From positions 434,001-498,000 of the forward strand of contig NZ_FONV01000009.1 in the NCBI RefSeq assembly GCF_900113015.1: 64,000 nucleotides of DNA. Reading direction: 5' to 3'. Position 1 is the stretch's first letter. Every line of letters begins with the position of its first letter. The notes under the pieces were generated by a model. It ran no database searches and was not told the DNA's origin. It saw only the letters and a list, made by a program, of their open reading frames with translations. The translations under genes and the position numbers were made by a program. This stretch comes from Actinoplanes philippinensis. GTDB lineage: Bacteria > Actinomycetota > Actinomycetes > Mycobacteriales > Micromonosporaceae. Below are positions 1 to 64,000 of the stretch, in pieces.

Positions 1-192
1 CGTCCACCGCTCGAAGGCCACCAGCGCCGCGACGACAGCGGGCGCCAGCACCAGCACGTGCCACCAGGTGCGCGCGTCGACCGCCACCACGACCACCGCG
101 GCGAGCACCAGGGGCGGCAGCGCGGAAGCCAGGTTCAGCCTGCGCAGCCGGCCCTGCGTCGCCTCGGTGATGCGCAACGATCTTGCGTTCAT
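1..192 (-). CDS. Membrane protein N-terminus, probably sensor kinase (partial)
   Basis: A start codon at 192 opens a frame of 64 codons that runs off the left edge. It has a short basic N-terminus (MNARSLRITEATQGRLRR) and then two hydrophobic stretches at about residues 22-40 and 44-60, joined by a short loop with WW. That is a membrane-entry topology. It is transcribed away from an ABC exporter pair (301-1912). In actinobacteria such exporters often sit next to a DesK-like histidine kinase, so a kinase input domain is the best guess. No catalytic region is inside the window, so the function is inferred from context only. Confidence 0.5.
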   Translation of the reverse strand, partial: MNARSLRITEATQGRLRRLNLASALPPLVLAAVVVVAVDARTWWHVLVLAPAVVAALVAFERWT

Positions 193-234
193 CCGTCCAG
201 TATTCGGGTGCCGCCGCCCGCCGGACAGTGACAC

Positions 235-258
235 CACGTCACCTGTCGCCGTGACGTG
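235..258. promoter_or_regulatory. Perfect inverted repeat in divergent promoter region
   Basis: CACGTCAC (235-242) and GTGACGTG (251-258) form perfect 8-bp arms around an 8-bp spacer, centred between the partial membrane gene and the ABC exporter. It fits a regulator binding site for one or both promoters; the regulator is unknown. Confidence 0.45.
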
Positions 259-300
259 ACGGCACTGACCGTACCCCGGAGAAATTGATGGTGTTGTGTC

Positions 301-1179
301 ATGCCAACTCCGGTCATCGCAGTCGAGAAACTGAATCTGCGGTACGGCGACTTCCACGCCGTCCGTGACCTGTCCTTCGAGGTACGCCCCGGCGAGCTGT
401 ACGCCCTGCTCGGCACCAACGGCGCCGGGAAGACCTCGACGCTGGAGATCGTCGAGGGCCACCGGACACCGACGTCGGGTGCGGTACGGGTGTTCGGCCA
501 CAGCCCCCGCGACCGTGCCGCGGTCCGCCCCCGGATGGGGATCATGCTGCAGGAGAGCGGCTTCTCCCCGGACCTGACGGTGGCCGAGTCGGTCCGCCTG
601 ATCGGCGCGCTCACCCGCCGTGACGACGACGCCGGCCGGGTCCTCGACATCGTCGGCCTCACCCGTAAGGCGGACACGGTGGTGGCGCAGCTGTCCGGCG
701 GCGAGAAGCGGCGCCTCGACTTCGCCACCGCGGTGTACGGCAACCCGGAGCTGCTGTTCCTGGACGAGCCGACCACCGGCCTCGACATCCAGTCACGCGA
801 CGCGCTCTGGGAGGCGGTCGACCGGCTCCGCGAGAACGGCACGACGATCGTGCTGACCACGCACTACCTGGAGGAGGCGCAGCAGCGCGCCGACCGGATC
901 GGGCTCATGCACCGGGGCGTCCTGCACCGCGAGGGCACGGTCGGTGAGCTTACCCGCTCGCTGCCGTCGCACATCCGGTTCCGGCTGCCCGCCGCCTCCC
1001 CGGCACTGCCGCTGCCGTCCGCCGCCGCCGGTGACGGCACGGTCGTCGTCGAGACGTTCACCCTGCAGAAAGACCTGCACCTGCTGCTCGGCTGGGCACA
1101 CGACCACGCCGTCGAGTTCGAGGACCTGTCCGCCGGTGCGACAGGGCTCGACGACGTCTTCCGTACCCTCGACCGTTAA
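301..1179 (+). CDS. ABC transporter ATP-binding protein (drug-exporter type)
   Basis: A 292-residue cytoplasmic ATPase that would energise the permease encoded next (1193). Visible motifs are Walker A GTNGAGKT at about residues 38-45, a Q-loop around LQESGF, the ABC signature LSGGEKRR near 131, Walker B LLFLDEPTTGLD near 151 and the switch histidine in TTHYLEEA. The C-terminal 80 residues are the variable tail common in DrrA/CcmA-type exporters. The stop is followed after 13 nt by the GTG of the permease, so the two form one transcript. The substrate cannot be read from sequence; the family usually exports lipids or antibiotics. Confidence 0.92.
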   Translation: MPTPVIAVEKLNLRYGDFHAVRDLSFEVRPGELYALLGTNGAGKTSTLEIVEGHRTPTSGAVRVFGHSPRDRAAVRPRMGIMLQESGFSPDLTVAESVRLIGALTRRDDDAGRVLDIVGLTRKADTVVAQLSGGEKRRLDFATAVYGNPELLFLDEPTTGLDIQSRDALWEAVDRLRENGTTIVLTTHYLEEAQQRADRIGLMHRGVLHREGTVGELTRSLPSHIRFRLPAASPALPLPSAAAGDGTVVVETFTLQKDLHLLLGWAHDHAVEFEDLSAGATGLDDVFRTLDR

Positions 1180-1192
1180 GGAGACCCGCACC

Positions 1193-1912
1193 GTGCTCGC
1201 CATCGCTCGTAGTGAGCTCATCCAGATCTTCCGCAACCGTCTCGTGCTGGTCACCAGCCTCATCATGCCGGTCGCGGTCAGTGCGTTCTTCATCTACCGC
1301 CACGAGGTCTTCGCCGCCCTCGGCAGCCTCGGCTACATCGCGGCCGTCATCATGGTGACCGTCGGCGCGTTCGGCCTCTACACCTCCACCGTCACGACCC
1401 TGGCGTCACGCCGGCAGAACCTGTTCCTCAAACGGCTGCGCTCGACCGCCGCCGGCGACGCCGGCATCCTCGCCGGCCTGATCCTGCCCGCCACGATTCT
1501 GGCCGCCGTGCAGGTCACCGCGATCCTGGCCGCCCTGGCCGCGGTGTCCGGCCGCCCGGCCGACATCGCGCTGCTGGCCGCGGCGGTCGTCGCCACCCTG
1601 GCCATGATGATCGGTCTCGCCCTCGCCACGGCCGGCCTGACGAACTCCCCCGAACACGCCCAGGTGACCACGCTGCCGGTCAGCCTCGGCGTCATCGCCG
1701 TGGCAAGCTGGGTCGGCATCAGCGGCACCGAGGAGCTGACCCTGCTCAAGCGCCTGCTGCCCGGCGGTTCGGCCACCGAGCTGGTGCTGAACGCCTGGAA
1801 CGGCGGCGTCGCTCTCGGCGACTCCCTGATCCTGCTGGCCCCGACCGCCGCGTGGGTCGTCGTGGCGGGCGCCCTGGCCGGCCGCTTGTTCCGCTGGGAG
1901 CCGCGCCGCTGA
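1193..1912 (+). CDS. ABC-2 type permease
   Basis: A 239-residue integral membrane partner of the preceding ATPase. The chosen GTG at 1193 follows GGAGACC and gives the typical opening MLAIARSELIQIFRNR, after which come about six hydrophobic segments (for example LVLVTSLIMPVAVSAFFIY and LGYIAAVIMVTVGAFGLY). Length and topology match small DrrB/ABC-2 permeases. With the ATPase it would form a two-gene exporter. The gene ends just before a strong hairpin terminator at 1932-1971. Confidence 0.85.
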   Translation: MLAIARSELIQIFRNRLVLVTSLIMPVAVSAFFIYRHEVFAALGSLGYIAAVIMVTVGAFGLYTSTVTTLASRRQNLFLKRLRSTAAGDAGILAGLILPATILAAVQVTAILAALAAVSGRPADIALLAAAVVATLAMMIGLALATAGLTNSPEHAQVTTLPVSLGVIAVASWVGISGTEELTLLKRLLPGGSATELVLNAWNGGVALGDSLILLAPTAAWVVVAGALAGRLFRWEPRR

Positions 1913-1931
1913 CGCCCGCCCGGCATCTGCG

Positions 1932-1971
1932 GGGCCGGACCGGCGACGCCCCCGGGCTGCCGGTCCGGCCC
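1932..1971. terminator. Bidirectional hairpin terminator
   Basis: A perfect 13-bp stem (GGGCCGGACCGGC at 1932-1944, its complement at 1959-1971) with a 14-nt loop lies between convergent genes ending at 1912 and 2004. There is no T-tract, as is usual in high-GC actinobacteria. Confidence 0.7.
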
Positions 1972-2003
1972 GCCGCACCTCGACTGCCGGCGGCTTCCCT
2001 CGA

Positions 2004-2414
2004 TCAGGATGGATGCGCGTCATACGCCCAGACGACGGCGACGTCCGGCTTCATGCGCAGCCACAGCGTCGCCGCGGGCGCGTCGTCCGGGAAGTCGACC
2101 CGGAGCAGCTCACGGCCTCCTGGTCCACGCTCGACCCCGACGGTCCGTACACCCGCGATTTCCAGATCGAGAAGCTCCGAGCCACCGTTCTCGGCTCGCA
2201 GCCGGAGCCGGACGACCTCGTATCCGGGCTCGATGTCCATTGTGACCTCGTAACCGGCCCGGGTCGTCCGAAAGGTCACCGACGTGTACGGCCACAGCTG
2301 TCGCCAGCCGTACTCGTAGCCGGTTGCCTTCTCGTCCTGGGCGTACGGATAGGTCGGCTCCTCCTCGAACAACCAGATCAGATCGTCGTAGTCGGGCACC
2401 GGTTCCATGACCAT
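2004..2414 (-). CDS. Hypothetical protein
   Basis: A 136-residue acidic, soluble protein. I start at the ATG at 2414 (MVMEPVPDYDDLIWLF) because the sequence upstream in the same frame is arginine-rich and not protein-like. It has no signal peptide or membrane segment and is rich in aromatic and acidic residues (WLFEEEPTYPY, WRQLWPYTSV). The second half looks like beta strands (VTMDIEPGYEVVRLRLRAE, ATLWLRMKPDVAVVWAYD). I do not recognise a family. It is convergent with the exporter operon and divergent from the substrate-binding protein at 2598. Confidence 0.65.
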   Translation of the reverse strand: MVMEPVPDYDDLIWLFEEEPTYPYAQDEKATGYEYGWRQLWPYTSVTFRTTRAGYEVTMDIEPGYEVVRLRLRAENGGSELLDLEIAGVRTVGVERGPGGRELLRVDFPDDAPAATLWLRMKPDVAVVWAYDAHPS

Positions 2415-2597
2415 CGGAGGATGATCGCACCCGGGCGCCCGCATCACGCCTTCGAGGCAGTCTGCAGAGCCGGCCCGCCGCCACCGGCCCTGACCGATAT
2501 CGGCGACACCGCGCCGGCGCTGCGGCCCGCCCGGCGAAGTGGAAAGTCGGCGATCCGTCGCTTCCGCGAACCGCACGCATGGAGAAGCATGCATGTC

Positions 2598-3626
2598 ATG
2601 CGAAGACTTCTCGCGTTGATGACGGCGGTGGCCGTCCTGGTGTCCGCGTCACCGGTGGCGGCCGCCGCCCGGTCCGGCACTCCCCCGCTGGTCCGGGTGC
2701 GTTCGGCGTCGCGATCGCTGCCGATCCTCGCGGCCCTGGCGAACGGATTCTTCACCGACGAGCACCTGAACGTCGACTACGCCCAGTTCGTCTCCTCGCG
2801 GCCGACGTTCATCCAGATCGACCAGCAAGAGATCGAGTTCATCGTCTCCTCCATGGACAACGCCATCAACTACCAGCTCAACCCGGGGAACCCGGCCGGC
2901 CGCATCCTCGACAACGTGATCGTGGGCGCCCACGATCAGGGACTCGGACTGGCCCTGACCGGAGCCGCGGGCCATCCGGACGCGTCGAGCCTGCGCGGCA
3001 AGCGCGTCGGCGTCGATGTGCCGCACTCCGGGTTCGGGCTGCCCGCCGAGAAGATCCTGCTGGAGAAGGGCCTGACCGCCGGCGCCGACTACACCCTCGT
3101 CGCGGCGGGCAGCACCCCCGCGCGTTTCCAGGGCCTGCTCGACGGCTCCTGGGAGGCGGCGATCATCAACGCCGAGGGCGTCGTCCGGGCCCGTGAGGCG
3201 GGACTCCCGGTGATCGGCAGGGTGAGCGACCTGTTCGACGCCTACCAGGGCGGTGTGCTGGCCGCCAATCGTGAGTGGCTCGCCGCCCATCCGGCAACAG
3301 CGATCAAATTCATCCGGGGGTACGTACGGGGCGTGTCGTGGGTTCTCGACCCACGCCACCGGGACGCGGCGATCGCGCTCCTGATCGACGCCGAGACGCC
3401 ACCCGCGCTGGCCGCGAAGATCTACGACCTCAACGTGGCCACGGACGGTCTCGCCCGATGCGGCGCCCTGAGCCCGGCCGGTTTCCGTGCCGTCCTGGAA
3501 CTGCGCGACGAGTTCCACGGCTTCGAAATCCCACAGGACATCGACCACCTGACATCACCCGAGGGCGGCCTGTACGACCTGTCCTATCACCATCGCGCGG
3601 TCCGCGGCTGCGGGCCCTGCCGTTGA
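2598..3626 (+). CDS. ABC transporter substrate-binding protein, NMT1/SsuA-like
   Basis: A 342-residue secreted binding protein. The N-terminus MRRLLALMTAVAVLVSASPVAAAA is a Sec signal peptide. The mature part starts like NMT1/SsuA-family proteins (LVRVRSASRSLPILAALANGFFTDEHLNVDY), followed by the usual interior (LRGKRVGVDVPHSGFG, EGVVRAREAGLPVIG). The start at 2598 has GGAGAAG about 10 nt upstream; an in-frame ATG at 2589 is possible. The family binds nitrate, sulfonates, taurine or thiamine precursors. No permease or ATPase partner is adjacent, so it is an orphan and its ligand is unknown. There is no lipobox cysteine. Confidence 0.8.
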   Translation: MRRLLALMTAVAVLVSASPVAAAARSGTPPLVRVRSASRSLPILAALANGFFTDEHLNVDYAQFVSSRPTFIQIDQQEIEFIVSSMDNAINYQLNPGNPAGRILDNVIVGAHDQGLGLALTGAAGHPDASSLRGKRVGVDVPHSGFGLPAEKILLEKGLTAGADYTLVAAGSTPARFQGLLDGSWEAAIINAEGVVRAREAGLPVIGRVSDLFDAYQGGVLAANREWLAAHPATAIKFIRGYVRGVSWVLDPRHRDAAIALLIDAETPPALAAKIYDLNVATDGLARCGALSPAGFRAVLELRDEFHGFEIPQDIDHLTSPEGGLYDLSYHHRAVRGCGPCR

Positions 3627-3641
3627 CGCGCCGAAGGGTGC

Positions 3642-3935
3642 TCATCGAGTGGCGGACCACCGCTCCGCGAGGCGCGTCGTCAACAGCGCCTCGCGGTCGG
3701 ACGCCGGGATGCTGCCGTCGCTCAACTCAGGGAACTCCCCGATCAGCCGGACCTTCAACTCGAACCTCAGATCGGCCTCGGCGGGCCCGGGAGACACCTG
3801 CGCGTCACCGGCCGTCGGCGCCACGCCGGGTCCGGCATGAGCGGCGTGCGGATCCAGCATCGTGACGGCGAAGGCGGCGAGCACGCCGGCCATCAAGCCA
3901 CGACGCCACGACTCCATCCGGTCGACGGCGGGCAC
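3642..3935 (-). CDS. Small secreted or membrane-anchored protein
   Basis: A 97-residue protein starting at GTG 3935, five nt after a good GGGAGG ribosome site. Residues 10-34 form a signal peptide ending in the cleavage-like motif AHA-GPG. The exported part (about 60 residues) contains RFELKVRLIGEFPELSDGSIP and is charged, with no cysteines. I do not recognise a family. It is convergent with the substrate-binding protein, with 15 nt between stops. The 287 bases upstream (3936-4222) show no convincing gene. Confidence 0.6.
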   Translation of the reverse strand: MPAVDRMESWRRGLMAGVLAAFAVTMLDPHAAHAGPGVAPTAGDAQVSPGPAEADLRFELKVRLIGEFPELSDGSIPASDREALLTTRLAERWSATR

Positions 3936-4222
3936 AACGACCTCCCTCGGCCTGTGTCAGGAGTAGATCCAGGCAGGTCACAGTACGTGCGACAGCGGTC
4001 TTCGGATCATCCTTCCAACGATCACGACCCGGTACCGCTCCGAAGCCCGCAACGTCGCGGAGGCCCGCGTGCGCCTGCCGGAGGCCGGTCGATCAGCAGC
4101 ACCGCTTCCAGCCCCCGTCGCCGGCAGCGCGTTCGACGATGCGGAAACGGACCGGCTCATGGGTGACGCAGCGGCAGGCACGGCCCGCTCGTCGGGAGGA
4201 CCGCTTCGGGAACCGGCCTGGC

Positions 4223-5470
4223 CTATGGCCGTGAGGATGCGCGCGAGCAGGCCGCGATCGCGGTGGCCGCGGCGGCGCAGCAGATCGCGATGGCCACGAG
4301 CACCGGGGTGTACGAATGGGTTGCGGTGTGCAGTGCGGCCGCGGCCAGTGGGGCGCCGGCCTTGGCGAGGGTCATCGGCGCGACCAGGATGCCGGCGAGG
4401 GTGGCGTAGCGGCGGGTGTCGTAGCGCTCGGCGAGGATGACGGGTTTGGCGATGGTGGCCACGCCCAATCCGAGCCCGAACCCGGCGACCGCCAGGACCG
4501 CGCCGCCCGCGCCGGCGCCGACGGCCGGGAGCAGCAGGGTCGCGGCGGCCTGGACCGCGAAGACGCCCGCGGTGACGGTGGTGGTCCGGCAGCGGCGTCG
4601 CAGGCCGGTGGTGATCAGCCGCCCGGCGACGGACAGCACGCCGAGCAGCCCGGCGACGGTGGCGGCGAAGGCGGGCGGGTGGCCCCAGCCGATGAGGGCG
4701 GCGATCAGCAGCACGGTGTAGGCGCTGGTCGCCGTCGTGTGGGCGGTGAACCCGGCCGCCAGGAGCCAGAATCCCCGATCGGCCAGCGCGGCCCGGACAG
4801 CCCGCATGCCGGTGTCGCGGTCCCGCGTCGTGGCGTGGCCGCCCGCTGGTGGAGGCCGGACGACGGCGGCGTGCAGCGGTGCCGTGACGGCGTGGATGCC
4901 GGCGAGGATCAGCAGCGCGGTGCGCCAGCCGTGCTGGGCGGTGAGCCAGCCGGTCAGCGGCAGGAAGACGGTGCTGGCGAAGCCGGCGACCACGGTCAGC
5001 GCGAGCAGCGCCGGCGAGCGGCTGTCCGGCCGGTGCCAGGCGATGATCACGGCGAACGCGGCTTCGTAGAGGCTGGCCGCCGACGCGGCGCCGACACCGA
5101 TCTGCACCGCGTACAGCTGCCACAGCTGGCCGGCCTGCGACCACGCCACCAGCATCACTGTCCCGAGCAGCGACCCCGCGGCCATCAGCGCCCGGCCGCC
5201 GTGACGGTCCAGCCGGCGGCCGATCGGCACGGCCAGGACCGCTGAGGTGAGCACGGAGGCGGTGAACGCGCCGGTCACGGCGGTGGTTGAGGTGTGCAGG
5301 TCGGCGGCGATCGGGACGAGGAACACGGCGAAGGCGTAGTAGAGGGTGCCGTAGCCGATGGTCTGAGTGATCGCCAGCGCGGCCACCAGGGTCCGGTTGC
5401 CGTGTTCCGACGGGCGGTGCCCGCCGGCCGTGGGGCCGGCGGGCACCGGGGCGCCGGTCGGGCGGTTCAC
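4223..5470 (-). CDS. MFS transporter of the arsenic island
   Basis: A 415-residue major facilitator with 12 predicted helices (opening LVAALAITQTIGYGTLYYAFAVFLVPI, motif-A-like GRRLDRHGGR in loop 2-3). Its GTG start at 5470 overlaps the TGA of the upstream flavoprotein (GTGA), so the pair is translationally coupled. No ArsB or Acr3 pump is encoded in the island, so this MFS is the best candidate for exporting the flavoprotein product or an arsenical; that role is inference. It is not obviously ArsJ, since no GAPDH gene accompanies it. A 14-bp hairpin lies within its first codons (5416-5447). Confidence 0.85.
   Translation of the reverse strand: MNRPTGAPVPAGPTAGGHRPSEHGNRTLVAALAITQTIGYGTLYYAFAVFLVPIAADLHTSTTAVTGAFTASVLTSAVLAVPIGRRLDRHGGRALMAAGSLLGTVMLVAWSQAGQLWQLYAVQIGVGAASAASLYEAAFAVIIAWHRPDSRSPALLALTVVAGFASTVFLPLTGWLTAQHGWRTALLILAGIHAVTAPLHAAVVRPPPAGGHATTRDRDTGMRAVRAALADRGFWLLAAGFTAHTTATSAYTVLLIAALIGWGHPPAFAATVAGLLGVLSVAGRLITTGLRRRCRTTTVTAGVFAVQAAATLLLPAVGAGAGGAVLAVAGFGLGLGVATIAKPVILAERYDTRRYATLAGILVAPMTLAKAGAPLAAAALHTATHSYTPVLVAIAICCAAAATAIAACSRASSRP
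5416..5447. other. Strong hairpin inside the start region of the MFS gene
   Basis: GGTGCCCGCCGGCC (5416-5429) pairs perfectly over 14 bp with 5434-5447 across a GTGG loop. It begins about 8 codons after the MFS start and could lower expression of the transporter relative to the coupled upstream gene. It could also be a by-product of GC-rich codons for a Pro/Gly/Ala linker. Confidence 0.5.
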
Positions 5471-7218
5471 GAGCAGCAGCCGCCGCCGGTGGAGCTGGTG
5501 AGGCTGATCAGGCCGGTGACGCTGGGCAGGGCGCCGGGCCGGTCGGCCAGTGCGGCGATCTGCAGGGCGGTCTCGTGGTCGAGGCCGATCCGGTCGGCGG
5601 CCGCGCGGACGGCGTCGCCGGGGCCGGACGCGGTGGGCAGCAGCGACATGGTGGCGTCGGCCAGCGCGACCGGAACGTCCGGGCTGAGGCCGAAACGGGC
5701 GGCGACCTCGCGGGCGGCGTTCTCGGCGACGAGGCTGGAGCTGCACACGCCGGTCTCGGGCAGGTCGAGCCGTACGTCGTCGGCGGCGTCGAAGTCCCCG
5801 GCGAGCGCGGCGGCGATGGATCGGACCTGCTCGTATCCGGTGGCCATCAGGAAGGTCGGCGCGCGGCCGTAGGACTTCATGCCGACGGCGTAGTAGTTCG
5901 GCTCGGGCTGGCCGAGCTCGCGGTGACCGTGCGGGGCGACGGTGCCGCAGGAGTGCTGGTTGGGGTCGATCAGCTCGGCCAGGGTGCGGGTGCAGCCGAG
6001 GATCGGGTCCAGGTCCAGGCGCAGCTCGCCGGTGATGCCGTGGTCCGGGCGGAACCCGGTCGCCGACACGACACGGTCGGCGGTGAGGGTGCGCCCGTCG
6101 GCGGCGACCAGCGTGATGCCGCCGGTCCCGCGACGCACGGTGTGCACGCCGAACCCGGTGACCAGGGTGAGTCTGCCGGTGTCGACCAGGGCGTGCAGGC
6201 CGGAGCCGAGGGCGCCGCGGGCGGGCAACTGGTCGGCGTCCTCCCCGCCGAAGGCTCGCTGGGCGGAGCCGCCGCGCACTGCCCAGGTGATGCGGGTGCC
6301 GGGTTCGGTCTCGGCCAGGCGGGCCAGGTCGAGCAGGGTGTTGGCGGCCGAGTGCCCGGCGCCGACGACGATGGTGTGCTTGCCGGCGTGCTGCTCGCGG
6401 GCGGCGCCGAGCACGTCGGGCAGGGCATGGTCGATGCTGTCGGCGGCCTCCGGCTCGCCGTGGGAGGGCAGTCCGTTGGCGCCGAGCGGGTTCGGGGTGC
6501 GCCAGGTGCCGGACGCGTCGATGATCGCGCTCGCGGTGACCTCGGTGCCGTCGGCGAGACGGACGACGAAGGGCAGGTCGGCGCGGCCGGGGGTACGCAC
6601 GCGGTCGGCGCCGACGCGGCTGATCGCGGTCACCCGGGCCCCGAGGCGCAGGTGCGCGGCGATGGCGGGCAACGTGGCCAGCGGCTGCAGATAGGCGTCG
6701 ACCAGCTCGGCGCCGGTGGGCAGACCTTCGTCGTCGGGCGCGGCCCAGCCGGCGGCGTCGAGCAGGCGGCGCGCCGCGGCGTCGATGTCGTAGCGCCACG
6801 GGCTGAACAGGCCGACGTGGGCCCACTGCCGGACCGAGGCGCCGACCTGGTCACCGGCCTCCAGGACCAGGAAGGCGACAGCCCGCTCGTGCAGGTGCGC
6901 CGCGGCGGCCAGCCCGACCGGCCCGGCGCCGATCACCACCACCGGCAGGCCCTCCGGCCGGCCCCCGGTCACGACGGCCGGGGCCGGCAGTGGTCCCCCC
7001 GCGCCGGTCGTGTCGGCGCGTCCGCTGCGGCCGGCCTGCCGGGGTGGGGCCTGCTGGTCGGGCGGGCCGTCAGCGCCGCAGCACCCGGCGCCGCCGGTGA
7101 CCGCCTGCTCCTTGGCGTGCGGGGCGCAGCAGGCGTCGGCTGCCGCGGCCTCTTCGGCGGTGCCGCAACACGGGTGCTGCCCGGCAGCCGGGATGGTGCT
7201 CGAAGCGTCGCCACTCAT
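5467..7218 (-). CDS. arsO: Arsenic-island FAD-dependent monooxygenase-like flavoprotein with Cys-pair tails (ArsO-like)
   Basis: A 583-residue flavoprotein. I start at ATG 7218, behind GAGGAGG. Residues 1-50 carry three vicinal cysteine pairs (C17-C18, C30-C31, C46-C47), then an Ala/Pro/Gly linker. A Rossmann FAD motif VVVIGAGPVGLAAA lies near 93-106 and a second nucleotide-binding GAGHSA near 270, as in flavin monooxygenases and disulfide-reductase-like proteins. The protein ends in GGGCCS, a fourth pair. Flavin monooxygenases called ArsO occur in actinobacterial ars clusters; the cysteine pairs recall the As(III)-binding pairs of ArsD. It is divergent from arsR and shares the operator region at 7219-7358. 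Substrate and reaction are inferred. Confidence 0.75.
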   Translation of the reverse strand: MSGDASSTIPAAGQHPCCGTAEEAAAADACCAPHAKEQAVTGGAGCCGADGPPDQQAPPRQAGRSGRADTTGAGGPLPAPAVVTGGRPEGLPVVVIGAGPVGLAAAAHLHERAVAFLVLEAGDQVGASVRQWAHVGLFSPWRYDIDAAARRLLDAAGWAAPDDEGLPTGAELVDAYLQPLATLPAIAAHLRLGARVTAISRVGADRVRTPGRADLPFVVRLADGTEVTASAIIDASGTWRTPNPLGANGLPSHGEPEAADSIDHALPDVLGAAREQHAGKHTIVVGAGHSAANTLLDLARLAETEPGTRITWAVRGGSAQRAFGGEDADQLPARGALGSGLHALVDTGRLTLVTGFGVHTVRRGTGGITLVAADGRTLTADRVVSATGFRPDHGITGELRLDLDPILGCTRTLAELIDPNQHSCGTVAPHGHRELGQPEPNYYAVGMKSYGRAPTFLMATGYEQVRSIAAALAGDFDAADDVRLDLPETGVCSSSLVAENAAREVAARFGLSPDVPVALADATMSLLPTASGPGDAVRAAADRIGLDHETALQIAALADRPGALPSVTGLISLTSSTGGGCCS

Positions 7219-7283
7219 CGCGGGCCCTCCTCGTGAGGTCAAGGTCGTTCCGGGTGCGGGAGATCCGATGTCACGCCACCCGG

Positions 7284-7301
7284 ATTCGACAATCTTCGAA
7301 T
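7284..7301. promoter_or_regulatory. Candidate ArsR operator in divergent ars promoter
   Basis: ATTCGA-N6-TCGAAT is a perfect palindrome midway between the flavoprotein (start 7218) and arsR (start 7359). Its size and place fit an ArsR-family operator acting on both promoters. Confidence 0.6.
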
Positions 7302-7309
7302 CCGATGTC

Positions 7310-7371
7310 TGTCGAAACCACGCTTGCACGCGAATTCGATATCTGTCAACCTCGACGCATGTCGAAACCAC
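7310..7371. repeat. 12-bp direct repeat around the arsR start
   Basis: TGTCGAAACCAC occurs at 7310-7321 and again at 7360-7371, the second copy overlapping the arsR start codon. Together with GATGTCTGTC and GATATCTGTC nearby, this suggests more than one repressor-binding unit. Confidence 0.5.
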
Positions 7372-7727
7372 CGACCGTGTCATCCACCGCCGAAGACGTC
7401 CCGTGCTGCACGCCGATGGCGTTCGAGCGCATCCCGGCGGAGATGTCCGGCACGCTCGCGCAGGCGTTCAAGGCGCTCGGCGACCCGATCCGGCTGCAGC
7501 TCATGTCGATGATCGCGTCCGCGCCGGGCGGCGAGATCTGCGTCTGCGACCTGACCCCGGCATTCACCGTCTCCGGGACGACCATCTCGCATCACCTCAA
7601 GGTGCTGCGAGAGGCCGGCCTGGTCGACGCCGAGCGCCGCGCCAGCTGGGTCTACTACCGGCCCCGGCCCGCACTGATGCGACAGCTGTCGGCGCTGCTG
7701 GCCGTCGACCAGCCCGCGAACGCCTGA
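7359..7727 (+). CDS. arsR: ArsR-family arsenic-responsive repressor
   Basis: A 122-residue winged-helix repressor. The ATG at 7359 gives MSKPPTVSSTAEDVPCC. The classic As(III)/Sb(III) site ICVCDL is at residues 60-65 (C61, C63), an extra vicinal pair C16-C17 lies in the N-terminal tail, and the recognition helix is TVSGTTISHHLKVLREAGLV. These features place it with inducible arsenite repressors. It heads the rightward ars genes and probably represses both divergent promoters through 7284-7301. No Shine-Dalgarno is seen, and the transcript may be leaderless. Confidence 0.9.
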   Translation: MSKPPTVSSTAEDVPCCTPMAFERIPAEMSGTLAQAFKALGDPIRLQLMSMIASAPGGEICVCDLTPAFTVSGTTISHHLKVLREAGLVDAERRASWVYYRPRPALMRQLSALLAVDQPANA

Positions 7728-7770
7728 CCGTTTCCCGCCCGCAGGCCCTTGCCCCGGCACGATAGGTCAG

Positions 7771-7779
7771 CAATTATTG
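7771..7779. promoter_or_regulatory. AT-rich palindrome before the ArsR-ArsC fusion
   Basis: CAATTATTG is a perfect palindrome in an otherwise GC-rich stretch, six nt before the ATG at 7785. It could be an operator and/or the -10 region of a leaderless promoter. Confidence 0.4.
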
Positions 7780-7784
7780 AGTCA

Positions 7785-8474
7785 ATGAACGCTGAGGCTT
7801 CTTCCCTGCATGTGCGGGCCCGGGTCCACGCCGCCCTCGGTGACCCTGCCCGCCTCGCGATCGTCGACGCGCTCACCCTCGGTGACGCGTCCCCCGGCGA
7901 GATCGCCGCGGACCTCGGCATGCCGACCAATCTGGTGGCCCACCACGTGTCGGTGCTGCAGGACGCCGGCCTGCTCGTCCGCGCCCGCTCCGAGGGCGAC
8001 CGCCGCCGGACGTATCTGCGGCTGGTGCCCGGCGTGCTGTCCTCGCTGACCGGGCCACGACTCGAGGGCGCCGAGCGGGTGGTGTTCGTCTGCACCCACA
8101 ACTCGGCCCGCTCGCAACTGGCCGCCGCCCTGTGGCGTGACCGCATCGGCGGCGAGGTCGCCTCCGCCGGGACCGTCCCGGCCCAGCGAGTACACCCCCG
8201 CGCGGTGCGGGTCGCCCACGAGCACGGCCTGGCCCTGGACCCCGGCGGCACCCGGCACGTCGACGACGTCCTGCATCAGGGGGACCTGGTCATCGCCGTC
8301 TGCGACAACGCCCACGAGGACCTCACCGGCCCGATCCGCCCGCGACTGCACTGGTCGGTGCCCGACCCCGCCCGCGTCGACACCGACGAGGCGTTCGAGG
8401 CCACCTACACCGATCTCGCCGACCGCATCGACCGGATCGCGCCCGTCCTCACCACCGCAGCCGACCATGGCTGA
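7785..8474 (+). CDS. ArsR-ArsC fusion: winged-helix repressor with arsenate reductase-like domain
   Basis: A 229-residue two-domain protein. Residues 1-90 are an ArsR-type winged helix (LGDPARLAIVDALTLGDASPGEIAADLG, LVAHHVSVLQDAGLLV). Residues 97-229 are a low-molecular-weight phosphatase/arsenate reductase fold with the CX5R loop CTHNSARS (C103-R109). The ArsR half has no cysteine, so it lacks a normal As(III) sensor site; the only cysteines are C103 and C173, both in the reductase half. The fusion may report reductase state or simply link repression to the enzyme; both are inferences. It follows arsR by 57 nt and ends just before the channel gene. Confidence 0.85.
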   Translation: MNAEASSLHVRARVHAALGDPARLAIVDALTLGDASPGEIAADLGMPTNLVAHHVSVLQDAGLLVRARSEGDRRRTYLRLVPGVLSSLTGPRLEGAERVVFVCTHNSARSQLAAALWRDRIGGEVASAGTVPAQRVHPRAVRVAHEHGLALDPGGTRHVDDVLHQGDLVIAVCDNAHEDLTGPIRPRLHWSVPDPARVDTDEAFEATYTDLADRIDRIAPVLTTAADHG

Positions 8475-8511
8475 CCTCATCCACGCCGACACGACCCGGA
8501 GTCACCTGTCC

Positions 8512-9243
8512 ATGCGCCCGATCACCCTGTGGCGGCGGCTGCTCGCCGAGTTCCTCGGCACCGCGCTGCTGGTCACCGCCGTCGTCGGCTCCGGGATCAT
8601 GGCGGTCCGGCTGTCCCCGGACGACGTGGGCCTGCAACTGCTGGAGAACTCGGTCGCCACCGCGTTCGCCCTGGGCGCGCTGATCCTCACCTTCGGCCCG
8701 GCCTCCGGCGCCCACTTCAACCCGGTCGTCTCCGCCGCCGACTGGCTCCTCGGCCGCCGCACCGGCACCGGGCTGACGATCGGAGACCTCTGCGGGTACG
8801 CCGTGGCGCAGACCCTGGGAGCGATCGCCGGGTCGGTCCTCGCGAACCTCATGTACGGCTTGGCGCCGGTCACCCTGTCGACGAAGGACCGCGCGGCGGG
8901 GAACCTGTGGCTCGGCGAGGTCGTCGCCACCACCGGCCTGCTGCTGCTGATCTTCGCGCTCGGCAGGTCCGGCAGAGCCGCTGTCGCCCCGGCCGCGGTC
9001 GGGGCGTACATCGGCGCCGCCTACTGGTTCACGTCGTCGACGAGCTTCGCGAACCCGGCCGTCACCGTGGGCCGGGCGTTCACCGACACGTTCGCCGGGA
9101 TCGCCCCGGCGTCGGTGCCGGGCTTCGTCGGCTTCCAGCTCGTCGGCCTGTTCGTCGGCGTCGGACTGCTGCTGGCGCTGTACCCCGACGCCGGCAGGTC
9201 GCCGGACGACATCGTCGTCGAGCACCCCGCAGCCAACTCCTGA
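8512..9243 (+). CDS. MIP/aquaglyceroporin channel of the ars island (AqpS-like)
   Basis: A 243-residue major intrinsic protein with six membrane segments and the two pore half-helices. The first signature is FNPVVS (NPV in place of NPA) at about residues 69-74, and the second is ANPAVT near 180-185. The ATG at 8512 follows GGAG with about 10 nt spacing; an alternative ATG at 8467 would overlap the fusion gene by 8 nt. In Sinorhizobium an aquaglyceroporin, AqpS, replaces ArsB and lets arsenite leak out after ArsC reduction. The same logic fits here, because the ArsC gene follows 38 nt downstream. Confidence 0.88.
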   Translation: MRPITLWRRLLAEFLGTALLVTAVVGSGIMAVRLSPDDVGLQLLENSVATAFALGALILTFGPASGAHFNPVVSAADWLLGRRTGTGLTIGDLCGYAVAQTLGAIAGSVLANLMYGLAPVTLSTKDRAAGNLWLGEVVATTGLLLLIFALGRSGRAAVAPAAVGAYIGAAYWFTSSTSFANPAVTVGRAFTDTFAGIAPASVPGFVGFQLVGLFVGVGLLLALYPDAGRSPDDIVVEHPAANS

Positions 9244-9281
9244 TCAGCCCTTCCCCTCTCCAGCATCGCGAAGGATCCCTC

Positions 9282-9692
9282 ATGAGCGACACCAGGCCCA
9301 CCGTCCTGTTCGTCTGCGTCCACAACGCGGGCCGTTCCCAGATGGCCGCCGGCTGGCTACGCCACCTCGCGGGCGATCGCGTCGAGGTCCGCTCCGCGGG
9401 CTCCGCACCCGCCGAGACGATCAACCCGGCAGCGGTCGAGGCGATGAACGAGGTCGGCATCGACATCACCGGCCAGACCCCCACCAGGCTGACCTGGGAC
9501 GCCGCGCGGGAGTCCGACGTGATCATCACGATGGGCTGCGGCGACGCCTGCCCGGTCTTCCCCGGCAAGCGCTACGAGGACTGGAAGCTCGACGACCCGG
9601 CGGGCAAAGGGGTGGACGCCGTGCGCCCGATCCGCGACGAGATCAGGACCCGCATCGAGGCGCTGCTCGCCGACCTGCTCCCCGCATCCTGA
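9282..9692 (+). CDS. arsC: Arsenate reductase, mycothiol-dependent type
   Basis: A 136-residue LMW-phosphatase-fold arsenate reductase. The P-loop CVHNAGRS sits at residues 12-19 (nucleophile C12, R18). The segment TMGCGDACPVFPGKRYEDW (C86, C90) resembles actinobacterial ArsC enzymes that use mycothiol and mycoredoxin. It converts As(V) to As(III) in the cytoplasm. It starts at ATG 9282, behind AAGGA. It is the last gene of the rightward ars operon and is convergent with a TetR gene. Confidence 0.92.
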   Translation: MSDTRPTVLFVCVHNAGRSQMAAGWLRHLAGDRVEVRSAGSAPAETINPAAVEAMNEVGIDITGQTPTRLTWDAARESDVIITMGCGDACPVFPGKRYEDWKLDDPAGKGVDAVRPIRDEIRTRIEALLADLLPAS

Positions 9693-9753
9693 CCGGCCTT
9701 CGGAGGGCTCGACAGCGCCCACGCGGACGGGCCGGCCGGCGTCCTCGGCCGCG

Positions 9754-10512
9754 TCAGCCGGCGTCGTCGATGCGTTCGAGCCAGCGGTCGAGCAGCGCCA
9801 CCTCGACCGGTTCCAGGGCGTCGGTGCCGGTGAGGGCCAGCTGTGAGCGCATCTGGCGGGCGGTTGCCCGGATCGGGTCCGGCTCGCTCGGCCGGGCCGG
9901 GCCGGTCAGCACCGCGGCGAAGACGGCATCGCGGGTCCGGTCCGGCAGACCGGGGTCGTCGAACAGGTGCGGCTGGGCGATCCGGCTCAGGGTAACCCCG
10001 ATATTGGCCGGCAGGATCATCCGGGCGGCCTGCCGGGGGGTGACGGCCAGCGCGCCCGCGGCGGCGCACCGCATCAGCGTCGCTTCGAGCAATTCCAGGA
10101 TCCGGTGGTACGTGGTGGCGGCGGCGTGTGCTCGGGGGGCGAACATCAGCTGGTAGACGGCGGGATTCTCGGCGGCGAAGGCCATGTGGTCGGTCCAGCC
10201 GGCGTGCAGGTCGGCGACGGGATCATCGGTGACCTCCAGCTCCTGCTTGCGCTGGGCGTAGCGCTCGAAGGCGTCATCGGCGACGGCGTCCAGCAGGCCG
10301 TTCTTGTCGCCGAAGAGCCGGTACAGCACGGGCTGGGTGACGCCGACCTCCTCACACACGGCCCGGGTGGCGATGTCGCCGCCGGGCGCGGAGGCCAGTT
10401 GCCGGCGGGCCGCCTCGATCAGGGCCGCGCGCAGCGCCGCGTCGTCGGCGGCGCCGGTGGCCCCGCGCCGCCGCACCCGCCCCTGGTCGGCCCGGCCGTC
10501 ACCCTCACTCAT
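9754..10512 (-). CDS. TetR-family transcriptional regulator
   Basis: A 252-residue regulator. The N-terminal extension (residues 1-22, Arg/Gly-rich) precedes a TetR helix-turn-helix at about 25-75 (ALIEAARRQLASAPGGDIATRAVCEEVGVTQPVLYRLFGDKNGLLDAVADDAF). The C-terminal domain carries HAGWTDHMAFAAENPAVYQLMFAP, as in the WHG subfamily. No obvious partner gene is adjacent: it is convergent with arsC and lies downstream of a second TetR gene on the same strand. Its ligand and target are unknown. Confidence 0.85.
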   Translation of the reverse strand: MSEGDGRADQGRVRRRGATGAADDAALRAALIEAARRQLASAPGGDIATRAVCEEVGVTQPVLYRLFGDKNGLLDAVADDAFERYAQRKQELEVTDDPVADLHAGWTDHMAFAAENPAVYQLMFAPRAHAAATTYHRILELLEATLMRCAAAGALAVTPRQAARMILPANIGVTLSRIAQPHLFDDPGLPDRTRDAVFAAVLTGPARPSEPDPIRATARQMRSQLALTGTDALEPVEVALLDRWLERIDDAG

Positions 10513-10599
10513 GAGATCGATGCTACGCCAGGGCGCTAGCGATGCTCGGAAGCGTGTCCCGGCCGACCGGCTGCGGTACCGGCCCAGGCGGACAGGGGC

Positions 10600-11229
10600 T
10601 TACGCGTCGCAGGCCGGCCGCGGTGTGGCGACACCCAACGCGGGCAGGAGCACGCTGTCGACCAGCGCCACGGCGGTCTCCTCGTCGAGCCCCTGACGCA
10701 GGAGCGCCACCCGGTGGAACGCCATCGACGGGACGATCGAGGCGACGAGGCCGGCCGGCACCGCCGGGTCGACGGCTCCGCCGGCGATCCAGCGGTCGAT
10801 CACCGTGCGCAGCGCCTGGGCGGCCGGCCGGGCGATCGACGCGATGGCGGCCTCGCGGACATCGTCGTCGTGGGGCATCTCGTTCAGCACGTTCGCCAGG
10901 ACGAGCGCTGCCCGGGCGGTCGGTGTCACATAGTGCCTCACGCAGACCAGCAGGTCGTCGCGCAGCGAGCCCTCGTCCGGAAGCGTCACCTCGGCCTGCA
11001 GGCTCTGCGCCGCGGCGATGACCAGGTCGGTCTTGCTGGCCCATCGACGGTAGATCGCCGCCTTGCCGGTCCCCGCCCGTCGCGCGATCTCGTCCAGTTT
11101 CGTGGCCGAGTAGCCTCGCTGCAGGATCACCTCGACCGTCGCGTCCAGAATCGCCTGCTCCAAATCGGGGTCACGCGGGCGTCCGAGCGTTGCGGGGGTC
11201 TCGGGTTCACCAGTCGTCACCCCCGGCAT
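10600..11229 (-). CDS. TetR-family regulator, likely repressor of the adjacent SDR/ABM locus
   Basis: A 209-residue TetR protein. I start at ATG 11229, because the sequence further upstream is the operator 11231-11254. The helix-turn-helix is at about residues 20-65 (AILDATVEVILQRGYSATKLDEIARRAGTGKAAIYRRWASKTDLV). A C-terminal ligand domain of about 130 residues contains RAALVLANVLNEMPHDDD. The same TTACGG-N12-CCGTAA site stands before this gene and twice before the ABM/SDR pair, so autoregulation plus control of that locus is the natural reading. No inducer can be named. Confidence 0.85.
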   Translation of the reverse strand: MPGVTTGEPETPATLGRPRDPDLEQAILDATVEVILQRGYSATKLDEIARRAGTGKAAIYRRWASKTDLVIAAAQSLQAEVTLPDEGSLRDDLLVCVRHYVTPTARAALVLANVLNEMPHDDDVREAAIASIARPAAQALRTVIDRWIAGGAVDPAVPAGLVASIVPSMAFHRVALLRQGLDEETAVALVDSVLLPALGVATPRPACDA

Positions 11230-11230
11230 T

Positions 11231-11254
11231 TTACGGGACCACCGAGTACCGTAA
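11231..11254. promoter_or_regulatory. TetR operator copy 1 (TTACGG-N12-CCGTAA)
   Basis: Six-bp perfect inverted arms separated by 12 bp, ending 2 nt upstream of the TetR start codon. It is identical in arms and spacing to the copies at 12070-12093 and 12097-12120. Its position would block TetR transcription, that is, autoregulation. Confidence 0.7.
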
Positions 11255-11358
11255 GAGGTCGGGGCCCCGGCTTCAGAAAACGCCGGGACCGACACGTCCC
11301 CCGACCACCAGGGCCGCGCCGGCCGCGATCACCCGGTTCTCCTTGCCACCGGGGCCGC

Positions 11359-12051
11359 TCACTCCACAACGGCGACGACGTCGAAGTAGTCGTTCCGGAA
11401 GGTGGCGAGACCCTTCCAGTACTTCTCGCCATCGGCGAAGCCGGGCTGGTCGAGCAGGACATGGAACCGGTCGAAGCTGGACCACGTGCCGAAGTTGATC
11501 AGGCGTTGCCCGTCCTGGCTGCGATGGAAGTTGACGGTGCGCAGGCCCGGCGTCACCAGAGATGCCGGGGCACTGTCGGCGACCCGCTCCAGCAGAGCCT
11601 CCGACTGATCGTCGAGCACGGTGAACAGGCCGAAGTGCACAACCGGCGTGTGCGCCAGGGAGACTGTCGTCGTGGCCTCGTTGCCGTCGCGCCACACCAG
11701 GTCGTACACCCGCCGGTCGAGCACGCGGGCCGGGACGCCGAGCGCCTCGGCGCTGTCCAGCACCTGGCATGCGGCGCCGGCGCCGGCGTCGAACCGGCTG
11801 TACACGGTGACCCGGTTGTGGTCACGGCTGGCGAGCACGACGGCCCCGCGGAAGCCCTGCTCCCACCGCCAGCCCCGCACCTTGGTGATGATCAGCGGCA
11901 GCGCCAGCGACTGCTCCTCGGTCCGGCGTGGCGTGCGGTTGGGCGGCTGAGCACCGGCGGCAGGCCCGGCCTCCTCCGGTACGCCGAGTTCGAGTCGTTC
12001 GATGACGGCGACGACACCCGAGTCGGCGGTGGGCTGCAACGTGATGGCCAT
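11359..12051 (-). CDS. Antibiotic-biosynthesis-monooxygenase-fold protein
   Basis: A 230-residue soluble protein with two ferredoxin-like (ABM/dimeric alpha-beta barrel) halves. The first half has LPLIITKVRGWRWEQ and VTVYSRFDAG, and the second has RTVNFHRSQDGQRLINFGTWSSFDRF with LDQPGFADGEKYWKG, both typical of the fold. Such proteins act as cofactor-free monooxygenases or haem/quinone-modifying enzymes. The substrate is unknown. Two operator copies lie just upstream (12070-12120), shared with the divergent SDR operon, and a third lies between this gene and the TetR gene. Confidence 0.72.
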   Translation of the reverse strand: MAITLQPTADSGVVAVIERLELGVPEEAGPAAGAQPPNRTPRRTEEQSLALPLIITKVRGWRWEQGFRGAVVLASRDHNRVTVYSRFDAGAGAACQVLDSAEALGVPARVLDRRVYDLVWRDGNEATTTVSLAHTPVVHFGLFTVLDDQSEALLERVADSAPASLVTPGLRTVNFHRSQDGQRLINFGTWSSFDRFHVLLDQPGFADGEKYWKGLATFRNDYFDVVAVVE

Positions 12052-12069
12052 GGGTCATCCTTCCAGGGT

Positions 12070-12093
12070 TTACGGGACTGATCAGTTCCGTAA
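12070..12093. promoter_or_regulatory. TetR operator copy 2 (TTACGG-N12-CCGTAA)
   Basis: Nearly perfect across its whole length, with an inner ACTGATCAGT palindrome. It lies 18 nt upstream of the ABM gene start and in the divergent promoter of the SDR operon. Confidence 0.72.
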
Positions 12094-12096
12094 GAC

Positions 12097-12120
12097 TTAC
12101 GGTACCCCGAAGTTCCGTAA
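12097..12120. promoter_or_regulatory. TetR operator copy 3 (TTACGG-N12-CCGTAA)
   Basis: Same arms and spacer length as copies 1 and 2. It starts 27 bp after copy 2, so two repressor dimers could bind side by side in this divergent control region. Confidence 0.7.
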
Positions 12121-12243
12121 AGAGCCAAGCGGCAAATCAGCGCTACGTCACATCGCTAGCGAAGATACGGGTTGCGTGTTACGTTCGTCGTATCAGTGAA
12201 ACGCCAATCGGCTATCACCACTAGGGACAGGGATGTGAACGTC

Positions 12244-12978
12244 ATGGCAGATCAACGGGTCGCCGTCGTCACCGGCGCATCACGGGGCATCGGCCGCGCC
12301 ATCGCGACCACCCTCGCCGCCGCCGGTCAGGCCGTGGTCGTCGGCTATGCGGGCAACGACGTGGCGGCAAAAGCGGTCGTCGAGGAGATCACCGCCGCCG
12401 GAGGGCGCGCGGTCGCCGTACGGGCCGACGTGGCCACCGAAAGCGAGGTGTCGGCGATGTTCGACACCGCGGTCGACACGTTCGGTGGCGTCGACGTGGT
12501 GGTCAACTCGGCCGGGCGGCTGGCGCTCTCGCCGATCGCCGACCTGGACCTCGACGTGCTCGACGAGTTGCACCGCACCAACATCCGCGGATCCTTCGTG
12601 GTCGCCCGCGAGGCGGCGCGCCGTGTCCGTACCGGTGGCGCGATCGTGATGCTGTCGACCTCGGTGGTCGGCCTGCAATTGCCCAACTACGGCGCCTACG
12701 CCGCCAGCAAGGGAGCGGTGGAGGCGATGACGCTGATCCTCGCCCGGGAGCTTCGTGGCCGGGACGTCACGGTGAACACGGTCGCGCCCGGCCCCACCGC
12801 CACGGACCTGTTCCTCGACGGCAAGGACGAGGCGACCATCGCGCGGCTGGCCGCCCAGCCGCCCCTGGAGCGGCTGGGCGCCCCGGCCGACATCGCCCGC
12901 GTCGTCGCCTTCCTCGCCGGTCCGGGTGGACGGTGGGTCAACGGCCAGACCCTGCGCGCCAACGGGGGGATCGTCTGA
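12244..12978 (+). CDS. Short-chain dehydrogenase/reductase (FabG-like)
   Basis: A 244-residue classical SDR. It has the cofactor motif TGASRGIG near residues 11-18, NSAG near 88 and the catalytic YAASK near 153-157, with the serine in LSTSVVG upstream. The C-terminus GRWVNGQTLRANGGIV is typical of FabG-like NADPH-dependent ketoreductases. The start at 12244 (MADQRVAVVTGASRG) follows an AGGGA-like site. Its stop overlaps the start of the next SDR (TGATG), so they are coupled. It is divergent from the ABM gene and behind the two TetR operators. Confidence 0.9.
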   Translation: MADQRVAVVTGASRGIGRAIATTLAAAGQAVVVGYAGNDVAAKAVVEEITAAGGRAVAVRADVATESEVSAMFDTAVDTFGGVDVVVNSAGRLALSPIADLDLDVLDELHRTNIRGSFVVAREAARRVRTGGAIVMLSTSVVGLQLPNYGAYAASKGAVEAMTLILARELRGRDVTVNTVAPGPTATDLFLDGKDEATIARLAAQPPLERLGAPADIARVVAFLAGPGGRWVNGQTLRANGGIV

Positions 12979-13883
12979 TGGCCACCGCGACGAAGGTCAT
13001 TCTGGTCACCGGCGCGTCCAGCGGCTTCGGCCGGCTCACCGCCCGGACGCTGGCACGACACGGTCACGTGGTCATCGCCGGCATGCGCGCGACGCGGGAC
13101 CGCAATGCCGGGGCGGTCCGAGAGCTGGAGGAGCTGGCCGCCGCGGAGAGCCTGTCGCTGTCCGCCGTGGATCTGGACGTGCAGTCACCGTCCTCGGCCG
13201 ACGCGGCGATCGCCGAGATCGCCGCGCGTCACGACCGCCTCGACGTGGTGGTGCACAACGCCGGCCACATGGTTCTCGGGCCCACGGAGGCGTTCACACC
13301 CGAGCAGCTCGCCGCCGTGTACGACGTCAACGTGCTGGGCACCCAGCGGGTCAACCGGGCCGCCCTGCCGATCCTGCGCCGCCAGGGCTCCGGGCTGCTG
13401 GTCTGGGTCGGCAGCTCGTCGACCCGGGGCGGGCACCCGCCGTTCCTGGCGCCCTACTTCGCGGCCAAGGCGGCGATGGACGCCCTGGCCGAGAGTTACG
13501 CCGCCGAGCTGATCCGCTTCGGCATCGGCACCACGATCGTGGTTCCGGGCGCCTTCACGTCCGGCACCAACCACTTCGCGCATGCCGGCCGCCCGGACGA
13601 CGAGGCCACCGCGGCCGCCTACGACACCCACTACGGCGAGATCCGCGCCTCCATCGACCAGCGTCTGGCCGATCTCGTGCCACCGGATGCCGACGTGCAG
13701 TCGGTGGCCGACGAGATCGCCCGCGTGGTCGGCCTTCCCGACGACCGGCGGCCCTTCCGGACCCACGTCGATCCGAGCCGTGACGGCAGCGAGGTCGTCT
13801 CCGTCGTCGCCGACCGGATCCGGGTGGAGTTCTACCGCCGGCTCGGCATCGAGGAGCTGCTGCCCTCGCATGCCGCCCTGTGA
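12978..13883 (+). CDS. Short-chain dehydrogenase/reductase
   Basis: A 301-residue SDR, longer than the classical type. It has the cofactor motif TGASSGFG near residues 11-18, NAG (HNAGHM) near 95, and YFAAK as the catalytic Tyr/Lys motif after SSSTRGG. The C-terminal extension of about 70 residues (DEIARVVGLPDDRRPFRTHVDPSRDG) matches oxidoreductases annotated as SDR family 5-type. It is translationally coupled to the preceding SDR and followed after 26 nt by a tautomerase, forming a three-gene operon. The substrate is unknown. Confidence 0.88.
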   Translation: MATATKVILVTGASSGFGRLTARTLARHGHVVIAGMRATRDRNAGAVRELEELAAAESLSLSAVDLDVQSPSSADAAIAEIAARHDRLDVVVHNAGHMVLGPTEAFTPEQLAAVYDVNVLGTQRVNRAALPILRRQGSGLLVWVGSSSTRGGHPPFLAPYFAAKAAMDALAESYAAELIRFGIGTTIVVPGAFTSGTNHFAHAGRPDDEATAAAYDTHYGEIRASIDQRLADLVPPDADVQSVADEIARVVGLPDDRRPFRTHVDPSRDGSEVVSVVADRIRVEFYRRLGIEELLPSHAAL

Positions 13884-13909
13884 CAACCACTACCAGCCAG
13901 GAGAGACTC

Positions 13910-14116
13910 ATGCCGTTCGCCAACCTCAAGGTTCCCGCCGACACCCTGACCCCCGAGTCCAAGAAGAAGCTCATCGACGCCGTGACAGACGCGTACGCCG
14001 ACGTGTACGGCGAGCGCGCCCGGGCGACCACCCTGGTGCTGGTCGATGAGGTCGTCGAGGGCGGCTGGGGACTCGGCGGCAACGTCCTGACCGCCGAGAT
14101 GCTCGGCCGCAGCTGA
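13910..14116 (+). CDS. 4-oxalocrotonate tautomerase-family enzyme
   Basis: A 68-residue tautomerase. The ATG at 13910 is preceded by AGGAGAG and followed directly by proline, so the catalytic Pro would be N-terminal after Met removal (MPFANLKVP). The family core LTPESKKKLIDAVTDAYADVYGERARATTLVLVDEV and the ending GWGLGGNVLTAEML are clear. These small oligomeric enzymes interconvert enol and keto forms. It closes the SDR-SDR-tautomerase operon, suggesting conversion of a carbonyl or aromatic-derived metabolite. A terminator follows. Confidence 0.9.
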   Translation: MPFANLKVPADTLTPESKKKLIDAVTDAYADVYGERARATTLVLVDEVVEGGWGLGGNVLTAEMLGRS

Positions 14117-14122
14117 CTCGGA

Positions 14123-14163
14123 CCGGAGCGCGGCCGGGCCGTACCCGCCTCGCCGCGCTCCGG
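14123..14163. terminator. Hairpin terminator between convergent operons
   Basis: CCGGAGCGCGG (14123-14133) pairs perfectly with CCGCGCTCCGG (14153-14163), an 11-bp stem between the tautomerase gene and the convergent LysR gene. Confidence 0.7.
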
Positions 14164-14177
14164 CGGCTGAGACCGCG

Positions 14178-15038
14178 CTATCGGGGCGCGTCGGCGACGG
14201 CGCGGCGGGCGTGGTCGATGAAAGCGCCGGTGGCCGGATGTGTGGGCACGCGCGGCCAGAGCAGCCACACCGCAACGGTGCCGCCGTCGATGATGGGCAG
14301 ATAACGAACTCCGGGGTACGGGTGGGTCCGCTCGGTGCCCTGGGCGGTGACACCGACGGCCTCACCGGTGGCGATCGTGGTCAGCCACTCGTCGACGTTC
14401 GCCACGTCGAAGGTCTGCGGCCGCTGGTCGCGTGGCCACAGGTCCCCCGTGGTCGCGGAGGTGGAGCACAACACCACCCGCTGGCCGCGGAGGTCCGCCA
14501 GCCGTACCGAGGACCGGCCGGCAAGAGGGTGACCGTCGGGGACCGCGGCGAGGCGGGGCTCCCGGTACAGCTCGGCGGCGAGCAGGTCGCCGGGCGGCGA
14601 CGGCATCAGGCGTACGATCGCCGCGTTCAATTCCCCGCGGCGCAACGCGGTCTCCGGATCGTCACGGCGGTGCACCCGGACAGGCGCGGCCGGGTGCTGG
14701 TCACGCCACGTCCGCAGCAGGCTGACCGTGTGGTCGCCGAGCGCGGCCCAGGCGAAGCCGATGTGCAACGGCTGCGGGCCGGTGGCGGCTTCGGCGAGCG
14801 CGTCGTCGAGCTGGTTGAGGATCAGGTGGGCGCGCTCGTGCAGTCGCCGACCGGCGTCGGTGAGGGAAAGCCGGCGGGTGGTGCGTTCGACCAGCGTCGT
14901 GCCGATCCGTCGTTCCAGCTGGTCCAGGGTGCGGGAGAGGGCCGGCTGGCTGATCCGGAGCACCGCCGCGGCGCCGCTGATGGTGCCGTGGTCGCCGATG
15001 GCCGCCAGCGCCCGCAGGTGCCGCAACTCCACATTCAT
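14178..15038 (-). CDS. LysR-family transcriptional regulator
   Basis: A 286-residue LysR protein. The N-terminal helix-turn-helix is MNVELRHLRALAAIGDHGTISGAAAVLRISQPALSRTLDQLERRIG. The effector domain from about residue 90 is PBP2-like (LHIGFAWAALGDHTVSLLRTW, ELNAAIVRLMP). It is divergent from the SDR-like gene at 15111 with 72 nt between starts, the classical layout in which a LysR regulator controls its neighbour. Confidence 0.9.
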   Translation of the reverse strand: MNVELRHLRALAAIGDHGTISGAAAVLRISQPALSRTLDQLERRIGTTLVERTTRRLSLTDAGRRLHERAHLILNQLDDALAEAATGPQPLHIGFAWAALGDHTVSLLRTWRDQHPAAPVRVHRRDDPETALRRGELNAAIVRLMPSPPGDLLAAELYREPRLAAVPDGHPLAGRSSVRLADLRGQRVVLCSTSATTGDLWPRDQRPQTFDVANVDEWLTTIATGEAVGVTAQGTERTHPYPGVRYLPIIDGGTVAVWLLWPRVPTHPATGAFIDHARRAVADAPR

Positions 15039-15110
15039 AACTGTCGAGCATAGATGGCTGCGTGAACAGCATTTCCCTGCCCGGCGGCTGCACGCCTAGC
15101 GTCGTGGGGC

Positions 15111-15707
15111 ATGAGAATCCTGCTCACCGGAGCCACCGGCACCCTCGGGTCGTACCTGCACAAGCGACTGTCGTCCCGTGGCCACGAGATCGTGTCCGTC
15201 GCCCGCCGCAACGCCGACCTGAACCACGACATCACCGACCCGGCTGAGGTCACCGCCGTGTACCGGGCCGCGGGCCCGCTCGACGCCGTGGTCAGCGCCG
15301 CCGGCCACGTGCCGTTCAAACCGGTCGCCGAGATGACCCCGGAGGACTACCTGTCGGCGTTCCACGGCAAGGTGCTCAGCCAGATCGAACTGGTCCGCCA
15401 GGGTCTCCCCCACGTCACCGGCCGCGGATCGTTCACGCTGATCACCGGCATCCTCGCGCGCGAGCCCATCGTGACCGGAACCGCCGCCTCGATGGCCAAC
15501 GCCGCGGTGGAAGCGTTCGTGCGCGCCGCCGCCATCGAGATCGCCCCGCAGCGGATCAACGCGATCAGCCCCAACGTCTTCACCGAAAGCCTTCCGGGGT
15601 ACGGCAACCTGTTCCCCGGGATGGGCTCGGTGGACCTCGCCGACGTGGCGCAGGCGTACGTGCGCTCCGTCGAAGGCGCCCAGACCGGCCAGATCTACGT
15701 CCCCTGA
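15111..15707 (+). CDS. SDR-fold protein lacking the YxxxK catalytic pair
   Basis: A 198-residue protein with a clear Rossmann start (RILLTGATGTLGSYLHKRL) and a shortened SDR body (DAVVSAAGHVPFKPV). The expected Tyr/Lys motif aligns to ASMAN in TAASMANAAVEAF, so both catalytic residues are replaced. Downstream INAISPNVFTESLPGYG keeps the SDR frame. Similar compact SDRs are common next to LysR genes in actinobacteria. It may bind cofactor without classical chemistry or use other residues. The start is ATG 15111, with only a weak ribosome site and a TAGCGT element 7 nt upstream, so a leaderless start is possible. Confidence 0.82.
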   Translation: MRILLTGATGTLGSYLHKRLSSRGHEIVSVARRNADLNHDITDPAEVTAVYRAAGPLDAVVSAAGHVPFKPVAEMTPEDYLSAFHGKVLSQIELVRQGLPHVTGRGSFTLITGILAREPIVTGTAASMANAAVEAFVRAAAIEIAPQRINAISPNVFTESLPGYGNLFPGMGSVDLADVAQAYVRSVEGAQTGQIYVP

Positions 15708-15738
15708 CACCGGTCTGTCCGACTAGCTGGCATACGAC

Positions 15739-15744
15739 TATACT
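15739..15744 (+). promoter_or_regulatory. -10 element of a leaderless promoter
   Basis: TATACT lies 6 nt before the GTG at 15751, so transcription would start at or next to the start codon. The paralogous gene at 17291-17518 has TACAGT at the same distance. Confidence 0.6.
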
Positions 15745-15750
15745 GTTCGT

Positions 15751-15972
15751 GTGACATCTAGCTCTAGCGTCAGGCTCATGGGAGCCCACGAGATCCGGGA
15801 ACGCCTCGGCGGAGTCTCCCGCCAGCGCGCCTACCAGATCACCTCCCGCCCGGACTTCCCACCACCGGTCGCCAACCTGGCGCAGGGCAAGATCTGGCAC
15901 GCCAAGGACGTCGAGGCCTGGATGATCGCCCACGACCGCCCACTCACCGACACCCGGCCGCTGCCACGATGA
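15751..15972 (+). CDS. AlpA-like small helix-turn-helix DNA-binding protein
   Basis: A 73-residue protein of the AlpA/excisionase winged-helix type. It reads GAHEIRERLGGVSRQRAYQITSRPDFPPPVANLAQGKIWHAKDVEAWM; the pattern of helix, RQRAYQIT recognition helix and W...DVEAW end is diagnostic. Its GTG start at 15751 appears leaderless. A close paralogue is at 17291-17518. Such proteins regulate integrases or neighbouring genes in integrative elements, but no integrase is within the window. Confidence 0.8.
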   Translation: MTSSSSVRLMGAHEIRERLGGVSRQRAYQITSRPDFPPPVANLAQGKIWHAKDVEAWMIAHDRPLTDTRPLPR

Positions 15973-16020
15973 GCGCCGGACCGGCCGAGCGGGACCAGCG
16001 CCGGTCGGTAACCTGGCCGC

Positions 16021-16416
16021 ATGAGCGACTTTGACCAGGATCGAATCGACAGGCGTTATGCCTTCTGGGCCACCTACTACGGCGGCGACCCGACGGAGAT
16101 AGACAAAATGCGGTGGATCACCTTCGCCAACGGGACCGGTGGGTGCCTGCGGCACGTGGATGCCAGGGCGGAGATCCTGCGTCGCTTCGACCGGGAAGCC
16201 AGTCAGCGCGGCATCCACCCGGCCGGGACAGCGTTCGACAGGAGTGCCGGGGTGTGGCGCGAGTCAGAGGGCGCCTACCGCAACTATCACCGCGGCGGCG
16301 ACTACGGCGACGACGTCTCGGCAGCCGAGGCGACCGAGATCCTGATCGGGTTCGGCTACCCGGCAGAGGCCTTGATCGCCGATCCCGTACACGAGCCTCG
16401 CTCACAGTCCCGTTGA
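16021..16416 (+). CDS. Hypothetical protein
   Basis: A 131-residue charged soluble protein starting MSDFDQDRIDRRYAFWATYYGGDPTEIDKMRW. It has no membrane segments or cysteine motifs apart from GGCLRHV. The alternation of Asp/Arg and aromatic residues (YRNYHRGGDYGDD) suggests a small helical fold. I do not recognise a family. It is 48 nt downstream of the AlpA-like gene and could be co-transcribed with it. Confidence 0.6.
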   Translation: MSDFDQDRIDRRYAFWATYYGGDPTEIDKMRWITFANGTGGCLRHVDARAEILRRFDREASQRGIHPAGTAFDRSAGVWRESEGAYRNYHRGGDYGDDVSAAEATEILIGFGYPAEALIADPVHEPRSQSR

Positions 16417-16438
16417 CCCGGTGGCCGCCGGGCGCCAC

Positions 16439-16876
16439 TCAGTCGCCGATGACGTCCGGGCTGGAGAACTTCTCGCTGTGGGCGACCCGGAACCTGCCGT
16501 TCACCTTCACCAGCAGCCGGATCTGGTATGTGCCGTAGGTCTTGTTGCGCAGGTTGAACACGACACCGCTCCTCTTGCCGGCCTTCGTGCTGCGCACCAC
16601 CCACGTCGAGGAGCCCTCGGCCTTGAAGCGGACCTGAACCTTGGTGCTCTTCGTGTAACTCTTCACGCCGGCGGCGTAGGGCGTGACCGAGAGCTTGAAG
16701 GTCGTGTCGTAGTAGGTGACGGACTCCCACTCCGCCCCGATGCACGCCTCCTTCCCGGTTGCCGGACTCTTGACGCAGGAGTCACCACCGGCGGCGAGGG
16801 CAGGTGCGGGGACACCCACCATTCCCGCCAGCACGGCGCAGACGGCGAGCAGCAGGGTTGCGAGGCGCCGAGCCAT
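16439..16876 (-). CDS. Small secreted protein
   Basis: A 145-residue exported protein. The Sec signal peptide MARRLATLLLAVCAVLAGMVGVPAPALAA ends in ALA-A. The mature part begins with two cysteines (DSCVKSPATGKEAC) and is beta-rich and basic (VTYYDTTFKLSVTPYAAGVK, YGTYQIRLLVKVNGRFRV), reminiscent of an Ig-like or CBM-like fold. The start is supported by GGGAGA upstream. Function unknown. Confidence 0.72.
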   Translation of the reverse strand: MARRLATLLLAVCAVLAGMVGVPAPALAAGGDSCVKSPATGKEACIGAEWESVTYYDTTFKLSVTPYAAGVKSYTKSTKVQVRFKAEGSSTWVVRSTKAGKRSGVVFNLRNKTYGTYQIRLLVKVNGRFRVAHSEKFSSPDVIGD

Positions 16877-17290
16877 CGAGTCTCCCGTCGAGATGAAGCA
16901 ATTCGGTGCGGTCGGCCGGCAGCGATGCGCGACGGAACGGCCCTCCTGATCGTTCAGGCCAGGGCTCGATCTGAGGACTCCCGGGGAAGCAAACGGGATC
17001 TACCCAGGGCGCGATTGACACCACCTCTCTTGACCACCTCGTACATGCGCGGAGGGACCGCGGGCACGAAAGGCATGCCACCCCTCCCCCATGGCGGTCG
17101 ATGCCGCCTCGCCGGCGGCCAGGGCTGGGCGGCAACTGAGGGCGGCGACCCGACGGGAGGCGGTGGCCGAGCAGGCGGCGCCCGGTCACCGCCTGCGATG
17201 GTCGACAACACGGCATCCTTCACCGCTGCCCGCATCCGGCAGGTCCGGGCAGGGCGCAGAGCGACGAGGGATGCCTGGACCGCCAGCCCG
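16877..17290. other. Intergenic region without a supported gene
   Basis: Open frames here are short, Arg/Pro-rich and lack ribosome sites, and those at the right end are antisense shadows of the AlpA-like gene. I see no convincing coding, RNA or repeat feature. Confidence 0.5.
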
Positions 17291-17518
17291 TCACGGACGT
17301 GGATCTCCGCGGCCCGATCGTCGATGGGCCTGCCAGGCGACGACCTCACTGGCCAGCCACACCTTGCCCTGCGCGAGATCCGCCACCGGCCGCGGGAAAT
17401 CAGGACGGCTGGTGATCTGAAAAACACGCTGCCGACTGATGAATCCGAACAACTCGCGAATCTCGTGCGCGCCGACGAGGCCGGCGTCGCCCAGATCTTG
17501 CCTAATGCTAATAGACAT
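17291..17518 (-). CDS. AlpA-like small DNA-binding protein (paralogue)
   Basis: A 75-residue paralogue of the protein at 15751. It shares GAHEIRE, SRQR, QITSRPDFP, PVADLAQGK and a W...V.AW end, with divergence mainly at both termini. I start at ATG 17518 (MSISIRQDLGDAG), which lies 6 nt after a TACAGT -10 element on the same strand, mirroring the leaderless arrangement of the other copy. It faces back towards it across two hypothetical genes. Confidence 0.75.
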   Translation of the reverse strand: MSISIRQDLGDAGLVGAHEIRELFGFISRQRVFQITSRPDFPRPVADLAQGKVWLASEVVAWQAHRRSGRGDPRP

Positions 17519-17649
17519 AGGGCAACTGTACAGACGACCCCTTCTGACCGGAAGTCGAACCACCCACCGACCACCTGATCAGGCGCACCGCACCGCCACA
17601 CGTCGGCCTGACAGTCCAGCGCCGCCAGGTCATTCGAAGTCGAGGGCTG

Positions 17650-18270
17650 TCAGTCGAACCAGGCGACGAGGCGTACGCCTTCTTCTCCGAAACGCTCTGC
17701 CAGGGATCGCATGACGGCGAAAACGTGATCCCATCCGGTGCCGGCGCCGAGCACGTCGTTGCGGGTCACCCTCTTGTACGTCAAGTTGATGGCGCCGTGC
17801 TGCCATCTGCCGTATGCGGCGGTGGCCGGAGACGTCCCGACCACGGGGATTCCGTATTCAGCCACGACGTCGGAGGGCCATTCGTCCTCCACGCGGTAGT
17901 AGCGGTTCTCGTTGATCTCGAGTACGCCCCGGGCCCGGGGCGTAACGGTCATGTCGAGGTCGCGCAGTTCCGGCCAAGAAACCCAGGTGCTGCCGCCGAT
18001 CGCGTCATCGATTCGGGCGTCGTGTTCGTATTCGTTTCGGACGGCTTCCGACACGTCGGGCGGCAGTCCACGCCCTTCGGCGACCGGCTCCCAACCGTTC
18101 CAGTTGCGGATGCCGAACAGGCAGCCCAGCGGTTGGTAGTCGCCGCCGGGATAGAGCGGGTAGAGATTCATGCAGTGCACCCACGACACGTCATGGTGGG
18201 AATCGGCGCCGAGTGCGGCAGCCCTTTTCAGGTCACGCACTTCGATCACACCGTAGATGTCGGTTCCCAC
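17650..18270 (-). CDS. Hypothetical protein
   Basis: A 206-residue soluble protein (MGTDIYGVIEVRDL..., start GTG 18270). It is rich in tryptophan and acidic residues (NLYPLYPGGDYQPLGCLFGIRNWNGWEPVAEGRGLPPDVS, STWVSWPELRDLD). The opening, with a short specific-looking MGTDIYG and later HGAINLTYKR, looks like a family of uncharacterised actinobacterial and phage proteins, but I cannot name it. No neighbour suggests a role. Confidence 0.65.
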   Translation of the reverse strand: MGTDIYGVIEVRDLKRAAALGADSHHDVSWVHCMNLYPLYPGGDYQPLGCLFGIRNWNGWEPVAEGRGLPPDVSEAVRNEYEHDARIDDAIGGSTWVSWPELRDLDMTVTPRARGVLEINENRYYRVEDEWPSDVVAEYGIPVVGTSPATAAYGRWQHGAINLTYKRVTRNDVLGAGTGWDHVFAVMRSLAERFGEEGVRLVAWFD

Positions 18271-18310
18271 GTCACGGCATCGTACGTGGGCGGCAGACGA
18301 CGCCGGCGCT

Positions 18311-19384
18311 TCAGGCGACGCGGCGACGGCGGGCGTTCATGGTGGACGGCAGCAGGCAGCCGACGATGATGGCCAGGATCGGCAGGAGCGACAGGATGGC
18401 CAGCGGCTGGGCGCCGAAGAAGACGAAGCCACCCCAGTAGACAGACGGGCCGGTGCCGTTGCGGTGGGTGCTGGCCAGCAGCGAACCGGTGCCGGTCGGG
18501 ATGTTGCCCAGGCAGGCCGGGGTGAGCAGCAGCAGCGTGGCGAGACAGAGCCGTGAGTACATCCGCTGACGGCGGGCGCTGTGGCGGCTCATCCGCTGCG
18601 CGGTGCCGAAGCCGAGCAGCGCGCCCAGCAGCGCGCCGGTGAGGCCGCCGAGGATGGTGTCGCGCAGGTGGCCGGGCGGCTCGGCCCACATGATGTCGAC
18701 ACTCAGCGTCGGAGGGTTGGCCTCGTCGGCGGCGACGGCCTGCACGGTGGCCAGATACCCGTCGCGGGTGCCGGTCACCTCGGCCTGCGCCGGAGGCGAG
18801 ACATTCGGACCGTACCCCTCGATGGTTGTCCGCACCTCCCGCCACCCCTGGGTGCGCATCCGCTGCTCAACGGCGGCGGCGATCTCCCGGTGGTCGCCCT
18901 GCGGGGTCGTGGCGCTGGTGACGGTGGCCCGTCCGGCCCGGAGGCCGGTGCCGCCGGCGAGGCTGTCGTTGCTGTTCGGGTTCCAGAAGGTGTGCCTGCC
19001 GTAGTAGCTGACCTTGTCGTCGACGGGGACCGGAAGGACGGTCGTCGCGAGACTCATCGCGGTGGTCCTGCCGGGCGCCCACGCATCCACGCCCCGCCAT
19101 GCCAGCCACGACCCGAGCGCGATGCCGCTCAGCCCGCCGAGCACTGCCGCGACCGCCGCGACGACGACCGCCCGGCGCCCGGCCTCGGCGGCGCGCCGGC
19201 CGAGACCGTGCCGCAGCAGGTGGACGACCTCGCGGGCGGACGGCCGGGACCGGCCGGGACCGGCCGTGTCGAGCAGTGTCGCGAGCAGCTCCGGGCCGCG
19301 CTCGTGCCGGTACGCCCGGGGGTAGGCGAACAGCCAGCGACGATACCTGCGTTCCAGGCTCGTGGTGTCGGTGTCGTCGGGCAT
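18311..19384 (-). CDS. Multi-pass membrane protein with N-terminal prefix domain, partner of PadR
   Basis: A 357-residue protein. Residues 1-70 (LERRYRRWLFAYPRAYRHERGPELLATLLDTAGPG) resemble the short cytoplasmic prefix domain found on actinobacterial membrane proteins encoded beside PadR genes. A membrane segment follows near 73-95. An extracytoplasmic domain of about 130 residues precedes three more segments at 240-265, 272-295 and 320-350. The start is ATG 19384, with GAAGGAA upstream. It is 23 nt downstream of the PadR gene and surely co-transcribed with it. Function unknown. Confidence 0.78.
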   Translation of the reverse strand: MPDDTDTTSLERRYRRWLFAYPRAYRHERGPELLATLLDTAGPGRSRPSAREVVHLLRHGLGRRAAEAGRRAVVVAAVAAVLGGLSGIALGSWLAWRGVDAWAPGRTTAMSLATTVLPVPVDDKVSYYGRHTFWNPNSNDSLAGGTGLRAGRATVTSATTPQGDHREIAAAVEQRMRTQGWREVRTTIEGYGPNVSPPAQAEVTGTRDGYLATVQAVAADEANPPTLSVDIMWAEPPGHLRDTILGGLTGALLGALLGFGTAQRMSRHSARRQRMYSRLCLATLLLLTPACLGNIPTGTGSLLASTHRNGTGPSVYWGGFVFFGAQPLAILSLLPILAIIVGCLLPSTMNARRRRVA

Positions 19385-19407
19385 CGGCGTTCCTTCGATG
19401 GTCGAGG

Positions 19408-19749
19408 TCAGGCGGGCTCGGGGGCGCCGGCCGGGCCCGCCCGGCGCAGCCGCTGGGTGACCATCCGCGCGTCGCGCCGCATCTGCTCGGCCTCGGCGGC
19501 CAGTGCGGAAACGCCCGGGGTGGTGAGCCGGTAGTAGCGGCGGAGCCTGCCGTCGATGGTCTCCTCGCGGTCGACCTCGATCAGGCCCTCGTCGGTGAGG
19601 CGGTCGAGCGCCGCATACAGCGTGCCGGCGGCGAGGCGGACCGTGTCGTCGGACAGCCGCGTCACCTCCCGGATCACCGCGTAGCCGTGCAGTGGTTCGA
19701 CAGCGAGCGCCGACAGGATCAGAAAGCTCGGCCGCCGCATGCCCGTCAT
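19408..19749 (-). CDS. PadR-family transcriptional regulator
   Basis: A 113-residue winged-helix regulator: RRPSFLILSALAVEPLHGYAVIREVTRLSDDTVRLAAGTLYAALDRLTDEGLIEVDREE is a textbook PadR N-terminal domain, followed by RRYYRLTTPGVSAL. I start at ATG 19749, because TATATT sits 7 nt upstream on the same strand, indicating a leaderless transcript; longer in-frame starts cross the promoter. It probably controls itself and the downstream membrane protein. Confidence 0.9.
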   Translation of the reverse strand: MTGMRRPSFLILSALAVEPLHGYAVIREVTRLSDDTVRLAAGTLYAALDRLTDEGLIEVDREETIDGRLRRYYRLTTPGVSALAAEAEQMRRDARMVTQRLRRAGPAGAPEPA

Positions 19750-19939
19750 GGCGACCAATATACAGTTCATCGACCTATAGGCAAGCTGCTCAACCCGGCT
19801 TTGAGGCGCCGATAGAGTGGCTGAGAGCAAACACCTCAAAACCGGTGGGGGTACGCCGGCCCCGGCCCCGCCATCAGTAGTCTTTCCGAGCGGCGTGTCC
19901 CGGAGGCGGCCGAGCCGGGCGTCGCATGGAAGGAGTCCG

Positions 19940-21289
19940 ATGAAGCTGACGATTCTCGGGGGCGGCGGTTTCCGGGTTCCGCTGGTCTACCGCGCGCTGC
20001 TCGCCGACCACGATCCCGGCCGGGTCACCCGGGTCACCCTGCATGACCTGGACGCGCGGCGGCTGGACGCGATCGGCCGGGTGCTCGCCGAACAGGCCGG
20101 CGGGGTGCCCGACGCGCCGGTCGTCGACGCCACCACCGATCTCGACGAGGCGCTCCGCGACGCCGACTTCGTGTTCTCCGCGATCCGGGTGCACGGTCTC
20201 GAGGGCCGGGTGATCGACGAGCGGGTGGCGCTCGCCGAGGGGGTGCTCGGGCAGGAGACGGTCGGCGCCGGCGGTGTCGCGTACGGCCTGCGGACCCTGC
20301 CTGTCGCCCTGCACATCGCCGAGCGGATCGCCGCGGTGGCGCCGCAGGCCTGGGTCATCAACTTCACCAACCCGGCCGGCATGGTCACCGAGGCGATGTC
20401 CCGCCGTCTCGGCGACCGGGTGATCGGCATCTGCGACTCCCCCGCCGGCCTGGGCAAACGCGTGGCCCGGGCGCTCGGCGCCGACCCGCGGACGGTCCGC
20501 CTCGACTACGCCGGGCTGAACCATCTCGGCTGGCTGCGGCGCGTCGAGATCGACGGCGTCGACCGGCTGCCCGGCCTGCTCGCCGACGACACGGCGCTGC
20601 TGTCGCTGGAGGAGGGCAGACTGTTCGGCGCCGACTGGATCCGCACCCTCGGCGCGATCCCGAACGAGTATCTGCACTACTACTACTTCGGCCGCGAGGG
20701 TGTGGCCGCCGCCGGGGGCGCCGCGCAGACGCGGGGCGCGTTCCTGCTCGACCAGCAGAGCCGGTTCTACGCGTCGGTGGCCGGCTGCGACACCGGCGCC
20801 CTGTCCGCCTGGCGGGCCACCCTGCTGGAGCGGGAGACCACCTACATGGCGGAGAACCGGGAGGCGGCCGGAGCGGGCGACCGGCACGAGGGCGACCTGG
20901 AGTCCGGTGGGTACGAGCAGATCGCCTTGGCGCTGATGCGGGCCATCGCGCTGGACCAGCGGGCCACCCTGATCCTGAATGTCCGGAACCGGGGCGCCCT
21001 GGCCGGCCTCGACGACGACGCCGTGGTCGAGGTGCCTTGCACGGTCGGCGCCGGCGGGGCCCGGGCCACCGCCGTCGGCCCGCTGGCGGATCACGCGGCC
21101 GCGCTGGTCGCCAGTGTGAAGGCGGTCGACCGCGCGGTCATCGAGGCGGCGGCCACCGGCAGCCGGCAGGCGGCGCTACGGGCGTTCGCCGTGCACCCGC
21201 TGGTCGATTCGGTCGCCGTGGCCCGGCGGCTGCTCGACGAATACCGGAATCGGCTGCCGCAACTCGGCTACCTGAGTCAGGAACCGTGA
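19940..21289 (+). CDS. GH4-family 6-phospho-beta-glucosidase-like enzyme
   Basis: A 449-residue cytoplasmic GH4 hydrolase. These enzymes use NAD+ and a divalent metal through an oxidation-elimination mechanism. Seen here are the Rossmann start KLTILGGGGFRVPLVYRALL, GQETVGAGGVAYGLRTLPV, VINFTNPAGMVTEAM, ICDSPAG in the metal-site cysteine region, YAGLNHLGWL, and IPNEYLHYYY. ATG 19940 follows AAGGAG. Members cleave phosphorylated or plain beta-glucosides. There is no PTS gene nearby, so the natural substrate is uncertain. It stands alone. Confidence 0.9.
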   Translation: MKLTILGGGGFRVPLVYRALLADHDPGRVTRVTLHDLDARRLDAIGRVLAEQAGGVPDAPVVDATTDLDEALRDADFVFSAIRVHGLEGRVIDERVALAEGVLGQETVGAGGVAYGLRTLPVALHIAERIAAVAPQAWVINFTNPAGMVTEAMSRRLGDRVIGICDSPAGLGKRVARALGADPRTVRLDYAGLNHLGWLRRVEIDGVDRLPGLLADDTALLSLEEGRLFGADWIRTLGAIPNEYLHYYYFGREGVAAAGGAAQTRGAFLLDQQSRFYASVAGCDTGALSAWRATLLERETTYMAENREAAGAGDRHEGDLESGGYEQIALALMRAIALDQRATLILNVRNRGALAGLDDDAVVEVPCTVGAGGARATAVGPLADHAAALVASVKAVDRAVIEAAATGSRQAALRAFAVHPLVDSVAVARRLLDEYRNRLPQLGYLSQEP

Positions 21290-21575
21290 AAAGACCCCGG
21301 AAATGTGAAACAAAAGTCTCGTCAAAATTCTGTTATGCAAGTGCCGCCTTCCTGGTCCGAACCTTTAGGAATCGGTGATTTATCGCAGCGGAACAATCGT
21401 TGCGGAAATGGTTCGTTTCTGCGAGGGTATGCATTCGATGAACGCGCCTCGATCATTGACGGGCGCCGGTGTTCAGCCTGACGCCATCCCCCATGGCGAC
21501 GTAATGGACGGCGCCGGCCGGCTCGATGGGTCCGCGGAGGCGCGGACGGGCATCCCCAGCAGGAGGACGAGCACC

Positions 21576-23327
21576 ATGCAGCAGGATCAGGGCAAACCAG
21601 TGGGCGGCAGGTCGGGTGTGCTGCGCCGTCGAGCCGTTCTGGCGGCGATGGGAGCGGTTCCGGTCGCGACGGTGGCGGCGTCGGTCGTCCGGGCCACCGA
21701 CGCCTCGGCGGCGGCGGCGAACATCAATCCCTCGGTGCCGAAGCAGACGATCCGGGGCTTCGGCGCCATGTCGCACGCGGCCTGGATCGGTGACCTGACG
21801 GCCGCCCAGCGCACCACGGCGTTCAGCTCCGGCAACGGCCAGCTGGGATTCTCCATCCTGAGGATCCCGGTCGGCGAGACCCAGGCGGACTGGAGCCGTG
21901 ACCTCGCGACGGCCAAACGCGCCGTCGAGCTGGGCGCCACCGTCTTCGCGTCGCCGTGGAATCCTCCCGCCGGCATGATCGAGACCTTCACCCGCAACGG
22001 CCAGGCCGGCCAGAAGCGTCTCAAGGCCGGCTCCTACAGCGCCTACGCCAAACATCTCGACGACTTCACCGCGTACATGCGGAACAACGGGGTGAACCTG
22101 TACGGCATCTCGGTGCAGAACGAACCCGACTACGCGTCCGAATGGACGTGGTGGACGCCCGCCGAGATGACGAAGTTCCTGCGGGAGAACGCCGGCTCGA
22201 TCAGCACCAGGGTCATCGCGCCCGAGTCGTTCCAGTACGTCAAGTCGGTGTCGGACCCGATCCTCAACGACGCCGCGGCACTGGCCAACGTCGACATCAT
22301 CGGAGCGCATCTCTACGGCACCCAGTACTCCCAGTTCGCGTACCCGCTGTTCAAGCAGAAGGGCGCCGGCAAGGAACTCTGGATGACCGAGGTGTACTAC
22401 CCCAACAGCAACACCAACTCCGGGGACGCCTGGCCCGAGGCCCTCGATGTGGGCGAGCACATTCACCGCGCCATGGTCGACGCCGAGTTCCAGGCCTACG
22501 TCTGGTGGTATCTGCGGCGCAGCTACGGCCCGATGCGCGAGGACGGCCAGATCAGCAAACGTGGCGCCGTGATGGCGCAGTTCGCCCGGTTCGTCCGCCC
22601 CGGATACGTGCGTGTCGACGCGACGGCGAACCCCGCGTCGAACGTCTACGTCTCGGCGTACCGCGGAGGCAACACCGTCGTCATCGTCGCGGTCAACAAG
22701 AGCACCTCGCCGGTCGGTCAGCAGTTCACCCTGGCCGGCACGACCGCGTCCGGCAGCGTGGCGAACTGGGTGACCGACGGCAGCCGCAACGTCGCGCCCC
22801 AGACCGCGATGACCATGGCGAACGGCTCGCTCACCGTCACACTGCCCGCCCGCAGCGTGACGACGTTCGTGCTGCCGGTGACCGGGACCGGCGCGGACAC
22901 CGGCGGGAGCACCGTGAAACTGGTCCACGTCAGCTCCGGCCTGGTCCTCGGCGTGCAGAGCATGTCCACCGCCGACGGCGGTCTGGCCGTCGTCTGGGAC
23001 GACAACGGCAGCGCCGACCACAAGTGGGTCAGGGTCACCGACGGCGACGCCGTCCGGTTCCGCAACGTCAACAGCGGCAAGGTGCTCGGCGTCGACAGCA
23101 TGTCGACCACCGACAACGCGAAGGTGCTGCAGTGGGGTGACACCGGCACCGCCGACCACCGGTGGACCCTGGCGGCCAACAGCGACGGCTCCTACCGGAT
23201 CCGCAACGTCCACAGCGGCAAGGTCCTCGCCCTGCTCAACGGCGCCGGCACGCGGGGCACCCAGGTCGTCCAGTTCGCCGACAACGGCAGCGCCAAGAAC
23301 AACTGGCGCCTGGTCCAGGTCAGCTGA
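21576..23327 (+). CDS. Secreted GH30_8-type glucuronoxylanase with ricin-type (CBM13-like) domain
   Basis: A 583-residue exported enzyme. ATG 21576 follows AGGAGGA. The twin-arginine signal has RRRAVLAAMGAVPVATVAAS and ends at DASA. The catalytic domain (about 55-440) has the GH30 hallmarks ISVQNEPDY (acid/base Glu near 182) and LWMTEVYYPNS (nucleophile Glu near 271). WWYLRRSYGPM is the arginine-bearing loop that reads the glucuronate side chain in XynC-type enzymes. Residues 450-583 form a beta-trefoil with three repeats (SSGLVLGV, NSGKVLGV, HSGKVLAL). It degrades glucuronoxylan outside the cell. The AT-richer 21290-21575 region probably holds its promoter. Confidence 0.92.
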   Translation: MQQDQGKPVGGRSGVLRRRAVLAAMGAVPVATVAASVVRATDASAAAANINPSVPKQTIRGFGAMSHAAWIGDLTAAQRTTAFSSGNGQLGFSILRIPVGETQADWSRDLATAKRAVELGATVFASPWNPPAGMIETFTRNGQAGQKRLKAGSYSAYAKHLDDFTAYMRNNGVNLYGISVQNEPDYASEWTWWTPAEMTKFLRENAGSISTRVIAPESFQYVKSVSDPILNDAAALANVDIIGAHLYGTQYSQFAYPLFKQKGAGKELWMTEVYYPNSNTNSGDAWPEALDVGEHIHRAMVDAEFQAYVWWYLRRSYGPMREDGQISKRGAVMAQFARFVRPGYVRVDATANPASNVYVSAYRGGNTVVIVAVNKSTSPVGQQFTLAGTTASGSVANWVTDGSRNVAPQTAMTMANGSLTVTLPARSVTTFVLPVTGTGADTGGSTVKLVHVSSGLVLGVQSMSTADGGLAVVWDDNGSADHKWVRVTDGDAVRFRNVNSGKVLGVDSMSTTDNAKVLQWGDTGTADHRWTLAANSDGSYRIRNVHSGKVLALLNGAGTRGTQVVQFADNGSAKNNWRLVQVS

Positions 23328-23338
23328 CACGACGGACT

Positions 23339-23370
23339 CCGGGCCGGCCGGGATCAGCCGGCCGGCCCGG
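23339..23370. terminator. Hairpin terminator downstream of the xylanase gene
   Basis: CCGGGCCGGCC (23339-23349) pairs perfectly with GGCCGGCCCGG (23360-23370). The 11-bp stem lies between the convergent xylanase and diguanylate cyclase genes and can serve both. Confidence 0.7.
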
Positions 23371-23384
23371 GGACGTGGCCGCCG

Positions 23385-24941
23385 CTACGCCGGGGTGGCC
23401 TGCGAGACCGCTCCGGCGACCCGGCCGCGGCCCTGGCGCTTGGCGTCGTAGAGGCCGCGGTCCGCCTCGGACAACATGGCCGAGAGCTCCCGGGTGCCGC
23501 CGTACTCGACGCCGATGCTGACCGACACCGTCAGACCGGGGGCGATGGTCTCCCACGGATGCGTGAGGATCGCGTCGAGCACCTGCTGTGCTCTCGCGTA
23601 GGCCACCGGACGCTGAACCTCGCAGAGGATCATGATGAACTCGTCACCGCCGAGCCGAGCCGCCAGATCGACCGGGCGGATCTGATCGGACAGGATCGCG
23701 CCCAGACGCGTGAGCACCAGGTCGCCGACCTCGTGCCCGAAGCCGTCGTTGACCGCCTTGAAGTGGTCGACATCGATCATGAACACCGCGCACGCCGACT
23801 CCTCGGACCGCGCGTCACCGAGCGAGGAGCAGAACGCGTTCAGGCCGCGCCGGTTGGACAGTCCGGTGAGCTCGTCCACGACGATGTCGCGTGCCAGCCT
23901 CTCGTGGTCGCGGCGGCGACGCTCCACGGCGACGGCCTCCTGCATGCCGGCCATCCGGTCCAGCCGGTCGTTCCACCGCAGCAACGCCAGCTCGGCGCCG
24001 TACCGCAGCGCAGCGGGGTTCGTCCCTGGACGTTGAGCCGCGAGGCTGAGCATCAACAGACGAGTGCTCGACGGCAGGAAGAATCCCACACCCTGGGTGG
24101 CCTCATCGGCCAGCAGAGCGGCACGTTCGGCGTCACCGGCACGCGCCGCGCCGATCGCCTCGCCCGCGGATCCGTCGACCGGTGGCTCCACGGTCCCCGC
24201 GGTGAACGCCGCGAGCAGACCACGGTGGCCGCGGTACTGCTCGACCCATGGCGGCGGCCACTCCGGCCCGACCGGAACGGGAACCTCGGCGAGAGCCTGC
24301 GCCGCCCGGCCGGCGGCGCCCTCCCAGTCGCCGACAGCGGCCAGGGCACACGCCCAGTCCAGCGCCAGCTCGGTGGTGTTGAGCGCGACGACCAACCGCT
24401 GTCGTCGCCTCGTCGCCGACCAGCGGTCGTCCGTGCACCGCGCCAGCACCGTCTCGGTGAGGGTGTAGTTCTCCATCGCGAGTTCCCAGAGCCCGAGTTC
24501 GTGCGCGACGCAGCCGACCTCGATCAGGGCCGCCGCGCGATGCACCACCGGCGCTGACGAGTCCTCGTCGTCGAGCAGCACCACCGCCCGCACCAGCAGG
24601 CTGGCCGCCGAAGGGGTGCAGGCGGCGTCACGCCGGCGGTCCGCGGCCCGCGACGCCTTGGCCGCGATGGCCAGAGCCATCAGGACCTGATTCCCGATCG
24701 ATCCGGCAGTTTCGAGCATCGCGTCCAGATGCGCGGAGTCGTCGACCCGGGCCGCGCGGCCGGCCAGCGAGCGGGCGAAGTGCAGGAGGACGACGACGTC
24801 GGCCCAGCCCCGGGCCACGGCGGCACGCGACAGGCGTTCCACAGCGGCCGGATCGTGCTGCACCTGGGCGCGTTCGATCAGCAGGTACGCCTCTTCGACG
24901 GACGCCTCGTGGCCCGTGTCCGGCCGATCGTCGTTCGTCAC
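23385..24941 (-). CDS. Diguanylate cyclase with N-terminal helical (TPR-like) region
   Basis: A 518-residue cytoplasmic protein. Residues 1-340 are alpha-helical with TPR-like pairs (AYLLIERAQVQHDPAAVERLSRAAVARGWADVVVLLHFARSLAG). The GGDEF domain covers about 350-510, with VDELTGLSNRRGL, VDHFKAVND and the active site LGGDEF near 430. The product-inhibition site RPVD lies five residues before GGDEF, so feedback by c-di-GMP is expected. It makes c-di-GMP from GTP, with the helical region as likely input. There are no membrane segments. GTG 24941 start. Confidence 0.92.
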   Translation of the reverse strand: MTNDDRPDTGHEASVEEAYLLIERAQVQHDPAAVERLSRAAVARGWADVVVLLHFARSLAGRAARVDDSAHLDAMLETAGSIGNQVLMALAIAAKASRAADRRRDAACTPSAASLLVRAVVLLDDEDSSAPVVHRAAALIEVGCVAHELGLWELAMENYTLTETVLARCTDDRWSATRRRQRLVVALNTTELALDWACALAAVGDWEGAAGRAAQALAEVPVPVGPEWPPPWVEQYRGHRGLLAAFTAGTVEPPVDGSAGEAIGAARAGDAERAALLADEATQGVGFFLPSSTRLLMLSLAAQRPGTNPAALRYGAELALLRWNDRLDRMAGMQEAVAVERRRRDHERLARDIVVDELTGLSNRRGLNAFCSSLGDARSEESACAVFMIDVDHFKAVNDGFGHEVGDLVLTRLGAILSDQIRPVDLAARLGGDEFIMILCEVQRPVAYARAQQVLDAILTHPWETIAPGLTVSVSIGVEYGGTRELSAMLSEADRGLYDAKRQGRGRVAGAVSQATPA

Positions 24942-25045
24942 CTGGCCTCACCAACAAACGCCGACCCGTCACTTGCCCCTACCAGTCGACCACGAAGGCG
25001 GGGAACTGAGTGTTCGGCGGTGCGGGCGACGCGAGCCGGCGGCTC

Positions 25046-25570
25046 TCAGTCGCCGTCGGATCCTCCGGGGCCGTTCTGAGCGGGCGCCGAGCTGACGGTG
25101 CCGCTCCACGAGGCCTTGGCGCCGGAATCACCGATCCGGTAGATGTCGTAGACGGCGAAGCCCGCGATGACAACGGCGAGCGCCATGACGGCCCTGGTGA
25201 TCGCCGCGGACCCGGCCGCCAGGTAGGTGCGCCGGCGGGCAGTGCCGTCCGCCTCGCGCCCGCGCCACCAGATCGCCACGGCCAGCAGCGCGACCGGCAG
25301 CGCCGCGACGATGGCGGTGTCACCCAGTTCGGTGTGCTCGTGCAGCAGAGCGGACCCGGTGACGCGGTGCTCGAGCCACTCGCCGGCGCTGGTCGTGACG
25401 GGCACGAGAGCGACGACGAGCAGCGACAGAAGGGCGTTCGGGCCGGCCAGGCGGCGGCGGATCGACGGCGAGACGGCGGTCAGCACCAGCAGCAGCGCGG
25501 CGAGCGGCAGCAGCACCACGACGGCGTGCACGAGCAGGATGTGGGCCGGCAGGCCGTTGATGGTGCCCAT
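25046..25570 (-). CDS. DUF2231 membrane protein
   Basis: A 174-residue inner-membrane protein with four hydrophobic segments. The opening MGTINGLPAHILLVHAVVVLLPLAALLLVL is characteristic of DUF2231, and ATG 25570 is preceded by AAGGAA. The C-terminal tail is Gly/Ser/Asp-rich. It is divergent from the two-component system at 25737. Biochemical function unknown. Confidence 0.85.
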   Translation of the reverse strand: MGTINGLPAHILLVHAVVVLLPLAALLLVLTAVSPSIRRRLAGPNALLSLLVVALVPVTTSAGEWLEHRVTGSALLHEHTELGDTAIVAALPVALLAVAIWWRGREADGTARRRTYLAAGSAAITRAVMALAVVIAGFAVYDIYRIGDSGAKASWSGTVSSAPAQNGPGGSDGD

Positions 25571-25736
25571 AGGATTCCTTCCGAACGGCAGGGAGAGGCG
25601 ACGTGGTCCCGGTACGGCCCGGGTCGGCCACGGCATGCCGTAACGCTAGGCACCGAATCTTCACGTTCTCCCATTTTTGACGAGGACGCTTGCCTGGTGA
25701 CCGAACGGGAAGCAGGAGTGAATCCAGAGTGACGCC

Positions 25737-26420
25737 ATGACCGACGCCGCCCGGCCGGCGGCACGACTGCTGGTGGTCGAGGACGACCGTGAGGTGGGTC
25801 CCCTGCTGGTGCGGTTGTTCCGCGGCGCCGGCTACGAGACCGATCTGGCCGCCGACGGCCAGGCCGGGCTGCATCATGCCATGACCCGGCCCTACGACGC
25901 GCTCATTCTCGACCGGGGTCTGCCCGCCATCGAGGGCCTGGACCTGCTCGCCAGGCTACGGCGCTCCGGGATCACGGCGCCGGTGCTCGTGCTGACCGCC
26001 CTGGGCACCGTGGCCGACCGGGTCGCCGGCCTCGACGGCGGCGCCGAGGACTACCTGGTCAAACCATTCGAGGTCGACGAACTTCTGGCCCGCGTACGAG
26101 TCCTGCTGCGCCCTCGGCCCGCGACGGCACGGCAACTGGCCGTCGGGCAGGCGCGATTCGACCTCGTCTCCCGGACGGTCACCGGCCCGGACGGTTCGAC
26201 GGTGGCGCTGTCCGGCCGCGAGAGCGACCTGTTACGGCTGCTGGCGCAGCATCCGTCCCGGGTGTTCACCCGTGAGCAGATCGTCGCCGAGGTCTTCCCC
26301 GACGCCGGCGGCGTCACACTGGCCGACACCTACGTGCACTACCTGCGACGCAAACTCGGCCCCGGGGTGATCGCCACCGTGCGAGGTGTGGGCTACCGGC
26401 TCGGACGGGGTACGCCCTGA
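25737..26420 (+). CDS. OmpR-family response regulator
   Basis: A 227-residue response regulator. The receiver domain (1-120) has the acidic pair in LLVVEDDREVG, the phospho-acceptor Asp in ALILDRGLP, Thr in VLVLTAL and Lys in YLVKPFEVDELLARV. The C-terminal winged helix covers about 130-225 (LSGRESDLLRLLAQHPSRVFTREQI, YVHYLRRKLG, TVRGVGYRLG). It overlaps the kinase start by one base (TGATG), a typical operon pair. Confidence 0.95.
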   Translation: MTDAARPAARLLVVEDDREVGPLLVRLFRGAGYETDLAADGQAGLHHAMTRPYDALILDRGLPAIEGLDLLARLRRSGITAPVLVLTALGTVADRVAGLDGGAEDYLVKPFEVDELLARVRVLLRPRPATARQLAVGQARFDLVSRTVTGPDGSTVALSGRESDLLRLLAQHPSRVFTREQIVAEVFPDAGGVTLADTYVHYLRRKLGPGVIATVRGVGYRLGRGTP

Positions 26421-27655
26421 TGAGACCTGATCCCGATGAGGTGCTGGTGACGCGGGCACGGCGGGTCATCGCCCTGCAGACCGCCGCCGCGATCACCGTG
26501 AGCCTGCTGGTGCTCGGCGTGCTGGTGTTCGTCGTGGTGATCCACAGCCAGAACACCGCGGCCACCAAACTGTTGCAGCAGACCGCGGCGAACGCCGACG
26601 ACGTGATCGATCCGCCCCCTGACGTGTGGATCTTCATACAGGCGGCTGACGGCGGCTGGGACGCGACCGAGAACGCCCCCGCCGGATTACCGGACCGCAG
26701 CGTGGTGGACCGGGTACGCGCCGACGGGGCCAGCCGGACGACGGTGATCGACGGCCGCGAAGGCGGCCACCTCGCCGTGACCACACGGCGTGACGGCCGG
26801 GTGGTGCAGGTCGTGATGAGCCGGCACGAACAGCACGACGAACGGGAACGCCTGCTCGGTGCCCTCGCCGTCGGTGAACTGGTGGGACTGCTCGTCGCGC
26901 TGCTGTCGGCGGCGTTGCTCGCACGTCGTGCGACGGCCCCGCTGGCCGACGCGCTGGCCCGCCAGCGGCATTTCGTCGCCGACGCCAGTCATGAGCTGCG
27001 CACTCCCCTGACCCAGCTGCACACCCGCGCCCAGCTGCTGCAGATGGACCTGCGGGGCGGCGCGGACCCCGCGAGCGTCGTCACCGACGTCGACCATCTC
27101 GTCGCCGGAACCCGCCACCTCGGTGAGGTCGTCGACGATCTGTTGCTCTCCAGCCAGCTCGGCCGCCGCGACGACATCCGCGTGCCCGTCGACATCCGGG
27201 CCGTCGCCGACGACGTCCTGGCGAGCCAGACCGGCCGCGCCGGAGCACAGGGGGTGGAACTCGCCCGGCACGCCGACTCGGCCGGAACCTTCGTCGTGCT
27301 CGGTCACCGCGCGGCGCTGCAGCGGGTGCTCACCGCGCTGGTCGACAACGCGCTGAGCCACACCCCGGCGGGTGGGCACGTCCACGTCGAACTCGGCGCC
27401 GCCGGCGCCACGGTCACTGTCGTCGTCCGTGACGACGGCACCGGGTTCGACGAGGCCGACGCCGAGCGGCTGTTCGCCCGCTTCGCCCGCGGCGGCCACG
27501 ACGATCAGCGCCGATTCGGTCTCGGGCTCGCGCTGGCCCGCGAGGTGATCACCGGACACGGCGGCACCATCGAGGCGGCGGGACGCCCGGGAGAAGGGGC
27601 GGCCTTCACCATCCGCCTGCCCGCGGCGGAGGACGGCCGGCTCGAACCCACCTGA
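26420..27655 (+). CDS. Sensor histidine kinase
   Basis: A 411-residue membrane kinase. TM1 is at about residues 18-42 and TM2 at 153-175, enclosing an extracytoplasmic sensor of about 110 residues. A short HAMP-like linker precedes the H-box HFVADASHELRTPLTQL (His near 193). The N-box LVDNALSHTP, G1 VRDDGTGFD and G2 RFGLGLALA follow. It would phosphorylate the coupled regulator at 25737. The stimulus is unknown; the convergent secreted protease is only a possible target. Confidence 0.95.
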   Translation: MRPDPDEVLVTRARRVIALQTAAAITVSLLVLGVLVFVVVIHSQNTAATKLLQQTAANADDVIDPPPDVWIFIQAADGGWDATENAPAGLPDRSVVDRVRADGASRTTVIDGREGGHLAVTTRRDGRVVQVVMSRHEQHDERERLLGALAVGELVGLLVALLSAALLARRATAPLADALARQRHFVADASHELRTPLTQLHTRAQLLQMDLRGGADPASVVTDVDHLVAGTRHLGEVVDDLLLSSQLGRRDDIRVPVDIRAVADDVLASQTGRAGAQGVELARHADSAGTFVVLGHRAALQRVLTALVDNALSHTPAGGHVHVELGAAGATVTVVVRDDGTGFDEADAERLFARFARGGHDDQRRFGLGLALAREVITGHGGTIEAAGRPGEGAAFTIRLPAAEDGRLEPT

Positions 27656-27688
27656 CGGATCATGGTCCAGCTCGGCGACCACGATCCG
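27656..27688. terminator. Hairpin terminator
   Basis: CGGATCATGGTC (27656-27667) pairs with GACCACGATCCG (27677-27688) with one mismatch across a 9-nt loop, between the convergent kinase and protease genes. Confidence 0.6.
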
Positions 27689-27706
27689 CCGGGTGGATGT
27701 GCCGGC

Positions 27707-28681
27707 TCAGACGGGACTGTGCTGGGCGGTCTCGAACAGCGGGCGGGTGATCGCGGTGGTGAACTGCGGGCCCACCAGGTGACGCCTACCGGGGGTGTAG
27801 CCCCACGAGTTGTCGCCGACCACGGTGCCGAGCCCCGTCCGTACCTCGAAATCGGTCATTCTCGGTCCTCCGCTGGAGCCTCCGCCCATCACGCAGGCGG
27901 CGCCCCACTGGCCGCGCGGCTCCCCGGCCTCCTGGACCTCGACGGCGGTGCCCGTGCAGTACGCGAGACGCTGCCCGGTGTACTCGGGCAGCCCCTCACG
28001 CGCCGGATCGGCGCTGGCCCGCGGATATCCGAACTGATGGACGGTGCGTCCGCCGGGCACGTCGTAGCCGATCCGCTGGGCCGCGCCGACCGCGTCCTGC
28101 ACGCGCCGGCCGGCAGCGTTCGGGTTGAGCACCACGAACGCCTGGTCGTAGGCGGAGTAGCCGGGGTCGATCTGATCGTTGCGCAGCCACGTGGCGGAGG
28201 CCACGGAGATCCGGCCGACGAACCTGCCGTACGGCGCCCGACCGTCGCGATAGCCGGGGATGAACAGCACGTTGGCCGACCACTGGTTGTCCTCACCGAG
28301 GAGGTCGGTGTTGTTCACGCAGTGGGCGGCGGTGACCACGGTGCTGCGGTTGGCGCTGTCGAGAACCGTGGCGGTGCAGCTGGAGTCCTCGCCGTGATCG
28401 GTGAAGAACAGCCGGCCGACGGTACGCGGGAGGGCGTTGGCCCGGGTCCAGGGAGCGCCGTCCGGTTCGCTCACGGCCGGCACGTCGGCGGACGGGCTGG
28501 TCAGGGCCGAGATCCGGTCCGGGGTCCAGTAGTCGAGAACGGCTTGGCGGGCCGCCGGGGTGATGGCTGCGGCATGGGTGTCCACGGGACGTGGGCCCGC
28601 GTCCGCCGGCTGCTGCACGCCGATCGTCGCGAGGGCGGCAACAACTCCGGCGACGCCGATCGCCAATGGCTTCGCAATCAT
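27707..28681 (-). CDS. Secreted trypsin-like (S1/V8-type) serine protease
   Basis: A 324-residue exported protease. The signal peptide is MIAKPLAIGVAGVVAALATIGVQQPADA. The triad is visible: His in VVTAAHC near 120, Asp in YSAYDQAF near 178, and Ser in GGGSSGGP near 268. Cysteine pairs (SSCTATV with AAHC, LAYC with AACV) suggest disulfides. A propeptide of about 60 residues is likely. The layout matches actinobacterial V8-like peptidases with SSGGP active sites. It is convergent with the two-component operon. Confidence 0.9.
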   Translation of the reverse strand: MIAKPLAIGVAGVVAALATIGVQQPADAGPRPVDTHAAAITPAARQAVLDYWTPDRISALTSPSADVPAVSEPDGAPWTRANALPRTVGRLFFTDHGEDSSCTATVLDSANRSTVVTAAHCVNNTDLLGEDNQWSANVLFIPGYRDGRAPYGRFVGRISVASATWLRNDQIDPGYSAYDQAFVVLNPNAAGRRVQDAVGAAQRIGYDVPGGRTVHQFGYPRASADPAREGLPEYTGQRLAYCTGTAVEVQEAGEPRGQWGAACVMGGGSSGGPRMTDFEVRTGLGTVVGDNSWGYTPGRRHLVGPQFTTAITRPLFETAQHSPV

Positions 28682-28958
28682 GGCACGAACGCTAGGAACC
28701 GAATGTCAGGAAGTGGTTGGACCGGTCGGCGGCCTGACGAGGCGGGGCCGCCGAAGCGCCGCTGTGGACAACGTCCTCACCGTCACCGGCGCCAAGGACC
28801 GTACCGACCTCTTGATCCCCGGTCACGGTGCCGCGAAGCGCGGAGCGTGTCAGCGAATAGGCCATCGCCGATGGCGGCCGGGCACGCTATCGTCTTTTGT
28901 CACCAGCAAGCGGTGACGGGTTCCACGGCAGAGTGTTCCGGTCGATTCGGGGTCGAGT

Positions 28959-31900
28959 TTGGCTTCTCCTGCACCCTCCCCTCCACCGGCCGACGGTGAT
29001 GGCCTCAAGATTCAGATCCTCGGTCCCTTGCGGGTACGGCGTGACGGTGTCGAGTTGGACCCGGGTCCTCCGCAACAGGCGCTGCTTCTCGCCGTCCTTC
29101 TGGCCCGCTGCGGCCACCCGGTCGGGGTGCACGAGCTGATCTCGGTGATCTGGGGCGACGACATCCCCAGCAGCGCACGCAACATCATCCAGAAGTACAT
29201 CGGGGCGCTTCGGCGTCTGATCGAGCCCGGGCTGCCGTTTCGCGATCACGGTTCGTTCCTGCGCCGGCACGGCGACTCCTACTCGTTCACCGGTGCTCCC
29301 GACATCCTCGATCTCGTGCTGTTCCGGCAGCTCGTCGCGACAGCGAGAGCCGAGACGGCCGGGCATCGGCCGAAGGCGGCGCTCGACAGCTACGTCGAAG
29401 CCCTTGCACTGTGGCACGGCCCGGCAGGTGACGGCGTCGTGTACGGCACCGGCGCGACGCCGATCTTCGCAGCCATCGACGACGATTACTACGACGCCTG
29501 TGTCGCGGCGGCCGACCTCGCGGTGTCGCTGCGGCGGCCCGAACCGGTGCTGCGGGCACTCCAGACGGCCGCGTCGGCAGCGCCGTTCCACGAGCCGGTG
29601 CAGGCCGCTCTCATCCGCGTGCTCGGCGCCGCCGGCCGTCAGGCCGACGCGCTGTCGGTGTACCGCACGGTCCGTGACCGCCTCGCCGAGGAGCTGGGCA
29701 TCGACCCGGGCCGGCCGCTGGAGGAGGCACACCGTTCCGTGCTGGGGCGGCCGACCGCAGCGCCGGCCGAACCACCGGTGACAGCCGCGTCCGCCCTGGT
29801 GGGGCGGGCGAGAGAGCTGGCCGTACTGCGCGGCGTCGTCGGTGAGGCGCGAGGGGGACGGACGGCGGTGGGCGTCGTCGAGGGCGAACCCGGCGTGGGC
29901 AAGACCATGCTGGTCGAGGAGGCCGCGGCCGAAGCCGCCGGGCACGGCGCCCTGACCGTCTGGGGCGCCTGCCTGCCGGGCGACGGGACACCGGCGCTGT
30001 GGCCCTGGGAGCAGGCCCTCGGTACGGTCGTCGACAGCCTGCCCCCGTCGTCGCAGGAGAAGTGGCGGGCCAGCGACCTCGGCCGTCTGCTGGAGCCGCG
30101 CGACGACGACGCCCCGGCCGGCCCGGGTGGGAGCAGCCAGTTCCGGTTGTTCGAACTCGTCGTGGCCGTCGTCGCCCAGGCAGCGGCTCAACGCCCGATG
30201 CTGCTGGTGCTCGACGACCTCCAGTGGGCCGACACCGCGTCCCTCCGCCTTTTCGGGCATCTGGCCGGCCGGCTGCCCGGCGGCTGCGCCGTCATCGGGA
30301 TCCTGCGTGACCGTGCGCCGCTGCCCGGCTCGGATCTGGCCGGCGTGCTCGCCGTGGCGGGGCGGGTGCCCGGCCATCGGAGGATCCGTCTGGGACCGCT
30401 GCCGGCGGCCGACGTGGCCGAGCTCGTACGGCGTGAGACCGGCCGCGACGCCGACGCCGAGGTGGCGCGCACCATCCACGCCCGTACCGCCGGCAATCCC
30501 TTCTTCGCCCGGGAACTGGCCCGGATGTTCGTCGATGATGCCGCCTCGGTCGCGGCCGGAGTGCCGTCCACCGTCCGCGACGTGGTGCGCGACCGGGTGG
30601 AGAGCCTCGACGATTCCGCACGTGACCTGCTGTATCTCGGGGCGGTCGTGGGTCGTGACATCGATCTCGGCCTGCTCGCCCGGGCGGCCGCGGTGGAGAT
30701 GCCGGACTGCCTGCGGCGGCTGCAGCCGTCGTTGGCGCTGGGCCTGATCGAGTCCCGGCGCGACGATCCGGCTGCCGTCCGGTTCGCCCACGACCTGGTC
30801 CGTGAGTCCGTCCTGGAGACGACTCCGGCCGAGCGGGTGCCCCGGCTGCACCTGGCGGTCGCTGACGCGTGGGAGCTGACCCACGCCGACGACGAGTCCG
30901 CCGTCGAGCCGCTCGCCTATCACCTGTGGGCGGCGGGGCCGCTGGTCGATCCGGGCCGCGCCGCCACGGCCCTGATCCGGGCCGGTCACCGCGCGGCGGT
31001 CAAGTTCGCGTTCGAGGCAGCGGCCGGGCATCTGCGGTCGGCGGCGCGGATCGCGCGCGCGGCCGGTCTGCCGGAGCTGGAGCTGTCCGCTCTGTCGACG
31101 TTCACGGTGGTGGCCCGCCGGCAGGCGTCGTACGTCGGCCCCACTGTCGATCTGGTGGAGCGGGCCGCGCATCTGGCCACCCGGCTCGGCCGGTACGCCG
31201 AGGCCGCCGACCACATGTACGTCCGGCTCAACGCCGCGTACTTCTCCGGCGAACGCGACCGCAGCCGGTGGGCGCATCAGCTGGCCGATCTGGGCCGGTC
31301 GTCCGACGACCCGGTCGTGCAGGTGACGGCCCGCCAGGCGATGGGGTTGCACCACTGGGATCAGGGCGCCATCGGGCAGGCCTACCTGTCGTTCAGTGGC
31401 AACGACTACTACACGATCGCCGACGGCGTGGTCTCCCGGCGCTCGGAGCTGGCGTTGCGCCGCGACATCCCGCCCGGCGGCGGCCCCGGATGGCATGCGG
31501 TGGTGACGGCGCTGCACGGCGATCCCGGCACGGCCTTCTCCTTCCTCGACGCCTGGGACGAGCCGGGCAACGAGGTGGTGGCGTCGATCTGGGTCTACTA
31601 CACCGCGATGATCGCCACGATGGCCGGTGATCTTCCCGCGGCACGGCGCGCCGTCGAACGGTGGACCGGGGAGAACCTGGCGGAGGTCAACGCCGAACGC
31701 TCCCACTACGTCCGGCAGTACTGGCACTGGGTGCGAGCACACGCCCACGGTGACCCCGCATCGGCTGCGGCCGACGCGGAGCGGCACCTGGCGGCGACGC
31801 TGCTAGACCCGCCGCGGTGGGGCATCGCCTATCACCAGAGTCTGATCGCGGAGATGTGGCTGACGGCGCAGCGACCGCACGAGGCCGCGGCGGCGCTCGG

Positions 31901-32120
31901 GAGGGCCACCGCCGCCCTGGACGAGCACGGGCAACGCTATGCCGAAGGACACGTCCTGCTCATGCGGGCACGGCTGCTCCTGGCCAGTGGCGAGCCCGGC
32001 ACCGCCGTCCGTGCCGCGGCACAGCGGGCACGTGACCGATCGGCGGCACGCGGGGCGCACCTGTTCGCCCGCCGCGCCGAGCGCCTGCTCGACGGACTCG
32101 GCCCCGATCACGGGCGGTAG
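28959..32120 (+). CDS. AfsR-like regulator 1: OmpR-type wHTH, BTAD, AAA/NTPase, TPR
   Basis: A 1053-residue regulator beginning at TTG 28959; no better in-frame start exists. Residues 15-105 are an OmpR/SARP-type winged helix (LKIQILGPLRVRRDGVELDPGPPQQALLLAVLL). Residues 110-255 are the bacterial transcriptional activation domain (FRQLVATARAE...AVLGAAGRQADALSVYRTVRDRLAEELGIDPG). An NTPase follows with Walker A GEPGVGKT near 309 and Walker B VLDDLQWAD near 416, then TPR-like helices to the end. It is the most divergent of three paralogues here and is convergent, with 7 nt between stops, with the ABC importer operon. No clear copy of the 20-bp regulon element lies in its 277-bp upstream gap. 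Confidence 0.9.
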   Translation: MASPAPSPPPADGDGLKIQILGPLRVRRDGVELDPGPPQQALLLAVLLARCGHPVGVHELISVIWGDDIPSSARNIIQKYIGALRRLIEPGLPFRDHGSFLRRHGDSYSFTGAPDILDLVLFRQLVATARAETAGHRPKAALDSYVEALALWHGPAGDGVVYGTGATPIFAAIDDDYYDACVAAADLAVSLRRPEPVLRALQTAASAAPFHEPVQAALIRVLGAAGRQADALSVYRTVRDRLAEELGIDPGRPLEEAHRSVLGRPTAAPAEPPVTAASALVGRARELAVLRGVVGEARGGRTAVGVVEGEPGVGKTMLVEEAAAEAAGHGALTVWGACLPGDGTPALWPWEQALGTVVDSLPPSSQEKWRASDLGRLLEPRDDDAPAGPGGSSQFRLFELVVAVVAQAAAQRPMLLVLDDLQWADTASLRLFGHLAGRLPGGCAVIGILRDRAPLPGSDLAGVLAVAGRVPGHRRIRLGPLPAADVAELVRRETGRDADAEVARTIHARTAGNPFFARELARMFVDDAASVAAGVPSTVRDVVRDRVESLDDSARDLLYLGAVVGRDIDLGLLARAAAVEMPDCLRRLQPSLALGLIESRRDDPAAVRFAHDLVRESVLETTPAERVPRLHLAVADAWELTHADDESAVEPLAYHLWAAGPLVDPGRAATALIRAGHRAAVKFAFEAAAGHLRSAARIARAAGLPELELSALSTFTVVARRQASYVGPTVDLVERAAHLATRLGRYAEAADHMYVRLNAAYFSGERDRSRWAHQLADLGRSSDDPVVQVTARQAMGLHHWDQGAIGQAYLSFSGNDYYTIADGVVSRRSELALRRDIPPGGGPGWHAVVTALHGDPGTAFSFLDAWDEPGNEVVASIWVYYTAMIATMAGDLPAARRAVERWTGENLAEVNAERSHYVRQYWHWVRAHAHGDPASAAADAERHLAATLLDPPRWGIAYHQSLIAEMWLTAQRPHEAAAALGRATAALDEHGQRYAEGHVLLMRARLLLASGEPGTAVRAAAQRARDRSAARGAHLFARRAERLLDGLGPDHGR

Positions 32121-32127
32121 GGCCACC

Positions 32128-33696
32128 TCACGTCGCGGCCGGGGACCGCCGGGGCGTCTCGCCGGAGAGCGCGGTGAAGACCTGGTCCGCCGGGCCGTGC
32201 CGCACCAGGCGGCCGTGGTCCAGGACCGCGACCCGGTGGGCCAACCGGGCGACGACGGCGAGATCGTGCGAGATCAACAGGTAGCTGAGTCCCCGCTCGC
32301 GTTGCAGACCCGCCAGCAGCGCCAGGATCTGGTCCTGCACGGCCACGTCGAGGGCGGAGACCGGCTCGTCGAGCAGCAGCAGAGCAGGCTGCAGGGCCAG
32401 CGCCCGCGCGATCGCCACCCGCTGGATCTGCCCGCCGGACAGCTCGCCCGGCCGGCGATCCAGGTACGACCGCGGCAGACCCACGCGGTCCAGCAGTTCG
32501 CGGGCGGCGGCCCGGCGGGTCACCCGGTCGCCGATCCGGAAACTCAGGAGCGGCTCGGTGATCGTCTGCGCGACGGTGAACGAGGGGTCGAGTGACGCCT
32601 GCGGGTTCTGGTGCACGAGCTGGAATCCTCGCCGCAACGGCCGCAGGCGGCGCTGACTCCACCCGGTGATGTCGGCGCCGCCGACGATCACCCGGCCGGT
32701 GTCCGGGCGTTCGAGCCCGCAGCAGATCCGCAGAGTGGTCGTCTTGCCGGAGCCCGACGGGCCGACCAGGCCGAGCGTCTGCCCACGCTCCACCGACAGC
32801 GTCAGCCGCTGCACGGCCCGCACCGACCGGCCGCCGCCGGGCCCGCGGAAGGTCTTGCTCACGTCCTCCAGCCGCAGGATCGGCGGCGCCACCGCGGGCC
32901 CGGCGCTGCGCGGACCGGTGGGCGGCGCGATCAGCAGCCGGCGAGAGCGGTCCCGGCCCGGGCCGGGCGTGACTCCCGGCGCGACGTCCTGCTCGATGAC
33001 CCGGCCCGCGTGGATCGTCGCGGTCCGCTGGGCGTACTCGGCCGCCACCGCCGGGTCGTGCGTGATCAGCAGCAGCGACAGTTCGCGCCGCGCCGTCAGC
33101 CGGCGGAGATGATCGAGGATGCGCCGGCGGCTTCCGGCGTCCAGAGCGCTGGTGGGCTCGTCGGCGATGAGCAGCCGTGGACCACCGGCCAGCGCGACGG
33201 CGATGAGCACGCGCTGGCGCATGCCGCCCGACAGTTCGTGCGGATACTGCCGTGCCCGCCGTGCGCTGTCGTCCAGGCCGGCGGCCTCCAGCAGGGCGAG
33301 GACCTCGGCGCGCACTGATCGCCCGGCGACGCCCGGCCGGCGGCGGACCGCCTCGGCGACCTGCGCGCCGATGCGCATGGTGGGGTCCAGGCCGGTGGCC
33401 GGGTCCTGCGCGACGAAACCGGCGACAGTCCCGCGGATCGCCTGAAACGCCCGGTCGCCGGCGTTCGTCAGGTCGTGCCCGGCCACCTCGATCGTGTCGG
33501 CGGCCACGACCGCCGAGCCGGGCAGCAGACCGAGGAGGGCGCGGGCCAGGGTGGACTTGCCGCAACCCGACGCGCCCACCAGAGCGACCGTCTCCCCCTG
33601 CCGGACGGTCAGATCGCAGTCGGTCAGCACGTCGCGGCGCCGGCGCCCGACGGTGTAGGCGACCGACAGCCGGCGTACCCGGACGAGCGCGGTCAC
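32128..33696 (-). CDS. ABC importer ATPase, DppD-DppF fusion
   Basis: A 522-residue protein with two complete ATPase domains of the peptide/nickel family. Domain 1 (about 1-250) has GASGCGKST, LSGGMRQR and LLIADEPTSALD. Domain 2 (265-522) has GPSGSGKTT, LSGGQIQR and LLLLDEPVSALD. In most bacteria these are two proteins. Its GTG start overlaps the TGA of the DppC-like gene (GTGA). It would sit beneath the two permeases and power import of the ligand bound by the lipoprotein at 35454. Confidence 0.93.
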   Translation of the reverse strand: MTALVRVRRLSVAYTVGRRRRDVLTDCDLTVRQGETVALVGASGCGKSTLARALLGLLPGSAVVAADTIEVAGHDLTNAGDRAFQAIRGTVAGFVAQDPATGLDPTMRIGAQVAEAVRRRPGVAGRSVRAEVLALLEAAGLDDSARRARQYPHELSGGMRQRVLIAVALAGGPRLLIADEPTSALDAGSRRRILDHLRRLTARRELSLLLITHDPAVAAEYAQRTATIHAGRVIEQDVAPGVTPGPGRDRSRRLLIAPPTGPRSAGPAVAPPILRLEDVSKTFRGPGGGRSVRAVQRLTLSVERGQTLGLVGPSGSGKTTTLRICCGLERPDTGRVIVGGADITGWSQRRLRPLRRGFQLVHQNPQASLDPSFTVAQTITEPLLSFRIGDRVTRRAAARELLDRVGLPRSYLDRRPGELSGGQIQRVAIARALALQPALLLLDEPVSALDVAVQDQILALLAGLQRERGLSYLLISHDLAVVARLAHRVAVLDHGRLVRHGPADQVFTALSGETPRRSPAAT

Positions 33697-34505
33697 GGCA
33701 CGTCTCGTCCCAGGGACCGGACGAGGTGGTCGAGACTGAGCAGGACCAGCCCGACGAAGACACCGGGCAGCAGGGTCAGCCAGGGCGCGGCGACGAGATG
33801 GTCGCGGCCCTGCGCGATCAGGCCGCCCCACTCGGCGGCCGGCGGCGGCGGGCCCAGGCCCAGGAAACTCATGGTGGAGATCACCAGTATGGCGGTGCCT
33901 GCGTCGAGGAGGGCCAGCGCCAGCACCGGCGCCCACGAGTGGGGCAGAACGTGGCGCACCGCCGATCGCAGCCACGACGCGCCACCGGCTCGCGCCGCCT
34001 CGACGTACGGCAAAGTCCTGATCTTGAGGGTTTCGGCGCGGGCCACCCTGGCCAGCCCGGGGAAGATGCCGGCCGCCACGGCCACGGTGGTGGGCACCGC
34101 GCCGAACCCGAACGCCGTCACGATCAGCAGCGCGAGCAGCAGGCGGGGCAGACTGACCAGGACGTCGACCGCGCGCATCACGACGATGTCGGGCCATCCG
34201 CCGGTCAGGCCCGACAGCACCCCGACGACGAGACCGGCGATGAGGGCCAGGCCGACCGCCGCGGCGGTGATCCCGATGGTGTGTGTCGCTCCGTACAGGA
34301 CCCGGGTGAACTGATCGCGTCCGAGCTCGTCGGTGCCGAACACGTGTGCGGCACTGGGCGCGAGAAGCTTCTCCGCCGGCACGGTGGCGTACGGGTCGTA
34401 CGGGGTGAACAGATCCGGTGTGACAGCCGAGATCGCGACCAGCAGCAGGAAGAAGCCGGCCGGCAGCGTGCCGGCCCGGCGCCGTACCGCCACGGCGGCG
34501 GTCAC
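33693..34505 (-). CDS. ABC importer permease, DppC-like
   Basis: A 270-residue permease with six membrane segments. It shows the DppC hallmarks GTDELGRDQFTRVLYGATHTIGI in the N-terminal part and the EAA-loop sequence YVEAARAGGASWLRSAVRHVLPHSWAPV. Its start overlaps the end of the DppB-like gene and its end overlaps the ATPase start, so the cassette is tightly coupled. Confidence 0.92.
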   Translation of the reverse strand: MTAAVAVRRRAGTLPAGFFLLLVAISAVTPDLFTPYDPYATVPAEKLLAPSAAHVFGTDELGRDQFTRVLYGATHTIGITAAAVGLALIAGLVVGVLSGLTGGWPDIVVMRAVDVLVSLPRLLLALLIVTAFGFGAVPTTVAVAAGIFPGLARVARAETLKIRTLPYVEAARAGGASWLRSAVRHVLPHSWAPVLALALLDAGTAILVISTMSFLGLGPPPPAAEWGGLIAQGRDHLVAAPWLTLLPGVFVGLVLLSLDHLVRSLGRDVP

Positions 34506-35452
34506 CCGGCCCGGCGCATCGCGGTGACGCGCGGATCCAGCATCGGATGGATCAGGTCCACGACCAGGTTGATCGCCACGACCGCCGCACCGGCCACCAG
34601 CACGACCGCCTGGACGACCGGGACGTCCTGGTCGAGCACGGCCTCCTGGACCAGCCGGCCGAGCCCGTCCCGGCTGAACAGGGTCTCCGCGACGACCGCC
34701 TCCGCGACTGTCGCGCCGAGCAGGAGGCCGAGCACATTCACCGCCGCCGGCGCGGCGTTGCGCAGTCCGTGCCGGGTCACCACGGCGAACCGGGACAGCC
34801 CGGTGGCGCGCACGGTGACCACCCAGGGCTCGGCCAATGTCCTGTCCAGACTGCGGGTCAGCACCTGAGCTAGCATGGCCGCCGCCGGCGCCGCCATCGT
34901 CACCGCGGGCAGGACGAGGGTGCGCCAGCCGTCCGAGCCGACCGCCGGGAACCAGCCGAGCCGGAACGCGAAGATCTGGATCAGCAGCAGGCCGACGAAG
35001 AACGGCGGGAACGACACGCCCGCCGCGGGCAGCCGCCGCAGCAGGAACCGGGCCACGCCGGACCGCGCCGACACCGCCATGACCGCGATGGCGCCGCCGC
35101 CCGCCACCGCCAGCAGGACCGCCAGCGCGCCGAGGGCGAGGGTCGGGCCGAGACGGTCCGCCAGCAGCCCGGACACCGGCACGTTACGGGTGAAGGACTC
35201 GCCGAGATCCAGATGGGCCAGCCGCCACAGGTGATGGGCGTACTGGTCGTGGATCGGTCGGTCCAGGCCGTACCTCGCCTGAAGGTCCGCCAGTTGCCCG
35301 GCGCTGAGGCTCTCGGCCGCGACGTCGCCGGCCGCCAGCAACTGTGTGACCGGATCACCGGGCAACAGGTACAACACCACGAACGTGACGGTGTAGACGG
35401 CCCACAGCGTGCCGAGCGCGGTCGCGATCCGGCCGAGAACGTAGCGCGTCAC
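34502..35452 (-). CDS. ABC importer permease, DppB-like
   Basis: A 316-residue permease with six membrane segments, starting at GTG 35452 (TRYVLGRIATALGTLWAVYTVTFVVLYLLPGDP), the standard DppB opening with its PGDP motif. LQARYGLDRPIHDQYAHHL and the EAA-like loop VVTVRATGLSRFAVVTRHGLRNAA are further hallmarks. One base separates it from the stop of the binding-protein gene. Confidence 0.92.
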   Translation of the reverse strand: MTRYVLGRIATALGTLWAVYTVTFVVLYLLPGDPVTQLLAAGDVAAESLSAGQLADLQARYGLDRPIHDQYAHHLWRLAHLDLGESFTRNVPVSGLLADRLGPTLALGALAVLLAVAGGGAIAVMAVSARSGVARFLLRRLPAAGVSFPPFFVGLLLIQIFAFRLGWFPAVGSDGWRTLVLPAVTMAAPAAAMLAQVLTRSLDRTLAEPWVVTVRATGLSRFAVVTRHGLRNAAPAAVNVLGLLLGATVAEAVVAETLFSRDGLGRLVQEAVLDQDVPVVQAVVLVAGAAVVAINLVVDLIHPMLDPRVTAMRRAG

Positions 35453-35453
35453 C

Positions 35454-37085
35454 TCAGCCGTCCGCTCCGGACAGCCACACGTCGTTCGCCCGGAGGAAGG
35501 ACTCGCTGGTGAAGGCGAAACCCTGAACCCGGCGGGACAGACCGACGGCCTGGACCCGCTCACAGATCGGGAACGAGACGGCCTGCTCGACGACGTAGCG
35601 CTGCAAATCGGCGTACGCCCGGCCACGCTGAGCCGGATCGATGGCCCGCAGGCCCTGCGCGAACAGCGCGCTGATCCGTTCACCGGTGCCGGCATCCTGG
35701 CTGTACCGGGCGGTGCCCTGTCGGCTGACGGCCTGATCGAGGGCGGAACCGAGCACGCTGGGGTCCGCCCGGGTCAGGAAGGCGAGCGCCAGGTCGAAGT
35801 CACCGGCGGCGAACATGTCGACCCGCTGCGCGGCGGTGACCACCCTGAGCTGCAGGTCGATACCGGCCTGGCGCAACTGGTCCTGCAGCAGCTGGTCGCC
35901 GGGCAGTGCCGCCGTGACCGGATCGACAAGGCTCAACCGCCGGCCGTCCCGGTAGCGGTATCCGTCCGGCTCACGCCGCCAGCCGGCCTCGTCGAGCAGC
36001 CGGCCGGCGCCGTCCGGATCGTGTGCCAGGGCCGGGGCCTGCGGGGCGAAGTACGGTGTGGTCGAGTCGAACACACCCGCCACGACCGGATAGCCGGGCC
36101 AGTAGATTGTGTCGGCGTAGGTCCGGCGATCGATGAGTTTCTGCAACGCCTGGCGCACCCGCCGATCGGCCAGCGGCCGCCCGTCGGTGACGTTCGGCAC
36201 CAGCTGGTAACTGACCCCTGGCAACGGCCGTGACTCGACGCGTCCACCGGTGGCACGGATGAGCTTCTGATCCGGTTCGGAGATCGGCTCACGGGGCCAG
36301 GCGACGTCGATGGCCCCGCTGGTCAGGCTGCCCACCCGGACGCTGTCCTCCTTGATGTAGCTGAACGTGATGGCGTCGAGGTGGGCGGCGCCACGGTTGC
36401 GGACCAGCGACGACGGCCAGGCGTAGTCCTTGCGCCGGGTCAGGTGCACCCTCGTGCCGGCGGTGAACTCGTCCATGACGAACGGGCCGGACCCGGCGAT
36501 CCGGCCGGCACAGCGGCGCTCGGGCGTCTCCCGATAGGTGGCGGGCGACAGGATTGCCAGCGTCGTCGTCGAAGTGGCCTGCAGGAATGCCGCGTTGGGC
36601 TGGTTGAAACGCACGGTCACGGTGTCCGGGTCGACCACCGTCGCCGAGGCGTACCCGGCGAGGTAGGTCAGGCCCAGCACCGACTTCGCACCCAGGGCGA
36701 CGGTGGCGTCGAGCGCGGTCTTGACGGCCGCGGCGTCCAGCGGGGCGCCATCGCTGAACGTCACGCCGCCTCGGAGGTTGAAGGTGTACTCGCGCGCGTC
36801 GCCGGAGACCGTCCAGTCGGTGGCCAGCCACGGCACGATGGCACCGGTCGCCGGGTCCTGGTCGGTGAGGGAGTCGGCGACCTGCCGGTTCACCGACCGG
36901 GTCTCGATCCAGTAGACCTGATTGGGGTCGGCGCAGCGTTGCGCATCGTCCCAGAAGGCGACGCGTAACGTGCCACCGGCAGCGGGCGAGCCGTCGCGGT
37001 CGGCTCCCCCGGCATTCGCGTCGCAGGCGGCGAGGCCGAGGACGGCGAGGAGCAACAGCGTAAGAAGATGTCCGAGCTTCTTCAT
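35454..37085 (-). CDS. ABC importer solute-binding lipoprotein (SBP_bac_5, peptide/nickel type)
   Basis: A 543-residue extracytoplasmic lipoprotein. The signal MKKLGHLLTLLLLAVLGLAAC has the lipobox LAAC, with lipidation at C21. Family features are LRVAFWDDAQRCADPNQVYWIE, YTFNLRGGVTFSDGAPLDAAAVKTAL and RRVRQALQKLIDRRTYADTIYWPGYPV. It heads the four-gene importer operon (lipoprotein, DppB, DppC, fused ATPase). The ligand may be a peptide, nickel chelate or other; sequence alone does not say. Upstream lies an inverted pair of the 20-bp regulon element (37149-37220), shared with AfsR-like regulator 2. Confidence 0.92.
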   Translation of the reverse strand: MKKLGHLLTLLLLAVLGLAACDANAGGADRDGSPAAGGTLRVAFWDDAQRCADPNQVYWIETRSVNRQVADSLTDQDPATGAIVPWLATDWTVSGDAREYTFNLRGGVTFSDGAPLDAAAVKTALDATVALGAKSVLGLTYLAGYASATVVDPDTVTVRFNQPNAAFLQATSTTTLAILSPATYRETPERRCAGRIAGSGPFVMDEFTAGTRVHLTRRKDYAWPSSLVRNRGAAHLDAITFSYIKEDSVRVGSLTSGAIDVAWPREPISEPDQKLIRATGGRVESRPLPGVSYQLVPNVTDGRPLADRRVRQALQKLIDRRTYADTIYWPGYPVVAGVFDSTTPYFAPQAPALAHDPDGAGRLLDEAGWRREPDGYRYRDGRRLSLVDPVTAALPGDQLLQDQLRQAGIDLQLRVVTAAQRVDMFAAGDFDLALAFLTRADPSVLGSALDQAVSRQGTARYSQDAGTGERISALFAQGLRAIDPAQRGRAYADLQRYVVEQAVSFPICERVQAVGLSRRVQGFAFTSESFLRANDVWLSGADG

Positions 37086-37148
37086 GGCGGTACCACCAGA
37101 GTTCACGGTCACGGCCCTTCCGGAGTCCGGCCCAGATTAGGAATCCGC

Positions 37149-37220
37149 TCTTGACGCCGACGGAAGGCGTCCAGCGTGGCAGCGGGACGGCGTTCCGGAA
37201 CTGTTCCGTCCACGTCAAGT
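37149..37220. promoter_or_regulatory. Regulon element D: inverted pair of 20-bp half-sites
   Basis: The left half-site (37149-37168, TCTTGACGCCGACGGAAGGC) and the right half-site (37201-37220, read on the minus strand as ACTTGACGTGGACGGAACAG) face each other. Each contains TTGAC and GGAAG/GGAAC spaced 11 bp. It lies between the importer operon and AfsR-like regulator 2. Outer length is 72 bp, 20 bp longer than the pair at 41284-41335, that is, about two helical turns. Confidence 0.7.
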
Positions 37221-37341
37221 GCGACACCGCGTCCACCCACGACGGTCTCCCCCACCGGCGAGCCGCTGCCCTACAGTGCTAACCGGGCGGTCCGGGGACG
37301 GACGGTCGAGGGCAGGAGCGGTACGAGGTGGGAGCGCAACG

Positions 37342-40300
37342 GTGGACGCGTCATCGCCGGCCCGGCACGACGGTCTTCGTTTGCAGATCCTCGGCCCGTT
37401 ACGGATCTGGCGCGACGGCGCCGAACTGGATCCCGGGCCTCCACAACAGGCCTACCTGCTGGCCCTGCTGCTCGTCCGGGCCGGGCGACCGGTCAGCGCG
37501 ACCGAGTTGATCGACCTCATCTGGGCCGACGACGTCCCCCCGTCGGCGCTCAACATCCTGCAGAAGTACGTCGGGTCGCTGCGGCGGCTGCTGGAACCGT
37601 GGCTCGAACCCCGCGAGACCGGTTCCTACCTGCAACGCCGTGGCGCCTTCTATCTCTTCACCGCGGGGCCGCACGTGCTCGACGTGGTCCGGTTCCGTCA
37701 GCTGGCCGAGGCGGCCCGGACCGACGACCGGCCCGATGTGGCGCTCGATCAGTACGTACAGGCCTTGAGACTCTGGCACGGACCCTCCGGTGACGGTGCC
37801 GGACGCCGGCCGGATGCCGGCTTCGAGGCCCTGGACCTGGAATATCTCGGTGCCGCGGTGGCCGCCGCCGAACTCGCCGTCACGCAGGGCCGGGCCGAAC
37901 AGGTCCTCCCCGCGCTGATGCGGGCCGCGGAGATGGCGCCGCTGGACGAGCTGGTCCAGGCCGCGCTGGTCGTCAACCTGCACACCGCCGGCCGGCCGGC
38001 GGCTGCGCTGACGGTGTTCCAGCGGGCACGATCCCGCCTGGCGGAGGAGCTCGGCATCGAGCCCGGGCCGGCGCTGCGGTCGGCCCATGAGCGTCTGCTG
38101 GGCCGGCCCTCCGTCGCCGACACCGGCGGGTCGACGCCGGAACCGCCGGTCGACAGACTGGTCGGGCGAACGCGGGAACTGGCCGATCTGCGGCAGATCA
38201 TGGACACGACGTTCGCCGGCGGGTCGGGCCTGGTGATCGTCGAGGGTGAGCCCGGCGTCGGCAAGACGCGGTTGCTCCTGCAGGCGGACGCCGAGATGGC
38301 GGCCAGAGGTGGCCTCGTCGCCTGGGGCAGGTGCGCGGAGAGTGCCGGGGCGCCGTCGATGTGGCCGTGGATCCAGGTGATCACCACGCTTCTGCGGCGT
38401 CTGCCCGCCGGTTCGCGCCGTCCATGGCACACCGGCGAGCTCGGCCGGCTGGTGGGGTCACCGGCCGAGGTGACCGAGACGCCGGTGCTGCCGGACAGCG
38501 GTGCCCGTTTCCGCCTCTTCGAACAGGCCGTCGCGCTGATCGCGGAAGTCTCGGCGCGGCAGCCGGCGCTGCTGCTCGTCGACGACCTCCAGTGGGCCGA
38601 CATCGCATCGCTGGACCTGCTCGGCCACCTCGCGGCCAGGCTGCCGAGGGGCGCAGCCGTCATCGGCACCCTCCGCGATCGCGCTCCACTGGCCGGCCCG
38701 GCTGTCGCGCGTACCCTCGCCGCACTGAGCCGGCGGCCCGGGATGCGCCGCATCCACCTCAGCGGGTTCAGTCAGGCAGAGGTCGCCGAACTGATCCGGC
38801 ACGAGACCGGGCAACAGCCCGATGCCATGGCCGCGCACCGCATCCACGCCCGGACCGGCGGCAACGCGTTCTTCGTCCGCGAACTGGCCCGCCATCTGCG
38901 CGCCGGCGGCCGGCCCGCCGGCGCGGCCCTCGACGCCGGCGTGCCCGAAACCGTGCTGGACGTCGTCCGCGACCGCGTGACCGACCTCGGTGACGTGGCG
39001 ATCGACCTGCTCAGGACCGCCGCGCTGATCGGCCAGGACATCGACCTCGCCCTTCTGGCCTCCGCCGCCGGCGTCGACGTGCAGGCCTGCCTCGACCGTC
39101 TGGGACGCCTGCATGCGCTCGGCCTGGTCGAGCCGGTGGCCGGCGATCCCTACTCGTTCCGCTTCACCCACGACCTGCTTCGCGAGTCGGTCACCGCCAC
39201 GACACCGCCGGCGCAGACCCCGGGGCTGCACCTGCGCATCGCGGAGGCGATCGAGGCGACGACCTCCGACGACAGCGCGATGGTGGAACGCCTGGCGCAC
39301 CACCGGTGGGCCGCGGGACCGCTCGCCGAACCGGCCCACACCGGGCGAGCGCTGCTGGAGGCGGGCCGCTGCGCGGCGAGCAAGTCGGCGCTGGAGGCGG
39401 CCACCGGCCATCTGCGGCTGGCGGCACAGGTGGCCCGCGACGCCGGTCTGGCCGATCTGGAGCTGTCCGCCCTGTCGCTGTTCATCGCGGTGGACGGCAT
39501 GCGGGCCGGGTACGTCGGCTCGGCGCTGGACCTGCTGGAGCGTGCCGAGGAACTGGCCCGCGAACTCGGCCGGGAGCGGGACGCGGCGGACTTCCTGTTC
39601 TCCCGCTGGGCGGCGTTCTCCCAGGGCATCCAACTGGAACGGGCCGGCCGGCTGGCCCGGCGCCTGCTCGATCAGGGCGAGAACTCGGCCGATCCGACGG
39701 TCCGTGCCTACGGGCGGCACGCGTGGGGCATCCACAACTGGGACATCGGGAACATCGCCGAGTCGTACCGATATCTCAGCCTGTCCGTCCCCCCGATGCG
39801 CACCGGCACGATCCGGCGCGAGCAGGCGCCGCTGCGCCACGATCTGCAACTGCTCTCACCGGTGATGCTCGGCCTGATGACGGCGTTGCACGGCGATGTC
39901 GACGGCGCCCGGGAGCAACTCGACGCCGTCGAGGACGCCGCCGGTGACGACCCGTACGCGATCACGGTGTGGTCCGCCTTCTCGGTCACCGTCGCCGCGC
40001 TGGCCGGTGATCCGGTCTGGGCTCGCCGCGCCGCGCAGCGTGGCATCGCCCAGGACCCGGAGTTCTCGTTCGTCTTCCTCGGCAGCTACCAGCGTCTCGC
40101 GCTCCACTGGGCACGGGCCATGTCCGAACCCGGCGGTGACCTGGACGCCGCCGCGGCCGCCGAACGGCTCATCGCCGCCGCCCTGCTCGACCCGCCACGC
40201 TCGGGGCTGGCCACCTGGTACGGACTGCTCGGGGAGATGTGGCTGCGAGCCGGCCGCCTGAACGACGCCGCCGAGGCTCTCGACCGCGCCGACCGGTTCG

Positions 40301-40512
40301 TCTCCGTCCACGGGCAGCGCTACGCCGAGGGTTTCCTGCTGGTGCTGCGGGCGATGCTGATGCGAGCCCGCGGCCTGCCGCCCGCCGTGGTCCGGGCAGC
40401 CCTCGAACGAGCCCGGGTGCTGTCGGAGGATCGCGGCGCACACCTGTTTGCGCGCCGCGCCGAGCAGATGCTCCGCTCAGACCCGCCGGGAACGCGCCCC
40501 GACGGGCCGTGA
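37342..40512 (+). CDS. AfsR-like regulator 2: OmpR-type wHTH, BTAD, AAA/NTPase, TPR
   Basis: A 1056-residue paralogue of regulator 1. GTG 37342 follows GGGAG by 7 nt. The order is winged helix (LRLQILGPLRIWRDGAELDPGPPQQAYLLALLL), BTAD to about 245, NTPase with GEPGVGKT near 303 and LLLVDDLQWAD near 412, then TPR-like repeats. Its C-terminal half is much closer to regulator 3 than to regulator 1 (shared DLLERAEELAR, AADFLFSRWA, AWGIHNWDIGN). It is divergent from the importer operon across element D and convergent with an alpha/beta hydrolase. Confidence 0.92.
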   Translation: MDASSPARHDGLRLQILGPLRIWRDGAELDPGPPQQAYLLALLLVRAGRPVSATELIDLIWADDVPPSALNILQKYVGSLRRLLEPWLEPRETGSYLQRRGAFYLFTAGPHVLDVVRFRQLAEAARTDDRPDVALDQYVQALRLWHGPSGDGAGRRPDAGFEALDLEYLGAAVAAAELAVTQGRAEQVLPALMRAAEMAPLDELVQAALVVNLHTAGRPAAALTVFQRARSRLAEELGIEPGPALRSAHERLLGRPSVADTGGSTPEPPVDRLVGRTRELADLRQIMDTTFAGGSGLVIVEGEPGVGKTRLLLQADAEMAARGGLVAWGRCAESAGAPSMWPWIQVITTLLRRLPAGSRRPWHTGELGRLVGSPAEVTETPVLPDSGARFRLFEQAVALIAEVSARQPALLLVDDLQWADIASLDLLGHLAARLPRGAAVIGTLRDRAPLAGPAVARTLAALSRRPGMRRIHLSGFSQAEVAELIRHETGQQPDAMAAHRIHARTGGNAFFVRELARHLRAGGRPAGAALDAGVPETVLDVVRDRVTDLGDVAIDLLRTAALIGQDIDLALLASAAGVDVQACLDRLGRLHALGLVEPVAGDPYSFRFTHDLLRESVTATTPPAQTPGLHLRIAEAIEATTSDDSAMVERLAHHRWAAGPLAEPAHTGRALLEAGRCAASKSALEAATGHLRLAAQVARDAGLADLELSALSLFIAVDGMRAGYVGSALDLLERAEELARELGRERDAADFLFSRWAAFSQGIQLERAGRLARRLLDQGENSADPTVRAYGRHAWGIHNWDIGNIAESYRYLSLSVPPMRTGTIRREQAPLRHDLQLLSPVMLGLMTALHGDVDGAREQLDAVEDAAGDDPYAITVWSAFSVTVAALAGDPVWARRAAQRGIAQDPEFSFVFLGSYQRLALHWARAMSEPGGDLDAAAAAERLIAAALLDPPRSGLATWYGLLGEMWLRAGRLNDAAEALDRADRFVSVHGQRYAEGFLLVLRAMLMRARGLPPAVVRAALERARVLSEDRGAHLFARRAEQMLRSDPPGTRPDGP

Positions 40513-40532
40513 CGGTCGTAGCACGTGCGACG

Positions 40533-41240
40533 TCACTGCTGTGCCGCCTTCTCGATCAGGGCGACGGTCGCGCCCGGCCGGGACACGAAGATCATGTGTG
40601 ACGCCCCCTCCACCACCTGGATCTCGCCACCGGTGCGCCGGGCCATGAACTCCTGGGCCATCGGCGGGATGATCAGGTCCGCCCCACTGATCAGGTGATA
40701 GCAGGGGATGCTGTGCCAGGCCGGGACACCGGTCGCCGGCTCCCCGAGGGCGGCCCCGGTGGCGGGCCGCTGGGTAATCGCGTACACCTGGGCATCGGCG
40801 GCGGGAACGTCGCCGGCGAAATGGGGATGGAAGACGCGGGGATCCACGTAGAGGTCGACCTGCCCGTCGGCCAGCGCGACGGGCTTCAGCGACTCGCCGA
40901 TGGTGCTCCCGGGGAACTTCTCGACCAGGGACTGCGCGCTCTCGCCCTCTTCCGGCACGAACGCCGCCAGGTACACCAGCGCGCGGACGTGCGGGTTGCC
41001 GGCCGCGGCGGCGGAGATCACCGCGCCGCCGTACGAGTGTCCGACAAGCACGATCGGCCCGCTGACATCCTGCAGCAGGGCCCGCACCTGTGCCGCGTCG
41101 GAGGCGAGCCCGCGCAGCGGATTCGGTGCGGCCACCACGGGATGCCCGTCGGAGACGAGCCGTCTGATGATCGCGGCGAAACCGCTGCTGTCGGCGAAAG
41201 CACCGTGCACCAGCACGATGGTGGGTTTCTCGGGGTCCAT
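40533..41240 (-). CDS. Alpha/beta hydrolase (cytoplasmic)
   Basis: A 235-residue hydrolase with an HGAF oxyanion segment (VLVHGAFADSSGF), nucleophile elbow GHSYGG near 84-89, and the catalytic His in VEGASHMIF near the end. The acid is probably in the ISGADLIIPP region. The family includes EstC/pyrethroid-hydrolase-like esterases. GAGGTGA precedes ATG 41240. It has no signal peptide. A paralogue with a Tat signal is at 47112. Element A (41284-41335) lies directly upstream. Confidence 0.9.
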   Translation of the reverse strand: MDPEKPTIVLVHGAFADSSGFAAIIRRLVSDGHPVVAAPNPLRGLASDAAQVRALLQDVSGPIVLVGHSYGGAVISAAAAGNPHVRALVYLAAFVPEEGESAQSLVEKFPGSTIGESLKPVALADGQVDLYVDPRVFHPHFAGDVPAADAQVYAITQRPATGAALGEPATGVPAWHSIPCYHLISGADLIIPPMAQEFMARRTGGEIQVVEGASHMIFVSRPGATVALIEKAAQQ

Positions 41241-41283
41241 GCGTCACCTCTTCTGCCGTGGTGACGGAAAGCTATGCCGGCCT

Positions 41284-41335
41284 ACTTGACGGCGACTGGA
41301 CGGCGCTTCGGCGGCGCGTTCCGTTGCCGTCAAGT
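41284..41335. promoter_or_regulatory. Regulon element A: inverted pair of 20-bp half-sites
   Basis: The left half-site ACTTGACGGCGACTGGACGG (41284-41303) faces ACTTGACGGCAACGGAACGC (minus strand, 41316-41335). The heptamers TTGACGG and TGGACGG in the left half are 11 bp apart. It lies upstream of the hydrolase gene at 40533-41240, and its right end covers the stop codon of AfsR-like regulator 3. Confidence 0.72.
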
Positions 41336-44300
41336 CGGTTGGCCGGCCGCGAGCTCCCGCAGCATCCGGGCAGCGCGGTGTGCGTAGAGGTGTGCTTCGC
41401 GGTCGACGGACAGTGCGTGGGCTCGCTCGGCAGCGGCCCGGACCTCGTCGAGGGGCGCTCCGGACGCCTGCACCAACTTCGCGCGGATCAGCAGGATCAG
41501 TCCTTCGGGATAGCGTTGCCCGAACGTGTCGAGCGCCCGATCCGCGCAGTCGAGCGCCGTGGCGGCCTGCTCCAGTTGCCCGGCCCGCAGCCGTGCCTCA
41601 CCGAGCAGCCCGAACCAGGTGGCCACGCACGAACGCGGCGTGTCGAGCAGATTCGCCCGGATCAACCGCTCCGCACGGTCCGCGGCCCCGGCCGGGTCCC
41701 GGCCGGCCATCGCCAGCGCCCACAGCCGGGCCAGCCGCAGATAGGAGCCCTGGAAGACGAAGGTGAACCCGGGGTCCACGGCGATTCCCCGTTGCGCCAC
41801 GCGCAGCGCCTCCGCGGCGTCGCCGACGTTCGCAGCGGTACGTGCGGCCATCGACGCCCAGACCGTGATCATGTACGGGTCGTCGCCGGCCAGTTCCTCC
41901 AGGGCGCCGAGCAGCGCCCTGGCGGTGCTCAGGTCACCGTGCTGTGCCGTCATCTCGGCGAAGATCGCAGCCGGCAGCATCTGCAGGTCGTGCCGCAACG
42001 GGTCGTCACCGCGGCGGGCGGCGTGGCCACGAAGGACCTCACCGGCTTGCCGCAGGTGCCGGACGCCCTCGCCGACGTTGCCGATGTCCCACTGGTGAAT
42101 GCCCCAGGCGTTCAGGCCGTACGCGCGGATGGTGGGATCGGCGGCGGCCCGCCCCTGCTCGAACAGCCGGCGCGCCAGTGGTGCCGCCCGGTCCAGCTCG
42201 ATGGCCTGCGCGTGGCCGGCCCACCGGGAGAACAGGAAGTCGGCGGCCTCACGGTCCCGGCCGAGGCGGCGGGCGAGGTCCTCGGCCCGTTCCAGCAGGT
42301 CGAGCGCCGCGGCACCGCCGTACAACGATCGCATCCCCACCACGGCCGCGAGTTGTTTGAGCGCGGACAGTTCGTGCTCGGCCAGGCCGGCCGCCCGGGC
42401 GACGGACGCGGCGGTACGCAGCTGCCGTTCCGCGACGTCGAACGCCGACTTCGCCGCCGTGATGCCGCCCGCGCGGGCCAGCGCGGTCGTCGTGCGCGCC
42501 GGATCAGCGAGCGGTCCCGCGGTCCAGAGGTGATGGGCGAGGCGCTCGGCGACGGATCCGGTGTCCACGGTCAGCTGTTCCAGAGCGTCGGCGACGCGCA
42601 GGTGCAGCCGGGGAACCTCGGAGGGCAGGGTCACGGCGACGACGGACTCGCGGATGAGGTCGTGCGGGAAACGCACCGAGAACGGATCACCGGTGGAGAA
42701 CGTGAGCAGACCCAGAGCGTCCACGGTGTCCAGCAGCAGCAGACACGCCCGGATCTGCAGACCGGCCGCATGAGCGAGCACGCGGACCTCCACGTCCCGG
42801 CCGATCACGGCGGCGATCTGCAGCACGGCGCGGGCCTCCGGGGCGAGCCGCCCGGCGCGTTCCTGGACCACATCGCGGACGGTGGCCGGCACCCCGGCCC
42901 GTTCCACCGCCGCCGCGGTGATGACTCCCGCGTCCGTGGCCAGCAGGCACGACAACTGGTGCACGAAGAACGGATTGCCGCCGGTACGGGCATGAATGCG
43001 CTGGGCCACGCCGGCGCCCGGATCATGACCGATCCGATCGCGGACCAGTTCGCCCACCTCGTCCGGCACCAGTGGCACCAGGCGGACCCTGCGGTGGGCG
43101 GGGATCCGGCCGGCGGTCGCGAGGAACCGGGTCAGCTGTGAGCCGGGGACCGGCACCCGGTTGCGCAGCGCCGCGATCAGCGCTGTCCCCAGCGGGAGCC
43201 GGGCCGTGAGATGGCCCAGCACCTGCAGGGACGAGGGGTCGGCCCACTGCAGGTCGTCCACCACCAGCACCACCGGCCGCCGCGCGGCGACCTGCCCGAT
43301 CAGGGCGGTGATCTGCTCGAACAGACGGAACGGGGCGCCGCTGTCCGGCATCCCCGAGCTGTCCGGCATCTCACCGCGCGGCTGGACGAGGCGGCCGAGT
43401 TCGCCGTCGAGGCTTTTCCGGCGAGCCGGGGCGGCCACGTTCTCGAGCAGCCTGCCGACGATCTGCGTCCAGGGCCACATCGCGGGTGTCCCGTCGCCCT
43501 CCAGGCAACGCCCCCACACGACCAGCACATCGGACAGGTCCGTGGCGGCCTCTTCGAGCAGACGGGTCTTGCCGATCCCCGGTTCGCCCTCGACCAGCAC
43601 CAGACCGGTCTCCCCGGATCTGGCGGCGGTCACGGCCTGCCGCAGGATCTCTAGCTCACCGGCCCGGCCGACCATGCTGCCCGGCGTCGCCGACGCCGGG
43701 CCGGCCCTGCGCGGTTCGCCCACCGGTCCCCGGCCCGCGTCGTGGCTCCGGCGCGGCCGGCGGACCGGCCCCAGCACCTGGTCGTAGGCGTCGAGCACGG
43801 CCGGCCCCGGGTCGGCGCCGAGGTCCTCGGCAAGCCGGGCGCGGAACGTCGCGAACGTCGACATCGCCTCGGCCTGCCGCCCCGCGGCAGCCAGCATGAC
43901 GATCAGACAGCCGTGCAGCGTTTCGTGGAACGGCGCCATCGCGGCGGCAAGTCGCAGAGGGGTGAGCAGGCGGTCGGCCCGTCCGCACGCGACCGCGAGG
44001 TGGGTCGCCGCGACACAGGCGTCGAAGAACTCGTTGTCGAGGGCGGCGAACAGCGTCCTCATCGTCCCGGTATGCCCCAGGCCGTCTCCCGCGTGGCCAC
44101 GCCACAGTTGCAGAGCCGAGAGGTACGCGTTCAGAGCGCTCTCCCCCGTGGACCGCTTCGCCGAGGCCACCAGCCGCCGGAACTCGACCACATCGAGCGT
44201 GCCGGCGCCGGCGTCGAAGAGGTAGCCCCGCTCGGATCGCCGCAGGTAGGACCCGCTCTCGCGGGTGGACAGCGCGGGTTCGAGCAGCCGGCGCAGCGCG

Positions 44301-44524
44301 CCGACGTACTTGTGGACGATGTTGACCGCGGTCGCCGGGACGTCGGCCTCCCACACCATGCCGATCAGCTCGTTGGTGGTGACCTGCTGGTCCGCGGAGG
44401 CCAGCAGCGCGGCCAGCAGGCCGGCCTGCTGGGGCGGTCCCGGGTCGATCTCGACACCGTCTCGCCAGACCCGCAGGGGGCCGAGGATCTCCAGGTGCAG
44501 TGAGGAGCGCGAACGCCGGTCCAT
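41330..44524 (-). CDS. AfsR-like regulator 3: OmpR-type wHTH, BTAD, AAA/NTPase, TPR
   Basis: A 1064-residue paralogue. The winged helix covers about 8-98 (LHLEILGPLRVWRDGVEIDPGPPQQAGLLAALL) and the BTAD runs to about 250 (ARLAEDLGADPGPAVLDAYDQVLG). Walker A GEPGIGKT is near 310 and Walker B VLVVDDLQWAD near 418. TPR-like repeats follow (DLLERAEDLARRLGRDREAADFLFSRWAGHA). A TATATC element lies upstream of ATG 44524 with no clear ribosome site. It is divergent from the cupin operon across element B. Confidence 0.92.
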   Translation of the reverse strand: MDRRSRSSLHLEILGPLRVWRDGVEIDPGPPQQAGLLAALLASADQQVTTNELIGMVWEADVPATAVNIVHKYVGALRRLLEPALSTRESGSYLRRSERGYLFDAGAGTLDVVEFRRLVASAKRSTGESALNAYLSALQLWRGHAGDGLGHTGTMRTLFAALDNEFFDACVAATHLAVACGRADRLLTPLRLAAAMAPFHETLHGCLIVMLAAAGRQAEAMSTFATFRARLAEDLGADPGPAVLDAYDQVLGPVRRPRRSHDAGRGPVGEPRRAGPASATPGSMVGRAGELEILRQAVTAARSGETGLVLVEGEPGIGKTRLLEEAATDLSDVLVVWGRCLEGDGTPAMWPWTQIVGRLLENVAAPARRKSLDGELGRLVQPRGEMPDSSGMPDSGAPFRLFEQITALIGQVAARRPVVLVVDDLQWADPSSLQVLGHLTARLPLGTALIAALRNRVPVPGSQLTRFLATAGRIPAHRRVRLVPLVPDEVGELVRDRIGHDPGAGVAQRIHARTGGNPFFVHQLSCLLATDAGVITAAAVERAGVPATVRDVVQERAGRLAPEARAVLQIAAVIGRDVEVRVLAHAAGLQIRACLLLLDTVDALGLLTFSTGDPFSVRFPHDLIRESVVAVTLPSEVPRLHLRVADALEQLTVDTGSVAERLAHHLWTAGPLADPARTTTALARAGGITAAKSAFDVAERQLRTAASVARAAGLAEHELSALKQLAAVVGMRSLYGGAAALDLLERAEDLARRLGRDREAADFLFSRWAGHAQAIELDRAAPLARRLFEQGRAAADPTIRAYGLNAWGIHQWDIGNVGEGVRHLRQAGEVLRGHAARRGDDPLRHDLQMLPAAIFAEMTAQHGDLSTARALLGALEELAGDDPYMITVWASMAARTAANVGDAAEALRVAQRGIAVDPGFTFVFQGSYLRLARLWALAMAGRDPAGAADRAERLIRANLLDTPRSCVATWFGLLGEARLRAGQLEQAATALDCADRALDTFGQRYPEGLILLIRAKLVQASGAPLDEVRAAAERAHALSVDREAHLYAHRAARMLRELAAGQPT

Positions 44525-44557
44525 GTCGCGGAACGATATAGCGCGGACGGAACACCG

Positions 44558-44608
44558 ACTTGACGAGTCCGGACGGTGATCTCGAGAACCGTTCAGTTCG
44601 CATCAAGT
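44558..44608. promoter_or_regulatory. Regulon element B: inverted pair of half-sites
   Basis: The plus-strand half ACTTGACGAGTCCGGACGG (44558-44576, one base shorter than the others, repeat spacing 10 bp) faces ACTTGATGCGAACTGAACGG (minus strand, 44589-44608). Outer length is 51 bp, as in element A. It lies between divergent AfsR-like regulator 3 and the cupin operon. Confidence 0.7.
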
Positions 44609-44661
44609 GCGCGGCGCGAGGCTTCGGTTTCCGCATCGTCTTCTGAGACAAGGACTCCGCT

Positions 44662-45225
44662 ATGAACTCGACGCACCCGGTCCGGAGAGTGGTGACCGGC
44701 CATGACGCCGCCGCACAAGGCGTGATCCTCCAGGACGGATCGCCGACCCGGGTGATCCCGGTCGGCGGCCCCGGCGGCCCGACCTTCTACGAGGTGTGGA
44801 GCACCCGCGAGACGCCCGCGGTGATCGACCGGCAGTCCGGTGAACCGGCCGAGGAGGGCCTGGTGCTCGCGCCTCCGGCCAACGGCACCCGTATCCGCGT
44901 GATGGACTTTCCGCCGGAGGACGACCGGATTCGCAACCTGACCAGCGCGGGGGCCGCCGAGAAGTTCGCCGAGATGGGCGGTGCCGACGCCGCCGTCTCC
45001 ACGGCGAGCGCGCCGCATCCGCTGATGCATCGCACCCAGACCGTCGACTACGCGATCGTCATCGACGGGGAGATCACCCTGGTCCTCGACGGCGGGGAGA
45101 CCACTCTGCGGGCCGGGGACATCGTGGTTCAGCGCGGTACGGGCCACGCCTGGGCCAACCGGTCGTCGGCGAACTGCCGGGTCGCGTTCATCCTGATCGA
45201 CGGCCAGTACACCGACGGGCTGTGA
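44662..45225 (+). CDS. Cupin-domain protein
   Basis: A 187-residue protein. The C-terminal cupin barrel (about 110-185) has HRTQTVDYAIVIDGEITLVLDGGETTLRAGDIVVQRGTGHAWANRS, which carries the two cupin motifs, including PxG-like turns and His metal ligands. The N-terminal 100 residues are an extended lead seen in cupin_2 proteins acting on small organic acids or aromatic acids. It is probably a metal-binding oxygenase, isomerase or sensor. AAGGA precedes ATG 44662. It is followed after 4 nt by an AhpD-like gene. Confidence 0.85.
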   Translation: MNSTHPVRRVVTGHDAAAQGVILQDGSPTRVIPVGGPGGPTFYEVWSTRETPAVIDRQSGEPAEEGLVLAPPANGTRIRVMDFPPEDDRIRNLTSAGAAEKFAEMGGADAAVSTASAPHPLMHRTQTVDYAIVIDGEITLVLDGGETTLRAGDIVVQRGTGHAWANRSSANCRVAFILIDGQYTDGL

Positions 45226-45229
45226 ACCG

Positions 45230-45823
45230 GTGGAGCCTCCTTCGCGCATCTCCCCCATTCCACCCGGCGACCTGAGCCCCGAACTGCGTGAGGTGCACGA
45301 CGGCATCGCCGGCCTCGTCGCGCACGAGCAGGAGCGCATCGTCATCCTGGACGACGACGGCGCTCTGATCGGGCCGTTCGCGCCGATGCTCACCTTCCCC
45401 ACCTTCGGGGTGCCGGCGCTGATGCTGCAGCGGGCGGTCGCGGCCGAGGCCCGCCTCGACCCCGCCGTCCGCGAGGTGGCGATCCTCACCGTGGGCGCCG
45501 CCTACGGTGCCCGCTATCTGTTGTACGCCCACGAGCAGACCGCTGATCAGGTCGGACTGCACGCGGCCCAGGTCGCGACGCTGGCGTCCGGAGGCCGTCC
45601 GCCGGACCTGACCGACGATCAGGCCGTCGCCCACGACGTCGCCCGGGCGTTGACCGCCGGCCGCATCCTGCCGGGTTCCACCTACGACCGGGCCGTCCGG
45701 TCGCTGGGCCGGGAGGGCGTCGGCGAGCTGGTGTTCCTCATCGGCAGCTACTGCCTGACCGCGGTCGTGCTGAACTGTTTCGACGTGCCGGTCCCGGTGG
45801 GTCACCGGGGACCGTCGACGTAA
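45230..45823 (+). CDS. AhpD/carboxymuconolactone-decarboxylase-like protein
   Basis: A 197-residue alpha-helical protein with the CMD/AhpD-like core ALMLQRAVAAEARLDPAVREVAILTVGAAYGARYLLYAHEQTADQVGL. The redox CxxC of true AhpD is absent (YAHEQ region), so a decarboxylase- or lyase-like role is more likely than peroxidase recycling. It is coupled closely to the cupin gene (4-nt gap, GTG start). The pair looks like a small catabolic or biosynthetic module. A strong terminator follows. Confidence 0.8.
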   Translation: MEPPSRISPIPPGDLSPELREVHDGIAGLVAHEQERIVILDDDGALIGPFAPMLTFPTFGVPALMLQRAVAAEARLDPAVREVAILTVGAAYGARYLLYAHEQTADQVGLHAAQVATLASGGRPPDLTDDQAVAHDVARALTAGRILPGSTYDRAVRSLGREGVGELVFLIGSYCLTAVVLNCFDVPVPVGHRGPST

Positions 45824-45835
45824 CACGTCGCTCGG

Positions 45836-45887
45836 CCGGAAGGGTGCCGGCGTCAGCGGTCACGCGCCGACGACGGCACCCTTCCGG
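45836..45887. terminator. Bidirectional hairpin terminator
   Basis: CCGGAAGGGTGCCG (45836-45849) pairs perfectly over 14 bp with 45874-45887. It lies between the AhpD-like gene and the convergent MFS gene, its right arm being the last codons of the latter. Confidence 0.7.
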
Positions 45888-47098
45888 GCCCGGCTGTCAC
45901 GGCGGACGATCGTCACGACGTACAGCAACAGACCACCCGCGGTGAGCACGAACCCCGCCCAGACCGTGGACAGGGTGCCCCAGCCGGCGGCGAGGGTCAG
46001 CGCGCCACCGATCGCGCCGAGCGAGTTGGCGAGATTGAGGGCGGCCAGGTTGACCGCCCCCATCAGGGTCGGCGCGTCCGGGGCGAAGCCGGTCAGCCGG
46101 ACCTGCACCGTGGGGATCGCGACCATCATGCTCGCGCCGACACCGAACAGGCAGGGCAGCAGCACGATCAGGTTGTCGCCGGCGATGCCGATCGGCACGA
46201 GCAGGACCAGTGTCGCGGCGTACCCACCGATCAGGCCGCCGCTGGCGAAACGATCGGCGACGCGTCCGCCGAGCTGGTTCCCGGCCGCCATGCCGACACC
46301 GAAGACGGCGAGCGCGACCGGGACGAGCCCGGCGTCACGACCGGCGGCGTCGGTGATGAAGGGCCCGATGAACGTGTAGACGGCGAAGATGCTCGAGATG
46401 CCGAGCGCGGCCACCGCGAACATCACCCAGACGCCGGTACGGCGCAGGCCGCGCAGTTCACCGACGATCGAGCCGCCGTGCAGGTCACCGGTGCGCGGTA
46501 GCCAGGTGATCAGAGCGAATCCGGCGAGCACACCGAGGGCGACAACCGTCCAGTACATGGCGCGCCAGCCCGCGCTCTGACCGACCGCGGTGCCCAGCGG
46601 GGAGCCGACGACGGTGGCGACGGTGAGGCCGCCCATCACGGTGGCGAACGCCTTGCCACCCCGGCCCGGACCGTACACGTAGGCGGCGACGACCGCCCCG
46701 GCACCGAAGAACGCGCCCTGGACGCTTCCGGCGGCGAACCGGGCGACGACCAGCGATGCCAGATTCGACGCGAGCGCGGACAGGGCGTTACCGGCGAGCA
46801 ACAGCCCGATCAGGCCGAGCAGCAGGGTGCGCCGGTTGGCCCGGGCGGCGAGCAGGGTGATCGCCGGGGAGCCGATGACGACACCGACGGCGTAGGCGGT
46901 GATCGCGTACGTGGCGGTGGGCACGGGAACCCCGAGGTCGGCGGCGAACAGCTGGATGATGCCGTTGCTGCCGAACTCACCGGTGCCGATGGCGAAGGTG
47001 CCCAGCGCCAGAGCGAACAGGGTCAGTCCCGGCGCTCTGACTGCTCGGTGCCGGTTCTCCTCGGCTGCACATTGAGCTTCGTAGGCACGCTGATGCAT
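45860..47098 (-). CDS. MFS exporter (DHA1/AraJ-like)
   Basis: A 412-residue transporter with 12 predicted helices (LTLFALALGTFAIGTGEFGSNGIIQLFA opening, typical of DHA1 AraJ/CmlA-like drug or sugar efflux proteins; AARANRRTLLLGLIGLL in loop 2-3). It starts 13 nt after the stop of the hydrolase gene and closes the operon headed by the flavoprotein fusion. Export of the operon product is a reasonable inference. Confidence 0.88.
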   Translation of the reverse strand: MHQRAYEAQCAAEENRHRAVRAPGLTLFALALGTFAIGTGEFGSNGIIQLFAADLGVPVPTATYAITAYAVGVVIGSPAITLLAARANRRTLLLGLIGLLLAGNALSALASNLASLVVARFAAGSVQGAFFGAGAVVAAYVYGPGRGGKAFATVMGGLTVATVVGSPLGTAVGQSAGWRAMYWTVVALGVLAGFALITWLPRTGDLHGGSIVGELRGLRRTGVWVMFAVAALGISSIFAVYTFIGPFITDAAGRDAGLVPVALAVFGVGMAAGNQLGGRVADRFASGGLIGGYAATLVLLVPIGIAGDNLIVLLPCLFGVGASMMVAIPTVQVRLTGFAPDAPTLMGAVNLAALNLANSLGAIGGALTLAAGWGTLSTVWAGFVLTAGGLLLYVVTIVRRDSRARKGAVVGA

Positions 47099-47111
47099 CG
47101 TCGGGCCGGCT

Positions 47112-47906
47112 TCAGCAGGCGGCGAGCTTGATGAGGTCGGTGACCGCGGCCGGCTGGGAGATCATCGCGACGTGTGAGGCGCCGATCTCCCGGATCCGCG
47201 CGCCGGCCCGCCCTGCCATGAAACGCTGTGCGGCGACCGGTAGCACCTGGTCGTCGCGGGCCGCGAGGTACCAGGAGGGGATGCCGGCCCAGGCCGGGGC
47301 GGCGGACGGCTCGCCGAGGGCGCGCAGATCAGCCGGTCGCTGGCCGGCCCACAGCAGCCGGGCGGCGGTGGCGGGCACGTCGCCGGCGAAGACGCCCGGG
47401 AACGCGCCGCGCTTGATGTAGGCGTCGACGAGTCCCTCGCCGTAGGGGCGGAAGTCGAGGGCCGCTTCGGTCAGCCGGGTTCCGGGGTACCGGTTCTGCA
47501 GGTCGATCAGGCTCTCCCCGCGGTCCGGCGCGAAGGCGGCCACGTAGACCAGCGCTCGTACGTCCGGGTTGCCGCCGGCCGCGTTCGTGATCACCATCCC
47601 GCCGTAGGAGTGCCCGACGAGCACGACCGGGCCGTCGATGGTGGCGAGCAGGCTGGCCAGGTAGGCGGCGTCGGCGGACACGCCGCGCAGCGGATTCGCC
47701 GGTGCGATCACCGGATACCCGGCGCGCAGGAGCCGGTCGGCGACACCGTTCCAGCCGCCCGCGTCGGCGAACGCCCCGTGCACCAGCACCACGGTCGGCG
47801 TGGCCCGGGCCGGAGCGGTTCCGGCCTGCGCGGCCGGGGCGCCGAGCACGGCGCCGGCGGTGATCGCGGCGGAACCGGCGAGAAGAGAACGGCGGGTGGT
47901 GGTCAT
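47112..47906 (-). CDS. Alpha/beta hydrolase with Tat signal (exported)
   Basis: A 264-residue paralogue of the hydrolase at 40533. TTTRRSLLAGSAAITAGAVLGAPAAQA is a twin-arginine signal. The mature part has VVLVHGAFADAGGW, GHSYGG near 115-120 and the C-terminal His in IGASHVAMIS. Its ATG overlaps the stop of the flavoprotein fusion (ATGA), so the two are translationally coupled. It would act outside the membrane, perhaps on a product exported by the MFS protein that follows. Confidence 0.9.
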   Translation of the reverse strand: MTTTRRSLLAGSAAITAGAVLGAPAAQAGTAPARATPTVVLVHGAFADAGGWNGVADRLLRAGYPVIAPANPLRGVSADAAYLASLLATIDGPVVLVGHSYGGMVITNAAGGNPDVRALVYVAAFAPDRGESLIDLQNRYPGTRLTEAALDFRPYGEGLVDAYIKRGAFPGVFAGDVPATAARLLWAGQRPADLRALGEPSAAPAWAGIPSWYLAARDDQVLPVAAQRFMAGRAGARIREIGASHVAMISQPAAVTDLIKLAAC

Positions 47907-50476
47907 CGGATTTCCTCCATGGTCGAGGTGGATTCGGCGGTGATGGTGATGTCGCCGGTCGGCAGGGTCTGGCAGGCCAGCAGCCAGCCGTCGGCCAGTT
48001 CGGCGGTCGAGAACATGCCCCGGCTGTCGGTCTCGAAGGTGCCGCCGAGGACCCGCACCCGGCAGGTCCCGCAGGAGCCCTCACCGCAGGACTGAGGCAG
48101 CCGGACACCGGCGGCATTGGCCGCGTCGAGCACCGATTGCCCCGGCCGGCACGTCACGGCCGGTCCGCCACCGGCAAGGGCGATGGTGTACGCCGTGACG
48201 CCGCTCGCCGCCGCGGCGAGAGCCACCGCGTGGGCCCGTTCCCGCCGGGTCCGGCTGCTGCTACCGGACACGAACGCCTCGGTGTGGATGGCCTGCCTCG
48301 GCACCCGGAGCGAGGTCAGGACCCCGATCAGGTCCTGCATCATCGGCGCGGGCCCGCACAGATGGACACGGGTGTCGCCGTCGACAAGGGGAGCCAGGTC
48401 GGCCTCGCCGACGCGGCCGTACCAGTCGGTGACGACCACCTTCACCACCAGGCCCGGCAACCGCCGGCGCAGTGCTGTCAGCTCCCGGCTGAACAGGACC
48501 TCGTGCTCGTCCCGGAAGCTGGCCAGCAACACGATCCGGCCGCGGTGGCCGGCGTCGGCGGCCGCGGTCAGCACGCTCAGCAGCGGAGTGATCCCGACGC
48601 CGCCGCTGATCAGCAGCAGGGTCTCGGTCTCCACGCCGCCGGTCCAGGTGAATTCGCCGTACGGGCCACTCACCCGCAGTGCCTGACCGGTCGTCACCTC
48701 CTGGTGGAGAAAGGCCGAACCCAGCCCCTCCGGCTCGCGCCGGACCGCGATCTCCAGGAAGGCGGTCTGCTGCGGGCCGGTGCAGATCGAGTACGACCGC
48801 TCGATCGGCTCCACGGCGACCGGCAGCTCGACCTTCACGTACTGCCCGGCGGTGAAGGTGAACGGCAGGGGCCCGGAGCCGAGCGGTTCGAGACGCAACC
48901 GCCGTACGGTCGGGGTGAGTGATTCGATCGCGGCCACCCGGAGGTAACCCTGCCACGGCGTGCCGGGATCCGGCGGCGGCGGCCCCTTCCGGACGGCGCG
49001 CCACAGAGCGCCCACCTGCCGCGGTCTCAGCACCGCGTTGGCCGCCATCAGACCGCCCGCCAACGCCCCCACCACGCCGGAACCCCAGGCGTCCTGCCCC
49101 GCCACGAACAGACCCTTGATCGGGGTACGGCAGCCGGCCACCGGCGAGCGCAGCCGCTGCGGGGTCGCCGCGAGGCCGTAGAAGGACCCCCGGACGCTGT
49201 TCTGGTAGTTCTCGAACGACAGCGGGGTCGCGAGTTCGGTGAAGGCGATCATCTTGCGCAGGCCGGGCCACTGCCGGTCCAGGCGGGTGATCAGCCGTTC
49301 CGCCAGCAGCTGTTTGAATTCGCGGTAGCTCTCCGGCCGGTCGTCGGCCACGCTGCCGCGCCACTGCTCGACCACCGCCGGGTCGACCAGTTCGAGCGCC
49401 TCCATGGTGTGGCGGTGGGCCGCCGGATTGTTGAGCGACGGGAGCGAGACGTACAGGGTGCCCTCGCCGTCGAGATCCGGCATGAGCCAGTGGTTCTCGC
49501 CGCGCAGCCCGAAGTCCGCGGGTGACCCTTTCAGCCCGATGAACAGCATCACGGCCGACATCTCCGCCGGCAGGTCGGTCAGCCGTCGGTCCTGCCCGCT
49601 GAGCGCGTACGTGTTGCGGACGCCGGCCGCCGAGACGACGGTGCCGGTCCGGACCCGGTATCGGCGCCCGGTGGCTGTGTCCTCGACGTCCACACCGGTC
49701 ACCCGGCCCCGGTCGGTGAGGATCTCGAGGACCCGTTGCCGGGGGCGCAGTTGCACGCCGTACCGCTGGAGGATCTCGGTGATGATCCGGCCCAGCTCGG
49801 CCGGGCCGCCGACCGGATGGGCGGTGCCGTCCATGAAGAACGTCAGCGGAACCGCGGCGTGATAGCCGAACGCGCTCGATCGCGGCGCCGTTCCGTAAAG
49901 ACCCCATCGGGCGGCGAAGATCGCTCGGAGCCGGGGGTCACGGAAGCTGCGTGCGACCTGGTCCGACACGGATCGGTACGTCTTCGGGAACAGCGCCCGG
50001 ACCATCGGGGCGCCGACGTTGCGCACACCGGCCGGAAACGAGGCGAGGACATTGCGCGCTGCCAGCCCGATCATCGCCCGGCGGATGGTCCGGAAGAATG
50101 CGTCGATCGCGGCGGCCTCGTCCGGGAACGATTCGACCAGGCGCTCGCGGAATCGATCCCGGGTGGCCGGCACGGCGAAATCGAATTCGGGGAAGTGCAG
50201 CACGTCGTAGTCGTCGGGCAGGGGCGACAGTTGCGCCCGGCCGTCGGTCATGAACTCCAGGAACGGTCCCGCGTTCGCGCTCATGTAGTGCAGGCCGGTT
50301 CCGAAACGGTATTGCCCGGCCCGGGAGAACTCGTGGGTCATCCCGCCGATCGTGTAGTGCTGTTCGAGCACCAGGACGCGCCGCTCGCCGAACTGCGCGA
50401 CAGCCCGGGCCGCCGCCAGCCCGCCCATTCCCGAGCCGATGACGACGACGTCGGCTTCCTCGTTGTTGTCATTCAT
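47903..50476 (-). CDS. Fusion flavoenzyme: retinol-saturase/CrtISO-like domain + FNR + 2Fe-2S ferredoxin
   Basis: An 857-residue protein starting at ATG 50476, behind AAGGGAG. Residues 1-490 are a phytoene-desaturase-superfamily flavoprotein most like retinol saturase/carotenoid isomerase (VVVIGSGMGGLAAA, LEQHYTIGGMTHEF, FGTGLHYM, and a C-terminal FAD motif FVAGQDAWGSGVVGALAGG). About 507-745 is a ferredoxin-reductase module with RSYS, GGVGITP and CGPAPMM. About 770-857 is a plant-type ferredoxin with CGEGSCGTC and LLACQ. It could pass electrons from NAD(P)H through FAD and Fe-S to the substrate flavin without partners. It is first in an operon with a hydrolase and an MFS gene, behind element C. 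Confidence 0.88.
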   Translation of the reverse strand: MNDNNEEADVVVIGSGMGGLAAARAVAQFGERRVLVLEQHYTIGGMTHEFSRAGQYRFGTGLHYMSANAGPFLEFMTDGRAQLSPLPDDYDVLHFPEFDFAVPATRDRFRERLVESFPDEAAAIDAFFRTIRRAMIGLAARNVLASFPAGVRNVGAPMVRALFPKTYRSVSDQVARSFRDPRLRAIFAARWGLYGTAPRSSAFGYHAAVPLTFFMDGTAHPVGGPAELGRIITEILQRYGVQLRPRQRVLEILTDRGRVTGVDVEDTATGRRYRVRTGTVVSAAGVRNTYALSGQDRRLTDLPAEMSAVMLFIGLKGSPADFGLRGENHWLMPDLDGEGTLYVSLPSLNNPAAHRHTMEALELVDPAVVEQWRGSVADDRPESYREFKQLLAERLITRLDRQWPGLRKMIAFTELATPLSFENYQNSVRGSFYGLAATPQRLRSPVAGCRTPIKGLFVAGQDAWGSGVVGALAGGLMAANAVLRPRQVGALWRAVRKGPPPPDPGTPWQGYLRVAAIESLTPTVRRLRLEPLGSGPLPFTFTAGQYVKVELPVAVEPIERSYSICTGPQQTAFLEIAVRREPEGLGSAFLHQEVTTGQALRVSGPYGEFTWTGGVETETLLLISGGVGITPLLSVLTAAADAGHRGRIVLLASFRDEHEVLFSRELTALRRRLPGLVVKVVVTDWYGRVGEADLAPLVDGDTRVHLCGPAPMMQDLIGVLTSLRVPRQAIHTEAFVSGSSSRTRRERAHAVALAAAASGVTAYTIALAGGGPAVTCRPGQSVLDAANAAGVRLPQSCGEGSCGTCRVRVLGGTFETDSRGMFSTAELADGWLLACQTLPTGDITITAESTSTMEEIR

Positions 50477-50510
50477 GTTCGCTCCCTTTTGGCCAAGGGT
50501 GGCGAGACCG

Positions 50511-50552
50511 ACTTGACAACGACTGAATGAAATCGTCCAGGCTTCGTTCAGT
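50511..50552. promoter_or_regulatory. Regulon element C: one 20-bp half-site plus partial mate
   Basis: ACTTGACAACGACTGAATGA (50511-50530) matches the half-site of elements A, B and D, with TTGAC and TGAAT 11 bp apart. Its mate is reduced to TTCAGT (50547-50552), which mirrors ACTGAA at 50522-50527. It stands 34 bp upstream of the fusion-enzyme start. Confidence 0.62.
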
Positions 50553-50629
50553 GCCGCGCCATAACGTCCGCCGGTGACGACGCCGAAAATGGCTCGAATG
50601 TGGCCCTCAACCGGAAGGCGGCAACCGAC

Positions 50630-50839
50630 ATGCACAAGGACGCGAACGCGGTGCGCTGGGGCGTACGCATCCACCTGATCTGCTACCTCGCCGCCAACCT
50701 GATCCAGGTGCTGGTGTGGTGGCTGTTCACACCGGACCTGCATTTCTGGCCGATCTGGTCGATCGTCGGCTGGGGCGCGGGCCTGGCCATCCACATCTGG
50801 GCGGCCCGCACGACGACCCGGCGGCTGCTCGACACCTGA
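50630..50839 (+). CDS. Small 2TM-domain protein
   Basis: A 69-residue membrane protein of the 2TM type (VRWGVRIHLICYLAANLIQVLVWWLFTPDLHFWPIWSIVGWGAGLAIHIWAA). The two helices are separated by a short aromatic loop. I favour ATG 50630, with GGAAGG upstream; GTG 50600 is an alternative. Its role is unknown; related domains are often fused to sensor kinases. It is divergent from the fusion enzyme, with element C in between. Confidence 0.75.
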   Translation: MHKDANAVRWGVRIHLICYLAANLIQVLVWWLFTPDLHFWPIWSIVGWGAGLAIHIWAARTTTRRLLDT

Positions 50840-50952
50840 GCCGGCCGCCGCGAGGATTACCGACTTCTTACGCCTCCACGGCGGCGTGATCCCCGTGCTG
50901 TGCGACCGACGTATCCGGGGCCACGAAACGTCGCCGAACCGGAGGTACGACA

Positions 50953-51613
50953 GTGCGCAGGAGAACAGGCATCGCCATCGCCGCCGCCTCGCTCATGGCG
51001 GCCGGAGCCGTCTCCACAGGAATCGCGTCGGCACACCAGAACCCGGACCCGGGGCATCGCCAACCGGCCGCGCCGCCTCGCGGCTCCGACAGCGCGGGCA
51101 TGGTGCTCGTCCAGTCGAACCGGCTACCTGCTCATGACCGAAGCCGCCAAGTCCGGGGTCACCTCGTACGAGCTGCGCAAGGACGGCCGGCTACGCGTCA
51201 TCACCCGCTCGGTCGAGTCCGGCCAGCAGGTCCTGTGCTGGATCGTCCGTGCCGGGAGGTTCTTCTACGGCACCAACCCCGGAAGCTCCACCATCAGCCT
51301 CTACACCGTCGACGGGAAGGGCCGGGTGAGTATCGGCGGCAAGGACGGCGTCATCGCCACAGCCGGCGGCGACGCGGCCGCCGAGCAGGTCGCCACTGCC
51401 GACCCGAACGCCGGCCGGGCCCCCGGCGCCGGGCCGATCGACATGGCCGCCGCCGCCGACGGCCGGCTGCTCTACGTCCAGAACACCCTCGCCGGCACCG
51501 TCGAGGGCTTCCGCGTCGGCCACGACGGCGCCCTCACCCTGGTGAGCACGTTGCGCGAGGGGCTGCCCGTCTTCTCCGGCGGCGCGGGCATGGAAGGCAT
51601 CATCGCGTGGTGA
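50953..51613 (+). pseudogene. Broken beta-propeller lactonase-like gene
   Basis: A GTG at 50953, 7 nt after GGAGG, opens a good signal peptide (MRRRTGIAIAAASLMAAGAVSTGIASA) and a start like lactonase-family proteins (SAGMVLVQSN). Near 51110-51125 the homologous reading shifts frame and continues as GYLLMTEAAKSGVTSYELRKDGRLRVI to the natural-looking end GGAGMEGIIAW at 51613. Intact relatives are about 400 residues, so an internal deletion that also changed frame has removed several propeller blades. The 6-phosphogluconolactonase-like repeats in the second part are still well preserved, pointing to a recent event. Confidence 0.72.
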
Positions 51614-51698
51614 GGCCGCAACGATCAGGCGCGTAGCCGGGTGGCGGCCGCTCGCCGCCCGGCGCAGCCCCGGCCCCCGGCAGACTCGGTGGCTCCCA

Positions 51699-53606
51699 TC
51701 AGGCGGGGCTCTGCTCGATGAGCTGCCACTGCTGCTGGCCGGCCGCGTTGTAGGTCCACTGGTCGATGTCCGCGCCGTCGGCGGTGCCGGCGCCGGCGAC
51801 GTTGAGCGCCAGCCCACTGAGCCGGTTGACCAGCACGTGGTGGCCGTCTCCGATCGGGGTGACGGCCCAGTGCTGCTGGGGCAGGTCCTCGTCGGGTCCC
51901 AGGACCACGTTGCCGCCGTTGCTTCGAGACAGGCCCGCGACCTGCATCAGCGTGCCGGTCGCGACGTTGCGGATCCGGCAGTAGCCGTCGACGGCGGCGA
52001 GGAGCTGCCACCTCTCACTCGCGGCACCGGTCGTCGGGCCCTGGACTACGTCCGTGCCGACACCGACGGCGGCCTTGCCGCTGTGCCGGGCGACGAGCCG
52101 GTAGGTGCCGCCGGTCGGCGCGGGCGGGGAGACCGGCCGGGGCGCGGCACGGCGGGCGCCGATGTGCAGGCCGCTCACGTTGGCGTAGCCGCCGGTTCCG
52201 GAGTGCACCTCCAGGCGTACGAAACCGGCGTTCCGAGCGGGCCACTCGGCGATCTTGGTGGTCCGGTCCGGGGCCCAGGTCCCCGAGGCCGCCTCGGTGA
52301 ACACGACGCCGTCCACACTGGTGGCGATGGTGTACGAGGTGATGTCGCCGTCGGTGAGGTAGTGCCGGTCCCACTGTTTCGGCAAGTATTCCAGGGTCGA
52401 GACGCCGTTCCAGACGCCGCCCAGGTCGACGGTGAGAGTGTGCGGCAGCGGCAGGCTCCAGGTCGACCAGCAGGTCTCGTAGTCCTTGTCGCTGAAGCCG
52501 TCGATCGCGCGCAGCGGTCCCTCACCGGTGTGGAAGCCGGTGGCGTAGGCGTTGACCGGGGTGATCTGGTGTTCGCAGCGCAGCGGCTGGGCCGGCAGAG
52601 CGGGCCGGGTCGCGGGTTTCCACGCCGCGCCCACCTCGGCGAGCCGGTTGACGATGTTGGTGTCCAGGCGGCCGTCGCGGTTGGGCGGGCAGTTGAGGAC
52701 CAGCGAGGTCCACTTGGGTTCGAGGTCGGCCAGGTGGTGCAGGATGGCGTCGCGGCCCATCGGCTCGGTGGACGGGGTGTCGGGGTGCCAGAACCAGCCG
52801 TTGCTGATGGTCTGCCCCTGGATGCCGGCGTACCTGTTGCCGTCCGGGGCGGTGATGCCCAGCGGCTCCTCGAAGTAGATGGCGTCGCCGAGCCACGGCT
52901 GGGAGAGGCCGCCGTGGTCGATCATCACGATGCCCGGCTGCAGCGATCGGACCAGCTCCTGCACCCGCTGGTACGGCACCTGCTGCTGGCCGGTCTGCCA
53001 GGCGTACCCGTCGGTGATGAACATGTCGATCGGGCCGTAGCCGGTCAGCAGCTCGCGGATCTGGTCGAGCACGTAGGTGACGTCGGCGGGCGTGACCGTC
53101 TCGGTGGCCGGAACCCCGTGCCGGCCGTACGCCTGCACGCCGTGGCTACGGTCCCAGATCGAGAAGTACAGGCCGACCTTCAGGCCGCGAGCCCGGAAGG
53201 CCCGCACGTACCGGGCGACGATGTCCTGCCGGTAGCCGCTGGCGGCCACGTTGTACGAGTTGGTCTTCGTGGGCCACAGGCAGAACCCGTCATGGTGTTT
53301 GGTGGTGAGGACGCCGTAGCTCATCCGCGCCGCCACGGCCGCCGCCGCCCACTGCTCGCAGTCGACCTGCGGTGGGGCGAAGGTGAGCGGGTTCTGGTTC
53401 GGCGCCGCCCACTCCTCGCCGGTGAACGTACCCATGTTGAAGTGGTTGAACATGCCGAACCGCAGGTCCGCCAGCCGCGCGAGATTCGCCGGCGACGGGC
53501 TCGCGTGCGCCGCTGCGGCGTCGGCGCTCACGCCGACGGCTCCGGCGACGGTCGCCATCGCGGCCGTCGACATCAGGGTACGGCGGGACACTCCGGAACC
53601 GGACAT
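51699..53606 (-). CDS. Secreted GH29 alpha-L-fucosidase with F5/8-type and ricin-type domains
   Basis: A 635-residue exported enzyme. ATG 53606 follows GAGGAG, and SRRTLMSTAAMATVAGAVGV is a twin-arginine signal. The GH29 domain (about 45-350) has FGMFNHFNMGTFTGEEW, TTKHHDGFCLW and YGPIDMFITDGYAW with the likely nucleophile Asp near 198. A discoidin-like (CBM32) domain spans about 355-480, and a ricin-type beta-trefoil with QQHW and QQQW repeats about 495-635. It would release fucose from polymers or glycans. A LacI-like palindrome lies upstream at 53663-53685. Confidence 0.9.
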   Translation of the reverse strand: MSGSGVSRRTLMSTAAMATVAGAVGVSADAAAAHASPSPANLARLADLRFGMFNHFNMGTFTGEEWAAPNQNPLTFAPPQVDCEQWAAAAVAARMSYGVLTTKHHDGFCLWPTKTNSYNVAASGYRQDIVARYVRAFRARGLKVGLYFSIWDRSHGVQAYGRHGVPATETVTPADVTYVLDQIRELLTGYGPIDMFITDGYAWQTGQQQVPYQRVQELVRSLQPGIVMIDHGGLSQPWLGDAIYFEEPLGITAPDGNRYAGIQGQTISNGWFWHPDTPSTEPMGRDAILHHLADLEPKWTSLVLNCPPNRDGRLDTNIVNRLAEVGAAWKPATRPALPAQPLRCEHQITPVNAYATGFHTGEGPLRAIDGFSDKDYETCWSTWSLPLPHTLTVDLGGVWNGVSTLEYLPKQWDRHYLTDGDITSYTIATSVDGVVFTEAASGTWAPDRTTKIAEWPARNAGFVRLEVHSGTGGYANVSGLHIGARRAAPRPVSPPAPTGGTYRLVARHSGKAAVGVGTDVVQGPTTGAASERWQLLAAVDGYCRIRNVATGTLMQVAGLSRSNGGNVVLGPDEDLPQQHWAVTPIGDGHHVLVNRLSGLALNVAGAGTADGADIDQWTYNAAGQQQWQLIEQSPA

Positions 53607-53662
53607 GAGACTCCTCGAAGCACGCGATGGCAGCAGCCGCACGACGATGTCGATACCGGCGT

Positions 53663-53685
53663 GTTAGCGATTTGTTAACGCTAAC
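53663..53685. promoter_or_regulatory. LacI-type operator-like palindrome
   Basis: GTTAGCG and CGCTAAC form perfect 7-bp arms around 9 bp, with an overlapping TTAACGCTAA core. It sits 57 bp upstream of the fucosidase start. LacI-family sugar repressors bind such sites; no LacI gene is in the window, so the regulator acts from elsewhere. Confidence 0.6.
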
Positions 53686-53856
53686 CGGCACATGTTCGCA
53701 CAGCGGATCACAGAAATCGATGGATTCGAAAAGGGCCGGATGGCGGGGTCGTGCATCCACGACCGAGGCGGGTGGCGCCGGTTCACATCCGAGCTGCCGG
53801 TCCCCGGGTGGGGACGACCCGGAACCGCCACCGTCGCCAGGGTGTGGGCGGGTGGC

Positions 53857-56130
53857 TCACTCGTACCGCAGGTCCTCGGTCGATGTGATCCGGCGGGCCG
53901 CCGGGAGCAGCACCGCGACCGTGGTTGCCAGGACGAGGGTGAAGCCCAGGGCGACCGGGGTGAGGACGGCGGGGACGTCGAAGCGGATCGGCACCTGCGA
54001 CATGCGCATGAGGGCCGCACCGAGCCCGATGCCGATGCCGGTGGCCAGAGCCAGACCCGCCAGCAGGGGCACGATCGCCTGCAGCAGCACCGACCAGACC
54101 ACCGTGGAGCGGCGGGCGCCGACCGCGGTGAGCACGCCGAGCAGCCGCCGCCGCTCGTGCAGGCGGGCCGCCACGTCGAGCAGCAGGCCCAGGCCCATCA
54201 TCAGCAGGATCACCGTCGACCCGACGTTGAGCGCGGTCCGCAGGCCGGCGAACTTGTCATACTCCGGGGCGAAGGCGGTGAAGTGGGCGATCGGATCGAT
54301 CTCGGCGGCGACGCCCCGGATCTGCCGGGAGACGGCGACCGGCGCGTCCGGGCCGGTGAAGACGCGGGTCTCGATCAGCCACCGGCCGGTGCCGGTCAGG
54401 ACCGCGGGGGCCGCTGCGGAGGTCATCAGGACGCTGCGCGAGACGTTCTGCGCGTCGGAGCCGACCAGTACGGCGGGGCGGGCCGACCGGGGGATCGGGA
54501 TCCGCCGGCCGGGCACCGGATCGATGTCACCCTCCTGCAGGGTGACCGATCGGCCGACGTCACCGAAGACGAAGACGTCGCCGTCGGCGCACCGGTCGAG
54601 GGTGGCGAGCCGGCTCAATGCCGCGCAGTCGCCGACGACGAGGTAGCCGATTCCCCACTCGGTGTCCTTACTCGTCACCGGGCGCCTGGCGATGGTGCCG
54701 GCGTGGACGCCCGCCACCGTTTCGAACATCGCGCTGCGAGTACGCATGGCAGCCGGATCGAGGGCGCCGTCGGCCTGGAGCATGTAGGCGGGGTCGGCCG
54801 GGGCGTCGGGCCGTGCCCGGTTGACGGTGGCCGCGGCGAGGAAGGTGTGCAGGGCGATCGCTCCGGTGACCGCGACGGCGATGCCGGTGACGGCGCGGGT
54901 CGAGGCCGCCGGGTTGCGCCGCAGTTGCTGCGACGCGAGCTGCCAGGACGCCGGGCCGCCCGGCAGCAGCCGCGACACCAGCGGCACCAGGTAAGGCAGC
55001 AGCGGAACCAGGGCGACGACGAGCAGCACGACCCCGAGCCCGGTCTGCTCCTCGCCGGCCGCACCGGCGTCGCCGGCGAGCGGGTAGAGCAGGGCCAGGC
55101 TCGCCGCGAGCGGGATGAGACGCCACCACAGCCGGCCTTGCCAGGTCGTCGAGCTGCGGAACACCCCGAGCGGCTCGACCGTCGCGCCGCGGAATCCGGC
55201 CAGGGTCATCGCGGCCGCCAGCCCCACCACGAGCAGGACCGCCGACGCCGCCAGGGCCGGAACCGGGCGGATGTCGCCGGGAAAGGCGCTGAAGCCGAAC
55301 AGGGGCAGGTCGGCGGCCCACATCCGGGCGAGCAGGTAGAGCGTCAGGCCGGCGACCGATCCGAGGACGGCCGGGGCCAGGCTCTCCCCCACGGCGATCC
55401 GCAGCACCGCCCGGCGGTCCGCGCCGACCAGCCGGATCGCGGCCAGACGCCGGTCCCGGGTGTCGGTGCCGAAGCGGAACGCGGCGCCGATGAAGATGGC
55501 GATCGGCAGCAGCAGGGTGGCGACCAGCGCGGCCACGGTCACGTAGGTGCCCGCGTCGTCCGGCTGGTCCGCGGCGGGGCGGCCGAAGGTGTCCACCCGT
55601 TGGGCACCGTTGCCCAGCAATTGCCCGACCTCCCGATAGCCGGCGTAGTAAGTCAGCTCGGCGGGGCCGGAGAGCCCTGCCGGCTCGATGGTGCCGACCA
55701 CCTCGTACGGCATCTGGCGTCGCAGGACATCGCCGTCCGGGCCGGCCAGGGCGGCGTGCAGAGCGGGCGACACGTACATCTGACGGTCCGCCGGGAACGC
55801 CCGGACGCCCGGCGGCAGTGGGGCCGCCGGCGACTCGGGCCAGATCAGCCGGCCCCGGATGGCGTCGCCGCCCCACTGGCCCTCCGCGCCCGCGACGATC
55901 AGGGTGTCTCCGGCGGGCACCTCCGGCGCGCCCGGCGCGAAGTCGGTGCGGGCCGCCTCCCGTGCCTCCCGGGCCTGGATCATGACCGGCACCGACGCCG
56001 CGAGCAGGAGCACCGCGAAGCCGATCGCCACCCCGGCGGCCGCCATCGCCGTCCGGACCCAGGCGCGCCGGCCACCGGCGAACGACAGCCGCAGGCCGAG
56101 CAGGATCTCGGCCGGGATCCGCCTCACCAC
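53857..56130 (-). CDS. FtsX-like ABC permease (orphan)
   Basis: A 757-residue permease starting at GTG 56130 (VVRRIPAEILLGLRLSFAGGRRAWVRTAMAAAGVAIG). It has an N-terminal TM with an extracytoplasmic domain, a block of TMs at about 215-420 and a C-terminal FtsX core (VILLMMGLGLLLDVAARLHERRRLLGVLTAVGARR) ending LPAARRITSTEDLRYE. Such permeases normally pair with a LolD/MacB-type ATPase, but none is adjacent. The second GTG (56127) overlaps the stop of a 20-codon upstream ORF (56124-56186). Confidence 0.85.
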   Translation of the reverse strand: MVRRIPAEILLGLRLSFAGGRRAWVRTAMAAAGVAIGFAVLLLAASVPVMIQAREAREAARTDFAPGAPEVPAGDTLIVAGAEGQWGGDAIRGRLIWPESPAAPLPPGVRAFPADRQMYVSPALHAALAGPDGDVLRRQMPYEVVGTIEPAGLSGPAELTYYAGYREVGQLLGNGAQRVDTFGRPAADQPDDAGTYVTVAALVATLLLPIAIFIGAAFRFGTDTRDRRLAAIRLVGADRRAVLRIAVGESLAPAVLGSVAGLTLYLLARMWAADLPLFGFSAFPGDIRPVPALAASAVLLVVGLAAAMTLAGFRGATVEPLGVFRSSTTWQGRLWWRLIPLAASLALLYPLAGDAGAAGEEQTGLGVVLLVVALVPLLPYLVPLVSRLLPGGPASWQLASQQLRRNPAASTRAVTGIAVAVTGAIALHTFLAAATVNRARPDAPADPAYMLQADGALDPAAMRTRSAMFETVAGVHAGTIARRPVTSKDTEWGIGYLVVGDCAALSRLATLDRCADGDVFVFGDVGRSVTLQEGDIDPVPGRRIPIPRSARPAVLVGSDAQNVSRSVLMTSAAAPAVLTGTGRWLIETRVFTGPDAPVAVSRQIRGVAAEIDPIAHFTAFAPEYDKFAGLRTALNVGSTVILLMMGLGLLLDVAARLHERRRLLGVLTAVGARRSTVVWSVLLQAIVPLLAGLALATGIGIGLGAALMRMSQVPIRFDVPAVLTPVALGFTLVLATTVAVLLPAARRITSTEDLRYE

Positions 56131-56186
56131 GGCCGGGCCGTGCGGAGGCTCTCGACCCCGGCCGGTAACGCCGTTGCGATCATCAT
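56124..56186 (-). CDS. Possible 20-residue leader ORF coupled to the permease
   Basis: ATG 56186 opens MMIATALPAGVESLRTARPW, ending in a TGA that overlaps the permease start region (GTGA). TATAGT lies 8 nt upstream of the ATG, so the transcript probably begins at this codon without a leader. Ribosomes starting here would terminate at the permease start and could re-initiate. It may be a coupling device rather than a functional peptide. It could also be the remnant of a lost upstream gene. Confidence 0.45.
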   Translation of the reverse strand: MMIATALPAGVESLRTARPW

Positions 56187-56194
56187 GCCGGCGC

Positions 56195-56216
56195 ACTATA
56201 CACCCACGTTGATAGT
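56195..56216. promoter_or_regulatory. Operator-like inverted repeat over the permease promoter
   Basis: ACTAT-N12-ATAGT is a perfect inverted repeat, and its left arm contains the -10 element (TATAGT on the minus strand). The layout suits PadR- or GntR-type repression. The remaining bases to 56524 show no convincing gene. Confidence 0.5.
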
Positions 56217-56524
56217 GTCGGGATTCCCGACCAACCGGGATGAAGCTGGTGATCTTCGACCGATCGGCCGCCTGCCGTGCCCGGGCCTGGCCGATCGCGA
56301 TCCGCCGGTCCGGTACGACAGCTCGGCGCCGGTACTCCCCGCGACCGCGCCGCATCGGGCGATGGGTTCCGCAGATCCATGCGCTGCTCCACGAGCGTGC
56401 GGCTCGTCACGCCTCGGGGGTGTGTTCGGTCGCGGCCGTCTGATCCGACACCAGGACGGGAGCGACATCGGCCACTGGTGTCGGCACGTCTCAGGTCTCG
56501 CGTGTCGTTGCGGGCCGGGGTTGA

Positions 56525-57178
56525 ATGGCCGCCATGCCGAAGATGAAGATCAGCGCCGCCGACCTCGAGACGTTCACCGCACCCGCCGCCCGCGCCGGGG
56601 TTCCGGTCGCCGATTGGCTCGCCGCCGCCGGCCGGCAGCAGGCCCTCATCGACACGGTCACATCAGCTCAGCCCGGGTCCCGGATCCTGTTCGTTCCCGT
56701 CGACGCGCCGACCTCCGCGGCACTGGACAGGGAGACCGAGCGGACCGGGGCCCGGGACTGGGTGTATGCGGCCCGGCTGGTGCGTGACGTCGTCTGCGCA
56801 CCCACGCTGGATCCCGACCAGTTGTGGGCGGACGTGGTCACCGACCTGTCCATGGTGATCGCGTCGGCGCAGCAGCGCGCCTACATCGAACGGTCCCGGA
56901 TCGAGACGATCGTCGGGGACACGGTGCTGCTGGCCGTCCCGGACTCCTACACCCGCGACATCGTCGAGTCCCGCCTGCGGCCCTCGCTGGCGGAGTCCCT
57001 GTCCCGCCTGCTGGGCCGGCGTGTGCAGGTGGCGGTCCGCATCGACACGCTGGAGCAGCATCCGGTCCGGCAGCCGGCGCCCGCGGTGAGGAGTTCGAGC
57101 AGCCGGGACGAGGCGCTGCGCGAGGCGCTGGAGATCATTCGGGGGCTGCAGGGCCGCTTCGTATCCACGCCGGCCTGA
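56525..57178 (+). CDS. Protein with a stand-alone DnaA domain-I-like module
   Basis: A 217-residue protein. Residues 1-95 are unfamiliar (MKISAADLETFTAPAARAGVPVADWLAAAG). Residues 96-180 read LWADVVTDLSMVIASAQQRAYIERSRIETIVGDTVLLAVPDSYTRDIVESRLRPSLAESLSRLLGRRVQVAVRID, matching in order and spacing the N-terminal domain of actinobacterial DnaA (LW..., ALLAVP, RL...L, LSR..GR, V.V..D). No AAA or DNA-binding domain follows. The C-terminus is a short helix. DnaA domain I binds helicase and regulators, so this could be a DnaA modulator; that is inference. Confidence 0.72.
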   Translation: MAAMPKMKISAADLETFTAPAARAGVPVADWLAAAGRQQALIDTVTSAQPGSRILFVPVDAPTSAALDRETERTGARDWVYAARLVRDVVCAPTLDPDQLWADVVTDLSMVIASAQQRAYIERSRIETIVGDTVLLAVPDSYTRDIVESRLRPSLAESLSRLLGRRVQVAVRIDTLEQHPVRQPAPAVRSSSSRDEALREALEIIRGLQGRFVSTPA

Positions 57179-57326
57179 CCCTCGCTGCCGCCGACCGGCT
57201 GCTCCCTCGGCTCCGACTGACAGCGATGATGTCCGGCGCCACCGGGTCAGCAGCCGGGAGATCGATTCTGATAACGTCCGGCGGCGCTACGGGGACTCCG
57301 CGGGGGCGGGGCGGCGCACGACACCT

Positions 57327-57686
57327 GTGAGGCACCTCGTGGGACTGCTCATCAAACTCCTGATCCTGCCGTTTCGCCGCCCGGTCCTGGCGATCGTCAT
57401 CGGCCTGGTGATCCTCGGGGGTGTCTTCGCCTACGACTGGGACGGCGCTCCGACATGCGGCGGCGCCACGATGGAGCAGGGGGACGTCTGCCGTGAGGTC
57501 GGCGACTCGACCGGCTCCTCCGACCGGACGTTCGAGCAGGCCAAGTCGAACCAGGCGGCCGCACCGTACATCTGGGGGTCCCTGGGCGGAGCCCTCGTGG
57601 TCCTCGGCGGCGTGAGCCGGCCCATCCGCCGCCGTCGCGAGGCCGCCCGCCAGGCGGCGGCCGCCTCGGCGCCGGCCGCTGCCTGA
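57327..57686 (+). CDS. Small membrane protein
   Basis: A 119-residue protein with two membrane segments: about residues 6-35 (LVGLLIKLLILPFRRPVLAIVIGLVILGGVFAY) and 80-98 (YIWGSLGGALVVLGGV). A 45-residue loop between them contains two cysteines (APTCGGATMEQGDVC) that could form a disulfide outside. The tail is basic and Ala-rich. GTG 57327 start. I do not recognise a family. Confidence 0.68.
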   Translation: MRHLVGLLIKLLILPFRRPVLAIVIGLVILGGVFAYDWDGAPTCGGATMEQGDVCREVGDSTGSSDRTFEQAKSNQAAAPYIWGSLGGALVVLGGVSRPIRRRREAARQAAAASAPAAA

Positions 57687-57780
57687 CCAGGGTTCCAGGT
57701 CGTGCGGTTGTCCGCCTACGAGCCGTGGATGACCCGCACGTTCGTGACGACTGCACCGGCCTGCGCGACAGCTGATCCGT

Positions 57781-58995
57781 TCAGAGGGCCCAGGTCCAGA
57801 CGGTGCCGTCGTAGTGGCCGGACACGACGGTGGGGCGGCCGGCGAGGTTGCTGATCGCGAGGGCCTCGGCGGCGTGCTCCGGACCGGTGAGGCCGGGGCC
57901 GTACGGCACACCCGCTGCGAGATCCCAGAGGCGGACACCGCTGTCGTCGCAGCCGGAGACGGCGACCGCCCGTCCGGCCACCTCGCCGATCGCGATGGTC
58001 CTGATGGCCTTCGGCAGCTCCATCAGCGTCTCCCCCGCCGAATCCGCGGCCGTGAGATCCCATCGGCGCATCGCCCCGTCCTCACTGCCGGAGACAGCGA
58101 TCGGCGTGCCGTTCACGACGCCGACGGCAACGGCCCACACCGTCGTGGTGTGCTCGCCGAGCACGCGCACCAGACGTTCACCGGTCACGTCCCAGAGCCT
58201 GACCACGCCGTTCCTGCTGCCGGTGACCGCGATCACGCGTCCGCCGGCGGTGCCCGTCGCGATGCAGGTGACCGGCGCGCCGAGCGTGGTCCCCAGGACC
58301 TGACCGACGCGGCGAGGGTTGGCCGGATCCCAGACCCGGACCGTCCCCTCATGGCACGCGGACACCGCGACGACCTTGCCCGCGACAGTGCCGAACGCGA
58401 CCCCGTTGATACCGCCGCCGATCGGTGCGGCCGGGGTCGCGCTCCGCGGTGGATCCGACGTCAGATCCCAGACCCGAAGAGTGCCGTCGACGCTCGTGGA
58501 CACGGCCGTGTCGCCGTGCAGCGCGAGGCCGTACACCTCCTGGTGGTGACCGGTGAGCAGGCCGCTGCGAGCCTTGCCCACGACCGGGTTCCACAGTTGG
58601 ATCGTGCCCTTCGCGTGCCCGACCACGGCCAGAGGCTCGCCCCGGAGCATGCCGAGAGCGACGGACCAGATCGTGTCGTCCCCCGCGCTGACCTGCCGGC
58701 CGGCCGACTGGTAGGAGTGCGTCCCGGCGCGGTCCCGCGAGGTTCCGTACCACCAGGCGGCGGCCGCGGCCGACACGCCGAGTCCCATCCCCGCGGCCGC
58801 TCTGATCAGCTGCCGCCGCGACAGCGGCCGATGCGGCCGGGGCGGGCCTTCCCGCGACGGATAGTGGTGGTGCACGTGGACGGAGTTGACGCCGCCGTTG
58901 ATGACGCCGGTGTTGGCGATGCCGCCCTGCTCGGCCCGGCCGTTGCCGGATCCGGACACGGCCGATCCCGGTGGCGGCGTCTCGTCGACGGTCAC
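57781..58995 (-). CDS. Membrane-anchored WD40 beta-propeller protein
   Basis: A 404-residue protein. The N-terminus carries GGIANTGVINGGVNSVHVHHHY, a Gly/Asn/His-rich motif like those preceding signalling domains in actinobacteria. SRRQLIRAAAGMGLGVSAAAAAWWYG follows, a TM or Tat-like anchor at about residues 59-84. Seven WD40 repeats fill 105-404 (GTIQLWNP, GTLRVWDL, GTVRVWDP, GVVRLWDV, GAMRRWDL, SGVRLWDL, GTVWTWAL), enough for a closed propeller. Its GTG overlaps the stop of the ANTG protein gene (58992), forming an operon. Confidence 0.85.
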   Translation of the reverse strand: MTVDETPPPGSAVSGSGNGRAEQGGIANTGVINGGVNSVHVHHHYPSREGPPRPHRPLSRRQLIRAAAGMGLGVSAAAAAWWYGTSRDRAGTHSYQSAGRQVSAGDDTIWSVALGMLRGEPLAVVGHAKGTIQLWNPVVGKARSGLLTGHHQEVYGLALHGDTAVSTSVDGTLRVWDLTSDPPRSATPAAPIGGGINGVAFGTVAGKVVAVSACHEGTVRVWDPANPRRVGQVLGTTLGAPVTCIATGTAGGRVIAVTGSRNGVVRLWDVTGERLVRVLGEHTTTVWAVAVGVVNGTPIAVSGSEDGAMRRWDLTAADSAGETLMELPKAIRTIAIGEVAGRAVAVSGCDDSGVRLWDLAAGVPYGPGLTGPEHAAEALAISNLAGRPTVVSGHYDGTVWTWAL

Positions 58996-59408
58996 GCCCG
59001 CGGCATTCGGGAGATGCCCGTGTTGGCCACCGATCCCGGCCCCCTCGCGGTGGCGCTCCCGGACCGGTTCACCTCAGCGGTACGGCCGTCGCCGCCCGCC
59101 TCGATCCCGGTGTTGGCCCGCCCGCCCTCACCGGCGTACGCCGCACCGCTGCCAGCCACCCGGTCCGTGGTCGCCGGTCGTGCCGGACCGGGCGACCGCG
59201 ACGCCGGCCACGCCGCGGCGACGGCTCCGGCGGCGAGCGCCGTGCTGACGAAGAACCCGACGACCGTCACCCACCGGTCGGCGTTCTCCAGGCCCTGACC
59301 AGACAGGAACACCGCCCAGCCGCCGAGGGCCACCAGGGACAGGACCGCCGCGGCGATCACCAACTGTGTACGGGACACCGACGCATCATGGCCGCCAGCC
59401 ACGATCAC
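58992..59408 (-). CDS. Two-TM protein with ANTG motifs
   Basis: A 138-residue protein with two membrane segments near residues 16-36 and 46-66, followed by a Gly/Ala/Arg-rich tail. The tail holds RANTGIEAGGDG and SVANTGISRM, the same ANTG-type motif as the N-terminus of the coupled WD40 protein. The start is uncertain (GTG 59408 chosen; GTG 59378 possible). The shared motif suggests the two proteins associate through it. Confidence 0.65.
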   Translation of the reverse strand: MIVAGGHDASVSRTQLVIAAAVLSLVALGGWAVFLSGQGLENADRWVTVVGFFVSTALAAGAVAAAWPASRSPGPARPATTDRVAGSGAAYAGEGGRANTGIEAGGDGRTAEVNRSGSATARGPGSVANTGISRMPRA

Positions 59409-59558
59409 GGCATCGGCGCGCCCGGCCCCGTCCGCAGCGGCCCTCGACCGGGTTTCACCTGCGGTTCGGCCCCGTACCGGACACGGTCGGCGGACGGGCG
59501 TGCGGCGCGGGCCGTACCTCGATCGGCGACCCGGATTCCCCCTCCCGATACCGAGGGC

Positions 59559-59759
59559 TCACGTCTGTCGTACGGCGACCGGGTGGCGTGCCTCGTCGAG
59601 GACGGCGTCGATCCGATCCGCCTCGGCGGTCAGGCGCAGGCGGGTGATCTCGGGGAGCAGCCCCAGGGTGTGCAGCGCGCGGGCCATGCGGTAATGCAGG
59701 TCGGCCAGCCGCCGGCAGGCGTCGAGGATGCCGGCCAGGTCGTCGTCAGCGGTGGGCAT
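59559..59759 (-). CDS. Small helical hypothetical protein
   Basis: A 66-residue acidic, all-helical protein (MPTADDDLAGILDACRRLADLHYRMARALHTLGLLPEITRLRLTAEADRIDAVLDEARHP). CGGAGGACAGGACG stands upstream of ATG 59759. It is on the same strand as and 150 nt before the ANTG protein gene, so it may begin that operon. No family recognised. Confidence 0.58.
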   Translation of the reverse strand: MPTADDDLAGILDACRRLADLHYRMARALHTLGLLPEITRLRLTAEADRIDAVLDEARHPVAVRQT

Positions 59760-60157
59760 GGTGGTCGTCCTGTCCTCCGGCGGCTCGGCCGGTGCGCAGT
59801 CCCGGCGACAATTGCGCTGGTGAAGGGAGCAATCCTGCCGCTCAGATTACCGTGAAACCCGCGACGGTTCGCCGAGTCGGAGGATGGCGAAACCATGGCG
59901 GACATTGCCGGTCGCGTCCGGTTCTCACCAGCGACAACGGGGCCGGTGCGTCAAGATCCGGCCGGCCGTGACAACCGGTCGGGCCGTCGGGTCCCTGGCC
60001 GGGCTCGGCACCGCCGGCGAGCCCGCGCGTGGCCGGCTGCCCGGACCGACGAGATCGATCCGGCGATCACCGCAGCGCCGGGCTGCCCTTCGGGGACAGC
60101 CCGGCGAGCTGGGCCGAGCGGTGGTCTGGCGGCGGCTCCCGGGTCACCGGATCGGGA
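59760..60157. other. Intergenic region without a supported gene
   Basis: Two rightward open frames near 59884-60222 are Arg/Pro/Gly-rich, overlap each other and run antisense into the secreted-protein gene. I see no RNA gene or repeat. Confidence 0.5.
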
Positions 60158-60616
60158 TCACGTCCACCAGTCGGTGCAGACGAGGCCGGCGTCCTGAGTG
60201 GTCATGCAGGCGCGGAACGTGAGGGTGTTGCCGTTCGGGCGGCGTAGCGCCGCGCCGCTGGTATTGGGCCGGTGGTCGGTGGAGACGGTGAAGGGTCCGC
60301 ACTGCGCCCAGCCGTTGCCGCCCGTGTACGACCAGTCGAGCCAGACCTGATCGCCCTGCCGGGTCTGGCCCTGGATCCGGGCGAACACGCGCTCCACGCC
60401 CGGCTGGAACTGCTTGATCTTCAGCCTGATCGCGACGCCCGGCCACACCACCACCTCCCTCAGCGTGGTGTTGGCGTCCTGATCGAACGGGATGCCGATG
60501 AACTCGTCACCGCATCGATGGGCGGCTTCGGCCGGCGTGGCGCCGGCCAGTGTCCCGCCGGCCGTCACCAGGACCGCCGTGGCCACGCTCGCGACGATCT
60601 TCTTTCGTAGATTCAT
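60158..60616 (-). CDS. Small secreted protein
   Basis: A 152-residue exported protein. MNLRKKIVASVATAVLVTAGGTLAGATPAEA is a Sec signal peptide. The mature domain is beta-rich with four cysteines (HRCGDEF, AQCGPF, RACMTT, LVCTDW) likely forming two disulfides, and contains WSYTGGNGWAQCGPF. It resembles other Streptomyces-type secreted proteins of about 120 residues but I cannot name it. It is divergent from the STAND gene. Confidence 0.72.
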   Translation of the reverse strand: MNLRKKIVASVATAVLVTAGGTLAGATPAEAAHRCGDEFIGIPFDQDANTTLREVVVWPGVAIRLKIKQFQPGVERVFARIQGQTRQGDQVWLDWSYTGGNGWAQCGPFTVSTDHRPNTSGAALRRPNGNTLTFRACMTTQDAGLVCTDWWT

Positions 60617-60733
60617 GAGCTTCCCCGTCGTACCTCGAAGGTTGTCGGGTCTTGTCTAGTGGCGTGTGGATTGTCTGGCCAGGGCTCGGCGGTGCCTGGA
60701 CAACAACCCTGGACAAGGCAGCGACAATCGACG

Positions 60734-62872
60734 ATGGATGTCGCAGCAAGACGGGGGTGGGCGATGCCGAGGCCGGAGCGGCCCTTGGACAATCTCGACG
60801 ACCCGGCCGCCCAGCTGGCGGCCGGGTTGCGCAGACTGCGGGAGAAGGCGGGCAATCCGTCGTACCGGTCGCTGGCCGTGCTGACGAACTTCTCGGCGGC
60901 GACGCTCGCCGCGGCGGCGTCCGGGCGGAAGCTGCCGACGCTGCCGGTGACGTGCGCGTATGTCCGGGCGTGCGGGGGTGACGTCGCCGAGTGGGAGGGC
61001 CGCTGGCGGGAGCTGGCGGGGTCACGTCCGCCGGAGCCGGGTGTGCCTGTCGAGGGCGTTTCGCCGTACGTCGGACTGGCCCCCTTTCAAACGGATGACG
61101 CCGACCACTTCTTCGGACGGGGTCTGCTCGTCGACGATCTGGTGCGGCGGGTGTCGCAGCGCCGGCTGGTCGTGGTGTTCGGGCCGTCGGGTGTCGGCAA
61201 GTCGTCGCTGGTGCGGGCCGGGTTGATGGCGTCGATGCCGGAGCCGGCCGTGCTGATCGTCCCGGGCGAGCATCCGCTGACCGACCTGGCGTTGCAGCTG
61301 GCGGTCCTGGCCCGGATCCCGGCCGGTGCGCTGCTCGACGACCTGGCCGGCGATCCGTCCCATGCCGAGCTGGTGGCGCGGCAGGCGATGCTCGCCGAGA
61401 GCGGCGAGCTGCTGCTGGTCGTCGACCAGTTCGAGAACGTGTTCTCGGCCTCCGTGCCGGACGCCGAGCGGGCGGCGTTCATCGGCGCGCTGGTGTCCCT
61501 GTGCCGGGAGGGCAGCGGGACACGCGTGGTCCTCGCGGTGCGCGCCGATCACTATTCGCGGTTCGTGGAGTTCCCGGACCTGCTGGCGGCGATGCAGGAC
61601 GGGCAGTTGCTGGTCGGCGCGATGAGCCCCGCCGAGCTGCGCGAGGCCGTCGTGCGGCCCGCCGACCGGGTCGGGTTACGGGTCGAGGGCGCGCTGGTCT
61701 CCGCGATCGTCGCCGAGGTGGCGGGCCGGCCGGGTGCGCTTCCGCTCGCCTCGCACGCGCTGCTGGAGGCGTGGCGACGGCGTCGCGGCACCACCGTCAC
61801 GCTGGGCGGTTACCAGGCGGCGGGTGGGGTGGACGGCGCGGTCGCGGCGACCGCCGAGGGCATCTACCGCGATCTCGACGACGAGCAGCGGCTGGCGCTT
61901 CGCAGGCTGCTGCTCCGGATGATCGATCTGGACGATCTCGCGGGGGTACGGGGCAGACGGGTCCCGCGGTCGCAGATCAACGCGGCCGATCTGGTCGACC
62001 GGCTGGTCGACGCGCGGCTGCTCACCACCGACCACGGCAGTGTGGAGCTGGCGCACGAGTCGCTGATCCGGGCGTGGCCGCGGCTGCGGCGGTGGGTCGA
62101 CGAGGACCGTGCCACGCTGCGCGCACACCGGCACCTGGCGGACTCCGCTGTCGTCTGGGAGGAGCTCGGGTACGACCAGGACACTCTCTACCGGGGCAGC
62201 CGGCTGGCGCTGACCCGGCGGTGGACCGCGTCGCCGTCGTGGCGGTCGGCGCTGAGTCCGCTGGAGCGCCGGTTCGTCGACGAGAGCGTCCGCCACGAGG
62301 CGGCCGAGACGCGGCGCCGGGACCGCCGCCGGTCGGTGCGGCGCTGGGCGTCGACGGTTCTGGCCGGTCTGCTGCCGCTGGCGACCGTCGCGGGCGCGGC
62401 GTCGATGGTGGACCCGCTGGTGTGCGAGCGGGAGGCCGTGGGGCTGGCCGACGTGCGTACCGGTCTGCTGGTGGCGGCGGAGGACGGTTATCAGGGCCTG
62501 GACGCGGGCTTGTTGCGGGCCAGGACACGCCCGGACACCTACGGCACGTGGGAGCAGTTCCAGCGGTGCCGTCTCCCCCGGTTGCCGGACAACTTCCTGC
62601 TGAGAGGGTTCGCCGCGCACCGGCGTTTCGTGTCGGCGCGCCCGCGTCAGGCGGAGGACACGGTGCTGCGGCTGTCGCAGGCGTCCAAGGGGCCGTACGA
62701 GTGGTTGCGGGCCGTCCCGGTCGCCGACGGCCAGGTGGCGCTCTACTCGATCGGCCGCAGCCGCTACCTGTCGATCCGCCGCGAGGGCCCGTCCCGGTAC
62801 ACCGGCATGCTGCAGGCCTCCGCCACCTCGACCGGCGACGCCGGCCGTTTCCGTTTCACCGCCCTGCCGTGA
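60734..62872 (+). CDS. STAND (nSTAND1-type) NTPase with XRE-like N-terminus, no WD40 propeller
   Basis: A 712-residue signalling ATPase. Residues 15-75 resemble the XRE-type helix-turn-helix of STAND proteins (AAGLRRLREKAGNPSYRSLAVLTNFSAATLAAAASGRKLPT). YVGLAPFQTDDADHFFGRG leads into the NTPase, with Walker A GPSGVGKSS near 151 and Walker B LLLVVDQFENVF near 224; LAHESLIRAWPRLRRWV closes the winged-helix part. A TM (VLAGLLPLATVAGAASMV) lies near 540. The last 100 residues (YSIGRSRYLSIRREG) are trefoil-like instead of the usual WD40 blades. ATG 60734 lies 5 nt after GACAAT, so it may be leaderless; 60764 is an alternative. Confidence 0.85.
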   Translation: MDVAARRGWAMPRPERPLDNLDDPAAQLAAGLRRLREKAGNPSYRSLAVLTNFSAATLAAAASGRKLPTLPVTCAYVRACGGDVAEWEGRWRELAGSRPPEPGVPVEGVSPYVGLAPFQTDDADHFFGRGLLVDDLVRRVSQRRLVVVFGPSGVGKSSLVRAGLMASMPEPAVLIVPGEHPLTDLALQLAVLARIPAGALLDDLAGDPSHAELVARQAMLAESGELLLVVDQFENVFSASVPDAERAAFIGALVSLCREGSGTRVVLAVRADHYSRFVEFPDLLAAMQDGQLLVGAMSPAELREAVVRPADRVGLRVEGALVSAIVAEVAGRPGALPLASHALLEAWRRRRGTTVTLGGYQAAGGVDGAVAATAEGIYRDLDDEQRLALRRLLLRMIDLDDLAGVRGRRVPRSQINAADLVDRLVDARLLTTDHGSVELAHESLIRAWPRLRRWVDEDRATLRAHRHLADSAVVWEELGYDQDTLYRGSRLALTRRWTASPSWRSALSPLERRFVDESVRHEAAETRRRDRRRSVRRWASTVLAGLLPLATVAGAASMVDPLVCEREAVGLADVRTGLLVAAEDGYQGLDAGLLRARTRPDTYGTWEQFQRCRLPRLPDNFLLRGFAAHRRFVSARPRQAEDTVLRLSQASKGPYEWLRAVPVADGQVALYSIGRSRYLSIRREGPSRYTGMLQASATSTGDAGRFRFTALP

Positions 62873-62879
62873 GGGCGGG

Positions 62880-63008
62880 TCACCGGCCGCCGGCGAACGC
62901 GACGATCTCGTCGAGGCCCGGCCGGTGCGCGAGGGTGGTCTTGCCGGCGCCGGGCGGTCCGCTGACGACGACCAGGGTGGGCTTCTGCACCAGGCGTTTA
63001 TAGCCCAT
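62880..63008 (-). pseudogene. Remnant of an AAA_33-type small-molecule kinase
   Basis: A 42-codon frame begins MGYKRLVQKPTLVVVSGPPGAGKTTLAHR, a clear P-loop kinase start, then jumps to PGLDEIVAFAGGR and stops. A working enzyme of this family needs about 150-200 residues, so the middle appears deleted, with head and tail joined in frame. It lies head to head with the sensor gene at 63076. Confidence 0.6.
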
Positions 63009-63075
63009 CCGGCGGGCCGGGCTCAGACGCGTCCCCGGCACGCCGATCAAAGATGGGTCGGCGGAGAGGGAGAAC

Positions 63076-64000
63076 ATGATCAGCCGTTCTGGTCTGGCGC
63101 GGTACGCCCGTACCGTCGCGTTCCTGCTCGGTCTGCTCGTGCTGATCTTCAGCGTGGTGACCAGCGTGCTGGGGACCCGCAGCCGGCAGATCGCCGACCA
63201 GGATCATGCTCTCGCCCTGACGCTGCAGCAGCAGGTGGCGGCGCTGGACAACTACTTCGAGCGGGCCCGGGCGATCGACGCCGTCCTCGCCGACAATCCG
63301 GTGTTCACCGACTTCTACCGGGCGCCCGGCACCGACCAGGAGAAGATCGCCGCGGGCGGCCCGCTGCTGGACCGGGTCAACGACGCGCTGGCGTACCTGA
63401 CGCAGCTGTTCCCGGGCCGGGTCGGTGAGGCGTGTTTCATCGACGGCAGCGGCGCCGAGATCGCGCGGGTGGTCAACGGCGTGCCGGCCGCGCCGGCGGA
63501 CCTGTCGCAGGACGAGGACGACAACGCGTTCTTCGCGCCGACCCTGGCGCTCGGCGCCGGCGAGGTCTACCAGGCCAAGGAGTACGAGTCCCCCGACACC
63601 CACAACGCGGTCATCTCCAACTCGACCGCCGTGCGCGCCGCCGGGCACACCGGCATCGTGCACTACGAGATCGCCCTGGACAGCTTCCGGATGACCGCCA
63701 CGCCCGGCCGGATCGCCGCCTCGATCGTCGACGCCGGCTCCGCCCGGGTCATCGTCGACACCCGTGCCGGGACGGCCGACGATCCGGCTGTCAGCACCGT
63801 CGTCCGGTCCGGCCGCGATCACGGCGTCACCACCGTCGACGGCCGGCGCATCGCCTTCCAGCGCATCGCCGCGACCGAGGGCAACGCCAACGACTGGTAC
63901 GTCGCCGCTCACGCCCCGGCCTTCGGGGCGGGCTGGACCCGCGGTCTGAGTGTCGGCTCGCTGGCGCTGTTGCTGGGCGCGCTGCTGACACTGCTCGTCT
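63076..64000 (+). CDS. Two-TM sensor protein, dCache-like (partial)
   Basis: ATG 63076 follows GGAGAGGGAGAAC and opens a frame of 308 codons with no stop before the window ends. TM1 is at about residues 14-33 (VAFLLGLLVLIFSVVTSVLG). The extracytoplasmic domain (35-285) resembles double-Cache sensors (ALDNYFERARAIDAVLADNPVFTDFY, ACFIDGSGAEIARVVNG, NDWYVAAHAP). TM2 starts near 290 (GLSVGSLALLLGALLTLLV). The output domain (kinase, GGDEF or chemotaxis) lies beyond the edge and cannot be stated. Confidence 0.8.
   Translation, partial: MISRSGLARYARTVAFLLGLLVLIFSVVTSVLGTRSRQIADQDHALALTLQQQVAALDNYFERARAIDAVLADNPVFTDFYRAPGTDQEKIAAGGPLLDRVNDALAYLTQLFPGRVGEACFIDGSGAEIARVVNGVPAAPADLSQDEDDNAFFAPTLALGAGEVYQAKEYESPDTHNAVISNSTAVRAAGHTGIVHYEIALDSFRMTATPGRIAASIVDAGSARVIVDTRAGTADDPAVSTVVRSGRDHGVTTVDGRRIAFQRIAATEGNANDWYVAAHAPAFGAGWTRGLSVGSLALLLGALLTLLV

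Follow-up and report, generated by a model that had tools for sequence, protein, structure and literature searches.

The known carotenoid isomerases (CrtISO) and retinol saturase (RetSat)-like enzymes are lone-domain flavoproteins whose electrons come from elsewhere, and the superfamily to which their FAD domain belongs also includes desaturases and ketolases. Retinol saturase, too, probably depends on a source of reducing power, and to our knowledge few of the physiological electron donors of the CrtISO/RetSat superfamily are well characterized. CrtI-type phytoene desaturases desaturate with oxidised FAD and are not known to have a fused reductase. Reductases of the PaaE/GbcB/HCR type, arranged in the order FAD, NAD(P) and 2Fe-2S, are separate proteins that serve oxygenases or hybrid cluster protein. 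A catalytic domain followed by a reductase ending in a 2Fe-2S domain is found in P450s with fused reductase (for example, 6kbh and 6laa, which we take to be of the CYP116B kind), whose reductase is of the phthalate-dioxygenase-reductase type and contains FMN.

Here, we examined a 64,000-nucleotide stretch of the Actinoplanes philippinensis genome (hereafter, the window), in which one gene (47903..50476, minus strand) encodes an 857-aa protein joining a CrtISO-like FAD domain, an FNR module and a 2Fe-2S ferredoxin, as judged from the translated frame, Pfam, NCBIfam and homologues. The ATG start is preceded by AAAAGGGAG (identified by eye), and G+C content at codon position 3 was 0.85–0.94 in all 11 blocks along the gene. 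The original prediction had described one reading frame with three domains bordered at residues 1–490, 507–745 and 770–857, which agrees with the profile matches, and had asked whether a frame error near position 49000 might have joined two genes. Such an error could be excluded because all 23 distinct fusion homologues extracted from other assemblies (62–84% identity) are single uninterrupted frames, which read in the same frame through the suspected junction (48950–49020), an ordinary linker; 17 of these homologues were also aligned. The dN/dS ratio of the first linker was 0.10–0.58 in four comparisons, a rough estimate from only 17 codons, that of the second linker was 0.23–0.39 in the three of four comparisons that yielded a value, and the three domains gave 0.16–0.57 in four comparisons. 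Considering the uninterrupted homologues together with the linker ratios, a frame error or misassembly was ruled out, and there is practically no chance that two unrelated genes were wrongly joined by sequencing or assembly.

The FAD domain (residues 5–495; 48992..50464, minus strand) was assigned to the carotenoid-isomerase/phytoene-desaturase type by Pfam, NCBIfam and a profile match to 4rep and 4dgk, with FAD_binding_2, DAO and NAD_binding_8 matching the protein from residue 9. It is followed by the FNR module (residues 513–738; 48263..48940, minus strand), in which FAD_binding_6 (residues 513–611, 7.5e-12, 45.9 bits) and NAD_binding_1 (residues 622–715, 1.4e-11, 45.4 bits) both exceeded their gathering scores (21.1 and 22, respectively). 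The ferredoxin domain (residues 763–850; 47927..48190, minus strand) was recognized by Fer2 at residues 771–840 (5.3e-17; 62 bits vs a gathering score of 21). Cofactor residues were examined in an alignment of 18 proteins, which takes in 17 of the 23 extracted homologues. The first Rossmann motif with E38 and the G460-Q461-D462 stretch of the FAD domain were invariant in 18 of 18 proteins, as were R560/Y562/S563 (RxYS), G625-G626-x-G628 (GGxGxTP) and C707-G708-P709 (CGP) of the FNR module, which places the latter in the FNR superfamily. Likewise, the four cysteines of a plant-type 2Fe-2S ferredoxin (C797, C802, C805 and C835; CX4CX2CX29C) were present in all 18. The AlphaFold model of the fusion was poor (mean pLDDT 57.6, pTM 0.41), being based on too shallow an alignment of 18 sequences, and thus the electron path receives no support from geometry.

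Comparison with curated families showed how far the protein stands from its closest known relatives. Among curated profiles, the carotenoid isomerase model TIGR02730 matched the FAD domain best (1.8e-31, NCBIfam) and aligned over nearly its whole length (protein residues 9–480, profile positions 2–486 of 493), although its score of 109.5 bits is far below the equivalog cut-off of 586.9. The CrtI phytoene desaturase family TIGR02734 scored 100.6 bits vs 238.1, crtI_fam matched at 8.4e-29 (NCBIfam), CrtI-type desaturases of known structure (4dgk and 4rep) were matched by the profile of the FAD domain, and the CrtO ketolase model gave a weak match to the protein (NCBIfam). Because the scores are far below the CrtISO and CrtI model cut-offs, the chemistry of the FAD domain is not fixed by them. 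No RetSat sequence or profile was found among the matches from Pfam, NCBIfam and the FAD-domain profile search; a GQD...G..GA..GG stretch of the domain is one that we take to resemble RetSat. For the C-terminal module, which is of a kind that frequently serves oxygenases, matches included PaaE, BenC, benzoate dioxygenase reductase and P450s, and GbcB/PaaE-type profiles covered residues ∼512–845 with scores below their cut-offs (PaaE TIGR02160, 155.8 vs 420.8 bits; GbcB NF058606, 158.8 vs 500 bits; NCBIfam). Domain order is that of the PaaE/GbcB/HCR-type reductases, but the module is fused behind a flavoenzyme. It also matches the reductase part of the fused P450s, whose catalytic domain, unlike that of the window gene, is haem. 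The same genome further encodes a 672-aa fusion (L002) with an FNR-ferredoxin module of the same type, in which the candidate flavin domain is PNPOx-like and unrelated to the catalytic domain discussed here.

A literature search covering mostly open-access journals and few subscription journals returned no described enzyme of this architecture, judging by titles and the beginnings of abstracts, consistent with the original prediction, which knew of none. The architecture itself is not unique to the window clade, since complete members of a distant fused clade show an identical succession of the three parts (domains by profile, and by Pfam on two members). These complete members (L085–L087 and L120–L122) are 881–885 aa long, L088 and L124 are cut copies, and one frame of essentially full length occurred in 14 of the 31 genomes of its class; the copy in genome G158 ends at a contig end. 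In near relatives of this clade, the FAD gene and an FNR-ferredoxin gene lie adjacent in five genomes of the class with gaps of 13–68 bp. In addition, a Ligilactobacillus plasmid operon carries the FAD enzyme followed by an FNR after a 2-bp gap, and one genome contains a FAD-FNR fusion without ferredoxin (L060). Neither this fusion nor the Ligilactobacillus FNR had a Fer2 match; not all pairs of this kind therefore include the 2Fe-2S cluster. Annotation of six plasmids with lone relatives, which is incomplete, listed no adjoining reductase gene, and thus the idea of universal pairing is weakened. The surroundings of these lone relatives varied: acyl-CoA ligases on two plasmids, and on one plasmid each, genes for aldehyde dehydrogenase, amidase and nitrile hydratase, an ABC transporter with stress genes, NRPS-type genes, and a fatty-acid-synthesis-like cluster. 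For a seventh record, the stretch carried no annotation, and an archaeal match consisted of two short genes.

In the phylogeny of the FAD domain, well-supported branches stood between the two fused clades, lone enzymes occurred on either side, and the hypothesis that the pairing arose once was rejected (p-AU 0.0008). On the FNR tree, one origin of the reductases of both fused clades was not rejected (p-AU 0.08). The rejection on the FAD tree suggests that the reductase has probably been recruited more than once, although it may instead have been lost in several lone enzymes. Both domains of L060 fell next to the window clade (68/85 for the FAD domain; 96/86 for the FNR, whose branch is very long), and the two fusions may share an origin, judging from the trees. 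An independent fusion in L060, considered because of its poor FNR score, was not supported by the trees.

The neighborhood of the fusion gene was compared with 23 other fusion loci (by tblastn, unless gene calls are mentioned). Directly downstream lies an alpha/beta hydrolase gene (47112..47906, minus strand; Abhydrolase_6, 9.8e-26) whose start overlaps the fusion stop and whose product has a twin-arginine-type leader (assigned by eye); solved relatives include a pyrethroid hydrolase and SABP2. Of the 23 loci, 19 had a homologue, which at 15 lay no more than 450 bp from the fusion, although the genome itself has only eight members of the family (E⩽1e-12). The proposed coupling to an exported hydrolase is genuine at the family level. 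On the other hand, coupling to the MFS exporter that follows (45860..47098, minus strand; Cmx/CmrA-like by Pfam and NCBIfam, 249.7 bits vs a curated cut-off of 400) held at only three loci (L013, L068 and L069; 79–87% identity), all within the window's genus and with the same order and strand behind the fusion and the hydrolase, but not elsewhere among the 23. A small divergent membrane protein (2TM; 50630..50839, plus strand; PF13239, 3.8e-7 on the longer frame 50600–50836) had homologues at 15 loci. The divergent promoter region between the two genes (50477..50629) contains an imperfect inverted repeat (arms 50522–50531 and 50543–50552); TTCAGT occurred ⩽90 bp upstream of the fusion in 14 of 23 homologues, and a fixed operator was discarded as a candidate since a scan of 23 relatives recovered the complete inverted repeat in none of them. 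A large BTAD/AAA regulator (41330..44524, minus strand; BTAD 2.1e-24, AAA_16 4.9e-27), presumably SARP/LAL-like, is a candidate controller with homologues at 14 loci, ⩽400 bp from the fusion at 7. The window also carries a cupin protein gene (44662..45225, plus strand; Cupin_2, 8.6e-10) and, beside it, a gene for a 197-aa protein without a Pfam match (45230..45823, plus strand), both with homologues at the same two loci (L010 and L015; 76–77% and 80–82% identity, respectively). An af470-like monooxygenase gene was noted in the stretch at 5 of 24 loci (gene calls; Pfam on one). No carotenoid gene was found by Pfam among the seven neighboring window proteins scanned, and the genome's one phytoene/squalene synthase-type gene lies on another contig, with no link to the window found.

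The sequences themselves show the domains and their cofactor residues, the conservation of the fusion, a recurrent association with a reductase and a hydrolase gene that is often nearby; an electron order, a reaction direction, a type of substrate and a physiological role are what we infer. We consider it probable that the fusion is a self-contained flavoenzyme driven by NAD(P)H. The FNR flavin would be reduced first, by NAD(P)H; from there, single electrons would travel through the 2Fe-2S cluster and reduce the second FAD, that of the CrtISO/RetSat-like domain. The reduced second flavin would then act on a C=C bond in a substrate that is hydrophobic and probably conjugated. Net saturation of the double bond would be the most likely outcome, with reduced-flavin isomerisation second. 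The earlier argument for self-sufficiency gains from the split operons, where the same partners are encoded by adjacent genes. Together with the probably exported ester-type hydrolase and the efflux pump in the same-strand operon, the enzyme might form part of an inducible route that would process an external or self-made unsaturated ester.

Other reactions could be assigned to the same set of domains. An isomerase, whose reductase would serve solely to hold the FAD in its reduced state while double bonds are moved or flipped without net redox change, appears unlikely. Among curated families, the one that matches the FAD domain best is indeed carotenoid isomerase, and CrtISO is described as requiring reduced FAD with no net redox change (PMC3382138); however, the match is far under the family cut-off, and a dedicated fused reductase would exceed what a catalytic redox state needs, helpful as it might be in air. 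Electron flow in the opposite direction, from a substrate dehydrogenated by the FAD domain via ferredoxin and FNR to NAD(P)+, would fit the CrtI-type desaturase models, such as crtI_fam, that match this domain, but reductases of the FNR-ferredoxin type generally run from NAD(P)H to an acceptor. In Pantoea CRTI, oxygen or a supplied quinone accepts the electrons (PMC3382138), which also makes such a reversal very improbable.

An oxygenase, in which the second FAD, fed by the 2Fe-2S cluster, would activate O2 and hydroxylate, epoxidise or cleave a hydrophobic substrate, is suggested by the closeness of the C-terminal module to reductases that serve oxygenases and to those of P450-reductase fusions, by the weak CrtO match and by the af470-like gene at some loci. 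Nevertheless, we regard it as quite unlikely. Flavin oxygenases usually take electrons directly from NAD(P)H or free reduced flavin, and the architecture is common in a class in which neither COX1 nor cytochrome bd was found above cut-off in any of 31 genomes, many of them incomplete (one sub-threshold COX1 fragment was seen). Moreover, six of eight examined loci of the distant fused clade contained genes like the L086 ligase, hydratase, NMO or thiolase, that is, an acyl-CoA setting; no such setting was seen beside the window gene, around L120 and L124 or at the five split loci, several of these loci lying on short contigs. The lack of COX1 and cytochrome bd above cut-off and the acyl-CoA-type genes suggest that, in the distant clade, reduction fits better than oxygenation.

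Reduction of a C=C bond by a self-contained enzyme thus remains our preferred reading of the window gene. The finding that the same partners are fused or side by side in distant bacteria suggests how this enzyme family obtains its electrons. A broader view, that CrtISO/RetSat-kind flavoenzymes across bacteria have repeatedly evolved into NAD(P)H-driven C=C reductases with a dedicated FNR, with or without ferredoxin, fused or adjacent, is put forward tentatively, as slightly less than an even chance. With the donor in the same chain, and split and fused relatives elsewhere, the question of electron supply becomes testable in one purified enzyme. Should it prove to be a polyene or enoyl reductase that works on its own, the protein would be a handy biocatalyst with NAD(P)H as its sole need, and if the broader view is true, the genome context of a one-chain enzyme would reveal the electron source of the superfamily.

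The fusion gene (50476..47903, minus strand) is a single frame of 857 residues, in which matches over the Pfam gathering scores were found for an FAD Rossmann domain (from residue 9), FAD_binding_6 (residues 513-611), NAD_binding_1 (622-715) and Fer2 (771-840). Thus, the three-domain single frame claimed for 47903-50476 in the original prediction is present according to Pfam and NCBIfam domain matches. Among NCBIfam models, TIGR02730 (carotenoid isomerase) had the best coverage of the first domain (protein 9-480, 1.8e-31), scoring 109.5 bits where the cut-off is 586.9, and the nearest models for the C-terminal half were the GbcB and PaaE reductases, both also below cut-off. Solved structures matched by a profile of the first domain were 4rep (gamma-carotene desaturase) and 4dgk (phytoene dehydrogenase). 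Because this best curated match fell below its cut-off and the profile pointed to 4rep and 4dgk, the first domain may cautiously be named CrtISO/CrtI-type from its sequence; the CrtISO part of the predicted identity was retained and the name retinol saturase was dropped. In 18 aligned fusion proteins, the expected cofactor residues, including the CX4CX2CX29C cysteines, were invariant.

It had been suspected that the linker between the FAD domain and the FNR (48950-49020) hides a frame error. A scan across genomes of named species, bacterial and archaeal, yielded 18 loci (17 full-length relatives and one with FNR only), and a full-length match was present in 10 of 60 genomes searched as relatives, the own genome included. 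After removal of the own copy and of the loci taken as duplicate contigs (L027, L029 and L033), there were 23 distinct homologues, all of which were uninterrupted single frames of 824-876 aa (starts chosen nearest to that of the window protein) with 62-84% identity to the window protein. In four comparisons, dN/dS was 0.10-0.58 for the 17 codons of this linker and 0.16-0.57 across the three domains; values for the second linker could be computed in three of the four. With the frame kept across the linker in 23/23 homologues and these dN/dS values, a sequencing or joining artefact was ruled out.

The fusion was patchy in its family (19 of 300 sampled genomes) and was found in 3 of 392 genomes from the genus of genome G082 (probably Streptomyces), where two more genomes carried a lone FAD enzyme. 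In a phylum-wide sample of 396 genomes, the FAD-domain profile at 1e-30 matched 14, and of these 14 the own genome alone had the window's clade. Four phylum-wide matches were partial at first sight; their frames continue into FNR, and the extended stretches revealed an FAD domain, FNR and Fer2 in each of three proteins (882-885 aa). These belong to a second, distant clade, whose domain order was confirmed by Pfam in loci L086 and L121. In the class of genome G113, 23 of 31 genomes matched the profile of these three proteins at 1e-100, 14 had an essentially full-length one-frame fusion (one copy cut at a contig end), and five had a split form, in which an FAD gene is followed by an FNR-ferredoxin gene with gaps of 13-68 bp (measured on longest frames; Pfam run on one pair). 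Both forms were present in two genomes (G147 and G158). On a plasmid of Ligilactobacillus acidipiscis, an FAD enzyme is separated by 2 bp from an FNR-like gene, in whose product Pfam confirmed only the FAD_binding_6 part, and the pair adjoins FAD synthetase and riboflavin genes. This locus (L113, 6347-9372, plasmid NZ_CP113927.1), in which a divergent TetR gene stands in a row with the CrtISO-like FAD enzyme and the FNR-like gene and pyruvate oxidase is a further neighbour, is a putative plasmid-borne flavin-dependent cassette. Locus L060 encodes an FAD-FNR fusion without Fer2; in the 30 genomes searched from its order, nothing else matched at 1e-60. The own genome also encodes a 672-aa protein (L002, 997-3015, contig C47) with a PNPOx-like domain followed by a reductase module of the same type; this PNPOx-FNR-ferredoxin architecture was confirmed by Pfam in L044 from the same genus.

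In a FAD-domain tree built from 42 chosen rows, of which the window's clade supplied 9, this clade (100/100) was placed amid lone enzymes. A group apart from it (100/98) comprised the second clade together with its split relatives and also the Ligilactobacillus pair. A single clade of paired and fused enzymes, with L060 left free, was rejected (p-AU 0.0008), whereas one clade for both fused groups was not rejected in the FNR tree of 33 rows (p-AU 0.08). Therefore, as far as these trees can tell, the reductase was likely recruited at least twice, losses being the other explanation. L060 may group with the window's clade.

Neighbours were counted by tblastn of window proteins against the 23 other loci, mostly with about 8 kb on each side (less in L007, L012 and L014). 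Hydrolase homologues were found in 19 loci, at most 450 bp from the fusion in 15, BTAD/AAA regulator homologues in 14 (at most 400 bp away in 7), 2TM protein homologues in 15, MFS homologues of 79-87% identity in 3 (a fourth match, in L022, had just 31%), and cupin and companion protein homologues in 2; L017 and L073 had none of the six in the locus stretch. Since the own genome has only eight hydrolases of this family at 1e-12, hydrolase and fusion are very unlikely to be neighbours by chance, with the caveat that the loci are themselves related. Most neighbouring hydrolases were divergent (about 50% identity to the window hydrolase); in L013, L068 and L069, the next gene after the fusion on its strand is a more similar hydrolase (69-86%), which the MFS gene follows in turn, as in the window. 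By gene calls, 5 of 24 stretches contained a cNMP-binding/thioredoxin-reductase-like gene, and 5 of 24 an af470-like monooxygenase gene. Two large BTAD/AAA-type regulators (37219-40512, plus; 41330-44524, minus) and two hydrolases of one family (40533-41240 and 47112-47906, both minus) lie within 11 kb, and in other genera, too, regulator and hydrolase homologues are found together close to the fusion; they may form one regulatory module. The divergent promoter contains an imperfect inverted repeat (50522-50552), and in 14 of 23 fusion homologues TTCAGT, perhaps part of a common promoter or activator site, is present no more than 90 bp upstream. An alpha-L-fucosidase with F5/8 type C and ricin-type lectin domains (51699-53642, minus) is unrelated to the fusion.

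Eight second-clade loci with a visible fusion were examined (L085-L088, L120-L122 and L124); L089, with a ligase-like gene and a frame that ends before any reductase, was left out. One run in L086 (3291-15235) comprises acyl-CoA-ligase-like, lone FAD enzyme, fused FAD-FNR-ferredoxin, nitronate-monooxygenase-like (NMO), enoyl-CoA hydratase, two thiolase-like and TetR-like genes, and resembles an operon for degrading an unsaturated acid or terpenoid. Genes like its ligase, hydratase, NMO or thiolase genes were present in six of the eight loci, L086 among them (L088, also counted, lies on a short contig and its ligase match is weak), and none was found in the locus stretches of L120, L124 or the five split loci. 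Among the 31 genomes of the G113 class, many of them incomplete, neither COX1 over cut-off nor cytochrome bd was found; COX1 gave one sub-threshold fragment. These acyl-CoA-type neighbours and the lack of detected oxidases favour C=C bond reduction over oxygenation in the second clade.

The electron path proposed for the fusion is based on domain order and context; the structural model of the protein was poor. By analogy, the electron logic of the second clade may be transferred to the window's clade and the substrate not, because no acyl-CoA genes occurred among the neighbours scanned there. CrtISO reportedly needs reduced FAD with no net redox change (PMC3382138). Both an enzyme of this kind and a true reductase would call for a reductase partner, whether fused to them or encoded by the adjoining gene.
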